Both the position numbers and the translations under genes were made by a program. From Cornus controversa (taxonomy: Eukaryota; Streptophyta; Magnoliopsida; Cornales; Cornaceae): 64,000 bases of DNA. Below, one piece after another: positions 1 through 64,000 of this stretch. Below the pieces are notes generated by a model that was not told where the DNA came from, made no database searches, and saw nothing but the letters and a program-made list of their open reading frames with translations. The first letter of the stretch is position 1. Each line of letters starts with the position of its first letter. Location of the stretch: NCBI GenBank assembly GCA_026545225.1, contig CM048849.1, forward strand, positions 50,022,336-50,086,335. Reading direction: 5' to 3'.

Positions 1-599
1 AAGTATGTTAATTTAATGCAAACATTTATGGGAGTATCATTTCTTGCATAATAGTTTGTCTCTTGCATTAAATTGGAAGTAAATTTATTTTCCTCTCTCT
101 CTATCTCCACTTTATGAGAAACTTATGAAAATTCTATGTACTATATGTATAATGTATCTTGGTTGTTCCTTAAATTTAAATCTCTTAAAAATTCATAAGC
201 TAAAAGCAAGCTATTTAGGATAATAAAGCCTCAACTAGTTTGAAGTATGTACTCATTTGTAATTTTCCCCAAATTGAGAAATTTTATAAGTTTGGACATT
301 GTTCGTGCGAATCTTACCATTAATTTCTCGCATTCAATCAATCCAAAAGAGATAATCCAAACATGGTCTCAATAGTCTACACAAATAATATTTCTTTTTT
401 TTCTAATAATTCATAAATACATACATACATACGTGTGTGTGTGTGTGATTAGATTTGAGAGACGATATTTGCACTCTGTTTTTTAACGTTTAGACTCCAC
501 TTGCCTTTTTTCTTTTAAATAAAATGACAAGAATGTCCCAAAACTCATTAATGCATCATTCCTTATTTTATAATACTATAACTACCCTTTATACTACAA

Positions 600-926
600 A
601 CTTTAACTATTTTTACGTTCTTTACCAATAACTTTTTTCTTGGGTCATTATTTATATATAGGTACTTTTTTTTTATTTGGTCAAAAGAGATAATCATTTT
701 TTGATAAATTTTTTTGGGTCATGTCAAAAGAAATAATTTAATTAACAAAAATAACTTTTTTTTTAATATGGTCAAAAAAGATACTTTATTCAACGTAGAT
801 AATTTTTCTTGGGTAAATTAAGAAAAACTTTATTCAACAAAAATAATTCTTTTTGGAATCATTTTCTCTTTTTTTGCATACCATACTTTTTTTTCGGTCC
901 TATCGAATGAGATATTTTATTCTAAT

Positions 927-965
<39 letters not shown>

Positions 966-1195
966 CATAGTATACTTTTTTTTCATGTCAAAAGAAATAA
1001 TTTATTCAATAGAGATAGCTTCTTTTTGCATTTTTTTTATTCCTGTAAAAAGAGATAATTTATTCAACCTATATAACATTTTTTTCTGGTCTTGTCAAAA
1101 GAGATAATTTATTCAACATAGATAAATTTTTTTTTTGTTCTGTAAAAAAAGATAGCTTTTTTTTATTTTTTTTTATTCCGTCAAAAGGGAACCAA
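600..1195. repeat. Degenerate tandem repeat, roughly 50-70 bp units
   Basis: The phrase TCAAAAGAGATAATTTATTCAAC followed by a T-rich spacer recurs many times with substitutions and variable T-tract length, for example near 680, 725, 768, 1000, 1050 and 1095. A (TA)n tract of about 30 bp at 930-962 is embedded in it. The short open frame across this tract is only a by-product of the TA repeat. No coding content is visible. Confidence 0.65.
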
Positions 1196-2262
1196 AAACA
1201 TTAAAGATTGAAGACATAGAAAATGATATCTAAAAGAGTAGTTGTGTAATTTGAAAAAATATAATCATTCACTTGTAAAGTTAAAATTAGAAATGTAATT
1301 TCATTTAATATAAAAGTACAAATATAAAAAATGACTTGCTCCATTAAATTTAAGGACTCCCTTTGCAGCGACCTTAAAGTCATCACTAAACTTAAATATT
1401 ACATTTTGTTCCAGTCATTTGTATTTTTCTTAACGACATTTAATTTACTGGGGTATCAAATTTGAGCAAATGATTCTTTACAAGGAGTCGTTATACTACA
1501 TGATTCGTACACTATTTGATTGTGACTACTTATAATTATGCCATTGATTTGCAACGAAATCTCATGAATTATAAAGGGGCAAATTAGACAGGTTACCCAA
1601 CCCTAACTACACCAAAATCGCATGTGTTTTTTGTTTTTTTAAAACATGCATGTGTTATTGACGTAACAATATATATATATATATATACACTCACACACAC
1701 TAGGACCCAATCTATAACATTATTACTAACAGAATTATTATTAAAATGCAAGTAAGCTTTCATTTTTTCTTCATACTGAAAATGGACTTGAAACATTTTC
1801 AGGTTGATGGATAGTGAGGGTATGACTTTAACCCTCTACTTTATTGTTTCTTCTTTTAATATATAATTTCATTTGAAAAAATAAAAATAAAATATAAAGA
1901 ATAATGTCATGAACATATAAACTCAAGTTGAGTGTCACTGTAATCTAATTGACGGAGTGGAGAGAGTAACTTTAAATCCACAAAATTGTAGAAAAATTTG
2001 TTATATAATTGATAAACGAATTAATGAACTGTTTTTGTCATACAAGTATTTATAATAGAGAATATTTTTTTAAAAAAATTTTTTTGAAAAAATAGAATCA
2101 TACCTAGTTATAAAAAATTATTGATTAATAAAAATCAAAAGAATCCTAGTACATCTAAACATCTAACAAAATTCTTGAAATCTGTCCAAAAATAAGAAAA
2201 CGCAATTTGTGAACCCTAAATGAATGAATTTGATAGAAAAGTAGCGTAACAATAAAGCTCTT

Positions 2263-2351
2263 TTTTTTTTTTTTTTATCAGATAAGTAGAATCACACACA
2301 CACTGCCTCCAGGGAGTCTTTATGCAGCTGGACCAATTGGTCTTTGGCTAG
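2263..2351 (-). mobile_element. Short SINE-like retroposon with target-site duplication
   Basis: An 89-bp insertion begins on the + strand with a long T run, which is a poly(A) tail when read on the minus strand. It is flanked by a 13-bp direct repeat, CAATAAAGCTCTT, at 2250-2262 and 2352-2364. A poly(A) tail plus a 13-bp target duplication is the signature of LINE-mediated retroposition. The body is too short to assign to a named SINE family and no Pol III A/B boxes were recognised, so it is probably a 5'-truncated SINE or another retroposed RNA. Confidence 0.6.
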
Positions 2352-2543
2352 CAATAAAGCTCTTGATTTGTGTGAGTTGGACCAAAAAATTGTATCATCA
2401 CGCCCGTTTGACATTTTGACTATCCAAATGGGGTATATAGACTTCAACAATCATTTCTATATCATAACTCAATTCAACTCGAACAATTCAAGTATAATCC
2501 ATCCGTCAAAAAGTTCAATGTAAAATTGAAAAAATAAACTCAA

Positions 2544-3050
2544 GTGAATTACACTTGTCTCTACCGAGGTATAGCATAATTACACAAACATACCTTGTTG
2601 ATTCAAAAAATACAAACTAAATTCTACGTTATGCTATGTTTGGAAGAATCGGATTGACACTTTAGATTTGGAATTGGAGCAAATTTAGTTCAAACTTTAA
2701 ATTGAATTTTATCCAATTTTAGATCTAAAGTATTGGTTGGATGCTGCCAAACATTGCAGAAGGTACTTTGTAAGAAATTCCTACTCTACCCTTATGTCAA
2801 TAATGTCGAAGGACAAATTTTGCTTACGTTAGCAAAATAGAATTACACAAAATACTATATTTGCCATTAATTTTTTTTTAATTCACTTGTTAAATAAAAA
2901 AGATAATAATGGTTATAGACAAAAGGGTAAAATCACATTTGTTCTTAAGGTCATCCAACGGAAAAATCTGAACTAGGATATTGTAATTTTTGAATCAATA
3001 GAGGATGTGTATGTAATTATATCATATCTGACGAAGGTGAATGTAATTTA
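2544..3050. mobile_element. Degenerate inverted-repeat (MITE-like) element
   Basis: The left end (about 2544-2615) and the reverse complement of the right end (about 2980-3050) align over roughly 70 bp. Shared landmarks are GAATTACA/AAATTACA at the tip, an internal ATAATTACA, and TTGATTCAAAAA. The interior, about 370 bp, has no reading frame. The arms carry many mismatches and no clear target duplication, so this is an old non-autonomous TIR element of undetermined superfamily. Confidence 0.5.
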
Positions 3051-4119
3051 TCCAATAAAACTCATATTGAACTTCGTTGGTTTGTCTGACTCGGTCAAAC
3101 TTACGATGAAGGTTTTATAATGATCTTAATCTGACAAGTCTCCTGCAAATAGTGTTCAAAACAGTTTAAAATCATGTAAACATTGATAGAACCGTGTTTT
3201 GATAGGTGTCTTCTTTATACATATGGTTCATGTGATGTGATAAGATGAAATTAAATAATTCCTAAAAATAATTTATGACATGTATAAAGATAAATAAATT
3301 CTCAATAAGCTTTATTAAATAATAAAATTTTACCTTTTATCAATAATTTCAAACAAAGCTCTATAATTAATACAATTCCTCTTTTACCCTTTTCTTATAT
3401 CATGCATTTTATTTAACTAATTTTCTTCAAACTATTGTGCTAAAAATTTGATAGAATAAAAATAATTTTATAAAGAAAAAAGAAAAATTTTAAAATTCAC
3501 TTTGTATTTGAAACATTAAGATAATTTAATGCACCTTTTTTTAGATAATATCTTCTTGATCTTACAAAAATTTGATTTTGATTCTTGAGATTTTTTTAAA
3601 AAGAAATATGAAGTGAAAAAGTCAAAAATAATAGAAACAATTCATTTATTGTATTTTAATATGTTATGAATAGTTTATTATCGAAAATGAATTTGAAATA
3701 ATTTGTTATATGATGTATGAGTATTAATTTTGACAATAATTAGTATTTTTTTCAAATAGGTATTAGTTACAAAATATTGATAATTTAATAATAAAGGCCA
3801 ATAATTTGGAAATAATTTGTATTTTATTGAGAAAGGCAATAATGATAATTTAATAATAATAATAATAATACTGATAGTATAGACTGTATAGTATTGTAAA
3901 GTTCCACAATGGTGATGTATATATCTAGTTGTGGTAGAGGCTGTAGAGCTAGTAAAAGTCGTTCGTAAGGACTAGAATACGGTATATACATACACGCAAC
4001 CACTGTGTTTTCTATATATATACACAAGAACAATGATCTAGACGACGCAATGTTCATAACTGGATGTGCCGAGTTCGCGTGTAAAGAGATACCAGTCGGC
4101 AAGAGAACGCATGCAAAAA

Positions 4120-4515
4120 TCTCCCTCCCTCTCTCTCTCTCTCTCTCTCTGTCTATATATATATATAATATATATATGCGCGTACACACACACACACACA
4201 CACACAAAACCTCCGACACTTCCCTCTGTCGACTCTCATTTTCCCCATTTCTCTCTCTCTCTCTCTTTCTAGGTGATATCGATATAGTTCAGTAAAGAAG
4301 TTGCGTCTCAACTCGAGTCTATACACCTGAAAACCCGTCTATATATATATAGATACATATACAAAATATCGGCACTGTAGCCGCCGGAAGTTGATTCCGA
4401 ATTCGCCGGACGTGGTGGGAGCTTTATTTCAGGCTTTCAGCCACAGTCTATTTCTGTTCATTCAAGTCTCGGACATTTCTAGCTGGTAATCGTCAATTAT
4501 ATATCAGAGGTTTGT
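4120..4515 (+). promoter_or_regulatory. Probable core promoter and 5' UTR region of the DUF707 gene
   Basis: Pyrimidine tracts (CT repeats at about 4131-4150 and 4252-4270), a TATA-rich segment (about 4154-4177) and then a more GC-rich transcribed-looking stretch (4290-4480) lie upstream of the first coding exon. CT-rich Y patches are typical of plant core promoters and leaders. The nearest coding ATG is at 5996, so the leader must be spliced. Possible donors follow 4484 or 4509. No transcript is available, so the start site is a guess. Confidence 0.4.
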
Positions 4516-5773
4516 GTTATTCAATCTCTGTTTTCTCTATTTGTGATTCGAAATCGCCGAAATGGTATAGATGTTTTAATTTTCGGTTGGGTGTTTGTTT
4601 GTTGGATGACAGATTAGTCTAAGATCTAATGATCTAACTGTGAAAAACTTCAAAATTTCTGGTTAATAAGTTGTGATTTTTACTCTAAAGTTGGATTTTA
4701 TAGGTCTTTGAGAAAGATTGTTATTAAATGCATTGTTAATGTTTAGTGGTTATACTGAAAGCAAGTGTTTCAATGATTGAATCCGATGAAAACTTCAATT
4801 TTTTTCTTCTTCTTATTTTCCGCACAGAGATACGCATTTGTTTTCCGATATTAGCGATTGTTGGATTACGGGAGTAAGTTGCCTGTTGACTTTTGTTCGG
4901 AGAAAATGTTGGCGTCTTTCCGGGAATATATTTTCTGTATATATCCGTAAAAGGAGAAAAATGTTTTGGTGCAGGCCTTGGTTGATGTCTTAATTTTAGC
5001 TGGAGTTTCACTGATTTTGGTGTGCGATTTTCATTTCCTGATAAAAAATCAAGACTTTTTATTATTGTTTTGGTTTAATTGCTAGTTTTGCCATGTCTTG
5101 TCAGTTTAGATTTGAAAATTTAAACCATATATTGGCTGTGGGAATAATATCTAGGGCATGTTTTTTACTCCCCGTGTGTGTGATAGAGAGAGTTGCAACA
5201 CAAATATTGCACACAACCTGTATGTCATTTGTTCCAACCTCAGAATCACTCTACCAAAAGATATTGCGACATGAGCAACACACAACTTGCATGTCATTTG
5301 TTGAAATGCTAAATCACTCACAAACACACACGTACTTAGCATAAGATATTCAGGAACATTTTACTGATGTTAAAAGGTCCTTACTCAGTGCTGGTTACGC
5401 ATGTGGGGTGGAAAACTGGAGATGAACACAACGTATGGCATTATTTCTCATAAAGTGACTTGTTTTGAGACTTGAACTTGCATCCTCATGCTTGCTAACC
5501 CAAGCTTTTATCGTAATTTGTGAACAATGATAATCAAAATTAAGCCTGAACTATCATAATTTGGTACCAAAATATCCTGCATGTTTAGACATGTGGTGCT
5601 AAGCTTTATTACTATATTATTTTTTTCTCATTGTAAAATTTTCCAATGTATTTGTCACTTCCTTCACTCATGTGAATGCATTCATTTTCTTGAGAGATGT
5701 TATCTTCTCAGTGAAACATTTTGCTCGTAATTGTTCTTGATACTAATCTCTTCTTCACATGCCTTTACTGCAG

Positions 5774-5868
5774 TTTGTTATTTGAATAAATAGAATTTGC
5801 TTTTGTCTATGAGGGCATTTATATCATGGAGGTGGCTGTTGAGAAAAAGACATGTCTAATTTGATGGG
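5774..5868 (+). other. Candidate 5' UTR exon with two overlapping uORFs
   Basis: The segment is bounded by a good acceptor (TACTGCAG ending 5773) and a donor (GTACGT at 5869), and it precedes the coding exon whose acceptor ends at 5978. It holds an ATG at 5809 giving a 16-codon frame (stop to 5859) and an ATG at 5826 giving a 12-codon frame (stop to 5864), both ending inside the exon. If included in the mRNA, these uORFs would precede the main start at 5996 and could lower its translation. Use of the exon is inferred from splice signals only. Confidence 0.35.
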
Positions 5869-5995
5869 GTACGTTCTATTCATACGTGCATTTGTCTTAT
5901 TTTTATATTAAGTGTGTGGATAGAAGTTATGAGTACCTTGTCTATATTCTAATGGTCTAACTGAAAACTGTTTTATAGTTCCAAACAACATAAAG

Positions 5996-8900
5996 ATGGG
6001 AGTGCAGGGGAAATGCGGAGTTAAGATGAAACAACTACCGTTTATGGGAGTTGTTTGTACAGTAATGTTGTTCATTGTATATAGAACCACAAATTATCAG
6101 TATCAACAGACAGAGGTATGGTGTCACTTTCAAGAATTCAAATATTTCAACTTCGGGTGATCGTGTTTACTGCTAGTAGATTGTTTGACCTATTGATGGC
6201 ATCAAGATATCACACATTCTAGGGGTTCAATATGAAGATTTTCTAATACTACTTTACCAACTAGTACTACTACCACCTCAAGGAACACATTATATAATTA
6301 TTCAGAATAATTGTAAAAAATTTCAGTATAGAAAGATATCCTGGCCCATATTGTTATTCTTTTATGCTATCTTTTTTCAATCTTCATCTTGGGTCATGGA
6401 TCATTTGAGAGTTCTCACTCTGTAGTTAACTGTGTAGATTGATCCCCTGAAAATAGATCATCCCTATTGCTAATCAGCAAGTCACATAAATTTAATAACA
6501 TCCAGTTCTTGGTATACTGGGGTGCTTCCAAAGTTGGGTCTTTTCTTTCCTTTTTATCAGTTTCCTACCTGGTGCGTCAACTCATCTTTTTATTTTTATT
6601 TTTATTTTTTAATCATCAGATGGAGAAATTGCATCCCTTTTACACATTAAAGGTAAATAATTCACATCAATTCTTTTTTTTTTATTTATTTTTTTATAAT
6701 TGTTCATTTTTATTGTTTATTTTTAATTATTCTCTTTGCCATATCAGACATGAATTTTACCCCTCTTATTTTGAATTACGCGTGATAATTGATCTACAAT
6801 CTTTTGGAATTCTTTTAGCTGATTTATTCTACTTGTGAGGAGTGGATATTTTTTTCCCCAGAAAGTGTGGGGTTGATGATTCATTGCAAATGTTCTTTTA
6901 TATTTATTGTTTGTCTAAGTTGTTAATGATTCTCCGGTCTAGGATTCTGGTGTGGCTTCCACAAGTTTGGAGAGTTTACCCCGTGGTATCATTCAAGCTA
7001 GATCAGATTTGGAGTTAAAGCCTCTATGGTCAACGAGTAGTTCAAGGTCAAAGGTTAGATTCTGGTCCTGTTTTACTCTGGTGCATCAAAGAAAAAATTT
7101 ATTCTGAATTATGCACTTGACTTCTGGTCACAAAGTAGTTACAATTGGTTGAATTTGGGTAGACACCATTTTCTGTCGGTGGTTTTTTATATGCATGGTA
7201 CAATCTGTTAAAGCTGTGTTAGGGTCATACAAACAGTCTTTGAATTTTGTACATTAGCAACGTCTTATATATTTACATACATATACACATTATCAACGTC
7301 TTATATATATATACATCCAACTAATCTTTTACCTGGGTTGCAAATCCCAAGTTTGTCTATGGAGAGCGGATCTAAATGTAGTAGTGTCTATTTGATTTCT
7401 TCTAATTGCTAGGACCTCATTTCTAGAAGTATTTGGTTTCTTTCAATTTCCAGGTCAGTGTTTCTAGCAATCGTTACTTGCTGGCAATTCCAGTTGGTAT
7501 TAAACAGAAGCATAATGTTGATGCTATTGTTCAAAAGGTATAACAATTTATTAATCTTTTGACCTTTAAAAGGTATAACATTTCATTAATATTTGACATT
7601 TCATTGTGTGAAATTTTTTTGCCTAATTTTAGTGAATTCAGTTTCTTTCAGAGAATTTTACAATCATTTTATTCCATTATGATGGCCATGTGGATGGATG
7701 GTGGGATCTTGAGTGGAGTGACAAGGCCATACATATAGTTGCTCAAAACCAAACAAAATGGTAAGGTTAACTGTTATTAGTTGAGTTTTTTTGTCATGTA
7801 CATGAGTTTGAAAATTATTAGTTTATTGGAAGTAATTTATTTACGTAACCCTCTGGAGGAGATTCAAACACATATAAAATCAATTATGAATATCCAGTGG
7901 GGGCAGAATTTGATGAGTCCAGCTTGTGATGCCTCTTGGACCACAGTTTGACATAATCAGGTTATCTGAGCTACTTAAAGCCTTATAGGTTTGATTTAAG
8001 ATTTGCATAATACAATTCACATTTTTTCCACGGGCTTGAGACTATCTCCACAAGTACATGAAATGCTAAACAACCAATTAGTGACTCTTTTAATTTCGTT
8101 TATACCATATTTTTCTTTTTTCTGGGGATTTAAGTTGGGATATACTATGTAATGAGTTCTGAAGTTTGAAGTGGCTGAAAAGTGGAACGTTTTGGATCTC
8201 TTTGTTGGGTGGTTCTAATCAATTTTATGGATCCATTTTTCTTACTCTGAGATCTTTCTGGTGGACTTATCGAAAGGCAGCTCCTTGTTCTGCCTTTCCT
8301 GGAATGAATTTTTTTTCTTTTGAGGGAGGCATTCTTGTGCTTTCTAATCCAACTTAGTATGTAATAATAGATTTAATCCTTATATGGAGTCATTGTTTTA
8401 TTTTTATTTTAGGTGGTTTGCAAAGCGCTTTCTTCATCCAGCTGTTGTATCCATTTATGATTATATATTTCTCTGGGACGAAGATTTGGGGGTGGAGAAT
8501 TTTCACCCAGGAAGGTACAGCTAATGTGCTTTTAGTTTTCTCTGTTCAATTTTAATATTTTAATTTGAGAATGAATTGTTGGTAAAAATATTTCTTTGTG
8601 GATGCACTGGAAGTTTAGAACATGAACTTAAAAAGTTTAAATTCTGTGTATTTCTCAGAAGAATTATCACAATCTGTAACAAACATCTGAAACTCTGGTT
8701 CAACCTAAATGTTTAAAATTTTAAGTGTTTTTCTTGCTCTGATTTTTTTTTTTTGGTTGACACGATGGTGGTGTCAGGCCTCTTTGAGCACCCCATAATC
8801 CACCACTGGGCACATGCAATTCTCCTGTCTCACATGCACCGGGCAATTACCAGAAAATTCCCTGGGAGTGGCCCCCTCTCTTTGATGATTGTCTACACCT

Positions 8901-11900
8901 TTTTCTTCTCCCCCCCTCTCCCCTTTCTGTGTGTGTGTTCATGTCATTATTGGAAATTTTGGCATCTGAAGACAATCCAATTATATTTCGTCAGATCCGT
9001 TTGCACTTTCAGGAATTGAATACGTTACACAATTTATCTCAATTCTTTGGTGTGCGACGAAGCATCCAGGCTAGGATAAATATACTGGGAAAATTTATAT
9101 GCTCGAACATTTTTTCTTGATCTCTATTTGTGTATCGAAGTTTTATTTGTATTGTGGGCTTGTAATCTATCCACAACATATATGGATTTATTTGTTGTTT
9201 TTTTCTTTTCAGATACTTGGAAATTGTGAAATCCGAAGGACTGGAGATATCTCAGCCAGCTTTAGACCCAAATTCAACTGGTATACATCACAGGATTACA
9301 ATACGGAAGAGAACAAACAAGTTGCATAGGTGAATGGGTGGTGTTTGCAGCTGTACAGATAGAATATATATTTTATTAGGATTCATCTGATACTAAAATA
9401 TTAATCTATGCAGAAGAGTCTATGACTCCAGGGGTAGTGTAAAATGTTCAGATGCCAGTGAGGGGCCACCATGCACTGGGTAAGTTCCTGTAATTATATT
9501 ATGGACATCTTTATCTTCTATTTTCCCAGCCTTTTGTTTTTAGTTTGTGGAGTTGGGTAATTAACTTGGTAGTCATTTCCATATATCATGAAGCTACAAA
9601 GCTGCCTCATCAAAACATATGTAATCTTTCATTTTTTAGTTTTTATCTTGTAAATGCAGAGAACCTCCTACATATCTCAGAAAAAATATGAACTCCAAGT
9701 ACATTATTTGTCAACTCAACTAAGATGTGATTTCTTATGTTATGTATAAATATGACAATTACTCTATGTTTGCAGATTTGTTGAAGGAATGGCTCCAGTC
9801 TTTTCAAGATCTGCTTGGCATTGTGCTTGGCATCTTATTCAGGTGAATTTAGCTCTTTCTACTGTTCAGCTTGATTTGAATCATTTCAGTTGATATCTTT
9901 AAAATGTTATTGGAGCACATGTGGCTCTTATGTATCAGCATTGTTGTTAAAGATCTCATAGATTGCCATATAAATTTTACGATTGGTGACAAATCTTGTA
10001 TGTTTCTAGGATCAATCTTAATTGTAAAAAACCTATATTTTTTAACCATACAACTTCCATTTTGCCATAAAATAATATTAGGGTTGCATGTCAATTGTCC
10101 TTGTTGTACAGATAGAAAAGGAGCATACTTGAAAGTATAAAACCATGTTTTATATTTTATTTTCTCTGATTTTGGAGGAAGTGGATATTGTTTTGGCTTA
10201 ATTGTTGAGGAGCGTACTTGAAAGCATGAAACCATGTTTTATATTTTATTTTCTCTGATTTTGGTGGAAGTGGATATTATTTGGGCTTAATTGTTGAAAT
10301 CTTCTATATTGGGTGTGAGCCTGATTGGGAATTAAAAGAAGTTTCTGCCATCTAGAATTACTTATTTGTATAAATTAAATATCCGCCTGACCAATTACAC
10401 TTTGCCACTTCTTTTTCCTTTTGTGTGTGTGTTGTCAATTTGATAATATTTACAGAGTTGCTTCCCTTTTTGTTAGAATGATCTTGTTCACGGATGGGGA
10501 ATGGACATGAAACTTGGCTACTGTGCACAGGTGAGATTTATTATCTCAGAGTAACTCTGGCATTGTTTTGGGATATTATTTCTATCTGTATGCTACTTCT
10601 GAGATGAGAACCACTGAAGGTTTTGTTTTGTTGCACCCATCAGTATTTGTCTGTTATCATGAAAATTATCATTATTCTTTCATGCAGTTGTAGCGGTGAA
10701 ATGCATAATAATGATTTTCTGTGCAACTTCTTTTATTTCAAGTTTTCCATTACCGTGTATAGTTCATAGTCTTGGTAGTCTATGAGTTTTCTGTTGCTTT
10801 TTGTCATGAACAAACATCTCCACTTATATTTACCACGGTTCTTGAAAACATTCAGTGAACCATATATTTTGTTTGTTTTGGATGGACATAATTTTTTGTA
10901 CTGTGGAACAACATCTCAACATCTTAGAATATTTTTTTTTATTGCTTTGCTTTCTGAAGTAAATGAGTTGAACATAAAAAAGAATGACAATGAAGCCATC
11001 TTTGACAATGCACTTTGGAAGAACATCTTGAGAAGCAAAAAAAAAAGAGTTGTTCATTTTGGCGGACATCACAATTATCGCCGCCCAAGGTCCCAAACAA
11101 CAGCCAGCTTCCCACATCCACCGCTAGTGGTTCCATGATAAAACTCTATTATAACAATGTCATCACCAGCCAAAAAAGATTTCTGCATGGACACAATTTA
11201 TACCGCAATCTGCTCCTCTTGTCATAATCACCTGTGGCAGCATCATTGCTATTATTTCCTGGTAATACTGGCATCATTATCACTGCCACCTCCTTGCATA
11301 ACCACCACCACAATCATCATATCCTATTACCATAACCATCACCATGACTTCTAACAACATCATTACTGTGTCGCCATGAACCCATGTTAATTCCTTGCTT
11401 TCTACATTCTCATAATGCTCCAAATTTGAATAGCATTCAACTTGCCTCTTTTACTTATGGTTGCAGCCAAAAGGTAAAGAGCTAAAGTGTCAAATTAGTT
11501 GCCTTCTTTTGCTTCTCGTGTCTCTGTGCGTTTGTGAGAGTGTGTTTACCTTAAATCTATTAGTCCAAGTCCGTTTTGAATATATTACCTAAATATACAT
11601 TCTCATGGAACTCAGGTGTGGAAATGGCTACAATTTAAATGTTTCAAACGCACGTTTTTTGTTGTGTCATTCTTTCTGTCAAGCTATGACTAATAAAATG
11701 AAAAATTCAATTTCTCACTGTCTTTTGTATATTCTTTGGTTGTTTTTTCAATCTTTTTGTGTCTAAATACCATTTGTGAATGCCAATACCCATCCTTAAA
11801 GTTCTGAATAAACTTGGTTCTTGACAGGGGGACCGGACAAAGAAGGTGGGAATTATTGATCGTGAATTTATAGTTCATCAGGGCATACAAACTTTGGGCG

Positions 11901-14309
11901 GCTCATCTGCAAGAAAGGTCATTTGCTGATTATTTCTTTATAAACTTCTCCCTTCTTTTGCCTATTAAGTTTTTTTAAACTTTTTCATGTATTCAAATCA
12001 TTTATCCATTGATTCCATGTGTTAGACTGAATGGCATGGCTGCATGTTTTTGTCTGAATTTTACTTATTGACTGGTACGGTGTAAATTCCTAAGCATGTA
12101 TAGATTGTAGGGAGAATCTAGACTATCTCATCTATCTCCCAAAGTGGAAGGTGACAGTTCAAGTCCCCCCACAAGGGAAAATGGGTGTGTGAGTTTCTTG
12201 CCAAGGGAAAAAATAATAATAAGTTGATCTTAAGTCATTCTATGTGCGCTTTTACTTTCCTTCTTAAAGGTTTCATATGTTTTGAAGGAAAATAGTTCCT
12301 AGTAAAATATTCCAGGAAAAAAAGTTTTTTTAGGCTATAAGATTGATCTTTGTGGATGTTTTGCCCTGGGCGTCGAAAGAATATGTCATGAATATTAAGA
12401 TGGTTTTAGGAGGATACAGGGCAGGCCCTGGGCCTAGGCGGCCTAGGTGGTCGCCTAGGGCCCCCAAATTTTTTAATTTTTTGAGGGCCCCCAATTTCTA
12501 CCAAGCCCACTAGATGTTATTTAAAAAAAAATAGTAACTAATAGCCCAATACACTAGTCTGGCCCAAAGTTTAGTAACAAAGTGGGCCTCATTTAAAAAA
12601 TAATGACAATGGTCTGGGCCTCATTTGAAAAAAAAAAAAACAAATTACTACTAACTATTTGTCTTAGGCATTTTTTTTTTCCAGAACTCCTTTTCTTTTA
12701 TCTTCTATCTTCACAACGAGCACCAGTAGGCGGCAAGGCAACAACTTTCCTTTGGGGATTGTGAGCACTTTAATTGATAATTTTGTAGCTCAAAATGCAA
12801 GACGATCACATTTACTTTGATATGAAATTCAATTTTGATTTTTGTGACTAAGGTGTATTGAATATTTTCTTTTAATTTTTTTATGTGAACTAGATCGTGC
12901 TATTTATAAAGCACCAAGACCAGGATTTTTTTTCAACATTAATATATTTTATTTGCTTATCGTCTCATTTAAATAAAAATTTTGCACTCCTATAAAATTT
13001 ATCAGTACGTGAAACTTTAGGTAGAAAGGGCCCTCATTTGAAAGTCCGCCTAAGACCTCTCAACATTTTTTGAATCTCAGGGCCGGCCCAGGGAGGATAC
13101 ATCTCTTTATGCTTAAATCATTATAATCATTGACCATTATTCAAGATGTATGCTGTTCAGGAGGCTTCAACATTAAACAATTAATGAAATGATTTAGCTA
13201 CTGTCGATCATACTTCATCTTTCCTGAGCTGTTTTGCCGCATTTATCTCCCAGATGTTCCTTTCTGACTCGAATTGAGTTTCATAATTTTCTGGATGCCT
13301 GCATAATCTTTGTCTAGTTACTGATTTTATGTTAATATTGGGAACCCAAGTTTCCTCTTTTTTTTGGTTCACCTCTTCCATAAAAACTCACCTAAAGCCA
13401 ACTCAAGGAAGTTTAAACCCATGTGGAGCAGTTTACACATCTTTCTCTTATTTTCAGGCTTCAGCTCTATTCTAGGGCCAAATCTTCAATAGAATCATTA
13501 GCAATTTGTCTTTTTGCAGTGCCTTCATAACAGTTTCCTTTTGGTTATAACTTGAGCTTTGTACTAATTTACTCTTATTACTAGTTTGTTCATTGGTTGT
13601 TGTCCCCTTGGCCAAATCTTTAGACAAATTAACACATATTTTCCAAAATTGCTGCCCCATTTACTTCTTAATTGTGTTTGTTAATTATTTATGTTGCTCT
13701 TGTACGGCCACCTATTTAAATCGACATCCTGTTAACTTATTGTTGTGTCATTCATTCTACTTGGCACTGATGACCTTTTTGTCTTTGTGCAGCCATCACA
13801 TTCCGAAGAATCAGTGAAGGTATACTTTTTTTTTTTTGCTCCCATAATCTTTTTCTCTCTCTCCCTCCCTCCTGGGAATATATGAAGTTATATTTTACTA
13901 TGAGCAATTTGTGAGGCTTTACTCATTCTTAATATTCACATGTTTTCATTTTTATTTTATTTTCAGAGATATGTTGTTGACGTGCGATCTGAGGTAAGAC
14001 AACTGGAACTGATATGACTATTGTTATCTGTGCTCTCTTGAATAACATTTGTTAGCCTGTATCTGGAATGTATGTATGTATGTATAGAGAGAGAGAGAGA
14101 GAGAGAGAAGTATGTACCATCTTGACTAACTTGATGAAACTTATGGCTTTTGTTTGAATTGAAATGAGTAGATTCGGAGGCAGTCAACATCAGAGCTTCA
14201 AATATTTAAAGAGCGCTGGGAACGAGCTGTGAAGGAAGACAAGAAGTGGGTTGATCCGTTTCCAAGAAACCGAAGACGCAAGCAACAACGTAACAAAAGA
14301 GGTCACTAG
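5996..14309 (+). CDS. DUF707 family protein (lysine-ketoglutarate reductase trans-splicing-related), 384 aa, 14 exons
   Basis: Coding exons: 5996-6115, 6620-6652, 6943-7053, 7454-7537, 7642-7760, 8413-8514, 9213-9329, 9414-9479, 9776-9842, 10477-10530, 11828-11917, 13793-13819, 13967-13993, 14172-14309. All introns are GT-AG and the 1,155-nt sum is one open frame. Residues about 13-30 form a single hydrophobic segment (LPFMGVVCTVMLFIVYRT) after a short basic tail, predicting a type II endomembrane protein. The DUF707 core follows: WWDLEWSDKAIHI (about 136-148), KWWFAKRFLHP (155-165), YDYIFLWDEDLGVENFHPGR (171-190), then GFVEGMAPVFSRSAWHCAWH and HGWGMDMKLGYCAQ, with a basic tail RNRRRKQQRNKRGH. 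The WDED at 177-180 resembles the DxD metal-binding motif of Golgi glycosyltransferases; that is my inference, as the biochemical activity of the family is not established to my knowledge. The database name is historical and does not imply lysine metabolism. Exons of 33, 27 and 27 nt are micro-exons. The start was chosen because the membrane segment follows it directly. Confidence 0.93.
8745..8900. repeat. Possible retroposon remnant in DUF707 intron 6
   Basis: A T run at about 8746-8757 is followed by about 140 bp that is distinctly more GC-rich than the surrounding intron. This looks like a poly(A)-tailed insertion read on the minus strand. No target-site duplication was found and no family recognised. 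Confidence 0.25.
10120..10297 (+). repeat. 89-bp tandem duplication in DUF707 intron 9
   Basis: Two adjacent copies start at GGAGCATACTTGAAAG (10120) and GGAGCGTACTTGAAAG (10209), a period of 89 bp. They differ at only a few positions, so the duplication is recent. It lies between exon 9 (ends 9842) and exon 10 (starts 10477) and does not affect coding sequence. Confidence 0.8.
12418..13092. mobile_element. hAT-like non-autonomous element in DUF707 intron 11
   Basis: A segment of about 675 bp is bounded by GC-rich ends (AGGGCAGGCCCTGGGCC on the left; CAGGGCCGGCCCAGG on the right) and flanked by the direct repeat GAGGATAC at 12410-12417 and 13093-13100. An 8-bp target duplication fits the hAT superfamily, and GGGCCGGCCC-type termini are frequent in plant hAT MITEs. 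The left end also folds on itself around CCTAGG repeats. The interior has no transposase frame. It sits deep in the long intron 11 (11918-13792). Confidence 0.65.
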
Positions 14310-14579
14310 CTGAGAACACAATTGGTTTAGGCTTCCCCTTTATACACATAGTTGATATCACGTACTGTAATCTAGTCCATCTAGGCCCACAGAATCTCAC
14401 AATTATTTCATTGTTTGAATAGTCCTAGTTAGATTTTGTTCTACTGAGTCATATTTGGTTTTGAAATGCATCAGGTTGATCTTTCACCCTCCTCTCTCAT
14501 TTCTTTTGTTATTCATGGGACAATCTTTTATGTTACTTAATCAATCAATGGAATAACTTTTTTGTTTGGGAAAGGAGTG

Positions 14580-17500
14580 CAGAGATGGCCAGGAGTGCAA
14601 CTCGGGTGGATTAGGCAGGTTGAAGGGTCAAAATCCTATTTCTAGCCCAATCTCGGGTTAGGGAGAGCCTGTAAGACCATGTGATAGTCCGAACTCAATC
14701 ATGGTATTGGTCTGGATAGTCGAATTGGCTGGGTTTGTATCTCTAATTTGGTCTAATTGGATTAATTTTTCACACATGCACGTGTATATACTGATATACC
14801 TTTGACTCAAAAGTTACTTTCAGGTTAGATTACTCGTAATTTTAAAAAAATACAAACAAGTTCTTAAAGGGAAAGCTAACATGATCTCATCTCCAAACCA
14901 TTGCAAAAGGAAAAGAAAAAGGAAGTCTGAGTTATTCTAGCAAGTGGAGTTCTCAATTGCTAGATTGAAATCTATTGTTTTGCTCAAAACCTTTTAAATT
15001 CATTTTTAAATCTAAATTTTAATTTATCTCCAACCACTCCTATTTCAGTCAAAACAATTACAAGAGAAAAAAATAATACCAGATTGATACAGAATAAGGA
15101 TATGTGAGTTTCATATAGGGGAAAAAAATGATCCTGAAAAACAAACTTACGAAACATATAAATCAAAATTTTCATGGTAGTTTGTTGTTTTCTAAGACCA
15201 AAAATCAAAGAAAAAGGTTGCCAGTCAAATTCATAATAAAAAATTAATAATAATAGTTATTTCATTTATCAAACACTACCATGTCAGGTATATCCTAAAA
15301 TGATATTGAAGATTCTCTCTTTTCTTTTTATCAAATAAATTAAAGAAAATACTTTGAAGAGGAGATGCTCATTGTGAGCTTGCGTCCTCGTCCATTAGAT
15401 GATGTTATCATTTAGTGAATTTAATGGATGAGAGCTCAAGTTCACCTTGAGTTTATACTTATGTGAAACTTGTTCTAATTAAATAGTTGAATATATTAAC
15501 TTTTAATAATTAAAGTAAAATCTAAAGGGAGAATTTATTGAGAGCTTAGTAATTATTTGATGCATGTGTGAATGAGACTACATGTACCCTGTCTTATTCT
15601 ATGGTGTTTTTGATACTACCATTATGGAAAACTAAAAAATACACACTTCATATTTGTATTGAACACGGACATGAAGACTCCGAGACACGTTTTCGATATT
15701 TGATCAACACATTTGGAACACTCGAGAACACATCCCACCCTCTTTGTTTTATATAAAACAAGTATTTGATAGTTCTAGAAATAACATTATAAACATATAT
15801 CAAAATATTCATTGTCTTTTTCTTCTAAAAAAAAAGGACAATAAACACATGTCATCACATGTAATATGAACAAAAACATAATTACAATGACAAGATATGA
15901 TAGTAATATCATGTATAATGTAATATATATATTTTTATATTCGAATAGTTTCACCTTCTAACTTATGTAACTTTAGTATAAAAATTATAAATTAATTAAA
16001 GTTTTATAATTGTCGTACTTAATGAATATATAAATAAAAGTTTGTATTTATATTAGTCGTGTTTATACTGTGTCCTTTTTTTTCAAAATTTGACACAGTA
16101 TTGTGTCTATTTTCTGTCGTGTCTGTTAAGAAATATAGAGAGAATTGTATATATTTGAATTGATTTATTATATTGATATTATGAACAATACATAAAGGTC
16201 TATTTATATACGCACATAATCTTGGAGACTAAGTAAACTTAGAAGACAAAAAATTCTAATCCTAGATGGTTTAGGAGAAGGTGTAAGCAACATTTTAGGA
16301 AAAGATATATAATCTATAATAGAAAATATATAAACTAACTGCCCCGCAAACTTAAGGTGAGTCATATGAAGCCAACTTGAATTTGGAGACAAAATCTTAA
16401 ACACGACTCGCGAAAACATTTTGGTGATGTAACCAATTGTGGCTGCGAACAAATACAAAGAAACTGCAAAAGAGTTGAAAATACTGAAAGCCGTTCATTG
16501 GAGTAAAAACTGATTTGAAAATCAAAAGGAACTCTTTGCAATCGACGACTTTGACACATATATTATGGTTCGTGAAAGTAATCTGGTGATGTTACCAACA
16601 GTGATTGCGAAACACATATAAAGAAGCTGCAAAAGAGCGAACTCGTTGAAGCGATGGTAAGATCGAAAGTTGCTTGCTAGAGTAAAAACTGATTTGAAAA
16701 ATAAAAAAATGGACTAATTGAAATCAGCAACTTTGACACATAAATTCTAGTCGGAGCCGATGAATTGAACTTGAACTGAACTGTCATATATATATATATA
16801 TATTTTTTATCATTTGCATAAAATATATATATATAAGGCGGAAGCAATTTTGACAATTGCCCACCGGGGATGAAGCAGATAGTGCCATCCCCGGTGATGA
16901 GAGCGATACTGTGAAGATTACCAAGAATTGATAAGTTTTATTGAATTGATATTGATATATTGTGAACAATATATAAAGGTTTATTTATAGACATAATAGG
17001 AAATATATAATCTAACAGTATCTAATATGTAAATCATTCAACATGCCCTCTCACGTATGACATTCTTTTGGTCCAACACGTGTTTCAATTTTAATTACAT
17101 GGTGACGGTGATGTTTTAAACTAGGGATATTTGATTTTGATATCACGTGAATCACTATTTACTTTACTCTAAAAGCTTAAACTTTTAAAAAAGTTACAAC
17201 TTAAATACATAAATCATACAATAATCAAATAATGGAAAAGGGCCCTCAAGAAATACTACTGAGACATGCTCGTGTGACGAGAGAAAGACAACACATTGGC
17301 AAACATTTCCTTTGTATTCTTGTGCTCTTCATCGTGGATTTCCCGTTTCCATTGTCACCATGTTATCATTCGAAGAGAACAAAGACACGAGACAAGAATT
17401 ATATATATATTTATATATACATATGGATTGGGTCAAATTCTCTCCTTTGCAATCTTTTTCAGCATACTTTGCCGTACAAACTTTCTTCACATTGTAATTA

Positions 17501-18050
17501 GGAAAAACTTAGCTAGCATTCATGCCGTCTTGTTATACAGTTACAAATTTATATTTCATTAATCGGATGAGAAGCTTTATAAAGATCTTATCCATTTTTA
17601 TCATAGACGGTTGTTCAAACACGCATTGCCAACTTTCCAAACGTTATTATCACAGTAATATGCACAAATTTATATTTCGTTAAATGTAAGAAAATTAATT
17701 TCTATATCAACTGTACATTAATAATGACGTAATTTTTTAAAAAACTTTAGTATAAGTCCATGTACAGTAATATTTCGCATACAAACGAAAATTTGATTCA
17801 ATAATTGAATTGAAAACAGACTAATCCTATATATATATATATATATATATATAAGAATTGTATATTTTGATATGGCAACAATGGGATGATGCTTTCTCTC
17901 TCTACAGGATGATAAAGTTGGCAAAAAAAATTGGACGTCGGTTCCAAAGCTCATTAGCTGACCAAAGACAAGTCCTCTCTTTCTCTCTCCTCACTGTCAC
18001 TCTAGAATTACCTTTTGTACTTGGCATATATTAGTGCCAGTGGGGGTAAT
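14580..18050. other. Gene-free spacer between the DUF707 and SCAMP genes
   Basis: No gene is visible. About 15655-16130 has weak inverted similarity between its ends (ACACGGACATGAAG... versus the reverse complement of ...GTCGTGTCTGTT). The stretch 16140-17045 contains a diverged direct duplication listed separately. (TA)n tracts occur near 16790 and 17830. Confidence 0.5.
16140..17045. repeat. Diverged direct duplication, possibly LTR-derived
   Basis: A segment of about 170 bp with the landmarks GCTGCAAAAGAG, AGTAAAAACTGATTTGAAAA and CTTTGACACATA occurs twice (about 16395-16560 and 16585-16745). A second repeated phrase, TTGATATT...GAACAATA...TAAAGGT, occurs at about 16160-16200 and 16945-16980 and brackets the first pair. 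Direct repeats around a spacer suggest remains of a small LTR-type element, but no primer-binding site or coding region supports this. Confidence 0.4.
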
Positions 18051-18104
18051 TTTTGAATCCAGTGTTTTGAATTGCTTCTCTTTCAAGCTTCTGAGCCTTT
18101 ACTC

Positions 18105-18187
18105 ATGGCTGGCCGTTATGATCCCAACCCTTTCGACCAAGACGAAGTTAATCCCTTTGCTGTAAGTGCCCTTCGCTAGCTACCACC

Positions 18188-18228
<41 letters not shown>

Positions 18229-21200
18229 ATCATAGATTTCAAATAAATTGTGAGGTTCAATTGCCTAATTGGTATATCGGTCTGCTATGTGTTTTGAGTT
18301 TTAATCCATGTAATGAACTACTAAATGTGTTTATTCTTGATTTTCAGTTGCTATGATTGATATAGTTTTCTCATTTTTAGTTGGCCTTAATTTATAGTTC
18401 TTGTATCTGATCTGAGTGTAGTTGATAAGATTGTGAAGTGCATATGTCTGTTTGGCACTTTTTATTTTTATTTTTTTGTAATTCGAATGGTAAAATTAAT
18501 GAAAAAAAGAAAGAATGGTAAGGTTAAATTAAATTAAAGAAAAATGTCCATGGCCTGAGATGGGCCTGGCCGTTAGGGGAGTACAAAAACCTGGACCAGT
18601 CCAATAAGACTGTCCAGGAGGAGCCCAAACCAAATAATACACAAATCGATGTTAAAGAAATTTAAGCTCCAGAGCCAACCAAAATTGAAAATCCAGTTCA
18701 ATTTGTTACCAAATTTTCTGGCTCTTTGGTGGCCTCGGGCGTCCCAGAGTTCTAAAAGATGGCAAGTGTCCTTGCCCAAATCGATGTGTCGCTGGGTTTG
18801 GAACTTGAGAGTGGCCTCTTCATAAAAAAAAAACTGGAGATAAGGCATGCCAACATCCACCTCCCAGACCCCGCTCAAGCGGAGTCCTTGTGTACTGGGC
18901 ACGACTTGCCTTTTGATTGTTGGTTGCTTGGATGGGATAGTGATTTATGCTTTTGCTTTTCAGTTCAGTATGAGTAGAAGTGTGCTACTTTAGCATGCTT
19001 TTAGGAGTTTTTTTTTGTGTGTGAGCGTGCGTGCACAATAAATGAGTTTTTGCTTCTACTGAGGACTTGAATAGCACAAAAAATTGGCTGATTAATGCTT
19101 TTTTACTTTTAGATTGAGATACAGCAATGTTGTCTGTCTTAGTGGAAGTAATTTCTAAAGAAAATCAGTAGTGCCAAAGTAGCTTTAGTTTTAGGTGTTT
19201 TCTCCTTAGAATCTGCTTATTGTTTAATTTAACTGAAGACCTGTAACAATTCATCCTGCGGAAAACCACTCATCAGATGCCTTGTGGTCGTTCGAATTTG
19301 CCCGTCGATACAAAAAATTAAGATCCACATGCAACTCTAGTGCTGCTATTGATACTCCTAGTTATTTTGAAATAAGAATGTTAAGATGGACAAGTGGAGT
19401 GACTAGAAGAGATAGTCATTGGTGAGAAAATGTGAGGGAAAAATTAGGGTAGCACCCATTGGTGAGAAAATCCGAGATAGTAGACTTAAATGGTTTGGAC
19501 ACGTAGACCTAGAGATGCATCAGTCAAACAAGGACAACTAGTTGTAATAAAGGGTAAGAGACGGAGAGGGCGATCAAAGATAAAAAATAACATGAGATGA
19601 GATTATTAAGAAAACTAAATATAATAGGTGAAGTGGCATGTAATAGAAAAGATTGGAGAGAGAGAATTCATATGGATTAAGGCAATGATGATGTCCTTTT
19701 GGGATACACACCACCAATATACATGTGCCCCAGCAAGGACATAGAGCTCTGCGCCTCCTCATGTTGGTGGTAGCAAGATAACAGCTGGTGTTTTGTTTGG
19801 ATTTAATTTTTCATAAGTTTCTTATTAACATATCTATTTTGATGGTGTTTGTGTATGCTGTGATTCTTTATATATATGTTCTTTTGTCCTTCAATATTAT
19901 CCTAATGTGTTGTCTTACTATTTACTTGTCACTCTTCCTCCAAGCTCTTACATATATATCATTACATTTTGGGATTTCCAGAATCCTAGGAGTGCTCCTT
20001 CTGCTACAAACTCAAGGCTTTCACCTTTTCCTCCTGAACGTGCAGATTTCAACTATGACGGCCGTGGTGCCACAATTGATAATATTTCTCTTGATACATC
20101 TACACCTATGGTATATGCAAATTTTGAGATTGGTGAAAATGGGACATCCTATTCGCCATTTTGTATTTCTTTGTGCCATATACATAGTTTTCAGTTTCTC
20201 TAAATGTAGTCTGTTGTCAAATTTAGGATTTAAAAAAGAAGGAGAAGGAGCTGCAAGCTAAGGAGGCTGAATTGAGAAAGCGGGAACAGGTAACATATAT
20301 GCACATTTACTTAGGTTGCATTGTTGTCTTCACTCCTTAATTCCTCATCTGATTGCATATAAGTTTCTTTTTCTATGTATATTTCCCGAGTTCACTATAT
20401 ATAACTATTTCAGTATTTTTAGTGCCACAACTTATCAAGCTATTTTTTGGTTGTTGGCAGCAACCTGTACAGATCAACCATGCATGAATAGTAATTGTTT
20501 TTAATTACTGGATATCTTAATTCAATTTTTCTCTCTAAAATTGTTGAACTCTCATGTTTAGAACAATCTCTTTCATTTTTATTTTTTTTTTGCATAATTG
20601 CATCTAATTAATTGTATATTTCCTTTGCAAATATGTAAAAAAAGACTAGTGTGGGTATCCAACACTAATATGAGGTGGCAAACACAATCACATCAAAAAT
20701 AAATTGAATTGGGTATCGAAGTCCAGAAATATTTCAACCATAATAAAGCAGGAGTCTCCTTGTTACGAAAAATATCTGTTTATTGCAACTTTGCTTATCA
20801 GAAAATTGTCATCACTATTACTTATTTGGTTTCATGATGCTTTGAAGGAAGTAAAGCGGAAAGAAGATGCCCTGGCCCGAGGTGCTCCCTCTCTTAATTC
20901 TATTTTTTTTTCTTTTTAATTTTTGCCAATAGCATGTTAACTATTAAGTTAAAACATTTGTGGTTTTTGGACCTTAGTAGGAATCTAGTTTGTCCACTGT
21001 GTTTTACATGGAATGTGGAGAGTCCACTATTTGTCTGATTTCATCTAGACAAATTTGAAGGCATTTCATGGTTTCAGTATATGAGCATACTTTCAGATTT
21101 TTGTTTATCTGATCAGGGTTATTATTGAGCCTGCTTGGTTCAGAGAACTGAAAACCAAAAAACAATTTGAAAATTTGTTTGATTGTTTGTTTGAAATTTA

Positions 21201-23857
21201 AGTTAAGGAAAAGAAGGGTTGATTTCAAAGAACTGTTTTTGTAGTTGTCTGAAAACTGTTTTCTGTTTACAGAGTTCTTGAAAATTGTTTTCTGATAACT
21301 GAACCAAACAAGCCCCATGTCTTCATATACACTAAGGTTCCTTGGCATCCAAATATCCCATAAGTTATGCCTGCCAATTGACAAGTTGAGTTCTTTCTTT
21401 TGCTTTGCAGCTGGATTCGTTCTTGAGCAGAAAAATTGGCCGTCATTTTTCCCAATTATCCATCATGATATCGTGAACGAAATACCAATTCATTTACAAA
21501 AATTGCAGTATGTTGCATTTATAACATTGTTGGGTATGTCAACCTTTCTTGGCTTTATGGATATTTGATTTTCCTTGTTAGCAAAACTTTAGCATGCAAG
21601 CATATCTCTATATACATGTGAGACCTAATCTATGTTATAATAAGTTTGGTTGGTGACATTATGCTGCAATTTCTAGTTCTATTGCTTCATCTCATCACCT
21701 TGTGGTTTTTATCAAACATTCGGCGCTTTTACAAGTTTTCTGACCTTGAATTTTGTTAACTTCAGTCATCACTTAACTGAAATAAGTAGATGTTTACAAC
21801 CAAAATTATATTGTAGGAACACAATATTTCAGGCTTCATTTTTGGATTATATTCTGTTTCTCCGAAACTGAAATTAGTCTGTGGACCTTTATTCAGGTTT
21901 TGGTTACTAAGAAATTGGAGTTCAACAGAACTATGAAGGACAATGCTCCTTTTTTTTCTGCCTTATTTATCTTTGCCCTGTTTTTGCTGAAGCCAGCAGC
22001 TTCTGTGTTGGCTCTTGAGCATCATAAATCTTCATCTCTCTAAACTTGAATAAATTTTCTTGATATCCTTAATTAAATTCCAAAATCTCTGAAACACCGA
22101 TACTCTTCCTTTTAGATGGTCAATGAAAACCTTAGAATCACCCTCAATTTGAAAATATTTTTGTGTTGGTGTATTGGGTGTGTTGGGACTTGGGGGAAGG
22201 GGGATTAAATATTGCATTCGCTGCAGCTTTGGAAATTAGGCCATCTTAGACTGGAGTTTCTGTTTGTAAGAATAGAGTATGTATGCTGTGAACCTTTTTG
22301 TCTTTATAAATCTAAAGCTAATTTAGAATAATTCATTGAAGATGGAGCATCATAGTTTATAAATAATGATGGTGCGCAGGAATAGTACTGTGTCTTACAT
22401 GGAATATTATTGCCACAACTACAGCATGGATTAAAGGGGAAGGTTAGTATGGAAACATTTCTGATCTAGTCTATACATCCCTTATTTGTGCTTTATTCTT
22501 CACTATTGATCTGACATCCTAATTAACTTAATTTTACTTGTCGTGATACAGGCGTAAAAATTTGGTTTCTTTCTATTATCTACTTCATATCAGGAGTTCC
22601 AGGAGCCTATGTGTTGTGGTATCGTCCACTTTATCGTGCATTTAGGTACTAATTTTTATATTTTTTGTAACATTAAGTTGTCCATTTATAGTCTAGCTAG
22701 TGGATTTTTTCTTATCTGAAACTTATAGACCATGTGGAAGATCCCTGACGTGGACAAGCTGCACATTATGGACTAGTGGAGGTGAAAATGCCCCATTATA
22801 TTTGTTTTCTTGGGATCTTCAGATAAATTCTAGAGACATCTCATTATTATTATTACTAGATTGGATCTATACGTGTCGTGTCATCAATCTTCTTGGCAAG
22901 ACTCATCCAGTGGTCATGACCACCATTGCTAATGCTATGAATGTAGTTGTCACGCGCAATTTTTACCTTAAGCTAACCTCAATACTGTTGTTACAGGACT
23001 GAAAGTGTAATGAAGTTTGGATGGTTTTTCCTGTTTTATGTGGTAAGATTTTCTATGTTCTTGTTGTGGATCTCTTGTCTACTTTGACTTGTCATGGAGG
23101 ATGCTTCACTTTTGTCCTCTACCAACAGTTTCACATTGGATTCTGCATCTTTGCTGCCATTGCACCTCCTGTAATTTTTAAAGGGAAATCTCTCACGTAA
23201 GTTCCTTCGTACTATTTTAAACATTTTAGTCTGAAGTTGTATTTGGCTTACTCGTGTTAGAGGATATTAAAGTTACAGTCTCTCTAACAGCTTACGTTAG
23301 GTCTTCAACTGTAACTTGATGCTCTGATACCATGTTAACCACCATTTACTCTTAATGCTTAAGCCATTAGAGAGGGTGTAACTTAATATATATTTATATC
23401 CTTTAACAACTCTAAAGTATACTTTGTCAGTTAGTGGGCTTCGTTCCTAATTCCAATTGCTTCGAAGCAGATATTATCTAGAGAAGATGGAATATTGATG
23501 TCAGACATTTCTCTTGTGTTTATTTGTTTCTCTAGTTCTCATTCACAAAGTCGGTTAATTTAAATTTTCTTTACACTAATTAAATTCGTGGTCTAAATTA
23601 GTCGGTTCATGTTTTTTGAGTTTTAGATTTTTCTTAAATGAGCTCTTTTAAATGTGGTTATTTATTTCATGTCTGCCAATGATTCGGCCTTCTGTGGTCC
23701 CTTGAAACAGAGGTATCCTGCCTGCAGTAGATGTCATGAGGAACCATACCTTAATTGGGGTGAGTTTGATTCCTCTAGCACTTATATATACATATCCAAC
23801 AGTTATTGTGCTTGGTGTGTAGAAAATATCTTATTCGCCGGTGTGCAAGAGATCATT

Positions 23858-23904
<47 letters not shown>

Positions 23905-24363
23905 TTCTTAGAATCATTTTTCACTAAGTTTTCTTGTTGGACCTAATACTATGTTTGGTTGAGATTACTTGACCCTCTACTTTCTTGGTATATATAGGAG
24001 ATTTGACCTCAAACGAGATGCACACACACAAAGTAATGGATTTTTTAAATTATATTAATTGGTTTCCGAATTGTTGCTCAGATATTCTACTTCATCGGAT
24101 TCGGACTATTTTGCCTTGAATCAGTGGTCAGCATTTGGGTTTTCCAGGTCTAATTCTTAACTTCCATGTCTTGTGGTAAAAACTCCAAGAAATTAACCTA
24201 GCCAATGTAGCAGCTGCATATAGGTACCTTCAGGACTAATTTATTTTTTTCGTCTGTGATATCACTCGTCGTGCAGCAAGTATTCATGTACTTCCGAGGC
24301 AGTGGCAAAGCTGCAGAGATGAAGCAAGAGGCTGCAAGAGGAGCCTTGAGAGCAGCAATATGA
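18105..24363 (+). CDS. Secretory carrier-associated membrane protein (SCAMP), 292 aa, 12 exons
   Basis: Exons: 18105-18161, 19982-20110, 20227-20289, 20848-20881, 21411-21533, 22380-22442, 22552-22645, 22997-23042, 23129-23196, 23711-23759, 24082-24147, 24277-24363; 879 nt in one frame. SCAMPs are tetraspanning proteins of the trans-Golgi network, secretory vesicles and plasma membrane that act in exo- and endocytosis. Visible landmarks: two N-terminal NPF motifs (residues 8-10 and 16-18), the motif class bound by EH-domain endocytic adaptors; a charged coiled coil [20 protein letters not shown] and KRKEDALAR (63-94); [14 protein letters not shown] (102-115); four membrane segments at about 128-150, 160-180, 195-220 and 240-262; the amphipathic E-peptide-like [10 protein letters not shown] (179-188) between segments 2 and 3; and the C-terminal signature [23 protein letters not shown]. 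Length and motif order match plant SCAMPs. The acceptor of exon 4 (TTGAAG, then GAAGTAAAG) is weak, but reading frame and family sequence support it. A CT-rich leader precedes the ATG. Its 3' flank is the left edge of the downstream tandem array. Confidence 0.95.
18188..18228. repeat. Compound (CT)n(TA)n microsatellite in SCAMP intron 1
   Basis: About 20 bp of CT repeats runs directly into about 20 bp of TA repeats, shortly after the donor of exon 1 (18162). Likely length-polymorphic. No function is evident. Confidence 0.8.
19373..19770 (+). mobile_element. 5'-truncated RTE-type LINE remnant in SCAMP intron 1
   Basis: Conceptual translation gives decayed pieces typical of the C-terminal end of plant non-LTR reverse transcriptases: [16 protein letters not shown] near 19376, [11 protein letters not shown] near 19483 (family consensus RLRWFGHV) and, in a shifted frame, a DWRERIHMD segment near 19655. 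This is followed by a GATGATG-containing 3' tail. Stops and frameshifts interrupt the frame. The insertion is in the same orientation as the host gene and lies wholly inside intron 1. Confidence 0.65.
23255..23408. mobile_element. Tiny inverted-LTR element with initiator-tRNA PBS in SCAMP intron 9
   Basis: The minus strand carries an LTR-like segment starting TGTTAAAGGATAT and ending GGTTAACA (23408 to 23333). It is followed at once by TGGTATCAGAGC (23332 to 23321), the primer-binding site complementary to the 3' end of initiator tRNA-Met used by Copia and TRIM elements. The left part (23255-23300) matches the same LTR in the opposite orientation (TGTTAGAGGATATTA...AGTTACA...CTCTCTAA). The whole is flanked by ACTCG (23250-23254) and ACTCT (23409-23413), a 5-bp target duplication with one mismatch. 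It therefore looks like a TRIM-derived element with inverted rather than direct LTRs. Confidence 0.6.
23862..23901. repeat. (GT)n(AT)n microsatellite in SCAMP intron 10
   Basis: A GT run followed by a long AT run sits in the intron after exon 10. It is a simple repeat without coding content. Confidence 0.8.
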
Positions 24364-24997
24364 CACTGTTTGCTACCTGAAAGAAGTCTAGAGCATGACC
24401 ATGCATGCATGTGGATTTGGCTTGGATGTGCCCTTGGCCACAAAAAGAATAGCATATAGAGAAAGTGAGTTGTTTTAGTTGGGTATTTGTTTCACTTGGT
24501 CCATAGCTTGTTAATTTTTTTCTAGTGTAAGAGTAATTTTTGGAATAACTATGTAAATCTACAAATAAATTGTTCTATTCTTGAATAATCCGAGCTTGTT
24601 GCGACTCTCAATAAGAGTTCTGTTGTGTTTGTTTGTTGAGTAAATGAGTTGGACCTAAACAAAACCTTGTTAAGTAAACGAACGAGTTTAACAACTCATG
24701 GATCGACTTGTCAAAACTCACATATACGTTGATGAATAGTTATTATAACTAGCCTCATTAAGGATCACGAGCATAACTTGTTTATTAGTACTTGTTTTAT
24801 TTATAACCAATTATTCCTTTTACCAATCTTGATTTCAAGTTGAGTTTGAGTCTATTTTGAGATTAATTTAATATTGACTTAGTGAGTCAAATGAGTCCAA
24901 CAAAAAATTGATGAGCAATGTTGAAAGTAATTCGAATATTTATATCTAGATTCGACTTAAGTTCTAGTTCAAATAACTGTTTGATTGTCTAGATCGA

Positions 24998-25228
24998 GTC
25001 TGATGAATCAAATGTTCGACTTGTCGACTTATTTGCAACATTTTTAACACATTTTCTTATAACTAATAAGTGATGTCTGATCAATCAAATGTTTGACTCG
25101 ACTTATTTGCAACATTTTCAACACATTTTCTTATAACTAATAAGTGACGTCTGATCAATCAAATGTTCGACTCAACTTATTTGCAACATTTTCAACATAT
25201 TTTCTTATAACTAGTAAGTGATGTGTGA
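24998..25228 (+). repeat. 74-77 bp minisatellite, three copies, in unit U1
   Basis: Copies start at 24998, 25075 and 25149 with GTCTGATnAATCAAATGTTnGACT, each followed by TTTGCAAC and ATTTTCTTATAACTA. Unit U2 holds a single interrupted copy at about 28306-28450, so the expansion is specific to U1. Confidence 0.75.
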
Positions 25229-26386
25229 GGTCCGATTGGAATTATTTATGTGTAAATTGCAATTGATCTAGCCTTTTGAGTTGAATCTAAAATTGAAATA
25301 AACCCGGTTGAAGTTATCTAAACCCGATTCAAATCTGTACTGCTTTAGATTCAGTGGGAAAATAGATAAAAGGAAGAAAGCAAAGCAAGCTCGTGCCAAA
25401 TCATTGCTGCTTTTATAAATAATCACATGGTACATATACATGCAACTTGCCATTAATTTGATTTCCCTAGCTCCTCTGCTCTACTCTTAAACTATAAGTC
25501 TCACTTTATCTTCATATTAATTAAGTAGCATCTTTTCACTCAACTTTATCACTCTTCTAAATGACCTAGTTACCCTTCTTAGGATCACAACATGACCCAC
25601 CCATTCCATAACGAGTAAAAATCATCTTCTATGAGTATTTTTTCACAGACAGTCGAGTGATGATATTTGTAACTATCATTGTAACTTACGTTACTAAAAT
25701 AAGTGACGTGAGTTACTAGTGATCTCATTGTAATAATGTGAGTTGTCACTTATAATAATAAATCACCGTCACGGAAGGTACTCCTCACTGGGAGGATTTT
25801 GGTCCCTCCATAACTCTATGTTAGTGTGTGCACTACACACATATATATAACATCACTTAATTAAGGTGAAAGCACAATATACAAATCTAAGCCTTGAGCA
25901 CATCTTCTGCTCACTGCATGGAATCATAATCAATTATTGTGTTGGAATTTATTGTTTGCGTTCTGTATAACAAAACATCGCTTATGAAACGATATAAATT
26001 TGTCACGTAATTAATCTAAAGTAGTTATTAAGCTATATAAAGTTCTTGCGTAATTAATCTAAAGTAGTTATTATACAAGTGATGTAACGTTGTAAAATTG
26101 TTGCGATGTGAAGTTGTGTTGGCATAGAAATTCCACATGACCATTTGATGATTTATTTTATTTTAAAAATGCGATACTCATTATTTTGAGAATGTAATTT
26201 TTTTTTATATGTAAAAAGTAACAATACATCGCTTATAAAGTAGTTATTAAGCGATATAAAGTGAAAGTAGTTATTATATAAGCGATGTAACAATGTAAAA
26301 TTGTTGCGATGTGGACACATGAAAATATGATACTCATTATTTTGGGAATGTAATTTTTTTTATATGTAAATTTTTTTTAGTGAAAT

Positions 26387-26460
26387 TGGAGATGCGGTGA
26401 ATCAAACCTCATGCCTCTTGCATGCAAAGCAAGCGCTCTGCCATTTGAGCTACAATCCCA
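26387..26460 (-). pseudogene. Decayed tRNA-Ala(UGC) copy
   Basis: This is the U1 counterpart of the intact tRNA at 29428-29500. The anticodon arm still reads TGC and stays paired, because both sides of one base pair changed (CTCGC/GCGAG to CTTGC/GCAAG). The acceptor stem has lost pairs and gained a base, the T-stem no longer pairs, and the B box changed from GGTTCGATCC to GGTTTGATTC. Most changes are C to T or G to A, many at former CpG or CpHpG sites. It is not expected to be functional. Confidence 0.85.
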
Positions 26461-26812
26461 TTTGTTGAGAATGTAATTTTTTACTAGAACATTGCAAATG
26501 CCATTTATTTAAAAATAATGGCCCCTATCACACCCTTAAAATAACAAGTATCTCATTCTTTAAATAACTGACTATCGTATTCTCGAAGTAACAAGTATTG
26601 CAATGTCATTTTAATATATTGCAATAGAATGTGTATTTGTATAAAATTGAAAATAATATATTGATATATGTTAAAGCATAACAAAATATGCAAAAAAAAA
26701 AAACCATTATTTATCTTTGATTGGCAAAAAAAATCTCTCGTCTATTTTTTACGGCATTAAATTCCCTTAACTAATGAAAACCTCATGAGGGGGCTAATAT
26801 GACGAAAATGCA

Positions 26813-26830
26813 CCCCCCCCCCCCCCCCCC

Positions 26831-26861
<31 letters not shown>
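26813..26861. repeat. Compound (C)n(CT)n(TA)n satellite in U1
   Basis: A run of about 20 C is followed by CT and then TA repeats. U2 has the equivalent at 29835-29903 with a short C run and a much longer TA run, so this site is highly length-variable between units. Confidence 0.85.
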
Positions 26862-26862
<1 letters not shown>

Positions 26863-28686
26863 TCTTAAATCAGTTGAGCCAAATTCAATGGAAGATGTAA
26901 TATTCGCAATCCAATATTGGACTCTCACTTTCACTCTATTTGATTTTTCATAAAAATTAACACAATTATGTAGCTTTCAAAAGTGATACTTGCAAATATT
27001 TATTAGAACGGAAATGTTGTTTCACCGAAACAATCGGCCAAAAATATAAGCCAAGGGCCTCCCTAATTAAGTGCCTATTAAGGTCTTGAGGCCCTCGGTT
27101 GATGGCTTCGGTCCATCAAAATATATCATTACTCTTATTAGAATGCCTATAGAATGTTGATCTAATTGTAACTTTGACTCAACTATAAAGTTGATCCATT
27201 ATGACCGAGAGAATATTTTTTTTACTAATAGAATGTGCGAATATTTTTGAAGGACAACAATGTCAATTTTATTAAAAATGAAAAATGAAAACAATCAATG
27301 TAGAATATAAAGGTGGAATATGAATATCATTTCCTTTTCACTAATATCATTTGATCATGCCTCATATAAAATCTTAAAACTAAGTACATAATCTTTAAAG
27401 TTGCTGATTGTGACATAAAAAGAGGAGTAATACTATCTATTTGTATTATATTTTTCACTTATTCATTCTTTCTTTATTTTCTCCTCCTTCTTCTTCTTCT
27501 TTACACACACACACACACACATTACATTATGTACTTTAGACTTTTTTTATCAATGTCACGAGGAGGCACAAGCAAGGGCGGAGCCAAGATTTCATTTCAA
27601 GAGTGTACTGTAATTGATAAAAATAAAAAAATGAACAAAAAAAAAGGTCAACTAACATGACAAATATAGATTGTTTAAATTAAGAGGCAAAGAAGAAGAA
27701 AAATCATTGCAAAATAACATGCTAATCAACGAGTAGTATAAAAAAGATAAATACATGCATGACAAATATAAGAACCAAAATATTGATTGGTAATGTTTCT
27801 ATTGAATATAGTTGTAGGTTTTCGTATTTTGAAAGTAATGGACGAAATTTTTGGTATAACTATGTAAATCTAAAAAAAAAAAAAAATTGTTCTATTCTTG
27901 AATAATTCGAGCTTGTTACGACTCTCGATAAGAGTTCTGTTATATTTGTTTGTTGAGTAAACAAGTTGGACCTAAACAAACTTTTTTAAGTAAATGAACT
28001 GAATTTAACAACTCATGGATCGACTTGTCAAAACTAACAGATACATTGATGAATAGTTATTAGGAGTAGCCTCATTAAGGATCATGAGTATAACTTGTTT
28101 ATTAGTACTTGTTTTATTTTTAACCAATTATTCCTTTTACCAATCTTGATTTCAAGTTGAACAAGTTTGAGTAGAGTTTGAGATCAATTTAAAATTGACT
28201 TAACGAGTCAAATGAGTCCAACAAAAAATTGACGAGCAATGTTGAAAGTAATTCGAATATTTATTTAAGTTCAAGTTCAAATAATTGTTTGGTTGTCTAG
28301 ATCGAATCTATCAATCAAATCTTCGACTTGACTTATTTGCAACCATATAATTAAAAAGTGTAAGAATACTTTTTGAAAGATACTTGTTTCATTTTATTTT
28401 CTTATAACTTTTTTTGTAGCACATTTTCTTATAACTAATAAGTGATGTGTGAGGTTTGATTGGAATTATTTATGTGCAAATTGCAATTGATCAAGCTTTT
28501 TGAATTAAATCTAAAATTGAAATAAACCCGGTTCAAGTTATTTGAACCCGATTCAAATCTGTACTGCTTTAGATTTCAGTGAAAAAAGAGATAAGGAAGA
28601 AAGCAAAGCAACCTTCCAGCTTGTGCCAAATCATTGCTGCTTTTATAAATAACCACGTGGATATATATATATGCAACTTTCTATTA

Positions 28687-28700
28687 CTCCCTCCGTCCCA
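28687..28700. mobile_element. Stowaway-like MITE terminus
   Basis: CTCCCTCCGTCCCA is the classic terminal inverted repeat of Tc1/mariner Stowaway MITEs and is preceded by TTA here. No opposite end was found nearby, so this is a truncated remnant. It is absent at the matching place in U1. Confidence 0.6.
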
Positions 28701-29427
28701 TAATAGATGGGCACTTCGGAAACTGTGACTCACTCTTAAACCTCCTATAGGCCTCACTTTATCTTCATATTAATTAAGTAGCATCTTTCGGCTCAACTTT
28801 ATCACTCTTCTAAATTACCAATTTACCCTTCTTTGGACAACCACATGACCCACCTACTCCATAACTCTATGTTGGCGCGCGCGCGCACACATATATAACA
28901 TCACTTAATTAAGGTTAAAGCACAATATACAAGTCTAGGCCTTGAACACATCTTCTAGTCCACTGCATGGAATCATAATAAACTATTGTGTTAGAATTTT
29001 GTGTTTGTGTTCTGTGGTTTGTGTAACACAATACATCACCTACGAATTAGCTATATAAGCTTGTTACTTAATTAATCTAAAGTAGTTATTATATAAGCGA
29101 TGTAACCGATCTAAAGTATTACATCGCTTACAAATCAACTATATAAAATTGTTACGTAATTAATTTAAAGTAGTTATTATATAAGCGATGTAAAATTGTT
29201 GGGATGTGAAATTGTTGTGTTGGCACATAAAATTTGTTTTACAAAAGAGGATTTGAGTACTACAAGTGATGTAACCTATCTAAAGTACATCACCTACAGA
29301 AGAGTAAGAAATTCTATTTTACAAAAGAGGATCTCTTGAGTTCCACATGACCATTTGATGATTTATTTTATTTCAAAAATGTGATATGTAATTTTTTTGA
29401 TAAGTATATCTCTTATAGTGGAAATAT

Positions 29428-29500
29428 TGGAGATGCGGGGGATCGAACCCCGTGCCTCTCGCATGCAAAGCGAGCGCTCTACCATTTGAGCTACATCCCC
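29428..29500 (-). tRNA. tRNA-Ala(UGC)
   Basis: The 73-nt minus-strand sequence folds as a complete cloverleaf: acceptor GGGGATG/CATCTCC (one G-U pair) with discriminator A; D arm GCTC...GAGC; anticodon arm CTCGC-TTTGCAT-GCGAG with anticodon TGC; T arm CGGGG-TTCGATC-CCCCG. The internal Pol III promoter is intact (A box TAGCTCAAATGG, B box GGTTCGATCCC). There is no intron and no encoded CCA, as expected for a nuclear tRNA gene; plastid tRNA-Ala(UGC) normally carries a group II intron. A decayed paralogue lies in the previous repeat unit. Confidence 0.95.
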
Positions 29501-29834
29501 ATTTGTTGAGAATGCAATTTTTTATTGAAACAATGCAAATACCATTTATTTAAAATAACAAGTATCTCATTCTTTAAAATAATTCTCGAAGTAACAAGGG
29601 TTGCAATGTCATTTTAATATATTACAATAAAATGTGTATTTGTAAAGAATTAAAAATAATATATTGATATATGTTAAAGCATAGAATGGATAACAAGATA
29701 TAAATTAAAATTAGGGCAAACTGCAAAAATAATCATTGTCTGATTGGCAAAAAAATATCTCGTCTATTTTTTTGCCATTAAATCCGCCTCAACTAATGAA
29801 AACCTCATGAGAGGGTTAATGTGACAAAAATACC

Positions 29835-29839
29835 CCCCC

Positions 29840-29903
<64 letters not shown>
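29835..29903. repeat. Compound (C)n(CT)n(TA)n satellite in U2
   Basis: A short C run, about 20 bp of CT and more than 40 bp of TA. It is the positional counterpart of the satellite in U1. Confidence 0.85.
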
Positions 29904-29907
<4 letters not shown>

Positions 29908-30274
29908 CATTCCAAATTCAATTAACTGCCTATTAAGTCCTTGAGGCCCTCGGTTGATGGCTTCGGTCCATCCATATATATCATTACTCTTATTAGAATG
30001 TTGATCCAATCGTAACTTTTATTTAATCATAATGTTGCTCCACTGTGACTGAGAATTTTTTTTTTTAAACTAATAGAATGTGTGAATACTTTTGATGGAC
30101 AACAATGTTAATTTTATTAAGAACGAAAAACAATCTATGTAAAATATAAAGGTGGAATATGAATATCAATTCCTTTTCACTAATATCATTTGATCATGCT
30201 CGATATGAAATCTTAAAACTAAGTACATAAAATTATAAGGAGCACATGATCTGTAAAGTTGCTCGATTATGACA

Positions 30275-30483
30275 TAAAAAGAGGAGTAATATGATCTATT
30301 TGTATTATATTTTTAATTTATTCATTCATTCTTTCTTTTTTCTTCTCCTTCTTTTTCTTCTTTTTCATTTCTTTTTTCTTCTCCTTCTCCTTCTTCTTCT
30401 CTTCTTTATATATATAAAGAATGAATGAATGAATAAATAAAAAATATAATACAAATAGACCGTATTACTCCTCTTTTTATGTT
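30275..30483. repeat. Unit-specific imperfect palindrome (arms about 60-70 bp)
   Basis: The left arm at about 30275-30340 (AAAAGAGGAGTAATATGATC onward, with TTTGTATTATATTTTT and ATTCATTCATTC) is repeated in inverted orientation at about 30412-30483 (GAATGAATGAAT, AAAATATAATACAAATAG, ATTACTCCTCTTTTT). A pyrimidine-rich spacer separates the arms. Units U1 (about 27418) and U3 (about 34950) have only the left arm, so the right arm arose in U2. Confidence 0.8.
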
Positions 30484-30490
30484 ATATATA

Positions 30491-30536
30491 TGTGTGTGCG
30501 CGCGCGCGCGCGCACGCACACACACATTACATTGCG
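30491..30536. repeat. (TG)n(CG)n(CA)n alternating tract
   Basis: Self-complementary alternating purine-pyrimidine run with a long CG core, the strongest Z-DNA-type sequence in the window. Shorter relatives are at 28875-28891 (U2) and 35061-35083 (U3). Long CG runs are unusual in heavily CpG-methylated plant DNA. Confidence 0.85.
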
Positions 30537-30637
30537 TGGTTTAGAATTTTGGTAATATTTCTATTAGATATAGTTGTAGGTTTTTGTATTTTGAAAGCGA
30601 TGTATGAAATTACACTCATTGAAAGCTATATTCTGTA

Positions 30638-31166
30638 TACCTAACTAAAGTCACCAAATCGGAGAGATGAACCGATCAAAACGACAAGGAAGACGAGAAG
30701 AACATCTTTGCCTCTTGTGGTTTCTTCCAAATCTCACTCTAAGAGGCTCAATTTTTAAAGAGAGAGAGTAGATCTAGGGGGGTCAAATGCTCATACGTAT
30801 AGAGAGAGAGAAAGCTGCCATCTGATTTCTTTTTCTTTAGTCTAACCTCATTTAACTCTCTCCCAAAAGTCTATATTCACAACTTGACCCAACTCTCTTC
30901 CAAATTTGTAATCCCTCATTTCCTTCTTAAAATCTTTCATTTCTATCCCTCCAAAATTACAACTATCATCACTCCCAATTAAGAAGTCCGTGAAATTATT
31001 TTTTCGGGTTAACCCGCCCGTCCCAAGTTTATGTACCCGAAGAAAATGCACACAATATTTATATATCATAATTGTGCACACCAAACCTTAAAATGAACTT
31101 TATAATTTCACATAGCAAAATAAAATAAATAAATAAATAAAGAAAAAAACATTTCGGGTCTCTACA
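30638..31166. mobile_element. 5'-deleted copy of the solo LTR
   Basis: This stretch matches 37621-38150 closely (from TACCTAACTAAAGTCACC to the terminal TCTACA). It is the right-hand 529 bp of the 2.7-kb LTR described at 35427-38150. The left 2.2 kb plus a little flank are missing and replaced by a short filler (AAGCTATATTCTGTA). The deletion therefore happened in this unit after the LTR had inserted and the region had duplicated. Confidence 0.75.
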
Positions 31167-31898
31167 TATATTATACATATGTGCAAAAAGAAGAGTTTTA
31201 ACAAAGAGAAGAAAAAAAGAGAGAGAACTTCAAAGTAAAAAAAATTAAAGTTTGATTAAACAAAAAAAATTATTTTTTTAGTTCTAAGAAAATTAAATGA
31301 ATTTAAAGAGGAAAAGAGATAGGAAAGAAAAAATTAGTAATAATTTTAGAACTAAAAATTCTACAGGAGCACTATATATATACATATATATATATAGTGG
31401 ACACCCTGGGCATACACTGGCTCTGCCCCTGGGGCATAAGATTCTTCCAGTGGCGCATCATACTGTATTAATAATTTGGTAGTATTAATTAGAGAAGATG
31501 GATAACTCTTGTGGTTAGTGCTAACCAAATTTTAATTATTGTAACTATAAAGTAACGAGAACTATCTCATACACATGAACTGAACAATGGACTAGAAGAG
31601 AAAATTTGATGGATTCAATGGCTTGGAATTAGAAAATAATAACGGAATAAATATCATCCACGTGTAATGCCTATCATGATTCGTTCTATGAAACTAACAA
31701 ATTACATTCATAAGTGAGACTGAATTATATAATACACTAAGATATATAATAATAAAAGAAATGTAGTGTAAACCTTACTTTAATGGAGTACCCATTTGTC
31801 AGTGGAACCAACAAAATAGCACGTGCTCTTTTATGTGACATGACCATTAAATAACGTTAGTGTAGAGTTGTACTCCACTAAAAATAAGACTTGCACAT

Positions 31899-31939
<41 letters not shown>

Positions 31940-33299
31940 ACTCATTCATGTCACTTGTGTTCTTTGGGACATACCATAAATGAAATGTGAAAGGTTGCTT
32001 ATATATCAGTGCTTTTTGGGGGTAAAAGGTATGTTATGCTTTTATATCAGCTCACTTCTTATTATGCTTTTCACTTTTTTTCAGGGCTTATAAAGATTTT
32101 AAATTGATTGTTGGCTACTGATTACTCTTTTTTTTTTTTTTTTCAAGAGTCGATTCCTTTACCAGACTTGAAATTGACTACCTAAAAGCGTTGGGTATTA
32201 TTAATATTAATTTTTTAAGTATTAATATTATTTTTCATTGTGTAATAATTTTATTAAGAAAAAGAAAAAGAAAAAGAAAAAGTAGATAGAAATAACCTTA
32301 CTTTGATGCCATAAAAGATGTGATTGAACTCCTAAAAAATTAAATTCTTTATTTTTAATGAAAAAGAAATGGAATCGGATGACATTTAAGAGTTATGGAG
32401 TGTCTACGTATATATATATATATATTATATATATATAATGTGTGGTAGTATAGTAGTACAGTTGCCATATGGCCCACCACACAAGATTAACCACGTGTAC
32501 ATAGAGCCAGTGAGAAAGAAAGAAAGGTAGTTGAAATCTTCAAATTTTTCATATTTTAATGGGACTGTAATGTGAACACAACTTTTCTTTTCTTTTCTTT
32601 ATTTATTTTTATCTGGTCAAATAAAATGAATTGAGAATATAATGTGAACACAAGACAGTCAAGATCGTCAATCGAGTCAATAAGAATAGGAGTCCGAGAC
32701 TGTGTGGGTGTATCTATTTTTTCAAGTCTCAATGTTCATTTATGACCAGACACAAGATTCTCCATTTCATGCATGGAATTGTTTATATATATATATTAAC
32801 AATTTTATATAAGGAAGTTCGATATTTATTATATCGATAGCAACTATAAATTAATGAGAACAATTTGCTGACTAGAAGTGGTAAAGGATAGATAGATAGA
32901 TATATTCATTGAATCGAAATCAGAAGATAAAAGAATATATATATATATATAAATAATTTTACATAAGCAAGTTAGATATTTCTTATATCGATCGCAACTA
33001 TAAATTAATGAGAACAATTTGATGATACATTGAACACTGACTAGAAGTGGTAAAGGATAGATAGATAGATAGATAGATATATTCATTGAATCGAAATCAG
33101 AAGATAAAAGAGCCGCCCGGTCAATGCCAATCGTGACTCTTTTTATTAGTGGGGGCAACAGAAACACCACGTGGTGTTTTATGTGACATGACACAATTAA
33201 AATAACCTTAATGGACTATTTTTATTAGTTAAACAAACCAGATTCGTACAAAACTGGCACGAGTCCTATTATCTTGTTCAAAGCCCACCAGTAAATGAG

Positions 33300-33313
33300 A
33301 TGACACGTGTCAT
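33300..33313. promoter_or_regulatory. Perfect palindromic ACGT-core (ABRE/G-box-like) site upstream of copy A
   Basis: ATGACACGTGTCAT is a 14-bp perfect palindrome around ACACGTGT, about 335 bp before the small gene. bZIP and bHLH factors bind this core, and ACGTG elements are frequent in ABA- and stress-responsive plant promoters. A second palindrome, ACCACGTGGT, lies at about 33168-33177. In copy B the first site is mutated (ATGACAAGTGTTAT near 41207-41220). Confidence 0.5.
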
Positions 33314-33505
33314 GCGTGGGTCCCATTTCATATTGTCTTGTTACGGAGTACAATGTGAACACAACTTTTGTTTGTCTTCTTGGTCAGTGTAATGTGAACG
33401 CAGGCAGGTCCAGATCGTCAAACGTAGAGTCATGACGTATACAACCAATATAAAAAAATGTTATTATGAGCAAAAAGCATGGGCTTTTTTTTGTAAACAT
33501 TGGCC

Positions 33506-33513
33506 TTTAAATA
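33506..33513 (+). promoter_or_regulatory. TATA box of small gene copy A
   Basis: TTTAAATA about 120 bp upstream of the ATG at 33634 is conserved at the same relative position in copy B (41410-41417) and copy C (47232-47239), each followed by a CCA-rich leader. A TGACGTA motif at about 33434-33440 lies upstream of it, also present in copy B. Conservation across three paralogues supports a real core promoter. Confidence 0.6.
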
Positions 33514-33633
33514 CATTACCATACCCACCAAATTGCACCAGTCACTTCTCAAAGCCTTCAAAGTTCAAACACAAACCACCAACAAAGACCGAAGAAGAAG
33601 AAGAAGAGCTTTTGTTTAAGAGAAGGATTAGAG

Positions 33634-33795
33634 ATGGAACATATGAGGAGAGAGATGATGATCAACGGTGGGAATTTCTCGAGGAGGTTTGGTTCTGGCC
33701 GTCCGATCCCCAAGAGAGGTCAGGTGAAGGCAGCGATTGTGGTGGGTCTGGCAAATTCTTTCGCTTCTATCTTCTCTTTGGGTGCTCGTTCTTAA
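33634..33795 (+). CDS. Small basic/hydrophobic protein, 53 aa, copy A of a three-member tandem family
   Basis: The frame runs from ATG at 33634 to TAA at 33793-33795 without introns. The N-terminal half is basic (MEHMRREMMINGGNFSRR, then SGRPIPKRGQVK at about 21-32). The C-terminal part (AAIVVGLANSFASIFSLGA, about 33-51) is uncharged and hydrophobic enough for a single membrane anchor, followed by RS. I do not recognise a named family. Support for coding: the frame is kept in all three copies, copy B differs only by two substitutions (H3Y, G20A), and the more diverged copy C keeps length, start, stop context and the SGRPIPKRGQVK motif. A TATA box and ACGT-core elements lie upstream. A 132-aa frame overlapping it on the same strand is broken in copy B. 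It could be a membrane-associated stress microprotein; that is inference. Confidence 0.75.
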   Translation: MEHMRREMMINGGNFSRRFGSGRPIPKRGQVKAAIVVGLANSFASIFSLGARS

Positions 33796-34027
33796 TGATG
33801 AAGCTGAACCCAATCTATATCTATCTGTAGAGAGATAAAGAGACGAAACCCAATTTTGATCATTTAGAGAGAGAGAGAGGATTGGGAAGTTCGTTGTATG
33901 TGTACAGTGTAAAGTTTGCAAGCTAATATGATGCTCTTTTTTTGAGCTTTTTTTTGTCATACTTTGAAGTATAAATGGGCTTGTGTGTACTATCCTATCT
34001 GGTGTGATCATCAACTAACCCTTTATG

Positions 34028-35360
34028 GTTTTAAACCTCCTGTAGGCCTCACTTTATCTTCATATTAATTAAGCAACATCTTTCGGCTCAACTTTATCAC
34101 TCTTCTAAACTACCAAGTTACCCTTCTCAGGACTACAACATGACCCACCCATAACTCTATGTTGGTGTGTACACACACATATATAACATCACTTAATTAA
34201 GGTGAAAGCACAATATACAAGTCTAGACCTTGAACATGTCTTCTGGTCCATTGAATGGAATCGTTATAAACTATTGGGTTGGAATTTTGTGTTTTTGTTC
34301 TGTATCGTTTGCGTAACACAATGCATCAACTACGAATGAGCGATATAAGCTTGCTACTTAATTAATTTAAAGTAGTTATTATACAAGCAATGTAACCGAT
34401 CTAAAGTATTACATGGCTTACAAATTCAATGGAAAATGTGATATTCGCAATCCAATATTGGACTCTCACTTCCACTCTATTTGATTTTTTCATAAAAATT
34501 AATACAATTATGTAGCTTTCAAAAGTGAAACCTATTAGAACGAAAATGTTGTTTCACCGAAACAATCAGCCAAAAAGATAAACCAATGGCCTCCCCAATT
34601 AACTGCCTATTAAGGCCTTGAGGCCCTCGGTTGATGGCTTCGGTCCATCCATATATATCATTACTCTTATTAGAATGTTGATCCAATTGTAACTTTGATT
34701 TAATCATAAAATTGCTCCAATGTGACAGAGATATTTTTTTTTACTAATAGAATGTGTGAATACTTTTGAAGGACAACAATGTCAATTTTATTAAAAATGA
34801 AAAACAATCTATGTAAAATATAAAGGTGGAATATGAATATCATTTCTTTTTCACTAATATCATTTGATCATGCCCGATATGAAATCTTAAAACTATGTAC
34901 ATAAAATCATAAGGAGCACATGATCTGTAAAGTTGCTCGATTATGACATTAAAAGAGGAGTAATACGGTCTATTTGTATTATATTTTTCATTTATTCATT
35001 CATTCATTCTTTTTTCTTCTTCTTCTTCTTCTTCTTCTTTTTATATATATATATAATTATGTGTGCGCGCGCGCGCGCACACATTACATTGCGTGGTTTA
35101 GACTTTTTTTTAATCAATGTCACAAGGAGACCCAAACAAGGATAGAGCTAGGATTTCATCTCAAGGGACACAGTGTATTTGATAAAAGTAAAAAAATGAA
35201 TAAAAAGAAGCCAACTAACAAGATAAATATAGATTGTTTAAATTAAGAGGCAAAGAAGAAAAAAAAAATCATTGCAAAATAAATTTTGGTAATATTTCTA
35301 TTGGATATAGTTGTAGGTTTTTGTATTTTGAAAGCTATGTATGAAATTACACTCATTGAA
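34028..35360. repeat. Tandem array unit U3 (partial)
   Basis: Matches about 28735-30625 of U2, starting TTTAAACCTCCTGTAGGCCTCA, but has internal deletions that remove the tRNA and the compound satellite. It ends at TGTATGAAATTACACTCATTGAA, just before the target site of the solo LTR. With copies A and B it shows that a segment running from U2 through the microprotein repeat was duplicated as one block. Confidence 0.75.
35061..35083. repeat. (GT)(GC)n(AC) alternating tract in U3
   Basis: Self-complementary GTGTG(CG)nCACACA run. It is the U3 counterpart of the tract at 30491-30536. Confidence 0.85.
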
Positions 35361-35426
35361 TTCATAAAATTACATAAATAATTTTAAATAAGAAGAAAAG
35401 GAAAAAAGGTTACTTACTACATACAT

Positions 35427-38150
35427 TGTCACGCCCCGAATCTTAAAGACCCAGTGCATGAGAAAATAATAATAATAACAATAATAATATTAATAAACTA
35501 TACACTTTGCCACAATAATCCAAAAACTATTTATCTATAACCAAAACAAACACAAATGGGTACAAACCAACCCTTGAAACATATATGTCCTGAAATATAC
35601 ATTATCCCAAAAGCATATCATCCAAATACATTGTATAAAAGCGTACCCAAGATAACACGAAAATGAAATATTACATATGGCATGCTAATCTATCATTTAG
35701 AATTTAAAAAAATATCATTATGGTCACAGCCATGCTAGGGGTGAGGAGAGTCCTCCATAGCAACACTCATTCCTGAAAAAAAATAATATCAACAGGGAGT
35801 GAGCTTACAATGCTCAGTAGGAATATGGTATGCAGTTAAACTATGTTCCTTTGGGCCTTATAACCATGACATATGCCATACAATACAAAGGACATGTTTC
35901 CTAACATCTAGTCCAAGGGAACTCCTAAAAGAATCATTCTAGAACTAGCAAGTAAGCAAGATGCAACAATACTACACAATTAAACATATGCAATATAATG
36001 AAATATCATAAACCGTAAGTTGCAACTACACATGGATACCGACTTATCAATCAAGATTCAAAATCAACAAATGGGATAACTCGGTATAGATCAACGAACC
36101 CCCGGACATACCTACTGCATGCACCGGTAAATGTTATTTTCGGGCTACTAACCCACAGGGAACAAACCTAGTGGCCACTATAAATGGGGATTTTCACCCC
36201 GAAAGCTATACCCTCGCTCAATAGTAACAGAAATTGAGTATCTCCCAAAATCATCAACCAATTCATGAAGGGGTACACATACTTTAATAATCATATTTAG
36301 CACGTCACACGCGCACATAACACATGTTAACCACGCAACTCATGTCATATAGTCCAAAACACTATCAGGACATGCTCACAATTATAACATTTTAAAAATC
36401 ATAGATTGATCAATTTACATCATGAAGACATTATAATAACATTAAAAATGCATCAACTCAACAAGCATCATTGCACCATTTAAACATGATTCTTAGAATA
36501 TAAATTCATCAAAAACAAATCACATAACTATCACTGTCAATGAATATAATCACTATCCATAAGTCAAAGCCACACACACACTCACACTATGCATGTATAA
36601 CACACACCATGACTATAAAACTCAAAGAATTCATAGGTTAAAAGCATAACACACCCCTACCTCAATTTGGAGTGAAAACTCCAAATTTTTCGATTATAGA
36701 AACACAACTATTAACGAACTACTTTCGTGGGAATGCTCCTAATTTCTGTCCAAAAACAGAATTTCCAACTCCTCACCTCCAACTTCAAAAATTCATAAAA
36801 ATTTCATTCCTTAAGCAAATTGCATGAATCCAAATGCAATTGAAAGTTTAAAAGCTAAACTTTGAAACTATCAATTCACCTTCTCAAAATCCCTAACCAT
36901 TTAAATCAGTTCTAAGACAAAAGGAACCATAAACATTCTGCGCAGAAATGAATTTTCAGCCTGAAGCTCCCAACTTCAAAAATTCATAGAAAAATCATTT
37001 TAAAACAAAATTACATGAAACCAAAGCCCATTGAAAGTTAAGAGACAATATTTTCATACCATCTATTCACTTTCATAAATAGAAAAATAATTCAGGTCCG
37101 TTTTTGAACAAAACAGTAGCAAAATTCTGTTTTCGAAACCAGTTTTTCAGCAAGAACAGATTATCTTCAAAAATTTGCCAAAAATAGAATACTAAATGAA
37201 ATGACATGAAACCAGAGCCCAAAATGAAGACAAAAGACTAAACTTTTATGCTGTAATTTTTGTTTCATGAGATCCCTTGTGGATCAAATCAGTTTTGATA
37301 AAGAATGCAGACCAATTCCGTTTTAAAAAAAAATGAAATTTCCAGCAGTAAGTTTCCCATTTCAAAAATTCATATCTCATTCATCTTAAAGCCAAATTGT
37401 ATGAAACAAATTTCAAATGGAAGCTAAAAGATCATATTTTCATACTATCAAATTAATTCAACCAAGTTTCTTACAAAAAAAATCACTTGAGGGCAGAATA
37501 TTCACTTCTTAATCTTGCAACCAATTTATAAACCTGAAAATCACTTAATATTCCCACACAAGCAAAGCTATTGAAGAATAATTACACATTCCTTAAATCA
37601 AGCAAAAAGTCTCAAATTTCTACCTAACTAAAGTCACCAAATCGGAGAGATGAACCGATCAAAACGACAAGGAAGACGAGTAGAACATCTTTGCCTCTTG
37701 TGATTTCTTCCAAATCTCACTCTAAGAGGCTCAATTTTTAGAGAGAGAGAGTAGATCTAGGGGAGTCAAATGCTCATACGTATAGAGAGAGAGAGAAAGC
37801 TGCCATCTGATTTCTTTTTCTTTAGTCTAACCTCATTTAACTCTCTCCCAAAAGTCTATATTCACAACTTGACCAACTCTCTTTCAAATTTGCAATCCCT
37901 CATTTTTCTTCTTAAAATCTTTCATTTATATTCTTCCAAAATTACAACTATTATCACTCCTAATTAAGAAGTCCGTGAAATTATTTTCTCGGGTTAACCC
38001 GCCCGTCCCAAGTCTATGTACCCGAAGAAAATGCACACAATATTTATATATCATAATTGTGCACACCACACCTTAAAATGGGCTTCATAATTTCACATAG
38101 CAAAATAAAATAAATAAATAAATAAAGAAAAAAAATTTCGGGTCTCTACA
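35427..38150. mobile_element. Solo LTR, 2,724 bp, with 5-bp target-site duplication
   Basis: The element begins TGTCACGCCCCGAA and ends TTTCGGGTCTCTACA, giving the TG...CA ends of an LTR and short imperfect terminal inverted repeats. It is flanked by TACAT on both sides (35422-35426 and 38151-38155). It holds no gag-pol frame, primer-binding site or polypurine tract with a second LTR, so it is a solo LTR left by recombination. The interior carries four or more degenerate repeats of roughly 180-200 bp built around CTTCAAAAATTCAT and ACATGAAACCA. The length and this internal pattern suggest a Ty3/Gypsy lineage, but I cannot assign the clade. The sister unit retains only its right end (30638-31166). 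Confidence 0.85.
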
Positions 38151-38352
38151 TACATCATACATATGTGCAAAAAGAAGAGTTTTAACAAAGAGAAGAAAAA
38201 AAGAGAGAACTTCGAAGTAAAAAAAATTAAAGTTTGATTAAACAAAAAAAAATTATTTTTTTAGTTCTAAGAAAATTAAATGAATTTAAATAGGAAAAGA
38301 GATAGGAAAGAAAAAATTAGTAATAATTTTAGAACTAAAAATTCTACAGGAG

Positions 38353-38386
<34 letters not shown>

Positions 38387-40079
38387 GACACCCTGGGCAT
38401 ACACTGGCTCTGCCCCTGGGGCATAAGATTCTTCCAGTGGCGCATCATACTATATTAATAATTTGGTAGTATTAATTAGAGAAGATGGATAACTCTTGTG
38501 GTTAATTTTTAATTATTGTAACTATAAAGTAATGAGAACTATCTCATACACATGAACTGAACAATGGACTAGAAGTGAAAATTTGATGGATTCAATGGCT
38601 TGGAATTAGAAAATAATAAAGGAATAAATATCATCCACGTGTAATGCCTATCATGATTCATTCTATCAGTGGAATTAATAAATTACATCCATAATTGAGA
38701 CTGGATTATATAATACACTAAGATATATAATAATAAAAAAAATGGTGTGTAAACCTTACTTTAATGGAGTACCCTTTTATCAGTGGATTGAACAAAATAG
38801 CACGTGCTCTTTTATGTGACATGACCATTAAATAGTAGAGTTGTATTCCACTAGAAATAAGGCTTGCACATCATTATATATATCACACTCATTCATGTCA
38901 CTCGTGTTCTTTGGGCCATACCATAAATGAAATGTGAAAGGATAGTTGATATCAGTGCTTTTTTGGGGGTAAAAGGTAAGTTATGCTTTTATATCAGCTC
39001 ACTTCTTATTATGCTTTTCACTTTTTTGATTTTATGTACGCGTACTATATAGTCTATTCAATTGATTAAACTTGACCGTTGTAATATTTTGCAGGGCTTA
39101 TAAAGATTTTAAATCGATTTTGGCTACTGATTACTCTTTTTTTTTTTTTTTTTTTCAAGACTCGATTCCTTTACCAGACTTGAAATTGACTACCTAAAAG
39201 CGTTGGGTATTATTATTATTATTTTTTTAAGTTAGTGGAGTAAAGAAGCATAAAATTAAACCATAAATATTATTTTTTATTATGTAATAATTTTATTAAA
39301 AAAAAGAAAAAGAAAAAGTAGATAGAAATAACCTTACTTTGATGCCTTAAAAGATGTGATTGAACTCCTAAAAAATTAAATTCTTTATTTTTAATGAAAA
39401 AGAAATGGAATCGGATGACATTTAAGACTTATGGAGTGTCTACGTATATGTATATATTATATATATAATGTGTGGTAGTATAGTAGTACAGTTGCCATAT
39501 GGCCCACCACACATGGTTAACCACTTGTACATAGAGCCAGCGAGAAAGAAAGAAAGAAAGGTAGTTGAAATCTTCAAAATTTTCATATTTTAACGGGACT
39601 GTAATGTGAACACAACTTTTCTTTATTTATTTTTATCTGGTCAAATAAAATGAATTGAGAATATAACGTGAATACAACACAGTCAAGATCGTCAATCGAG
39701 TCGATAAGAATAGGAGTCCGAGACTGTGTGGGTGTATCTATTTTTTCAAGTCTCAATGTTCATTTATGACCAGACACGAGATTCTCCATTTCATGCATGG
39801 AATTGTTTATATATATATATATTAACAATTTTATATAAGCAAGTTAGATATTTCTCGATCGCAACTATAAATTAATGAGAACAATTTGATGATACATTGA
39901 ACACTGACTAGAAGGGGTAAAGGATAGATAGATAGATATATATATAGATAGATATATTCATTGAATCGAAATCAGAAGATAAAAGAGCCGCCTGGTCAAT
40001 GCCAATCGTGACTCTTTTTATTAGTGGGGGCAACAGAAAGACCACGTGGTGTTTTATGTGACATGACACAATTAAAATA

Positions 40080-41102
40080 GAGGAGTGCTAGCGGCAATCG
40101 TTCAAGCGAGTGTCCTTACACAGTCGCTCCATTGATTGGTGGAAATCAATCTCCAAAATTAAATGCTTTCATGCAATAAATGTCCTACTTTTTCATCAAT
40201 CAATATACCCTTCTAGTTCTAAAGTATTTACAGTGGTGCCATCAACAAATAAATAAAATTATAAACATAAAATATTAAAAAACTTTTATTAATATTTTTT
40301 TTTATATTGCCCTACTTTTAAATATTTTTAATAATTTATATACCTATTATAATCATTTCCTATATAATTTTTATAAATTTGTAATTATGGTTAATTGAAT
40401 AAGTATACAGATTATTAAAAATATTTAAAAGCAAGAAAATATAAAAAAAAATATTCATAAAAATATTTTAATACTTTAAAAATATGTTCTTTTATTAAAA
40501 TTTTGTAATTATGGTTAATTGAATTAAAGAACATATTTTTAAAGTATTAAAATATTTTTATGAATATTTTTTTTATATACTTATTCAATTAATTAAAATA
40601 ATCTATATACTTATTCAATTCATCTATATACTTTATGTTTATAATTTTATTTTTATTAATATTTTTAATAATCTATATACTTATTCAATTAATTAAAATA
40701 ATCTATATACTTATTCAATTCATCTATATACTTTATGTTTATAATTTTATTTTTATTAATATTTTTAATAATCTATATACTTATTCAATTAATCTATATA
40801 CTTTATGTTTATAATTTTATTTTTATTAATATTTTTAATAATCTATATATATATTCAATTAATCTATATACTTTATGTTTATAATTTTATTTTTATTAAT
40901 ATTTTAATTCTTTATGTTTATAATTTTATCTGTTTGTTGATGGCACCACTGTAAATACTTTAGAACTGAAAGGGTATATTGATTAATGAAAAAGTAGGAC
41001 ATTTATTGCAGGAAAGCATTTAATTTTGGAGATTGATTTCCACCAATCAATGGAGCGACTGTGAAAGGACACTCGCTTAAACGACTGCCGCTAGCACTCC
41101 TC
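40080..41102. mobile_element. Long-TIR non-autonomous element with 9-bp TSD (Mutator-like)
   Basis: Ends GAGGAGTGCTAGCGGCA... and its inverted counterpart ...TGCCGCTAGCACTCCTC match over about 210 bp per arm with few mismatches. The direct repeat ATTAAAATA flanks it at 40071-40079 and 41103-41111. Long TIRs and a 9-bp target duplication fit a Mutator-like MITE. The sister copy A shows the uninterrupted site (CAATTAAAATAACC at about 33194-33207). The interior has no frame; it contains an inner palindrome (about 40445-40575) and AT-rich tandem repeats of CTATATACTTATTCAATT and TTTATGTTTATAATTTTAT (about 40575-40925). Confidence 0.9.
40445..40575. repeat. Near-perfect AT-rich hairpin inside the Mutator-like element
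   Basis: The left arm (AAATATTCATAAAAATATTT onward to ATATGTTCTTT) and right arm (AAAGAACATAT onward to AAATATTTTTATGAATATTT) are reverse complements over about 50 bp around a spacer of about 30 bp. This could be a smaller nested MITE or a fold-back expansion of the host element. Confidence 0.75.
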
Positions 41103-41409
41103 ATTAAAATAACCTTAATGGACTATTTTTATTAGTTAAACAAACCAGATTCGTACAAAACTGGCACGAGTCCTATTATCTTGTTCAAAGCCCACCGGTA
41201 AATGAGATGACAAGTGTTATGCGTGGGTCCCATTTCATATTGTCTTCTTACGGAGTACAATGTGAACACAACTTTGTTTGTTTTCTTGGTCAGTGTAATG
41301 TGAACGCAGCCAGGTCCAGATCGTCAAACGTAGAGTCATGACGTATACAACCAATATAAAAAAATGTTATTATGAGCAAAAAGCATGGGCTTTTTTGTAA
41401 ACATTGGCC

Positions 41410-41417
41410 TTTAAATA
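41410..41417 (+). promoter_or_regulatory. TATA box of small gene copy B
   Basis: TTTAAATA, 128 bp before the ATG at 41545, in the same context as in copy A (TTGGCC before, ACACTACCATACC after). A CATAC repeat has expanded directly downstream compared with copy A. Confidence 0.6.
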
Positions 41418-41544
41418 CACTACCATACCATACCATACCCACCAAATTGCACCAGTCCCTTCTCAAAGCCTTCGAAGTTCAAATACAAACCACCAGCAAA
41501 GACCGAAGAAGAAGAAGAGCTTCTGTTAAAGAGAAGGATTGGAG

Positions 41545-41706
41545 ATGGAATATATGAGGAGAGAGATGATGATCAACGGTGGGAATTTCTCGAGGAGGTT
41601 TGCTTCTGGCCGTCCGATCCCCAAGAGAGGTCAGGTGAAGGCAGCGATTGTGGTGGGTCTGGCAAATTCTTTCGCTTCTATCTTCTCTTTGGGTGCTCGT
41701 TCTTAA
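41545..41706 (+). CDS. Small basic/hydrophobic protein, 53 aa, copy B
   Basis: Intron-free frame from ATG 41545 to TAA 41704-41706. It starts MEYMRREMMINGGNFSRR, carries SGRPIPKRGQVK, and ends in the same hydrophobic segment as copy A. By eye it differs from copy A at only two nucleotides in 162, both amino-acid changing (H3Y and G20A), which fits a recent duplication. The promoter is also conserved, except that the ACGT palindrome upstream is mutated and the Mutator-like element now lies about 440 bp before the ATG. No named family is recognised. Confidence 0.72.
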   Translation: MEYMRREMMINGGNFSRRFASGRPIPKRGQVKAAIVVGLANSFASIFSLGARS

Positions 41707-41939
41707 TGATGAAGCTGAACCCAATCTATATCTATCTGTAGAGAGAGAAAGAGTCGACACCCAATTTTGATCATTTAGAGAGAGAGAGGATTGGGAAGTT
41801 CGTTGTATGTGTACAGTGTAAAGTTTGCAAGCTAATATGATGCTCTTTTTTTGAGCTTTTTTTGTCATACTTTGAGGTATAAATGGGCTTGTGTGTACTA
41901 TCCTATCTGGTGTGATCATCAACTAACCCTTTATAGTAT

Positions 41940-43430
41940 TTCACTAAAATCAGACGGTGTTAAGGTAGGTTGAGAAATTATTAGACATTTCGAGATGTCA
42001 TGCACTCAAAACATGTTTTGATTGTCCCGAATCAACATTTATGTCCGACTTGTTGACGAACAACTTTTGAATTTTTGTTCAACCCTGACTTCTTGAGTAT
42101 GACCTCAAATTGAAGTTCCAAATTTGCTAAACACGATCTTAAATTAAGTTCGGATGATAGTATTAAGGCTGGTAATATTTTGGGTTCTGAGTTTGAACCG
42201 TCAAAAGCTTTTTGGTGGTTCAAACGTGTTCGACCCCTATGGTTTTAGGAGCTCTACTTTGTATACACCGTTGGGAATATATCAAAAATTAATAACACAA
42301 CCAATAGACAAACAATACCAAACACACGAATTTACAATTTACATGAAAGGGTGGGGTGGCCTTTCTCTACTATTCATATGAATCCTTCCTTAAATGTCTG
42401 TGTGTATATATATATATATATATATTTTGGATTTGGATTTGGATTTAAAAGTTGAGAAAACAATATTTGAGTTGTGATTTAGGCTTCACAGGCTTCAGAA
42501 TCTCGACATTTAAATGGACAGACACTTGTCTACAAATTTCTTATTACTTAATAACTCAAACCTAGGAAATAAATAAATCAAGCGTCTTTTTTTTTTCAAA
42601 TATGTGAGTGCTCTATTTTAAATTCCAGGCGTAAATGCAACAGTGAGAAACAAAAATGATTTAAAATTAAGAAATGAAATATGAGAATTCCAACTTAATA
42701 TTAAACAATAGAGAATGTTGATTTTTGAGTAAACTTCAACGCATGACAAAAGGATTGATGATAGTGAAAGATCTGTCTTCTCAACAAATTTTATGTTTAA
42801 GAAATTTTTTTTTTTTTTTGTATAAAATTAAAATTTTTATACAAGAAAGGCGGATATTTGATATAAGAAAAAGTATTCATTCCGTTCGGTACACTCTGAT
42901 ACTTGTTGTATTACATCACACGTGTATTATATGAAGAATTAAGATGTGCCCGAAGCACTTAAATATGTATACTTGTTATGAATAGTGGCAACAACTTTTA
43001 ATTATCTTAGCTATAAAATAATGAGAAGAATCACATGGTACATTGAACATTGATTAAAAGTGAAAAGGGATAGAAAGATAGATGGATATTCGTTGAATTG
43101 GAATTAGAACGTACTAATAAAGCCGCCTGGGCAATGACTATCGCCCTTTTTTAGTGGGAATCAACAAAAACACCACGTGATCTTTTTCTTTTATGTGACA
43201 TGACATGACATGACACAATTAAATAACCTTAATAATATAGTATTATTAGTTGAAAACATTATTTTAGTGGAGTACAACTCTGCATTCTGCCCCAGTCTAG
43301 TTGTATATATCTTCGGTCTTCCCCTTGTCCAAAACCAACAGTTTCCTTAAAAGACTTGCATACCCTTGTGGAAAAGACTAAAAATACTCCTTAATTATTG
43401 TTATTATTATTATTTTTTGGCAGTAGGGTG
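41940..43430. other. Intergenic stretch with a diverged partial microprotein-repeat segment
   Basis: 41940-42530 shows nothing recognisable apart from a (TA)n tract at about 42406. 42538-43400 matches 45245-46300 (AATAACTCAAACCTA..., TGTGAGTGCTCT..., CACGTGATCTTTT..., AAAAGACTTGCATACCCTT), a segment that in copy C precedes the small gene. Here the matching sequence stops at an insertion carrying LINE sequence, and no small gene is present. Confidence 0.55.
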
Positions 43431-43582
43431 TGTTCAATTATAATTTTTAAAAATTTTTATAATCTTTTAAAGAGTTAATACAAATCTGATTGTATTCAAT
43501 TATGATTTTTAAAAAGTTTAAAAAAGACTAGGTATATTAAAAAAATCATAGATTTTAAAAATATTTCATTAAGTGGTTGATT

Positions 43583-45135
43583 TTATTCTTGGAGTTTGCT
43601 CTGGCAAGTCGTTTCCATGATTTTTGGAATGGAGGTGCAGAGTTCATGTTTTGATAAGTGTTTGGGACTGAGGAAGAGGGTGAAACAGTGGTTGATAAGA
43701 CTTCTGGTGTTTTTTTTTTTTTTATTTGTTGGGTTTACTGGGTCTTTCAACATTAGGTCATAAGAAGGAGATATGTGAGCCGAGTTGGATTTTGGGTGGG
43801 CTGGGTGAGAAGAGTTTGAAAGGAGGAGGTTGGTCAGGTGTGGAGAATCTGGAGAGGATGGTTGGTGGGTTTGGATGGGCTCGACAGAGTGTGTAAGAGA
43901 GTATGGGCCAGGGTCTGGGTTAATACCTTTTGGGTCATTTTTCTTGGAAATGAGGAGTGTTTTGGCGTCGGCATGGCGGATTTTGGAGTGTGTCATTTGG
44001 TGTGAACTGCTGCATGGATTTGTCAGTTGAGAAAAGATTTTTGAAGGGACAGCAGGTCTATTTGCATGCACACTATCTCTGGTAGTAGGATTCATTTCAC
44101 CATGCCAAGCATTGTCCCTATGCATGGACGGATTGGCTTCATAGTTGCTTAACAAGTTACTAAGTTGCCCTTCGCTTGAATAAGACGGTGAGTCATTCTT
44201 AGACCGGGATGACTTTGATCTTCCTTCTTGTTTTTGGTTTTTTTGGATGAGCCTTCCGATAGTCATCTCCATTCTCAACCAAGGTCCATATTCATGCTCT
44301 GAACCATTGGGGACTTCTGTCGAACAACACCCCTTCAAAGTGTGGCCGAGGTATCCACAACGATAGCAAAAATTTGGAAGATGTCATAGCAGAAGGAGAT
44401 CCAAATGTCATGAGTAACCACTTTTAAGGGAACACCTCCTCCTAAAGGTTTTGTGACGTCCACCCCTACTTGGATTCTAGATGCTGACCTCCATCCTCTC
44501 ATTTATCTCTTATTTCAACCTGACTGTGTTTCTCAAAGCTTTTCGCAATTTTTATCCCTATATTCAGGGTGAGACATTCCAGAGGAATTTTTTGCATAGC
44601 CACAGAGAACATGGCATCATTAATTGCTCTATTTTCCTTCCATTTAACCAAGATCATAAGTTGTCCCTTAAAAAATTAGGGGCTGCTAAAGGCCACTCTC
44701 TATAAGTCCTTTTCATATGTGAAAACAAATTGAAAAGTTCTTTTGGATAGTGAAAATACCTTGAATGAGCACTTCCATGCATCAGACATAACTTTTTTGA
44801 GGAGTCCTTGTTCGACAGATTTCAGTGAGTACTTTACCAAATAAGCTAAGTTTGCAATGCTCCACTTCTTCGCGAATATCCTTTTCATCGGCTTTAATAA
44901 ATTCCGTTTCCTTTTTTATGAAGTTAAAATCTCTTAATTGGGATTCTAGGGCCTTTATTGAGGATGGTAAAGTGCAGATCAGAAAAGATGGAATGAGTGG
45001 AAAGAGAAGGTAAAGGGAACAAAGGTAAGAGAGTAGGGAGCAACAAGTTAGGGCAACGTTAAGAGAGTGCAGATGATGAGAGGAGAGAAAAAGTGAAACA
45101 AAAGATTCAGATGAGATGTTTTCTGAAGACACCAC
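43583..45135 (-). pseudogene. Decayed LINE ORF1 (DUF4283/zinc-knuckle type)
   Basis: Minus-strand translation in shifting frames gives LRDFNFIKKETEFIKADE and DIREEVEHCKLSLFGKVLTE, then SDAWKCSFKVFSLSKRTFQF and a zinc knuckle CYRCGYLGHTLKGC (CX2CX4HX4C, 44368 to 44327). This is followed by YGPWLRMEM and a long Ser/Pro/His-rich low-complexity tail of about 200 residues. This order (DUF4283 domain, CCHC knuckle, GPWLR, disordered tail) is that of plant L1-type LINE ORF1 proteins. Frameshifts and stops break it, and no endonuclease or reverse transcriptase follows. The longest open piece (44338 to 43583, 251 codons) begins inside the knuckle, so it is not a complete gene. Confidence 0.75.
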
Positions 45136-47231
45136 TCATACCCCCAAGTTTAGAACCAGGGACCCTCTACGCAGAGGAATATTTTAATCCAATTCCAATC
45201 CTAATAATAATACCTCTTTTTGACAAATACTTATTTATAAATTTTTGATTACTTAATAACTCAAACCTAGAAAATAAATAAATAAATCGAGCCTCTTTCT
45301 TTTAAAAATATGTGAGTGCTCTTCTTTAAATTCCAAGCGTAAATGCAATAGCGAGAAACAAAAATGATTTAAAATTAAGAAATGAAATAAGAGAATTTGA
45401 ACTTAATATTAAACAATAGAGATTTTTGATTTTTGAGCAAACTTCAACACATGACAAAAGGATTGATGATAGTGAAGGATTTTGAAGTCTTCCCAACAAG
45501 TTGAATCATCTCTTTCTTTTAAGGAAAAGATTTAGTATTCAAACTTTGTTATAGACATGTAGCATGTGTTTTTGCTTTTGTTTTAATTTTATAAAAAGAA
45601 AAATTAAAAAAATTCAACCGTGCCCCAAAATATCTACACGAAGAGCTTTTGTTTAAGAATATGAGACACTACTTTTTTTTTTTTCAATATAAAGATCATC
45701 TTAGGTTTTTTTTTTTTTTTTTTCCTTTTTTTCTTCATTAAAGTAGGAATATCTTATTTCCACCAAAAAAAAAAAACTCCTAAAACCTACAATTGTACTA
45801 CAAATATAATAATCTCAATGTTCATCTATGAGCAGACACAAGATTGTCCGATTCATGCATCGAATTGTATTAACAATTTTATATAAGAAAGGTAGATATT
45901 TCTTATGATTAGTACCAACAAATTTTAATTATCTTAACTATAAAATAATGAGGACAATCACATGGTACAACAAACATTGGTTAAAAGTGGAAAACGATAG
46001 ATAGATGTTCGTTGAATTTGAATTAGAAAATAATAAAACCGCCTGGGCAATGCTTATCATGACTCCTTTTATTAGTGGGAATCAAACAAAACAGCACGTG
46101 ATCTTTTATGTGACATGACACAATTAAATAACCATAATAACATAGTATTATTGAAAATCTTATTTTAGTGGAGTACAACTCTGCTAGAGTCTCGTTATAT
46201 ATATATATATATATATTGTACAAAACCATCAGTTCCTTAAAAGACTTGCATACCCTTATTGAAAAGACTAAAAATACCCCCTTATTTATTATTTTTTTGC
46301 CAATATAAAATTCAAATAATTTTTTTTTATTAGTTCATTATATATGTTTATTAGGAAAAACCCTTGCTGTCTGAAGAGAGAGTATGTTACTTGTTAATTT
46401 TATGTGAATTGTCAACTGTTAGGGTTGTAAATGAATGAAGTTTAGCATAGTTGAGTTTTAGTTCAATTGAATTCGGCTCGAAATCAAGACGAACTTGAAA
46501 AGCAGAGTTTGAGTTCAACTTATCACAATTTTGAAAAGTTTGACTTCAACTCAACTCGACTAGCGTAATAAAAAAAACAATCTTAATATTGTATTTGTGT
46601 TCATGCTCGATTTGAACTCTCTTTTAAAATTGTTTTGGCTCGTTAACTTATTTGAGTTCACACAAACATATCTTGATGAACTTATATTTATGAATTTATA
46701 TAAGTCTACATATACATATTTTTATGAGTGTGTTCACGACTCCATGAACAAATACGAGTCTACGTTCACTATATATTCATGAACACATACTAATTTGCAC
46801 GAACTTACATAAGCTGAACATAACATTATTCAAAATTAATTTGTTTATTAAACGAGCTTTAAAATTAAGCTCAAGTTGAACTTGTTTAGATAAGCTTTAA
46901 ACAACTCAATTTCAAATTGGTTACTACAAATTCAGATCATTTGTTTGCATCACTATCAACTATAGTATGTTTCAAAAGCAAATCAAATAACATGTGTGGC
47001 TCCCACTAAAATAAAATAAGAAAAAAAAATCAATTCACATCTTCCAAAATTTCACATGTTATCATGTTATAATGTGAACACAACTTTCTGTGTTTTCTTG
47101 GTCAAATAAAATTAAACGTGAATGTAACGTGAACCCAAGAAGGTCAAGATCGTCAAACGAAGAGTCATAATATAACACTTATATTTATATTCGAGAAGTT
47201 ATTATCGGGGGTATTTTTGTAAACAATTTCC

Positions 47232-47239
47232 TTTAAATA
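47232..47239 (+). promoter_or_regulatory. TATA box of small gene copy C
   Basis: TTTAAATA, 121 bp before the ATG at 47353, followed by ACCCACCACCATTTGCACCA. The leader of copies A and B has the same order (ACCCACCAAATTGCACCA). Confidence 0.55.
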
Positions 47240-47352
47240 CACTGGCATACCCACCACCATTTGCACCACAACACAATACAGTCACTTCCAAAGTGTTCAA
47301 AGTTGAAACACAACCACCAAACCAACAAAGAAGAGCTTCTCCTGTTTAAGAG

Positions 47353-47517
47353 ATGACATTTGTGAGGAGAGAGATGATGATGATCAACGGTTGGAATTTC
47401 TCGAGGAGGCTTTCTTCTGGCCGTCCGATCCCCAAGAGAGGTCAGGTGAAGGTAGCGATTGTGGTAGGCCTGGCACAGTGTTTAGCTTCTATCTTCTCTT
47501 TGGGTGCTCGTTCTTGA
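47353..47517 (+). CDS. Small basic/hydrophobic protein, 54 aa, copy C
   Basis: Frame from ATG 47353 to TGA 47515-47517. The N-terminus is MTFVRREMMMINGWNFSRR (one extra Met codon), followed by the identical core SGRPIPKRGQVK, then VAIVVGLAQCLASIFSLGARS. Relative to copies A and B, substitutions fall mostly in the first five residues and the hydrophobic segment, while the basic core and the C-terminus SIFSLGARS are unchanged, and silent changes are present. A diverged paralogue that keeps frame, length and core is the best evidence that this family is translated. No named family is recognised. Confidence 0.75.
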   Translation: MTFVRREMMMINGWNFSRRLSSGRPIPKRGQVKVAIVVGLAQCLASIFSLGARS

Positions 47518-48059
47518 TGCTCAAGCTGAATCCAATTTATATCTATCTGTAGAGAGAGAAAGAGATGAAACCCAATTTTGTTAATTTATAGAGAGAGAGG
47601 GGATTGAAGTGTTGAGATTTTGAAACACATGAATATATGGTTCGTTGTATGTACAGTACTGTAAATTTTGCAAGTTAATATGATACTCCTCTTTTCCATT
47701 AGACTGGCCTCATATTTTGAGGTTTTATATGTGTGTCCCTATGTGTTGTGATCATGCACTAACCCTTTTATTTGATTGAAGAGCAATAAATTGAGGCTTT
47801 CTTTCTATGTAATTAGTGAGTACTCTTTTTTTAAATTCTAACCATAAATGCAATAAAGAACAACCAAAATGATTTAAAATTGAGAAATAAAAATGAGAAT
47901 TTGAACTTAAGATTGAACAATAGAGTGTCTTTGATTTTTTAATGAACTTCAACAAAACTCGATTATGACAAAAAGAACCAACAACAAGATAGCTAGAAAG
48001 ATAGTCTCTTGATTAAAAAATACAAAAAGTTTGATTTGAAAAAAAATAGAGAAAGCGGT

Positions 48060-48350
48060 GCACTAAGGGCTGGTTTGGATCAATGGAATTAAAAAGGAAA
48101 GAAAAAAATAATAATAATATTTTTTGTATTTGAATTATCATTAATAAGAGAAAAGAAAAGATTATAAGTGATTTGGAAGGATTTTATATGATATCTCACA
48201 AAAGTGAAAAGTTTTTAAAAAAAATGATAAAAATTAATAAATTTTCATAATACCAAAAATAATCTTAATATTTTAAAGAACAAAATCAATCATTTCTTTT
48301 CTTTTCCTTCCTTCCTTCCCTCCCTTTTCTTTTCCCTCCGTTTTAAAAGA
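48060..48350. repeat. Possible MITE upstream of the quinone oxidoreductase gene
   Basis: Begins GGGCTGGTTTGGAT, a common type of plant MITE terminus, and ends in a pyrimidine-rich tract (CTTCCTTCCCTCCCTTTTC). The interior is AT-rich without a frame. No convincing inverted end or target duplication was found. Confidence 0.25.
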
Positions 48351-48588
48351 AAATTAGTGGCTTAGGCAATAACCACCCATAAAAATTACTTTTTCATATT
48401 TTCACAAGTGCACAATTTTGTTTTTTTCTTTTCCATTTTTTTACCGGAAATTTGTTGACTCATTCTTCAAACCCTTGCACAAAGACACTCACTCTACAAG
48501 AAAATCACAACAGGCACAGTCGTGTGACCTTGTCTAAGCTCCTGATAAACTCGTTCATCGGATAATTAATCTCCGAACGCCGGCGACA

Positions 48589-51500
48589 ATGAAAGCCATA
48601 GTGATAACGAGTCCCGGTGGCCCAGAAGTGCTTCAACTACAAGAAGTCGAAGACCCAGAGATTCAAGAAGACGAAGTGTTGATCAAAGTCGAAGCCACCG
48701 CTCTAAACAGAGCCGACACGCTTCAACGAAAAGGCTCATACCCACCACCCAAAGGCGCGAGTCTGTACCCTGGACTCGAATGCTCAGGAACAATCGAAGC
48801 TATTGGAAGAAGCGTCACTCGTTGGAAAATCGGCGATCAGGTAATTTCCAATTTTATTCTCTCATAAAATTTTAAGTGAATTATATATATGGATAGATAG
48901 ATAGATATAGTTGGGTTTGTCTTTGGTTGCTCTGAGTATGGTGGAAATTGGTACAAAATTATAATATCTGAAACTCTAATGCTTTATTTATTTATTTTGG
49001 GGGCGAAAATGTAATGCAATGTTATTGTTTGCTATTGTATATTTTGTTTGGTTGCTAAGAAATTGGAGGGGAAGAGAGGAAAAATGGAATTTTGACATGT
49101 TTCTAATTCATGTAGTTGTGGTTAATGTGGTTAAAATGGAATTTTGGAAATTTGGCCCTGGACTTAGTGGAGTGGTAAAACAGGATCTTTGTGGTCTATT
49201 CCAAATAACTGGAACAAGATTTTGTTGGGTTAAGTTGAATTGATGTTTTTGACTCAGATAAATAATAGTTTTCTCTATGCCTTGAAAGTAAAAATTTATT
49301 GTAGAGGAAAGAAGAAAAGGAGATATTGGGTCTGTGCTTTTGTGTTACCTTTTGCCTTTTGGTGTCTGAAGAGAAAAAGCCTGTCCTCCTTTAAGCAGTC
49401 TTAAGCGAAATAGTTGTCTGTTTCAGTTGCGTGGCAGAAATTGTAGTTTTTTCAGGTTGTGAATTTAGTTCCCAGCAACCAAAATAGTAGTTGATTTCAT
49501 AAGCTGAAAGTTGTTATTCACTTAGTACAAGAAAATGACATCCTTGTCATATTTTCTGTTGATTTCATCTTGTTGATGTTATTAAATATTAGGATATTTA
49601 CTTTCATATTTTTCACATTGAATCCCTCCATCCATATATATACATATATATATTTGGTGGGTTTTAATTTCTATCTTACAGTATTATTTGAAATTTAATA
49701 ATTATCTGGGCTTGTGGCTTTAAACCGAATGTACCTCTCAAAGAGTTCTACAGGTTTAGGAGAGTGAAGGTTGAATGCATAATGACTTTGGCCAGTTTGT
49801 TTGATTTCTGGGTTGTAATGTTATGGGTCAATCTCTATTTGCCTACCAATGATTTCTTGATGAATCAGCTGTTTGGCCAGCCTGATAGAGTTGAGGCAAC
49901 TTACAAATTTTTGACAATGTTAGAATATCCATTTATCCCTCAATAAGAGATTAACAAATGAGGAAGTTACTTGCTTCTGACCTTCCAGTAGTTTCGGAGT
50001 ACTATTTCCAGGAATTGATTGGAGCATATGTGTTAACTGTGCAGTAATATGAAAATTTGTTGTAACAGGTATGTGCTCTTCTTAGTGGAGGAGGGTATGC
50101 CGAGAAAGTAGCTGTTCCTGCTGGACAAGTACTTCCTATTCCGCCTGGTATTTCTCTGAAAGACACTGCTAGTTTTCCTGAGGTGGCATGCACTGTCTGG
50201 TCTACTGTCTTCATGATGAGTCGGCTATCCGCAGGGGAAACATTCCTGGTACCTTATGAGCCTATTTTCTTTCTAATAGAAACATGATTGTCTACCATAT
50301 GATATGTTGCAATTGCAAATATTGTGAAACAACTGAATTTACTTCCTACTAGTGCAGTGTTGATATTTAAATAATGTCTCTGTAAGTTTATATTGTAGTG
50401 CCATTGAGACCAGCTGAAATACAGCAGATGTAGGGACATAAAAAAATTTGCATTCTTTTCAAACATGTCACAATTGTCAATTTAAGGTTTATCTAATTCA
50501 CCAACAGCCATGTATTTCTTAGAATCTCTAGAAAAGGTAAGATCATGCTCATTATATATATCGCATCCTGTGTTGCCACTTCTGATTTTCAAAATGGGAG
50601 TGAGGAAGATGAAAAACATGTAATAATTATGTTAAATGGTTCAAAAGGGAACCACAGATTGATATAATATCATGTTAAGTTGGTGTAACGAAATTATTTG
50701 TTTATATTGAGAATCTCGTCGTGGTGCTCTCCTGCTTTCTTCTTTCCATAAAACATAACCACTGTTGTAAAATTCTAATGTCGTTCCTTTTGAAACTATT
50801 AAATGAGGACTTGTAAAATTTCAGATACATGGGGGTTCTAGTGGAATTGGTACATTTGCAATTCAGATAGCTAAATACCAAGGAGCCAAAGTATTTATCA
50901 CAGCAGGTCAAGTATCATAATCTTATTTTGTTATTTTAAGACATGTTTGATATTGGAAATTAGTTTAAGTTCCATTTTTTCATAATAATGTATTTTTGAC
51001 AATTTTTTTAATCAGGAAATGAGGAAAAATTAGCTTATTGCAAGGACCTTGGGGCTGATGTCTGCATCAACTACAAGACAGAAGATTTTGTTGCTCGTGT
51101 GAAGGAAGAAACAGGAGGAAAAGGTTTATTCTCTATAGCATCACAATTTTATACTTTAGTTTTTTGATTTTAGTTGGAAGCTGCTCTAGCTTCTTCTTCT
51201 TCTTCTTCTTTTCTTTATCACTTAAAAAGATAGACCGATAGACTACACCTTTTCTCATATCACATTAATTCAGGTGGAGAAAATTTAATCTCAAAATGTT
51301 CAATAGGTGTTGATGTTATCCTCGATAATGTTGGGGGACCATACTTTCAGCGAAACCTTGACATCCTAAATGTTGGTGGGAGGCTTTTTATTATTGGCTT
51401 TATGGGTGGAGCAGTAACAGAAGCAAACCTTGCATGTATGCTTGCAAGGCGCCTCACAGTGCAAGGTATGTACAGAAACCTTTGCTCGTACAGGATTTTA

Positions 51501-53642
51501 ATTTCTGTAGGATTTCCAGTTTAAACAATATAATACATTCATCCGGGGTATTGCGATTAATTTTTGCCATACAAGGTAACTATATGTGACAAATAAAGTA
51601 AAAAAGGAGAATCAACTTGGTTATCACATGAAAATTTCAAGAATGCTTTTATGTGTAAACGCCATGGTTTAGTTGCTATTCTTGAAAAAAAAATTAGATT
51701 TATGAACATTCATGAGTGTATGGGCACAACTTGACATCTTGTATTCTGTGTGTTGGTCGATATCATACCTGTTGATATGTAAAAACTGCCACACCTTGAT
51801 AGTAGAATGTTGACACGAGAGAACTTAGTGACCAACATCATTGAATTTTTAATCTGTTGGATTTATGCTGATCCTGCAAATCAATATATAGGCTGTGACC
51901 TCTGATTTCCAAAGGAAACAATGGGCGTAACTACCCTTTATAACTTCTATATGACAGATTGAATTTTGGACTACATAAATATTTTATGATTTTTTTTTTC
52001 TTTTTCAGGAAATCCCCAAAGAAAAATATATACTATTCCTTCTTTTCTATTATAACCACTACATGCATTTCACGAAATTGTGCACCTCAAGTAGGAGCTA
52101 AAAAAGATACCCACAATCCCATTGAAAGACATCACAATCCCTTTTGAAAAAAATGATGCAGACTAATTCTAGTGACTTTCAAGCTGGTTACTTTTGTAAT
52201 TGACTCTACTGCTTTTTCAATAAAGGCTGGTTCTTTGATCAAAATTTGAATTACTTTCTACTTAGGTTGTTCCTATGTTTCATATATGAAGCCTCATTCA
52301 AAGCTTTAGAGAAAGGTGCTATTGAGACATTGAACCCTTATGGAGTTGTGATATCCGATAGAAATCACAATAATTGGCCAATGGAGTAAGTCATCTTTAA
52401 AGTGGATTTGCTGTGTGAAGAGTGTGTTATGAGTTATGACCCATGGCCGCTGCTTGGTGTGGGTAAACTGGATGCTTGATATTGTACAGCAGCATTAGGG
52501 ACGTTAAGACTGTTGCTTTTTTGAAGTGCTGGCAATGATGCAAATGAATGCATCCATACGCTAGCAAGTGAAGTGTTTAACACCCCCCTCTTTCCATTAA
52601 CAATGTAAGCTTTAAAGTTGGCTGCTATGCCACACTGTACAATGACATTTGTAGAAGGGTTTGTAAGACACTCGGTAGAATATGATAAATTAAAAGAAAA
52701 GCAAATGTCTCATATTTTTTACCCAAGACCGGATGTGAAAAGGGGGTGGGTTAGTGTCAGTTAGACAACCGATAGTAAAACTTATGTCAAATATTCTTGA
52801 TGAGTTCTCACTCAATTGGATAGTATTCATTTGGCCGACTCCATTCATATGGGATTAAGGCAAGGATGATGATGATGAAGGGTCTGATATTCTTATTGCC
52901 TTAAAAAAAAAAAACTGCTTCATGTTAAACCCATTTTTTACCGACAGATGAGTTAAAATGTAAATTTGAAGGTCCGAGAAGCATTTCTCATTATCAGAAT
53001 GCTGTTTTTGTGGGAAGATTCTGAAAGTTATGATGGAGGGTTGGATTGCTCACCTTTTTACGTCATTTAGGCAAATCTGCCTCACTTTGTGTATGTGTCA
53101 TCACAGTTTCCCTTTAGGTTTTTGTTGAATTTTCAGGACCATCTGCAAAGTTGTGTCCCCAACATGCAATTTATAATTTTTTCAGTTTAAGATTCCAGTT
53201 TCTTTTTCCATGAGCCGTTCTGCTATACAAACTGGCAATCATGAACAAAAGCTTCCTTTGGCCATATGAGTGATTATGCAAGGGATAATATTCCCTAGAA
53301 AAGTGGATTCTTTGTTTGGACTATTGACATCCTCTTTGGTATAATCAACTTCTTTTATTTTTCATCTGGCAGAGAATTATTGGCATAAGTTGAATGTTGT
53401 ATCATGTATGTAGTTCTATATCAAGCCAAAATTGTTTGTATGCAGCGGCTGGCTTGCGAAACAGAAGCAAAGAAAACAAAGCTCTGATCGTCAGTGAGGT
53501 GGAGAAGAACGTATGGCCTGCAATCATTGCAGGCAAGGTGAAACCCGTAGTGTATAAATATCTTCCATTATCTGAAGCATCAGAGGCTCATCGGATCATG
53601 GAAAGCAGCAAGCATATTGGAAAGATACTCCTCCTTGCATGA
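48589..53642 (+). CDS. Zinc-independent NADPH:quinone oxidoreductase, PIG3/TP53I3-like, 325 aa, 6 exons
   Basis: Exons: 48589-48840, 50069-50248, 50825-50906, 51016-51123, 51307-51465, 53446-53642; 978 nt in one frame, GT-AG introns. This is a medium-chain dehydrogenase/reductase: it opens [20 protein letters not shown], then [20 protein letters not shown] (about 35-54) and [14 protein letters not shown] (about 61-74), the GroES-like quinone oxidoreductase half without structural zinc cysteines. The Rossmann half has the NADPH motif HGGSSGIGT (146-154), then [18 protein letters not shown] and [12 protein letters not shown]. The C-terminus [20 protein letters not shown] ... [18 protein letters not shown] is characteristic of the PIG3 branch. 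The expected activity is one-electron NADPH-dependent reduction of o-quinones in the cytosol. No targeting peptide is apparent. Length fits the family. Exon 1 is GC-richer than the rest. Intron 5 (51466-53445) holds a LINE tail and a coding-like fragment. Confidence 0.95.
52275..52389 (+). pseudogene. Short coding-like fragment in intron 5 of the quinone oxidoreductase gene
   Basis: An open stretch encodes [15 protein letters not shown], then a further 18 residues and a stop at 52387-52389. The piece [11 protein letters not shown] resembles a segment of eukaryotic release factor eRF1 (KALEMGAVETL in the conserved C-terminal region). The rest does not fit that protein. It could be a degraded retro-pseudogene piece or chance. 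Confidence 0.2.
52790..52890 (+). mobile_element. RTE-type LINE (or derived SINE) 3' tail in intron 5
   Basis: GGCCGACTCCATTCATATGGGATTAAGGCAAGGATGATGATGATG is the characteristic 3' end of plant RTE elements, ending in a GATGAT repeat instead of poly(A). Only about 100 bp remains. A related tail (CATATGGATTAAGGCAATGATGATG) ends the LINE remnant at 19373-19770. Confidence 0.6.
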
Positions 53643-55513
53643 TTTGATGAATTGTCTCGGTGAATGAAAGGATTTCAGTCCTCTGATGATAATGTCATGT
53701 TCAAGAACAGGTTCTATTCTCTGTCCAGTTTTGGAGGACGAAAATCAGAATGTTGTTTGAATAATCCATCGAACTCCGTTTTTCCTACTGTTTACTACAT
53801 TCTGGTAATGAAAAATATGGTGAGTGTGTTCCTCTGTCAATTAAATAAAAAATAAAAAAATTCCCTAATACTTGCAACTGCATTGACAATTAAATTTATG
53901 TTCATATGATAATAAAATTATGTAACATGAATAATTTAGCTATGGTGAATGCTAACGAGCACCTATACTAGAGTGATGTTTGCCTTCTCCACAATCTCTA
54001 TATATTTCATGATTGGCAAATTAATTTCAGTAAGACTAAATTGTTTTAAATCTCCCTGTACTATCAAAAATTTGCAAAATATACCCTCTATTGTTTTTTT
54101 TTGTGGTAACAAGGACTCCTCAATTTACAAAAAGTTACAAATTTCCATCTTTTGGAAGCCAAAATTTCAACTTCGAAATGTTTTCCAATCATGAAATATA
54201 TGGAGATAATATTTAGTTTTTTTATATCTTAATAATTTGATTAAATATCTTGTGAATTATTAATTATTAAAATAGATTCAATGAACAATAAAATGTGCAT
54301 TCATACAAAAAAAAATTTGCATGTAATTGAAAATTGGCTAAAGTGTACTATATAGCTGATATTCTAATTTTAGATCATTACAATTTTATTCCACTTATTG
54401 ATCCAACATTCTTTATTGATTAAACTCAATGACTTTCATTGAAGTCAGGTTTATTTTTAATTTTTCTTTGGCATATTTTGTTTTTCTATTGCTATAACAA
54501 TAATAATTATGTTAACTAAATTAATTCTTAAAGCTCCGTTTGGGATTGCTGTTCAACCACTTAATTGTGTGTTTATTTTAAAATTTTGCTTTCAAATATA
54601 TTTGATAACCAACAAAAACACTTTTAAATGGTAAAGATTTTAGCTCACTAAAGATTTTAAATGAAATTAAAATTTCTTACTTTTAAAGTTTTTAATTTTA
54701 GGTAACTGTTTTTTCTTCTTTTTTTTTTTTCCTTTTAAAAAGGCAATTTTTCCACTGTTCTATAAAGTGTTACTATTATCAAATATAAAAAAGCACTCCA
54801 TTAAAAGGCATTTATATAATTAGTAATTGAAGTACTTTAACAGCATTGTTAAAGAAATAAATTAAAAAGAACTTTAATTATGAAGATTATTTTATATAAT
54901 GTATCACTATTTCACCACAACAATTTTAAGACAGCCCTATTATTAATAAAAACAATTTTTCATCACAACAATAACGCCAAAGGAATCCTTAAACCTAAAA
55001 ACTGAATGTAACATTACAATAATGTATATATAAATTTATCTGTTGATCTACATTCAGGCAAAAGATTAGCAACCTAAAAAATGAATGTAACATCACAATA
55101 TATGTTCAGTACACTAAATAGGAATCTTGTCAAAATTCTTATTTTTGGATAAAAATCCATAGATTTAAAAAGGCCAAAAAAATAATATTTTCATAATCAA
55201 AATAAACTTTAAAAGTGCTGAAAAATGAAAATTTTGATTCGACTTTGAAACAATTTTGGAAATAAGGTTTTTGAGTCAAAGAGGGGCCCTTTCGGTGTTT
55301 CGCCAACATTTTGGCTTACCATATGAACATGATTAAACTATTTTTTTATGATTTCCATAATATAAATGGACCTAAGATATATTCAACAAAAAAAAAATTG
55401 TTCTGGCTCGAAGATGGAGCAAGATTTTCCCTGCAAATATGAACAAACAGATTAATGAAGGTAGTATGATGCTCACTGATAGGTGTCTAAAACTTATTAA
55501 AGGTATCAGAATT

Positions 55514-55560
<47 letters not shown>

Positions 55561-57170
55561 TATGTTTTTTTATTTCTAACATGCATATGATACTTTTAGA
55601 CTACATATGGGATATCAAAAAACATATTTAACAAGCCTTAACATTAAAATATAGTTTTTGCATGTATGATATCATAATATATTGTCAAGATAAGCATTTC
55701 TTCAAAAAGAGATATTGAGATATATATTTGACTAATTTATTCTATATATATATATATTCTTAATTTTATCACTGTCGTCGGACATCCCTTGAGAGCTGTC
55801 CGCCATCGCCAGAGAGCCCTAAAGTTAGACTGTTACGTGATTTGGTAAAAGGCAAACTGATTGAGCCAGCCCAAATTTCCCACCCAGAACCAACAGCCAA
55901 GTTGTATACTATTAACTGATCACCTACATTTCTTTAATACCACATCATCCTCGTCCCACCATTTAGCCCAACAATTTTTTGACGTTATGGTGTGTGTACA
56001 ACACAAATCTCAAAGTAAACAATTAGTACTATTGATATGATTTGGTTCCGAGCAATTAGTACTATTGATACGATTTGGTTCCAAGCAGTCTCTTAAGGCC
56101 GTAAATGAATCAATCTGAGTTAAATTTGAGTATGTTCAGACTTGAACTCATTTATTTGTAAGCTCAATTCAAGTTCGTCACAAGTTCAAAATGTTAAACT
56201 TTAGACTCGACTCGTCTCGAGCTTGGCTTGTTTGTGGGATCAGTCCATTGGACGATTTAGTTTCTTTTATTCTCTATGCAAAAATTTTAGTAATTATAAT
56301 TGTGCCAAATTCACTAAAGTCCTTTAAAAAAATTCCAAAATTCAAAAAAACCTTTCTTTTCTAACTCAATGGTTCAACAAAGTTTTCAAAATTAAAGAAA
56401 AAAAAAAAAACGTCTTTTCTCCTCCATTGGTCCAACGAAATTTTTAAAAATAAAAATTCAGAAAAACTCCTAATTTATTATTTTGGTTTAATTTTTTTTT
56501 TTATCATATTATTGTTAATGATTGTTCCCTTTGAATTAAATTTCTAGCTTAGCGGTAGGTTAAGTGTCAACACTTTGTAACAATATCAACTAACATGTAT
56601 CTAGTTATAAATTAGAATCAACAACAATAACAATCAAATCAAGAAATGTGAATTCATATTATCTGCGATGGACCAATTGGACTTAGTGTCTTGTTATTTT
56701 ACATAATTGCCATTGTAGCTTTTATTAGCTTTATAGATTAATTAATTAACTTCTCGTGAGTCGTTAGAAAAACTTAAGACAACACTCAATAGTAATTTGA
56801 ACCATTGCATTGCATTGCATGACTCTTTCATGTAGAAAGGTACAAGTATATGTATTGATTCCGGGAAATCATGGACCATCAAGTAATTAAAAAGGTGTAT
56901 TAAGCTGACATAAAACTTGCTCACTTGATTACTTGTCCTGTTTTGATCCACGAGAACCAATGATTTTTTATAATTTTTCAAACACTTAGGTCTTGGTTAA
57001 TAATAGTTAGGCCAGCAAAAATGAAGTTTCAATAAAGCATACGGTTAAATTTCTCAACAAACCGCTGACATTGTAATATTAAAGTAAAGGTGACATCTAA
57101 GTGAAAAAAATTTAATAGCAAACGACTAAATTTTTTAACAATCACCTAACACATGCTATAAAAAAAAAAA
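53643..57170. other. Gene-free stretch downstream of the quinone oxidoreductase gene
   Basis: 53643-53860 is probably the 3' UTR of the preceding gene (AATAAA within TTAAATAAAAAATAAA at about 53840). Beyond it lie AT-rich repeats: a (TA)n tract at about 55519-55557, a short direct duplication of GAGCAATTAGTACTATTGAT (about 56015-56070), and a segment rich in AAGCTCAATTCAAGTTC-type phrases at 56095-56240, a common repetitive motif seen also near 24840 and 46450. No gene was seen. Confidence 0.5.
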
Positions 57171-57177
57171 ATAGAAA

Positions 57178-58543
57178 AAATTACATTGACCTCCTCTGTA
57201 AATAGGCGAAATAACATATACCTCCCCTGTGTTTTCAAAAATAACATTATCCTCTTTTGTCAGTGTACTTTTTGTAACACTACCTCCCCTGTCAGCTTTG
57301 CAGGTACGAAAATTAATGATGTCATGATATTTTTTACTTGAAAATCCCATAATGCCCTTAGATTCTTAAAATGACTGAAATACCCTCATTTCACTTAAAA
57401 TTTGTGGACAATTTTACCCTTAATATATCTATACATCATACTATCTCTTTCTGTCGCCACAATACACTTTCTCTCTCTACAGTTTATAACAAATTTTACA
57501 ACAAGGGTACTAATTGTGGAATAACAAACGGTTGTATAACTCAGATTAATATTAGTGAAATTTACATAAGGACTTAATTTTCACATTAGAAAGAAGCTTT
57601 ATCACCAAGTACCATTTGAAAAATATAGTACAAAAAACATTAGTGAGTTGTTAGTTTACCAATACAAATATCGTTTTAAAAGCACCCATTTTTGCAAAGG
57701 GAGCTTGGAGATCAATACAAGAGGTGAAAGGGAGTCCTTTTTGGGAGAACTAGTTGCAATTATGTACAGTGTACTAGAAGTTAGAAGAAAAGTAAAATCG
57801 TCACCTAAACTAAAAGTTTGCAAATTTTAAAATCGAGGGAGGCCGTCATACCCAAATTAAAGCGATGAATCTTGCGAGAGCTCTTAGAGTCGACATCGTC
57901 GAAGCCTCAATGCTATCGATTTGATAATAATGCGGTGAAATAATTTGATTAGTGAAGGACATCGGAGTGGAGGTAAATTTGGACGTCAGATTGGTCGACG
58001 AAATTAAAGGCAGATCTGGACTCGGCATGGTCAGAGTTGAAGGAGGAAGGTTGGTAGATGTAGAGACGGAAGATGGTGGTGGCGAAGTTGTTGACGGTTG
58101 AGAAACGATGGGAACAATAAGTTGCGATCAGAGAATCGATTGACCAGCGGATCAACAGCCATGGAGCTCTTGGAATCGGAAGACCTTTGTGAGGACGGAG
58201 GAGAGGTGGAGATGCAACGAACGAATGGAGAAGAGTGGCCTAGAAATTTGGTGTTGTTGGCTTCAATCTCTCTTAATTATTCAGACAAATACTTGAACTA
58301 GCTAGGGCATATACAGAATACGAAAATATACTTTTTGTATCACTATTATTGGTAAGGATAATTTGGTCTTTTAACACAACAAGCTTTTTACAATTAAAAA
58401 ATATTAAATCATACATGGGTATAATTGTCTTTTCAACAATTTTGTCAACCGACAACACTGACAGGAGAGGTCAGTGTTATTTTTAAAAACACAGGAGGTT
58501 TCTATTATTTTGCCTATTTAGAGGAGAGGTCAGTGTAACTTTT
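57178..58543. mobile_element. TIR element with GC-richer interior (Pack-type candidate)
   Basis: The left end (TTACATTGACCTCCTCTGTAAATAGGCGAAATAA...) and the reverse complement of the right end (TTACACTGACCTCTCCTCTAAATAGGCAAAATAA...) match over about 120 bp, including CCT(C)CTGTGTTTT and ATAACA. The interior at about 57830-58260 is clearly less AT-rich than the surroundings and has several open frames on both strands, none recognisable. Long TIRs around non-transposase sequence suggest a Mutator-like or similar non-autonomous element. No clean target duplication was found. Confidence 0.6.
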
Positions 58544-59020
58544 CCAAAAAATTAAAGTAAAAACTTACACAAATGTCTTCTTTAAAGAAAAAAAAATTAC
58601 AAAAGCCCTCAAAAACACTCTCTCTTTATGTGAACTCTCTCTCTCTCTCTCTCTCTTAAAAATTCATCTTCTTTTATTATATTTTATTTTTGCAAAGACC
58701 CACTGTTGCTAAAAGCCCACTTCTGTAGCACAATGCTTACATTTCAATAGAAAAGTAGTAAATATATAATATCATGTAAAGGCAAAACAATTGTTGAAAC
58801 GTATCATTTTTTTTCTGTAATTAATCTTGGATTTTTTCATTTACCATTTTTTTTTTTATCATAATGTCTATCATGCCATTTTTTTTTTCAATTAATATTG
58901 GATTTTGTCATTTTTTCATACTAGTTCCATATTCTAAAATGTGTTTAATATATATTTTGTTCTCTAATAATTCACACTGTTATATATTCTAACATTATGC
59001 ATTTTTGTATTTATTAAAAA

Positions 59021-60934
59021 TGTTGATATTGTAGTTGATAGCGATGATAATATTATTGTAATTGATGATGATAACAACCTTAATGTGGTTGATGACAATG
59101 ATAATTGTCCTTATATTACATGTCAAAATATTGAGAAGTTTGAGCTAAAAGTTGGAATGTTAGTTTAGTGAAGAAGAAGCATATGATCTATATAATGGTT
59201 ATGACATAAACAAGTGTTTCAGTATTCGAAAGGGTAAATATTGACACCATGAAGGCACATGTGAAGTGCGTCTATATTCATTTTTGTGTTCTTATGAGGG
59301 ATTTAAAGAATAAGTTTCCCCTTTTAAAAAAAAAAAGATTTGAAAATTTGTTGACTAGAACTAGTTACAACGCCCATGTTGTTTTGAGAGAGGAAAATGG
59401 TGTGTGAACAATAATGCAATTTATTGTTGAATATAATCATCCATTTGTAAAGTAAGAGCGAAAGAACTTATTACAGGGAGAAAGATCACTGATACTAGTG
59501 TAGGTGTTATTAATTACATGATTAAAACTGGCATAAAACCAACTAAGGCATACTTGTATTTGTCCAAAGAAGCCGGTGGAGTTAAAAATGTTGGTTTTAC
59601 CAAACGAGATTGCCACAATTTTTTACAATCCCAAAGCCGAATAAGATTGTCACAATTTTTTACAATCCCAAAGATCAAAGGCAATAGAAGCAGGCGATGC
59701 CCAAAGTCTTATCAATTATTTTAAGTGTACGCAAGTTGAAAACCCAATGTTCTTTTACACAATACTTGTGGAGGATCAAAATCGAATGACCAATTTTTTT
59801 TCTGGAGAGATGGTTTATCTAAGTTGGATTACCAATGTTTTGGAGATGTCATATTTGATACCAATTATCCACAAATAAGTAAAACATGATTTGTGTTCTC
59901 TTTAATGGAGTAAACCATCATTGGAATAATGTACTCTTTGTTGTGCATGTTTACTAAATGAGACAATAACTTCTTTTGTTTGAAGCATTTTTTAAGGCAA
60001 CGGGGGAATAAAGTACCCCAAACAATCTTCACTTATCAAGATGCAGTAATGGTAAATATTATAACTAAGGTGCTACTTAACACGCAACATTGCCTATATA
60101 CTTGGCATATATAAAAAATATACAGCTTAAAATATTTTCACTTTCTTTACATATTCGGAATTTAGAGAGAAGTTTACAAAGTTCTTTCATGGTTGTGAAA
60201 TGGAAAAAGAGTTTGAGTCTACATAGTGCCTAGTTTCTAGCCAAGATACATTTTATGTCAATATTATATCAACACAAAGAAGTGAGTACAAAAATATTTT
60301 TTAACAAGTTGCCCGTAAAACCTTGAATCTTGTTGAATTTGTGATGCATTATGAGAAAATTGCAATTGAATGCGTGAAGCTGAAGTGAATAATAAGTTTT
60401 TCATGTGTTAGAGGTAAATCCCACTTACTAATACCTAATAATAACATTTTAGTCAAGTTTATACTTACACCATTTTTAAGATGTTTCAAGAAGAATTATT
60501 GGAAGCGGTAAATGAAAATGTTGTTAATGTTAATTCTAATGTGGTATTTTTCATATATACTTTTAAGAGGCAGGGGTTGTAAGTGGGAGCATTTTGTTTA
60601 GTTTCATTATACTAATCATACTATTCATTGTAGTTATCAAATGTACAAGTCTCTGGGTTAATTGTGCAGTCATAGTTTAAGGGTGTTGAACCTTCATGCC
60701 ATCAAAACAATTCCAAATAAAAAAAAACTGAAGAAATGGACGAGATGTTTGAAAGAAGAGATTACCACCTATAAGTATGGGGAACCATTGCAAAATATTG
60801 TAACATCATCAAAAGCAATACGCTTTAACAAGCTTATGCGTAGAGCTTTTAGTGTTATGAGTTTAAGTGATGAAGATGATGAGACAAGTTTAGTTGTATT
60901 TGCAAATCTAGACTGCATTGAACATAGAGTTTGA
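59021..60934 (+). pseudogene. Decayed FAR1/FHY3-like (FRS, Mutator-transposase-related) sequence
   Basis: Translation in changing frames follows the order of FAR1-related proteins. Near 59164 FSEEEAYDLYNGYDINKCFS and the adjacent IRKG give the start of the FAR1 DNA-binding domain. Then come LCSYEGFKE and NAHVVLREENG...FIVEYNHPF, and near 59735 ENPMFFYTILVEDQNRMTNF. FLRQRGNKVPQTIFTYQDAVM follows near 59990 (family consensus TIFTDQDAAM), next to a decayed TWHI, then a QRSE piece near 60275. The end (60662-60934) has HSLRVLNLHAIKTIP, WTRCLKEEI and FNKLMRRAFSVM. Many stops and frameshifts interrupt it, so it is not functional. FAR1-type proteins derive from MULE transposases; this copy could be a dead FRS gene or a dead transposase. 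Confidence 0.7.
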
Positions 60935-61477
60935 CTGATAAAAGCAAGGAGTGTGAAGGGTAGTTGTGATCTCAATGCAGTTCATGATGATAATGATATA
61001 CCTACCTCAATTGTTGAGGAAATGGTGATGAATCCCCCACAAGTGAGGCCAAAAGGGGTAACATATGGTTGGGTTAATGGTTGTTAGCAGAGAAGCGAAA
61101 GACAACAAAAGGGACAACATCTCAAAGAGTATATGTCTGACATATCTCTATTTCTTCGCAACAAATTTCGAATGCAATGCAACAAACTTCACTTCCATTT
61201 GATCCATCTTTTAATTATAACTCTCGTGATCAAGTGTGTTATAATTTAAATTGTCTTAATGTGTGCGTGTAGTCATATAAATATATTCCTATAACTATTA
61301 TTTATTTATTTGCTCTACAGTGATCTTCTTTGCAGGTTATCAAATATCATATAGTCTCTTTAGCCAACTTTCAACAAATGCAACCCTTTCTTTCAAATTA
61401 GAGTCAAGTAGTACGTAATTTAAATTCTAACTCAAAATTATATCTTTAATTTAAATTTATATTTTTCATGTTTACTT

Positions 61478-61999
61478 TAAGGGTAAAGTGCAAAAAATAC
61501 TCCCGCTATACATAGAATGTGCAAAAAAAACCCCTCGAGTATATACGTGCATATAACTTCCTATAGTTTAGAAATTATGGGCAAATATCCCCTTCAACTA
61601 GATTTCGTTCAAATATGACCGTTGACCGTTGAATCTGACTTAAAAACTTTGACATTACCTTTTTTTAAAGACCATAATGCCCTCTATACAAGTAAGACCC
61701 TGTTTGGCCAACTCATTTTCTCCTCTTTCCTTAACTAATTTCTCTTTCTCTCTCTCTTGATTCTCTCTCTCTCTCTCTCTAAATTCTCTCTCTCATGCAA
61801 CTGGGTTTTTTCAACAAATAAATTGTGTATACATAATATATACAGCTAGATACAAACACACATACAATACATATATATATATAAACATTTTTTTTCCACT
61901 TCACCATTAATTTCCTTTTTCGATTCTATGTATATGTATAAATATATATACCCACAATCGTCAAATTGTACCTTTTATACAAACTGAATTACAGTGGGC

Positions 62000-62030
<31 letters not shown>

Positions 62031-62748
62031 TGTTGTGGGTTTAAAATTTTGGGATACAATTTATATAGGCATTGTGACCTGCTCCTCCCATGTGATCAAA
62101 GGCACAAATAGCCTAACTTATATTCAATGAACTGTGTTGAATGATCATAAGCTGATTAGAAGAGAACCCACACAAACTCACTCTCTCAACATAAGGAAAA
62201 AAAACTCTCTGTGTAGATTCTTGTCGGAAACAATGGCGGTCACCGGCGACAAATCAGGAGAAACCCAAAACACCGACGACATTCATTTTCCAAACAGGTT
62301 CAATTTGTGCCTCAATGCATGATTCAATACCCCAATTAAGTGAATTTGATTTGCTTGGAATGTAGATTCAGCAAACTAAAAGTTATCCCTTTCTCTTAAA
62401 TATAAAACAAAGAGAGTTTTCAGTTTTTGTCAAAGGTCTTCTATGTTTTCTGTCGATCAAGGTCAGGCATTTAGACTCCAAATTTATTCATAGACAATAA
62501 GACAATGACGAAAGGAAATAGATGGTTAACTAATTTGGGTTTGAGATTGAAAGAAAATAGATGGGTTTACTGATTTGGTAGATGGGTTTACTAATTTGGG
62601 TTTGAGATTAAAAGGAAATGGGTAGTGGCCAATGGCCGTTAGGAGTGGTGGTAAAGGTGGTTTATGGTGGTTGTTTGTAGTGGTCTGGTAGGCTATGCAG
62701 TGAATGAGCTAGTATTGTTGATGACTATTAGTAAGACATGTATAGTTA

Positions 62749-62802
<54 letters not shown>

Positions 62803-62990
62803 TACAGAACGCAAGGGGGAGCCTCACTACGTGGTTATAGTCTTTGTCCTTTTTGGACATTTTACATATTTCTTTTTATTTTTTATAATACCATAAGGGT
62901 ATTTTAGTCCTTTTCTAATTCTGGTATCGGTAAATTGTTCTTTTGTCCTTATTTTGAAATTGTGGGGGTGCGTTTTGCACTTTACCCTTA
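61478..62990. mobile_element. TIR element with an apparent captured first exon
   Basis: The ends TAAGGGTAAAGTGCAAAA (61478-61495) and the inverted TTTTGCACTTTACCCTTA (62973-62990) match exactly over 18 bp and weakly beyond. Inside are CT-rich and TA-rich tracts and, at 62233-62297, an ATG followed by AVTGDKSGETQNTDDIHFPN and a GT donor-like site (ACAGGTTCAA), which looks like the first coding exon of an ordinary gene. No downstream exons are evident. This resembles gene-fragment capture by a Pack-type element, but the target duplication was not resolved and the exon source is unknown. Confidence 0.5.
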
Positions 62991-64000
62991 TTTTAATCAT
63001 GTGTATTTGTAGGATCATCTAACAATGTCACATAGTATCAAACTTACCGCCATTTTTCAAATTTTAGTTGGGTATGAAATTTTCAATCTATATATTATAT
63101 TTATAAATAAATTATTGATATTAGATTGTAATTGTTATTCTTTAATTATTAATTTTTTTTAGGATGAAGCAATTAAGGTGATAAAGGAAGCTTGTTAATT
63201 GGCGCTCATTGGTTGCTCGTTAGTGATTTTTGGATATCAGAAAAGACCAATTCTACAAAGTAGTTTCCTCAGTTCATGAAATGAAAATTTGATCTTATCA
63301 TTTTTTTATGTTTTTGATAGAATGTAATTTGGACATTAGTTGGACATTAGAAATTTGTATGGTGATGATGCAAAAATTTCTACATTCCGGTTCGACTCGC
63401 CTTCCTGTAAAACAGAGGAGATGTGATTGCACCAGTCGGGTACACTCCGACAATCAAATTAATGATTGTATAAACAAAAAAAATCATTCTTTATTTAATA
63501 TTGCATACCTTTGGATGTGCCCTAACTCTCTTTTTTATAAGAGAGTGTTTGGTAGTAGCATTCTAGTATAAATTCCATCAGTTACCTTCTCCAATTCAAT
63601 TAGTAGAGATAAGGTATTTATCCTTATCTTGTTGTAACTTAAGTCAACCTTTTGACTCCTTCGCCAATTAGACTTCCTTGCCGACTAAACTATAATAGAA
63701 TTTAAGTTCGATACCACTTTGTCTGTCGATTGGAGTCACCCACTAAAATTGCTCCAACAGTTGCCTTTGATTCCCAAGCATGTATCACACATGCCGAGAA
63801 TCTTAGACTTGTAACACGTTATCTTGCGAACTCAATAAAAATATGCAAGTATTTGAAGTAATCTTCTCATTCACCATGCCTCGTACTGGGCACTCTATTT
63901 AAAAACCAATTTCCTGAGTGGAATCCAACTTGAACGTTTATTCTCGGGATTAAGATATCATGGCCTTTGAAAAGAGCCCCAGGGGTAATGTGGTCTTGCC
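62991..64000. other. Gene-free right end of the window
   Basis: An 87-codon frame at 63308-63571 has no recognisable motif. The last 400 bp is somewhat less AT-rich (ACTCCTTCGCCAATTAGACT..., GCCCCAGGGGTAATGTGG) and may be part of a repeat or a gene continuing outside the window. Nothing was identified. Confidence 0.35.

Follow-up and report, generated by a model that had tools for sequence, protein, structure and literature searches.

Three short frames arranged in tandem within a 64,000-nt window of the Cornus controversa genome (assembly GCA_026545225.1, contig CM048849.1, hereafter C5, 50.02–50.09 Mb of 67.7 Mb) appear to belong to a small, real-looking duplicated plant gene family, which is wider than the trio itself and unnamed in the libraries searched. 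That the genome is a plant's is borne out by 31 chlorophyll a/b-binding matches (best E 3.8e-50). The gene-family part of this explanation is held with high confidence. The fuller reading, according to which each of the three frames (A, B, and C) is a short gene that has a TATA-like promoter and an unbroken coding frame, and encodes a microprotein of a dispersed family that would combine a docking motif with an amphipathic helix, is considered moderately probable.

The Tandem Genes and Their Duplication

Microprotein genes A (33634..33795), B (41545..41706), and C (47353..47517) of the window are located on the forward strand and were confirmed as intact frames of 53, 53, and 54 aa, respectively, C having diverged most among the tandem copies. 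Their translations agree with a preliminary description of this DNA, in which three frames of this length with a common core had been distinguished at these places, and SGRPIPKRGQVK is common to all three proteins. It was also correctly stated there that two nucleotides distinguish A from B; both differences turned out to be replacements (0 silent), and A probably has the derived letter at both sites, as C matches B there. The stop context, described as common, is shared only by A and B, which end with TAA, while C ends with TGA. Similarly, C was said to have silent as well as replacement changes, and both kinds are indeed present, although only two silent ones were found among the 16 A–C differences (53 aligned codons). 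Across A and B, other reading frames are open as well. The three copies also contain a short ORF that overlaps the stop codon (MMKLNPIYIYL in A and B, and MLKLNPIYIYL in C) and is absent from D, a relative described below.

In the self-BLAST comparison, the duplicated gene unit of A (33196..34032, forward strand) was 95% identical to that of B (41103..41940, forward strand) over 847 aligned bp, with an additional upstream block of 2.4 kb at 87%, whereas A and C shared 72% identity over 748 aligned bp. Judging by these values, A and B appear to be recent duplicates and C seems older, as had been proposed. Directly upstream of the B unit, an inverted-repeat element of 1,023 bp (40080..41102) is inserted, with a 9-bp target duplication; it is absent from A. 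A transposon origin of A–C themselves was considered and seems unlikely, as the protein search scored eight candidates, with four matches at E ≤ 0.001, which speaks against a repeat.

A Dispersed Family in the Genome

Since A, B, and C resemble one another through local duplication, their likeness by itself carries little weight against chance, and the independent support comes from relatives located elsewhere in the genome. The first of them, D, is a fourth close relative, found in a protein search with an E-value of 2.1e-10. It encodes 64 aa, has an ATG and an intact frame, and is localized at C5:64438042, about 14 Mb from A–C on the same contig. When the D locus was compared with the window and 10 kb on each side, two weak matches (E about 4e-4) were found beyond the microprotein frames, and these were taken as chance. 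The genome search with the core of D revealed, besides A–D, two weak matches on C1 (46% and 44%, E-values 2.2 and 3.5), both being intact short frames with RRPLP[KR]RGQIK, and the core of one of these C1 frames led to a third one on C3 (75%, E 2.8e-6), as well as to a weak C3 match elsewhere (E 2.6).

A degenerate DNA pattern, corresponding to P-[KNRSQH]-[RS]-G-Q-[VIM]-K and run genome-wide (772 Mb), identified 19 sites, compared with one for the reversed control. Eleven of the 19 sites, distributed over contigs C1, C3, C5, C6, and C8, were assigned to the microprotein family and divided into three subfamilies; this number is a lower bound, as members departing from the pattern escape the search. 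All 11 members are short intact frames, with the motif placed 18–32 residues past the first Met. The tandem trio of the preliminary description was hence borne out but incomplete, A–C being part of a dispersed family.

Subfamily I is composed of A, B, C, and D, all on C5. Subfamily II (sites L013, L014, and L015) gathers E (C1:83821522), F (C1:83824186), and G (C3:66329104), while subfamily III gathers H (C3:49219731; listed also as L018/L029), L030 (C3:49243544), L038 (C6:48967788), and L039 (C8:53404992). E and F are located 2.7 kb apart on opposite strands, and the distance between H and L030 is 24 kb. Members of subfamilies II and III share with A–D the short intact frame and the P-[KR]-R-G-Q-I-K motif followed by a similarly patterned segment, but they have longer C-terminal tails and other N-termini.

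As for the excluded sites, L023, L026, L040, and L041 have no Met ahead of the motif, whereas in L027 and L032 the motif lies inside frames of 306 and 146 aa, respectively. L028 (LPKRGQIK) and L036 (PQRGQIK) are short and have an upstream Met, failing only the post-motif profile or the exact motif. In the profile test, the 17 residues past the motif were scored against a profile built from A, C, D, E, F, and G, with P obtained from shuffles. All four members of subfamily III fitted this profile of subfamilies I and II (P = 0.0008, 0.0138, 0.0010, and 0.0289), in contrast to none of the eight other motif hits (P = 0.21–0.90). The test supports the 11/8 split, but not fully independently, because the split had been made by eye beforehand, partly on the same residues.

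Promoters and 3' Ends

Each tandem gene is preceded on the forward strand by the TATA-like box TTTAAATA, with no ATG in between: at 33506..33513 for A (−128 from the ATG), 41410..41417 for B (−135), and 47232..47239 for C (−121). A TATA box about 120 bp upstream of each frame had been reported, and the distances of 121–135 bp bear this out. The box of C is placed in a block found also upstream of D, whose own TATA box lies at −92. This common C–D promoter block, GGGGTATTTTT...CCTTTAWATACAC, scored above 500 of 500 shuffles, while the similarity between the A and D promoters was weaker, being reached by 15 of 500. Altogether, four of the 11 promoter pairs compared (A–B, A–C, C–D, and E–G) beat all 500 shuffles and the other seven did not. 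In nine of the 11 members a TATA-like box was found at −92 to −169, a count in AT-rich DNA that is uncorrected for chance; H and L030 have no such box within −90 to −170, and in G an ATG at −104 lies between the box and the start. Loose 3'-signal-like hexamers (AATATG, ATAAAT) occur within 350 bp past each stop, with AATAAA in C only, which is weak evidence given the AT-rich DNA.

These features support the view that A–C arose by tandem duplication and are built like ordinary genes. The suggestion of stress regulation as their common trait was not supported, as the upstream region of A contains ACACGTGTC, the aligned region of B contains ACAAGTGTT, and C has no match there.

Selection on the Encoded Proteins

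The sense protein appears to be conserved between divergent members of the family. Within the 28-codon cores of A–H, changes are most frequent at third positions in each of the 27 non-identical pairs, and in 22 of the 28 pairs there were fewer amino-acid changes than in simulation (uncorrected P < 0.05; the pairs overlap in members), which suggests that the proteins are real. For the D–E core, 16 amino-acid changes were observed against 23.6 expected, and for E–F 8 against 15.9 (0 of 3000 simulations in both cases); D–G was reached in 1 of 3000, and A–E and A–D gave P of 0.004 and 0.031, respectively. The six core pairs with no signal were A–B (identical), A–C (0.39), B–C (0.40), C–D (0.11), C–H (0.085), and E–G (0.26). 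Over the whole aligned length, A–D (0.043) and B–D (0.036) were just under 0.05, and C–D gave 0.147.

When the six reading frames were compared where A and D align, pN/pS was lowest (0.53) in the sense frame. For C–D, its value was 0.62 against 0.61 in one antisense frame containing stops, and for A–C it was 1.55 and not the lowest of the six. In agreement with the earlier interpretation as microprotein genes, the sense frames look coding. Alternative-frame or dual coding over A and B was rejected, as D has stops in, or changes, those frames.

Among the tandem copies, the silent and replacement counts (2 and 14 for A–C, 2 and 12 for B–C) gave no signal of protein-level selection. Paralogue dN/dS was 0.51–0.58 against D, but 2.3 for A–C and 1.9 for B–C, i.e., dN above dS. 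Ratios of about 2 for A and B versus C, together with the two A/B differences both being replacements, would speak for A, B, and C being drifting relics of a local duplication, perhaps with one sole working copy. We regard this as improbable, considering that all three frames are intact, that the motif and the last ten residues are identical in A, B, and C, and that the A–C coding sequence is less diverged than its flanks, though gene conversion could be the cause of the latter.

Between A and C, 17 of 162 coding positions differ, compared with 40 of 147 upstream (Fisher P = 0.0002) and 39 of 141 further 3'. The reduced divergence concerns both replacement sites (14/121, P = 0.002 against upstream) and silent sites (2/38, P = 0.004 against upstream and 0.002 against distal 3'). 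The tract of low divergence extends from about 33619 to about 33858, i.e., it continues beyond the stop and corresponds to the coding sequence plus about 63 bp; the farthest upstream A–C windows (33349–33438) are also low, with 14–15% divergence. For A–B, the coding sequence (2/162) is not below the upstream (6/303) or distal 3' region (1/149). Gene conversion between the copies would explain the tract, and so would nucleotide constraint.

The unusual conservation of A–C silent sites, as well as the further frames open across A and B, would also fit another explanation, which treats the frames as upstream ORFs or as exons belonging to larger genes, or takes the conserved strand for a non-coding RNA. 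Several observations speak against it, and we regard it as highly improbable. Within 1.5 kb of genomic sequence after A there is no ATG-led same-strand ORF longer than 28 aa, the longest such ORFs within 1.5 kb after B have 75 and 63 aa, and the next long ORF after C is a quinone oxidoreductase exon about 1.1 kb further on. Moreover, pN/pS against D is higher in the remaining forward frames, the paralogues retain the protein motif with different DNA, and two tRNAs are all that Rfam matched in the window at its gathering score.

Protein Architecture and the Membrane Question

The family core consists of P-[KR]-R-G-Q-[IV]-K and a predicted amphipathic helix, with the motif taking the form R-P-I-P-K-R-G-Q-V-K in A–C. 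When A, C, D, E, F, and G are aligned, no variation occurs in columns P24, P26, R28, G29, Q30, K32, S45, and S48. AlphaFold2, applied to the three window proteins only, predicted a helix at 28–51 (block pLDDT 85 and 77; pTM 0.34), as well as a doubtful N-terminal helix at 2–21 (pLDDT 58). The helical moment was above shuffles (P < 0.1) in seven of the eight members scored, the helices of A and B being identical, and ordinary in D (P = 0.23). A PDB profile search with A–D gave 16 sequences at E ≤ 10. Ranked first was 8erw chain C2HR4_8r (E 5.4e-6), presumably a designed helical repeat protein, with a best stretch of 20 residues and none passing alone; matches to MoeA and XTRP3 at E near 1 were taken as chance.

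A hydrophobic span is usually regarded as able to cross the membrane when its 19-residue Kyte-Doolittle mean is about 1.6 or more. Among the eight proteins scored, this value was reached by A and B (1.73), C (2.08), and D (1.97), and missed by E–H (0.72–1.27), the helix of which is less hydrophobic. Membrane association, assumed earlier for the tandem proteins, is therefore plausible for A–D but is not general. The members of subfamily I could be single-pass small membrane proteins, perhaps subunits of membrane complexes, with the basic end facing the cytosol or matrix and helix 33–51 across the membrane, subfamilies II and III having functionally diverged. Such a topology is in agreement with the hydropathy of A–D and with a net charge of +7 to +9, most of the basic residues of A–C being ahead of the helix. 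Nevertheless, Asn, Gln, or His occurs in the middle of the segment, and the values for E–H indicate that membrane spanning is not the conserved trait of the family; we find this explanation rather doubtful. In subfamily I, SRR-[FLI]-x-S could conceivably mark a mitochondrial presequence.

What stays constant in the family is the motif and the helix, while membrane-like hydropathy is limited to A–D among the eight members scored, which leads us to favor a dock-plus-helix adaptor, membrane-seated in subfamily I. Its layout would comprise a variable N-terminus, the conserved extended P-[KR]-R-G-Q-[IV]-K, and a helix about 18 residues long that is hydrophobic on one face and whose serines are conserved in subfamilies I and II. 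The basic segment may dock on an acidic membrane surface or on a partner protein, and the amphipathic helix may bind a hydrophobic groove or rest in the membrane surface, the helix of subfamily I being probably hydrophobic enough for membrane seating. The protein would then be a small, non-enzymatic adaptor or modulator, and the conserved segment hints at a partner shared by the family. This mechanism is proposed tentatively, at somewhat less than even confidence, and the helix, transcription, location, and function of the family are predicted or inferred, whereas the frames, their kinship, and the conserved sense frame of the divergent paralogues are shown. It may be further speculated that the genes represent a plant-wide unnamed superfamily, in which one dock motif and one amphipathic helix are kept and the rest changes, some members working on membranes and others on soluble partners, but we hold this broader idea to be somewhat unlikely.

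Comparison with Known Families

The preliminary description had named no family for A–C, and this was upheld by the Pfam-A search, in which A, B, and C matched no family at E ≤ 1. For D, E, F, G, H, L030, L038, and L039, the search gave nothing above the curated cut-off, the sub-threshold matches being DUF5908 for H and DbpA for L039. Patterns derived from subfamily I were also searched for outside plants, and none of the 43 pattern stretches in viral contigs, nor any of the 22 in bacterial and archaeal genomes, was confirmed as a relative.

Plant proteomes may contain "uncharacterized" proteins with the PKRGQ motif, a possibility that lowers our estimate of the novelty of the family. A literature text search for the motif letters (e.g., RPIPKRGQVK and PKRGQIK) found no paper printing the motif in a relevant context. 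Two papers matching the PKRGQ string, on a phosphatidic acid biosensor (PMC10925316) and on synthetic erythropoietin signalling receptors (PMC11779867), appeared to be unrelated, and none of the plant microprotein papers among the matches listed seemed to describe the motif. The three look-alike frames can now be placed in a family delimited by a motif that can be searched for, which may be of use in plant gene annotation and in microprotein screens.

The DVL/RTFL, ARGOS/OSR, and DUF3339 proteins are likewise small, plant-encoded, and multi-copy, and they also combine basic and hydrophobic parts. A–C seem to differ from these families in that they matched no Pfam family at E ≤ 1, and, to our knowledge, a core composed of PKRGQ and a helix is not a feature of any of the three.

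Sequence conservation of the microprotein genes

The tandem microprotein genes A and C (53 and 54 aa) were compared over a low-divergence tract covering window positions 33619-33858 (A) and 47353-47580 (C). Since silent sites, as well as the initial ~63 bp of the 3' sequence, are conserved at least as strongly as replacement sites, the nucleotide pattern of this tract suggests gene conversion or nucleotide constraint. In A, B (the second 53-aa copy) and C, a short ORF overlaps the microprotein stop codon (33795-33830, 41706-41741 and 47517-47552, respectively); the overlap of stop and start is TAATG or TGATG in all three copies, and the ORF reads MMKLNPIYIYL or MLKLNPIYIYL. This ORF is absent from D, the 64-aa relative located ~14 Mb from the window.

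Other genes and features

A quinone oxidoreductase-like gene with two exon-like frames (48589-51521, plus strand) carries the Pfam domains ADH_N and ADH_zinc_N, and among PDB entries its first frame best matches a putative quinone oxidoreductase, at E 2.4e-19. On the minus strand, an open frame of 266 aa (43586-44383), showing a weak, sub-threshold zinc-knuckle match, is perhaps a mobile-element remnant. The same strand holds tRNA-Ala(TGC) (29427-29501) and a weaker tRNA match (26387-26459), found by Rfam only; both sit where the window contains duplicated blocks. A tandem array of seven chlorophyll a/b-binding ORFs lies outside the window on the same contig, C5 (contig positions 58301524-58334007). 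They occupy ~33 kb, and five have an identical score.

Inverted-repeat element upstream of B

A 1,023-bp inverted-repeat element (40080-41102) is inserted upstream of B and is lacking at A. To a large extent it equals its own reverse complement (74.6%), its ends are GAGGAGTGCTAGCGGC, and it is flanked by the 9-bp target duplication ATTAAAATA. Target duplications of Mutator-like elements are typically 9 bp.
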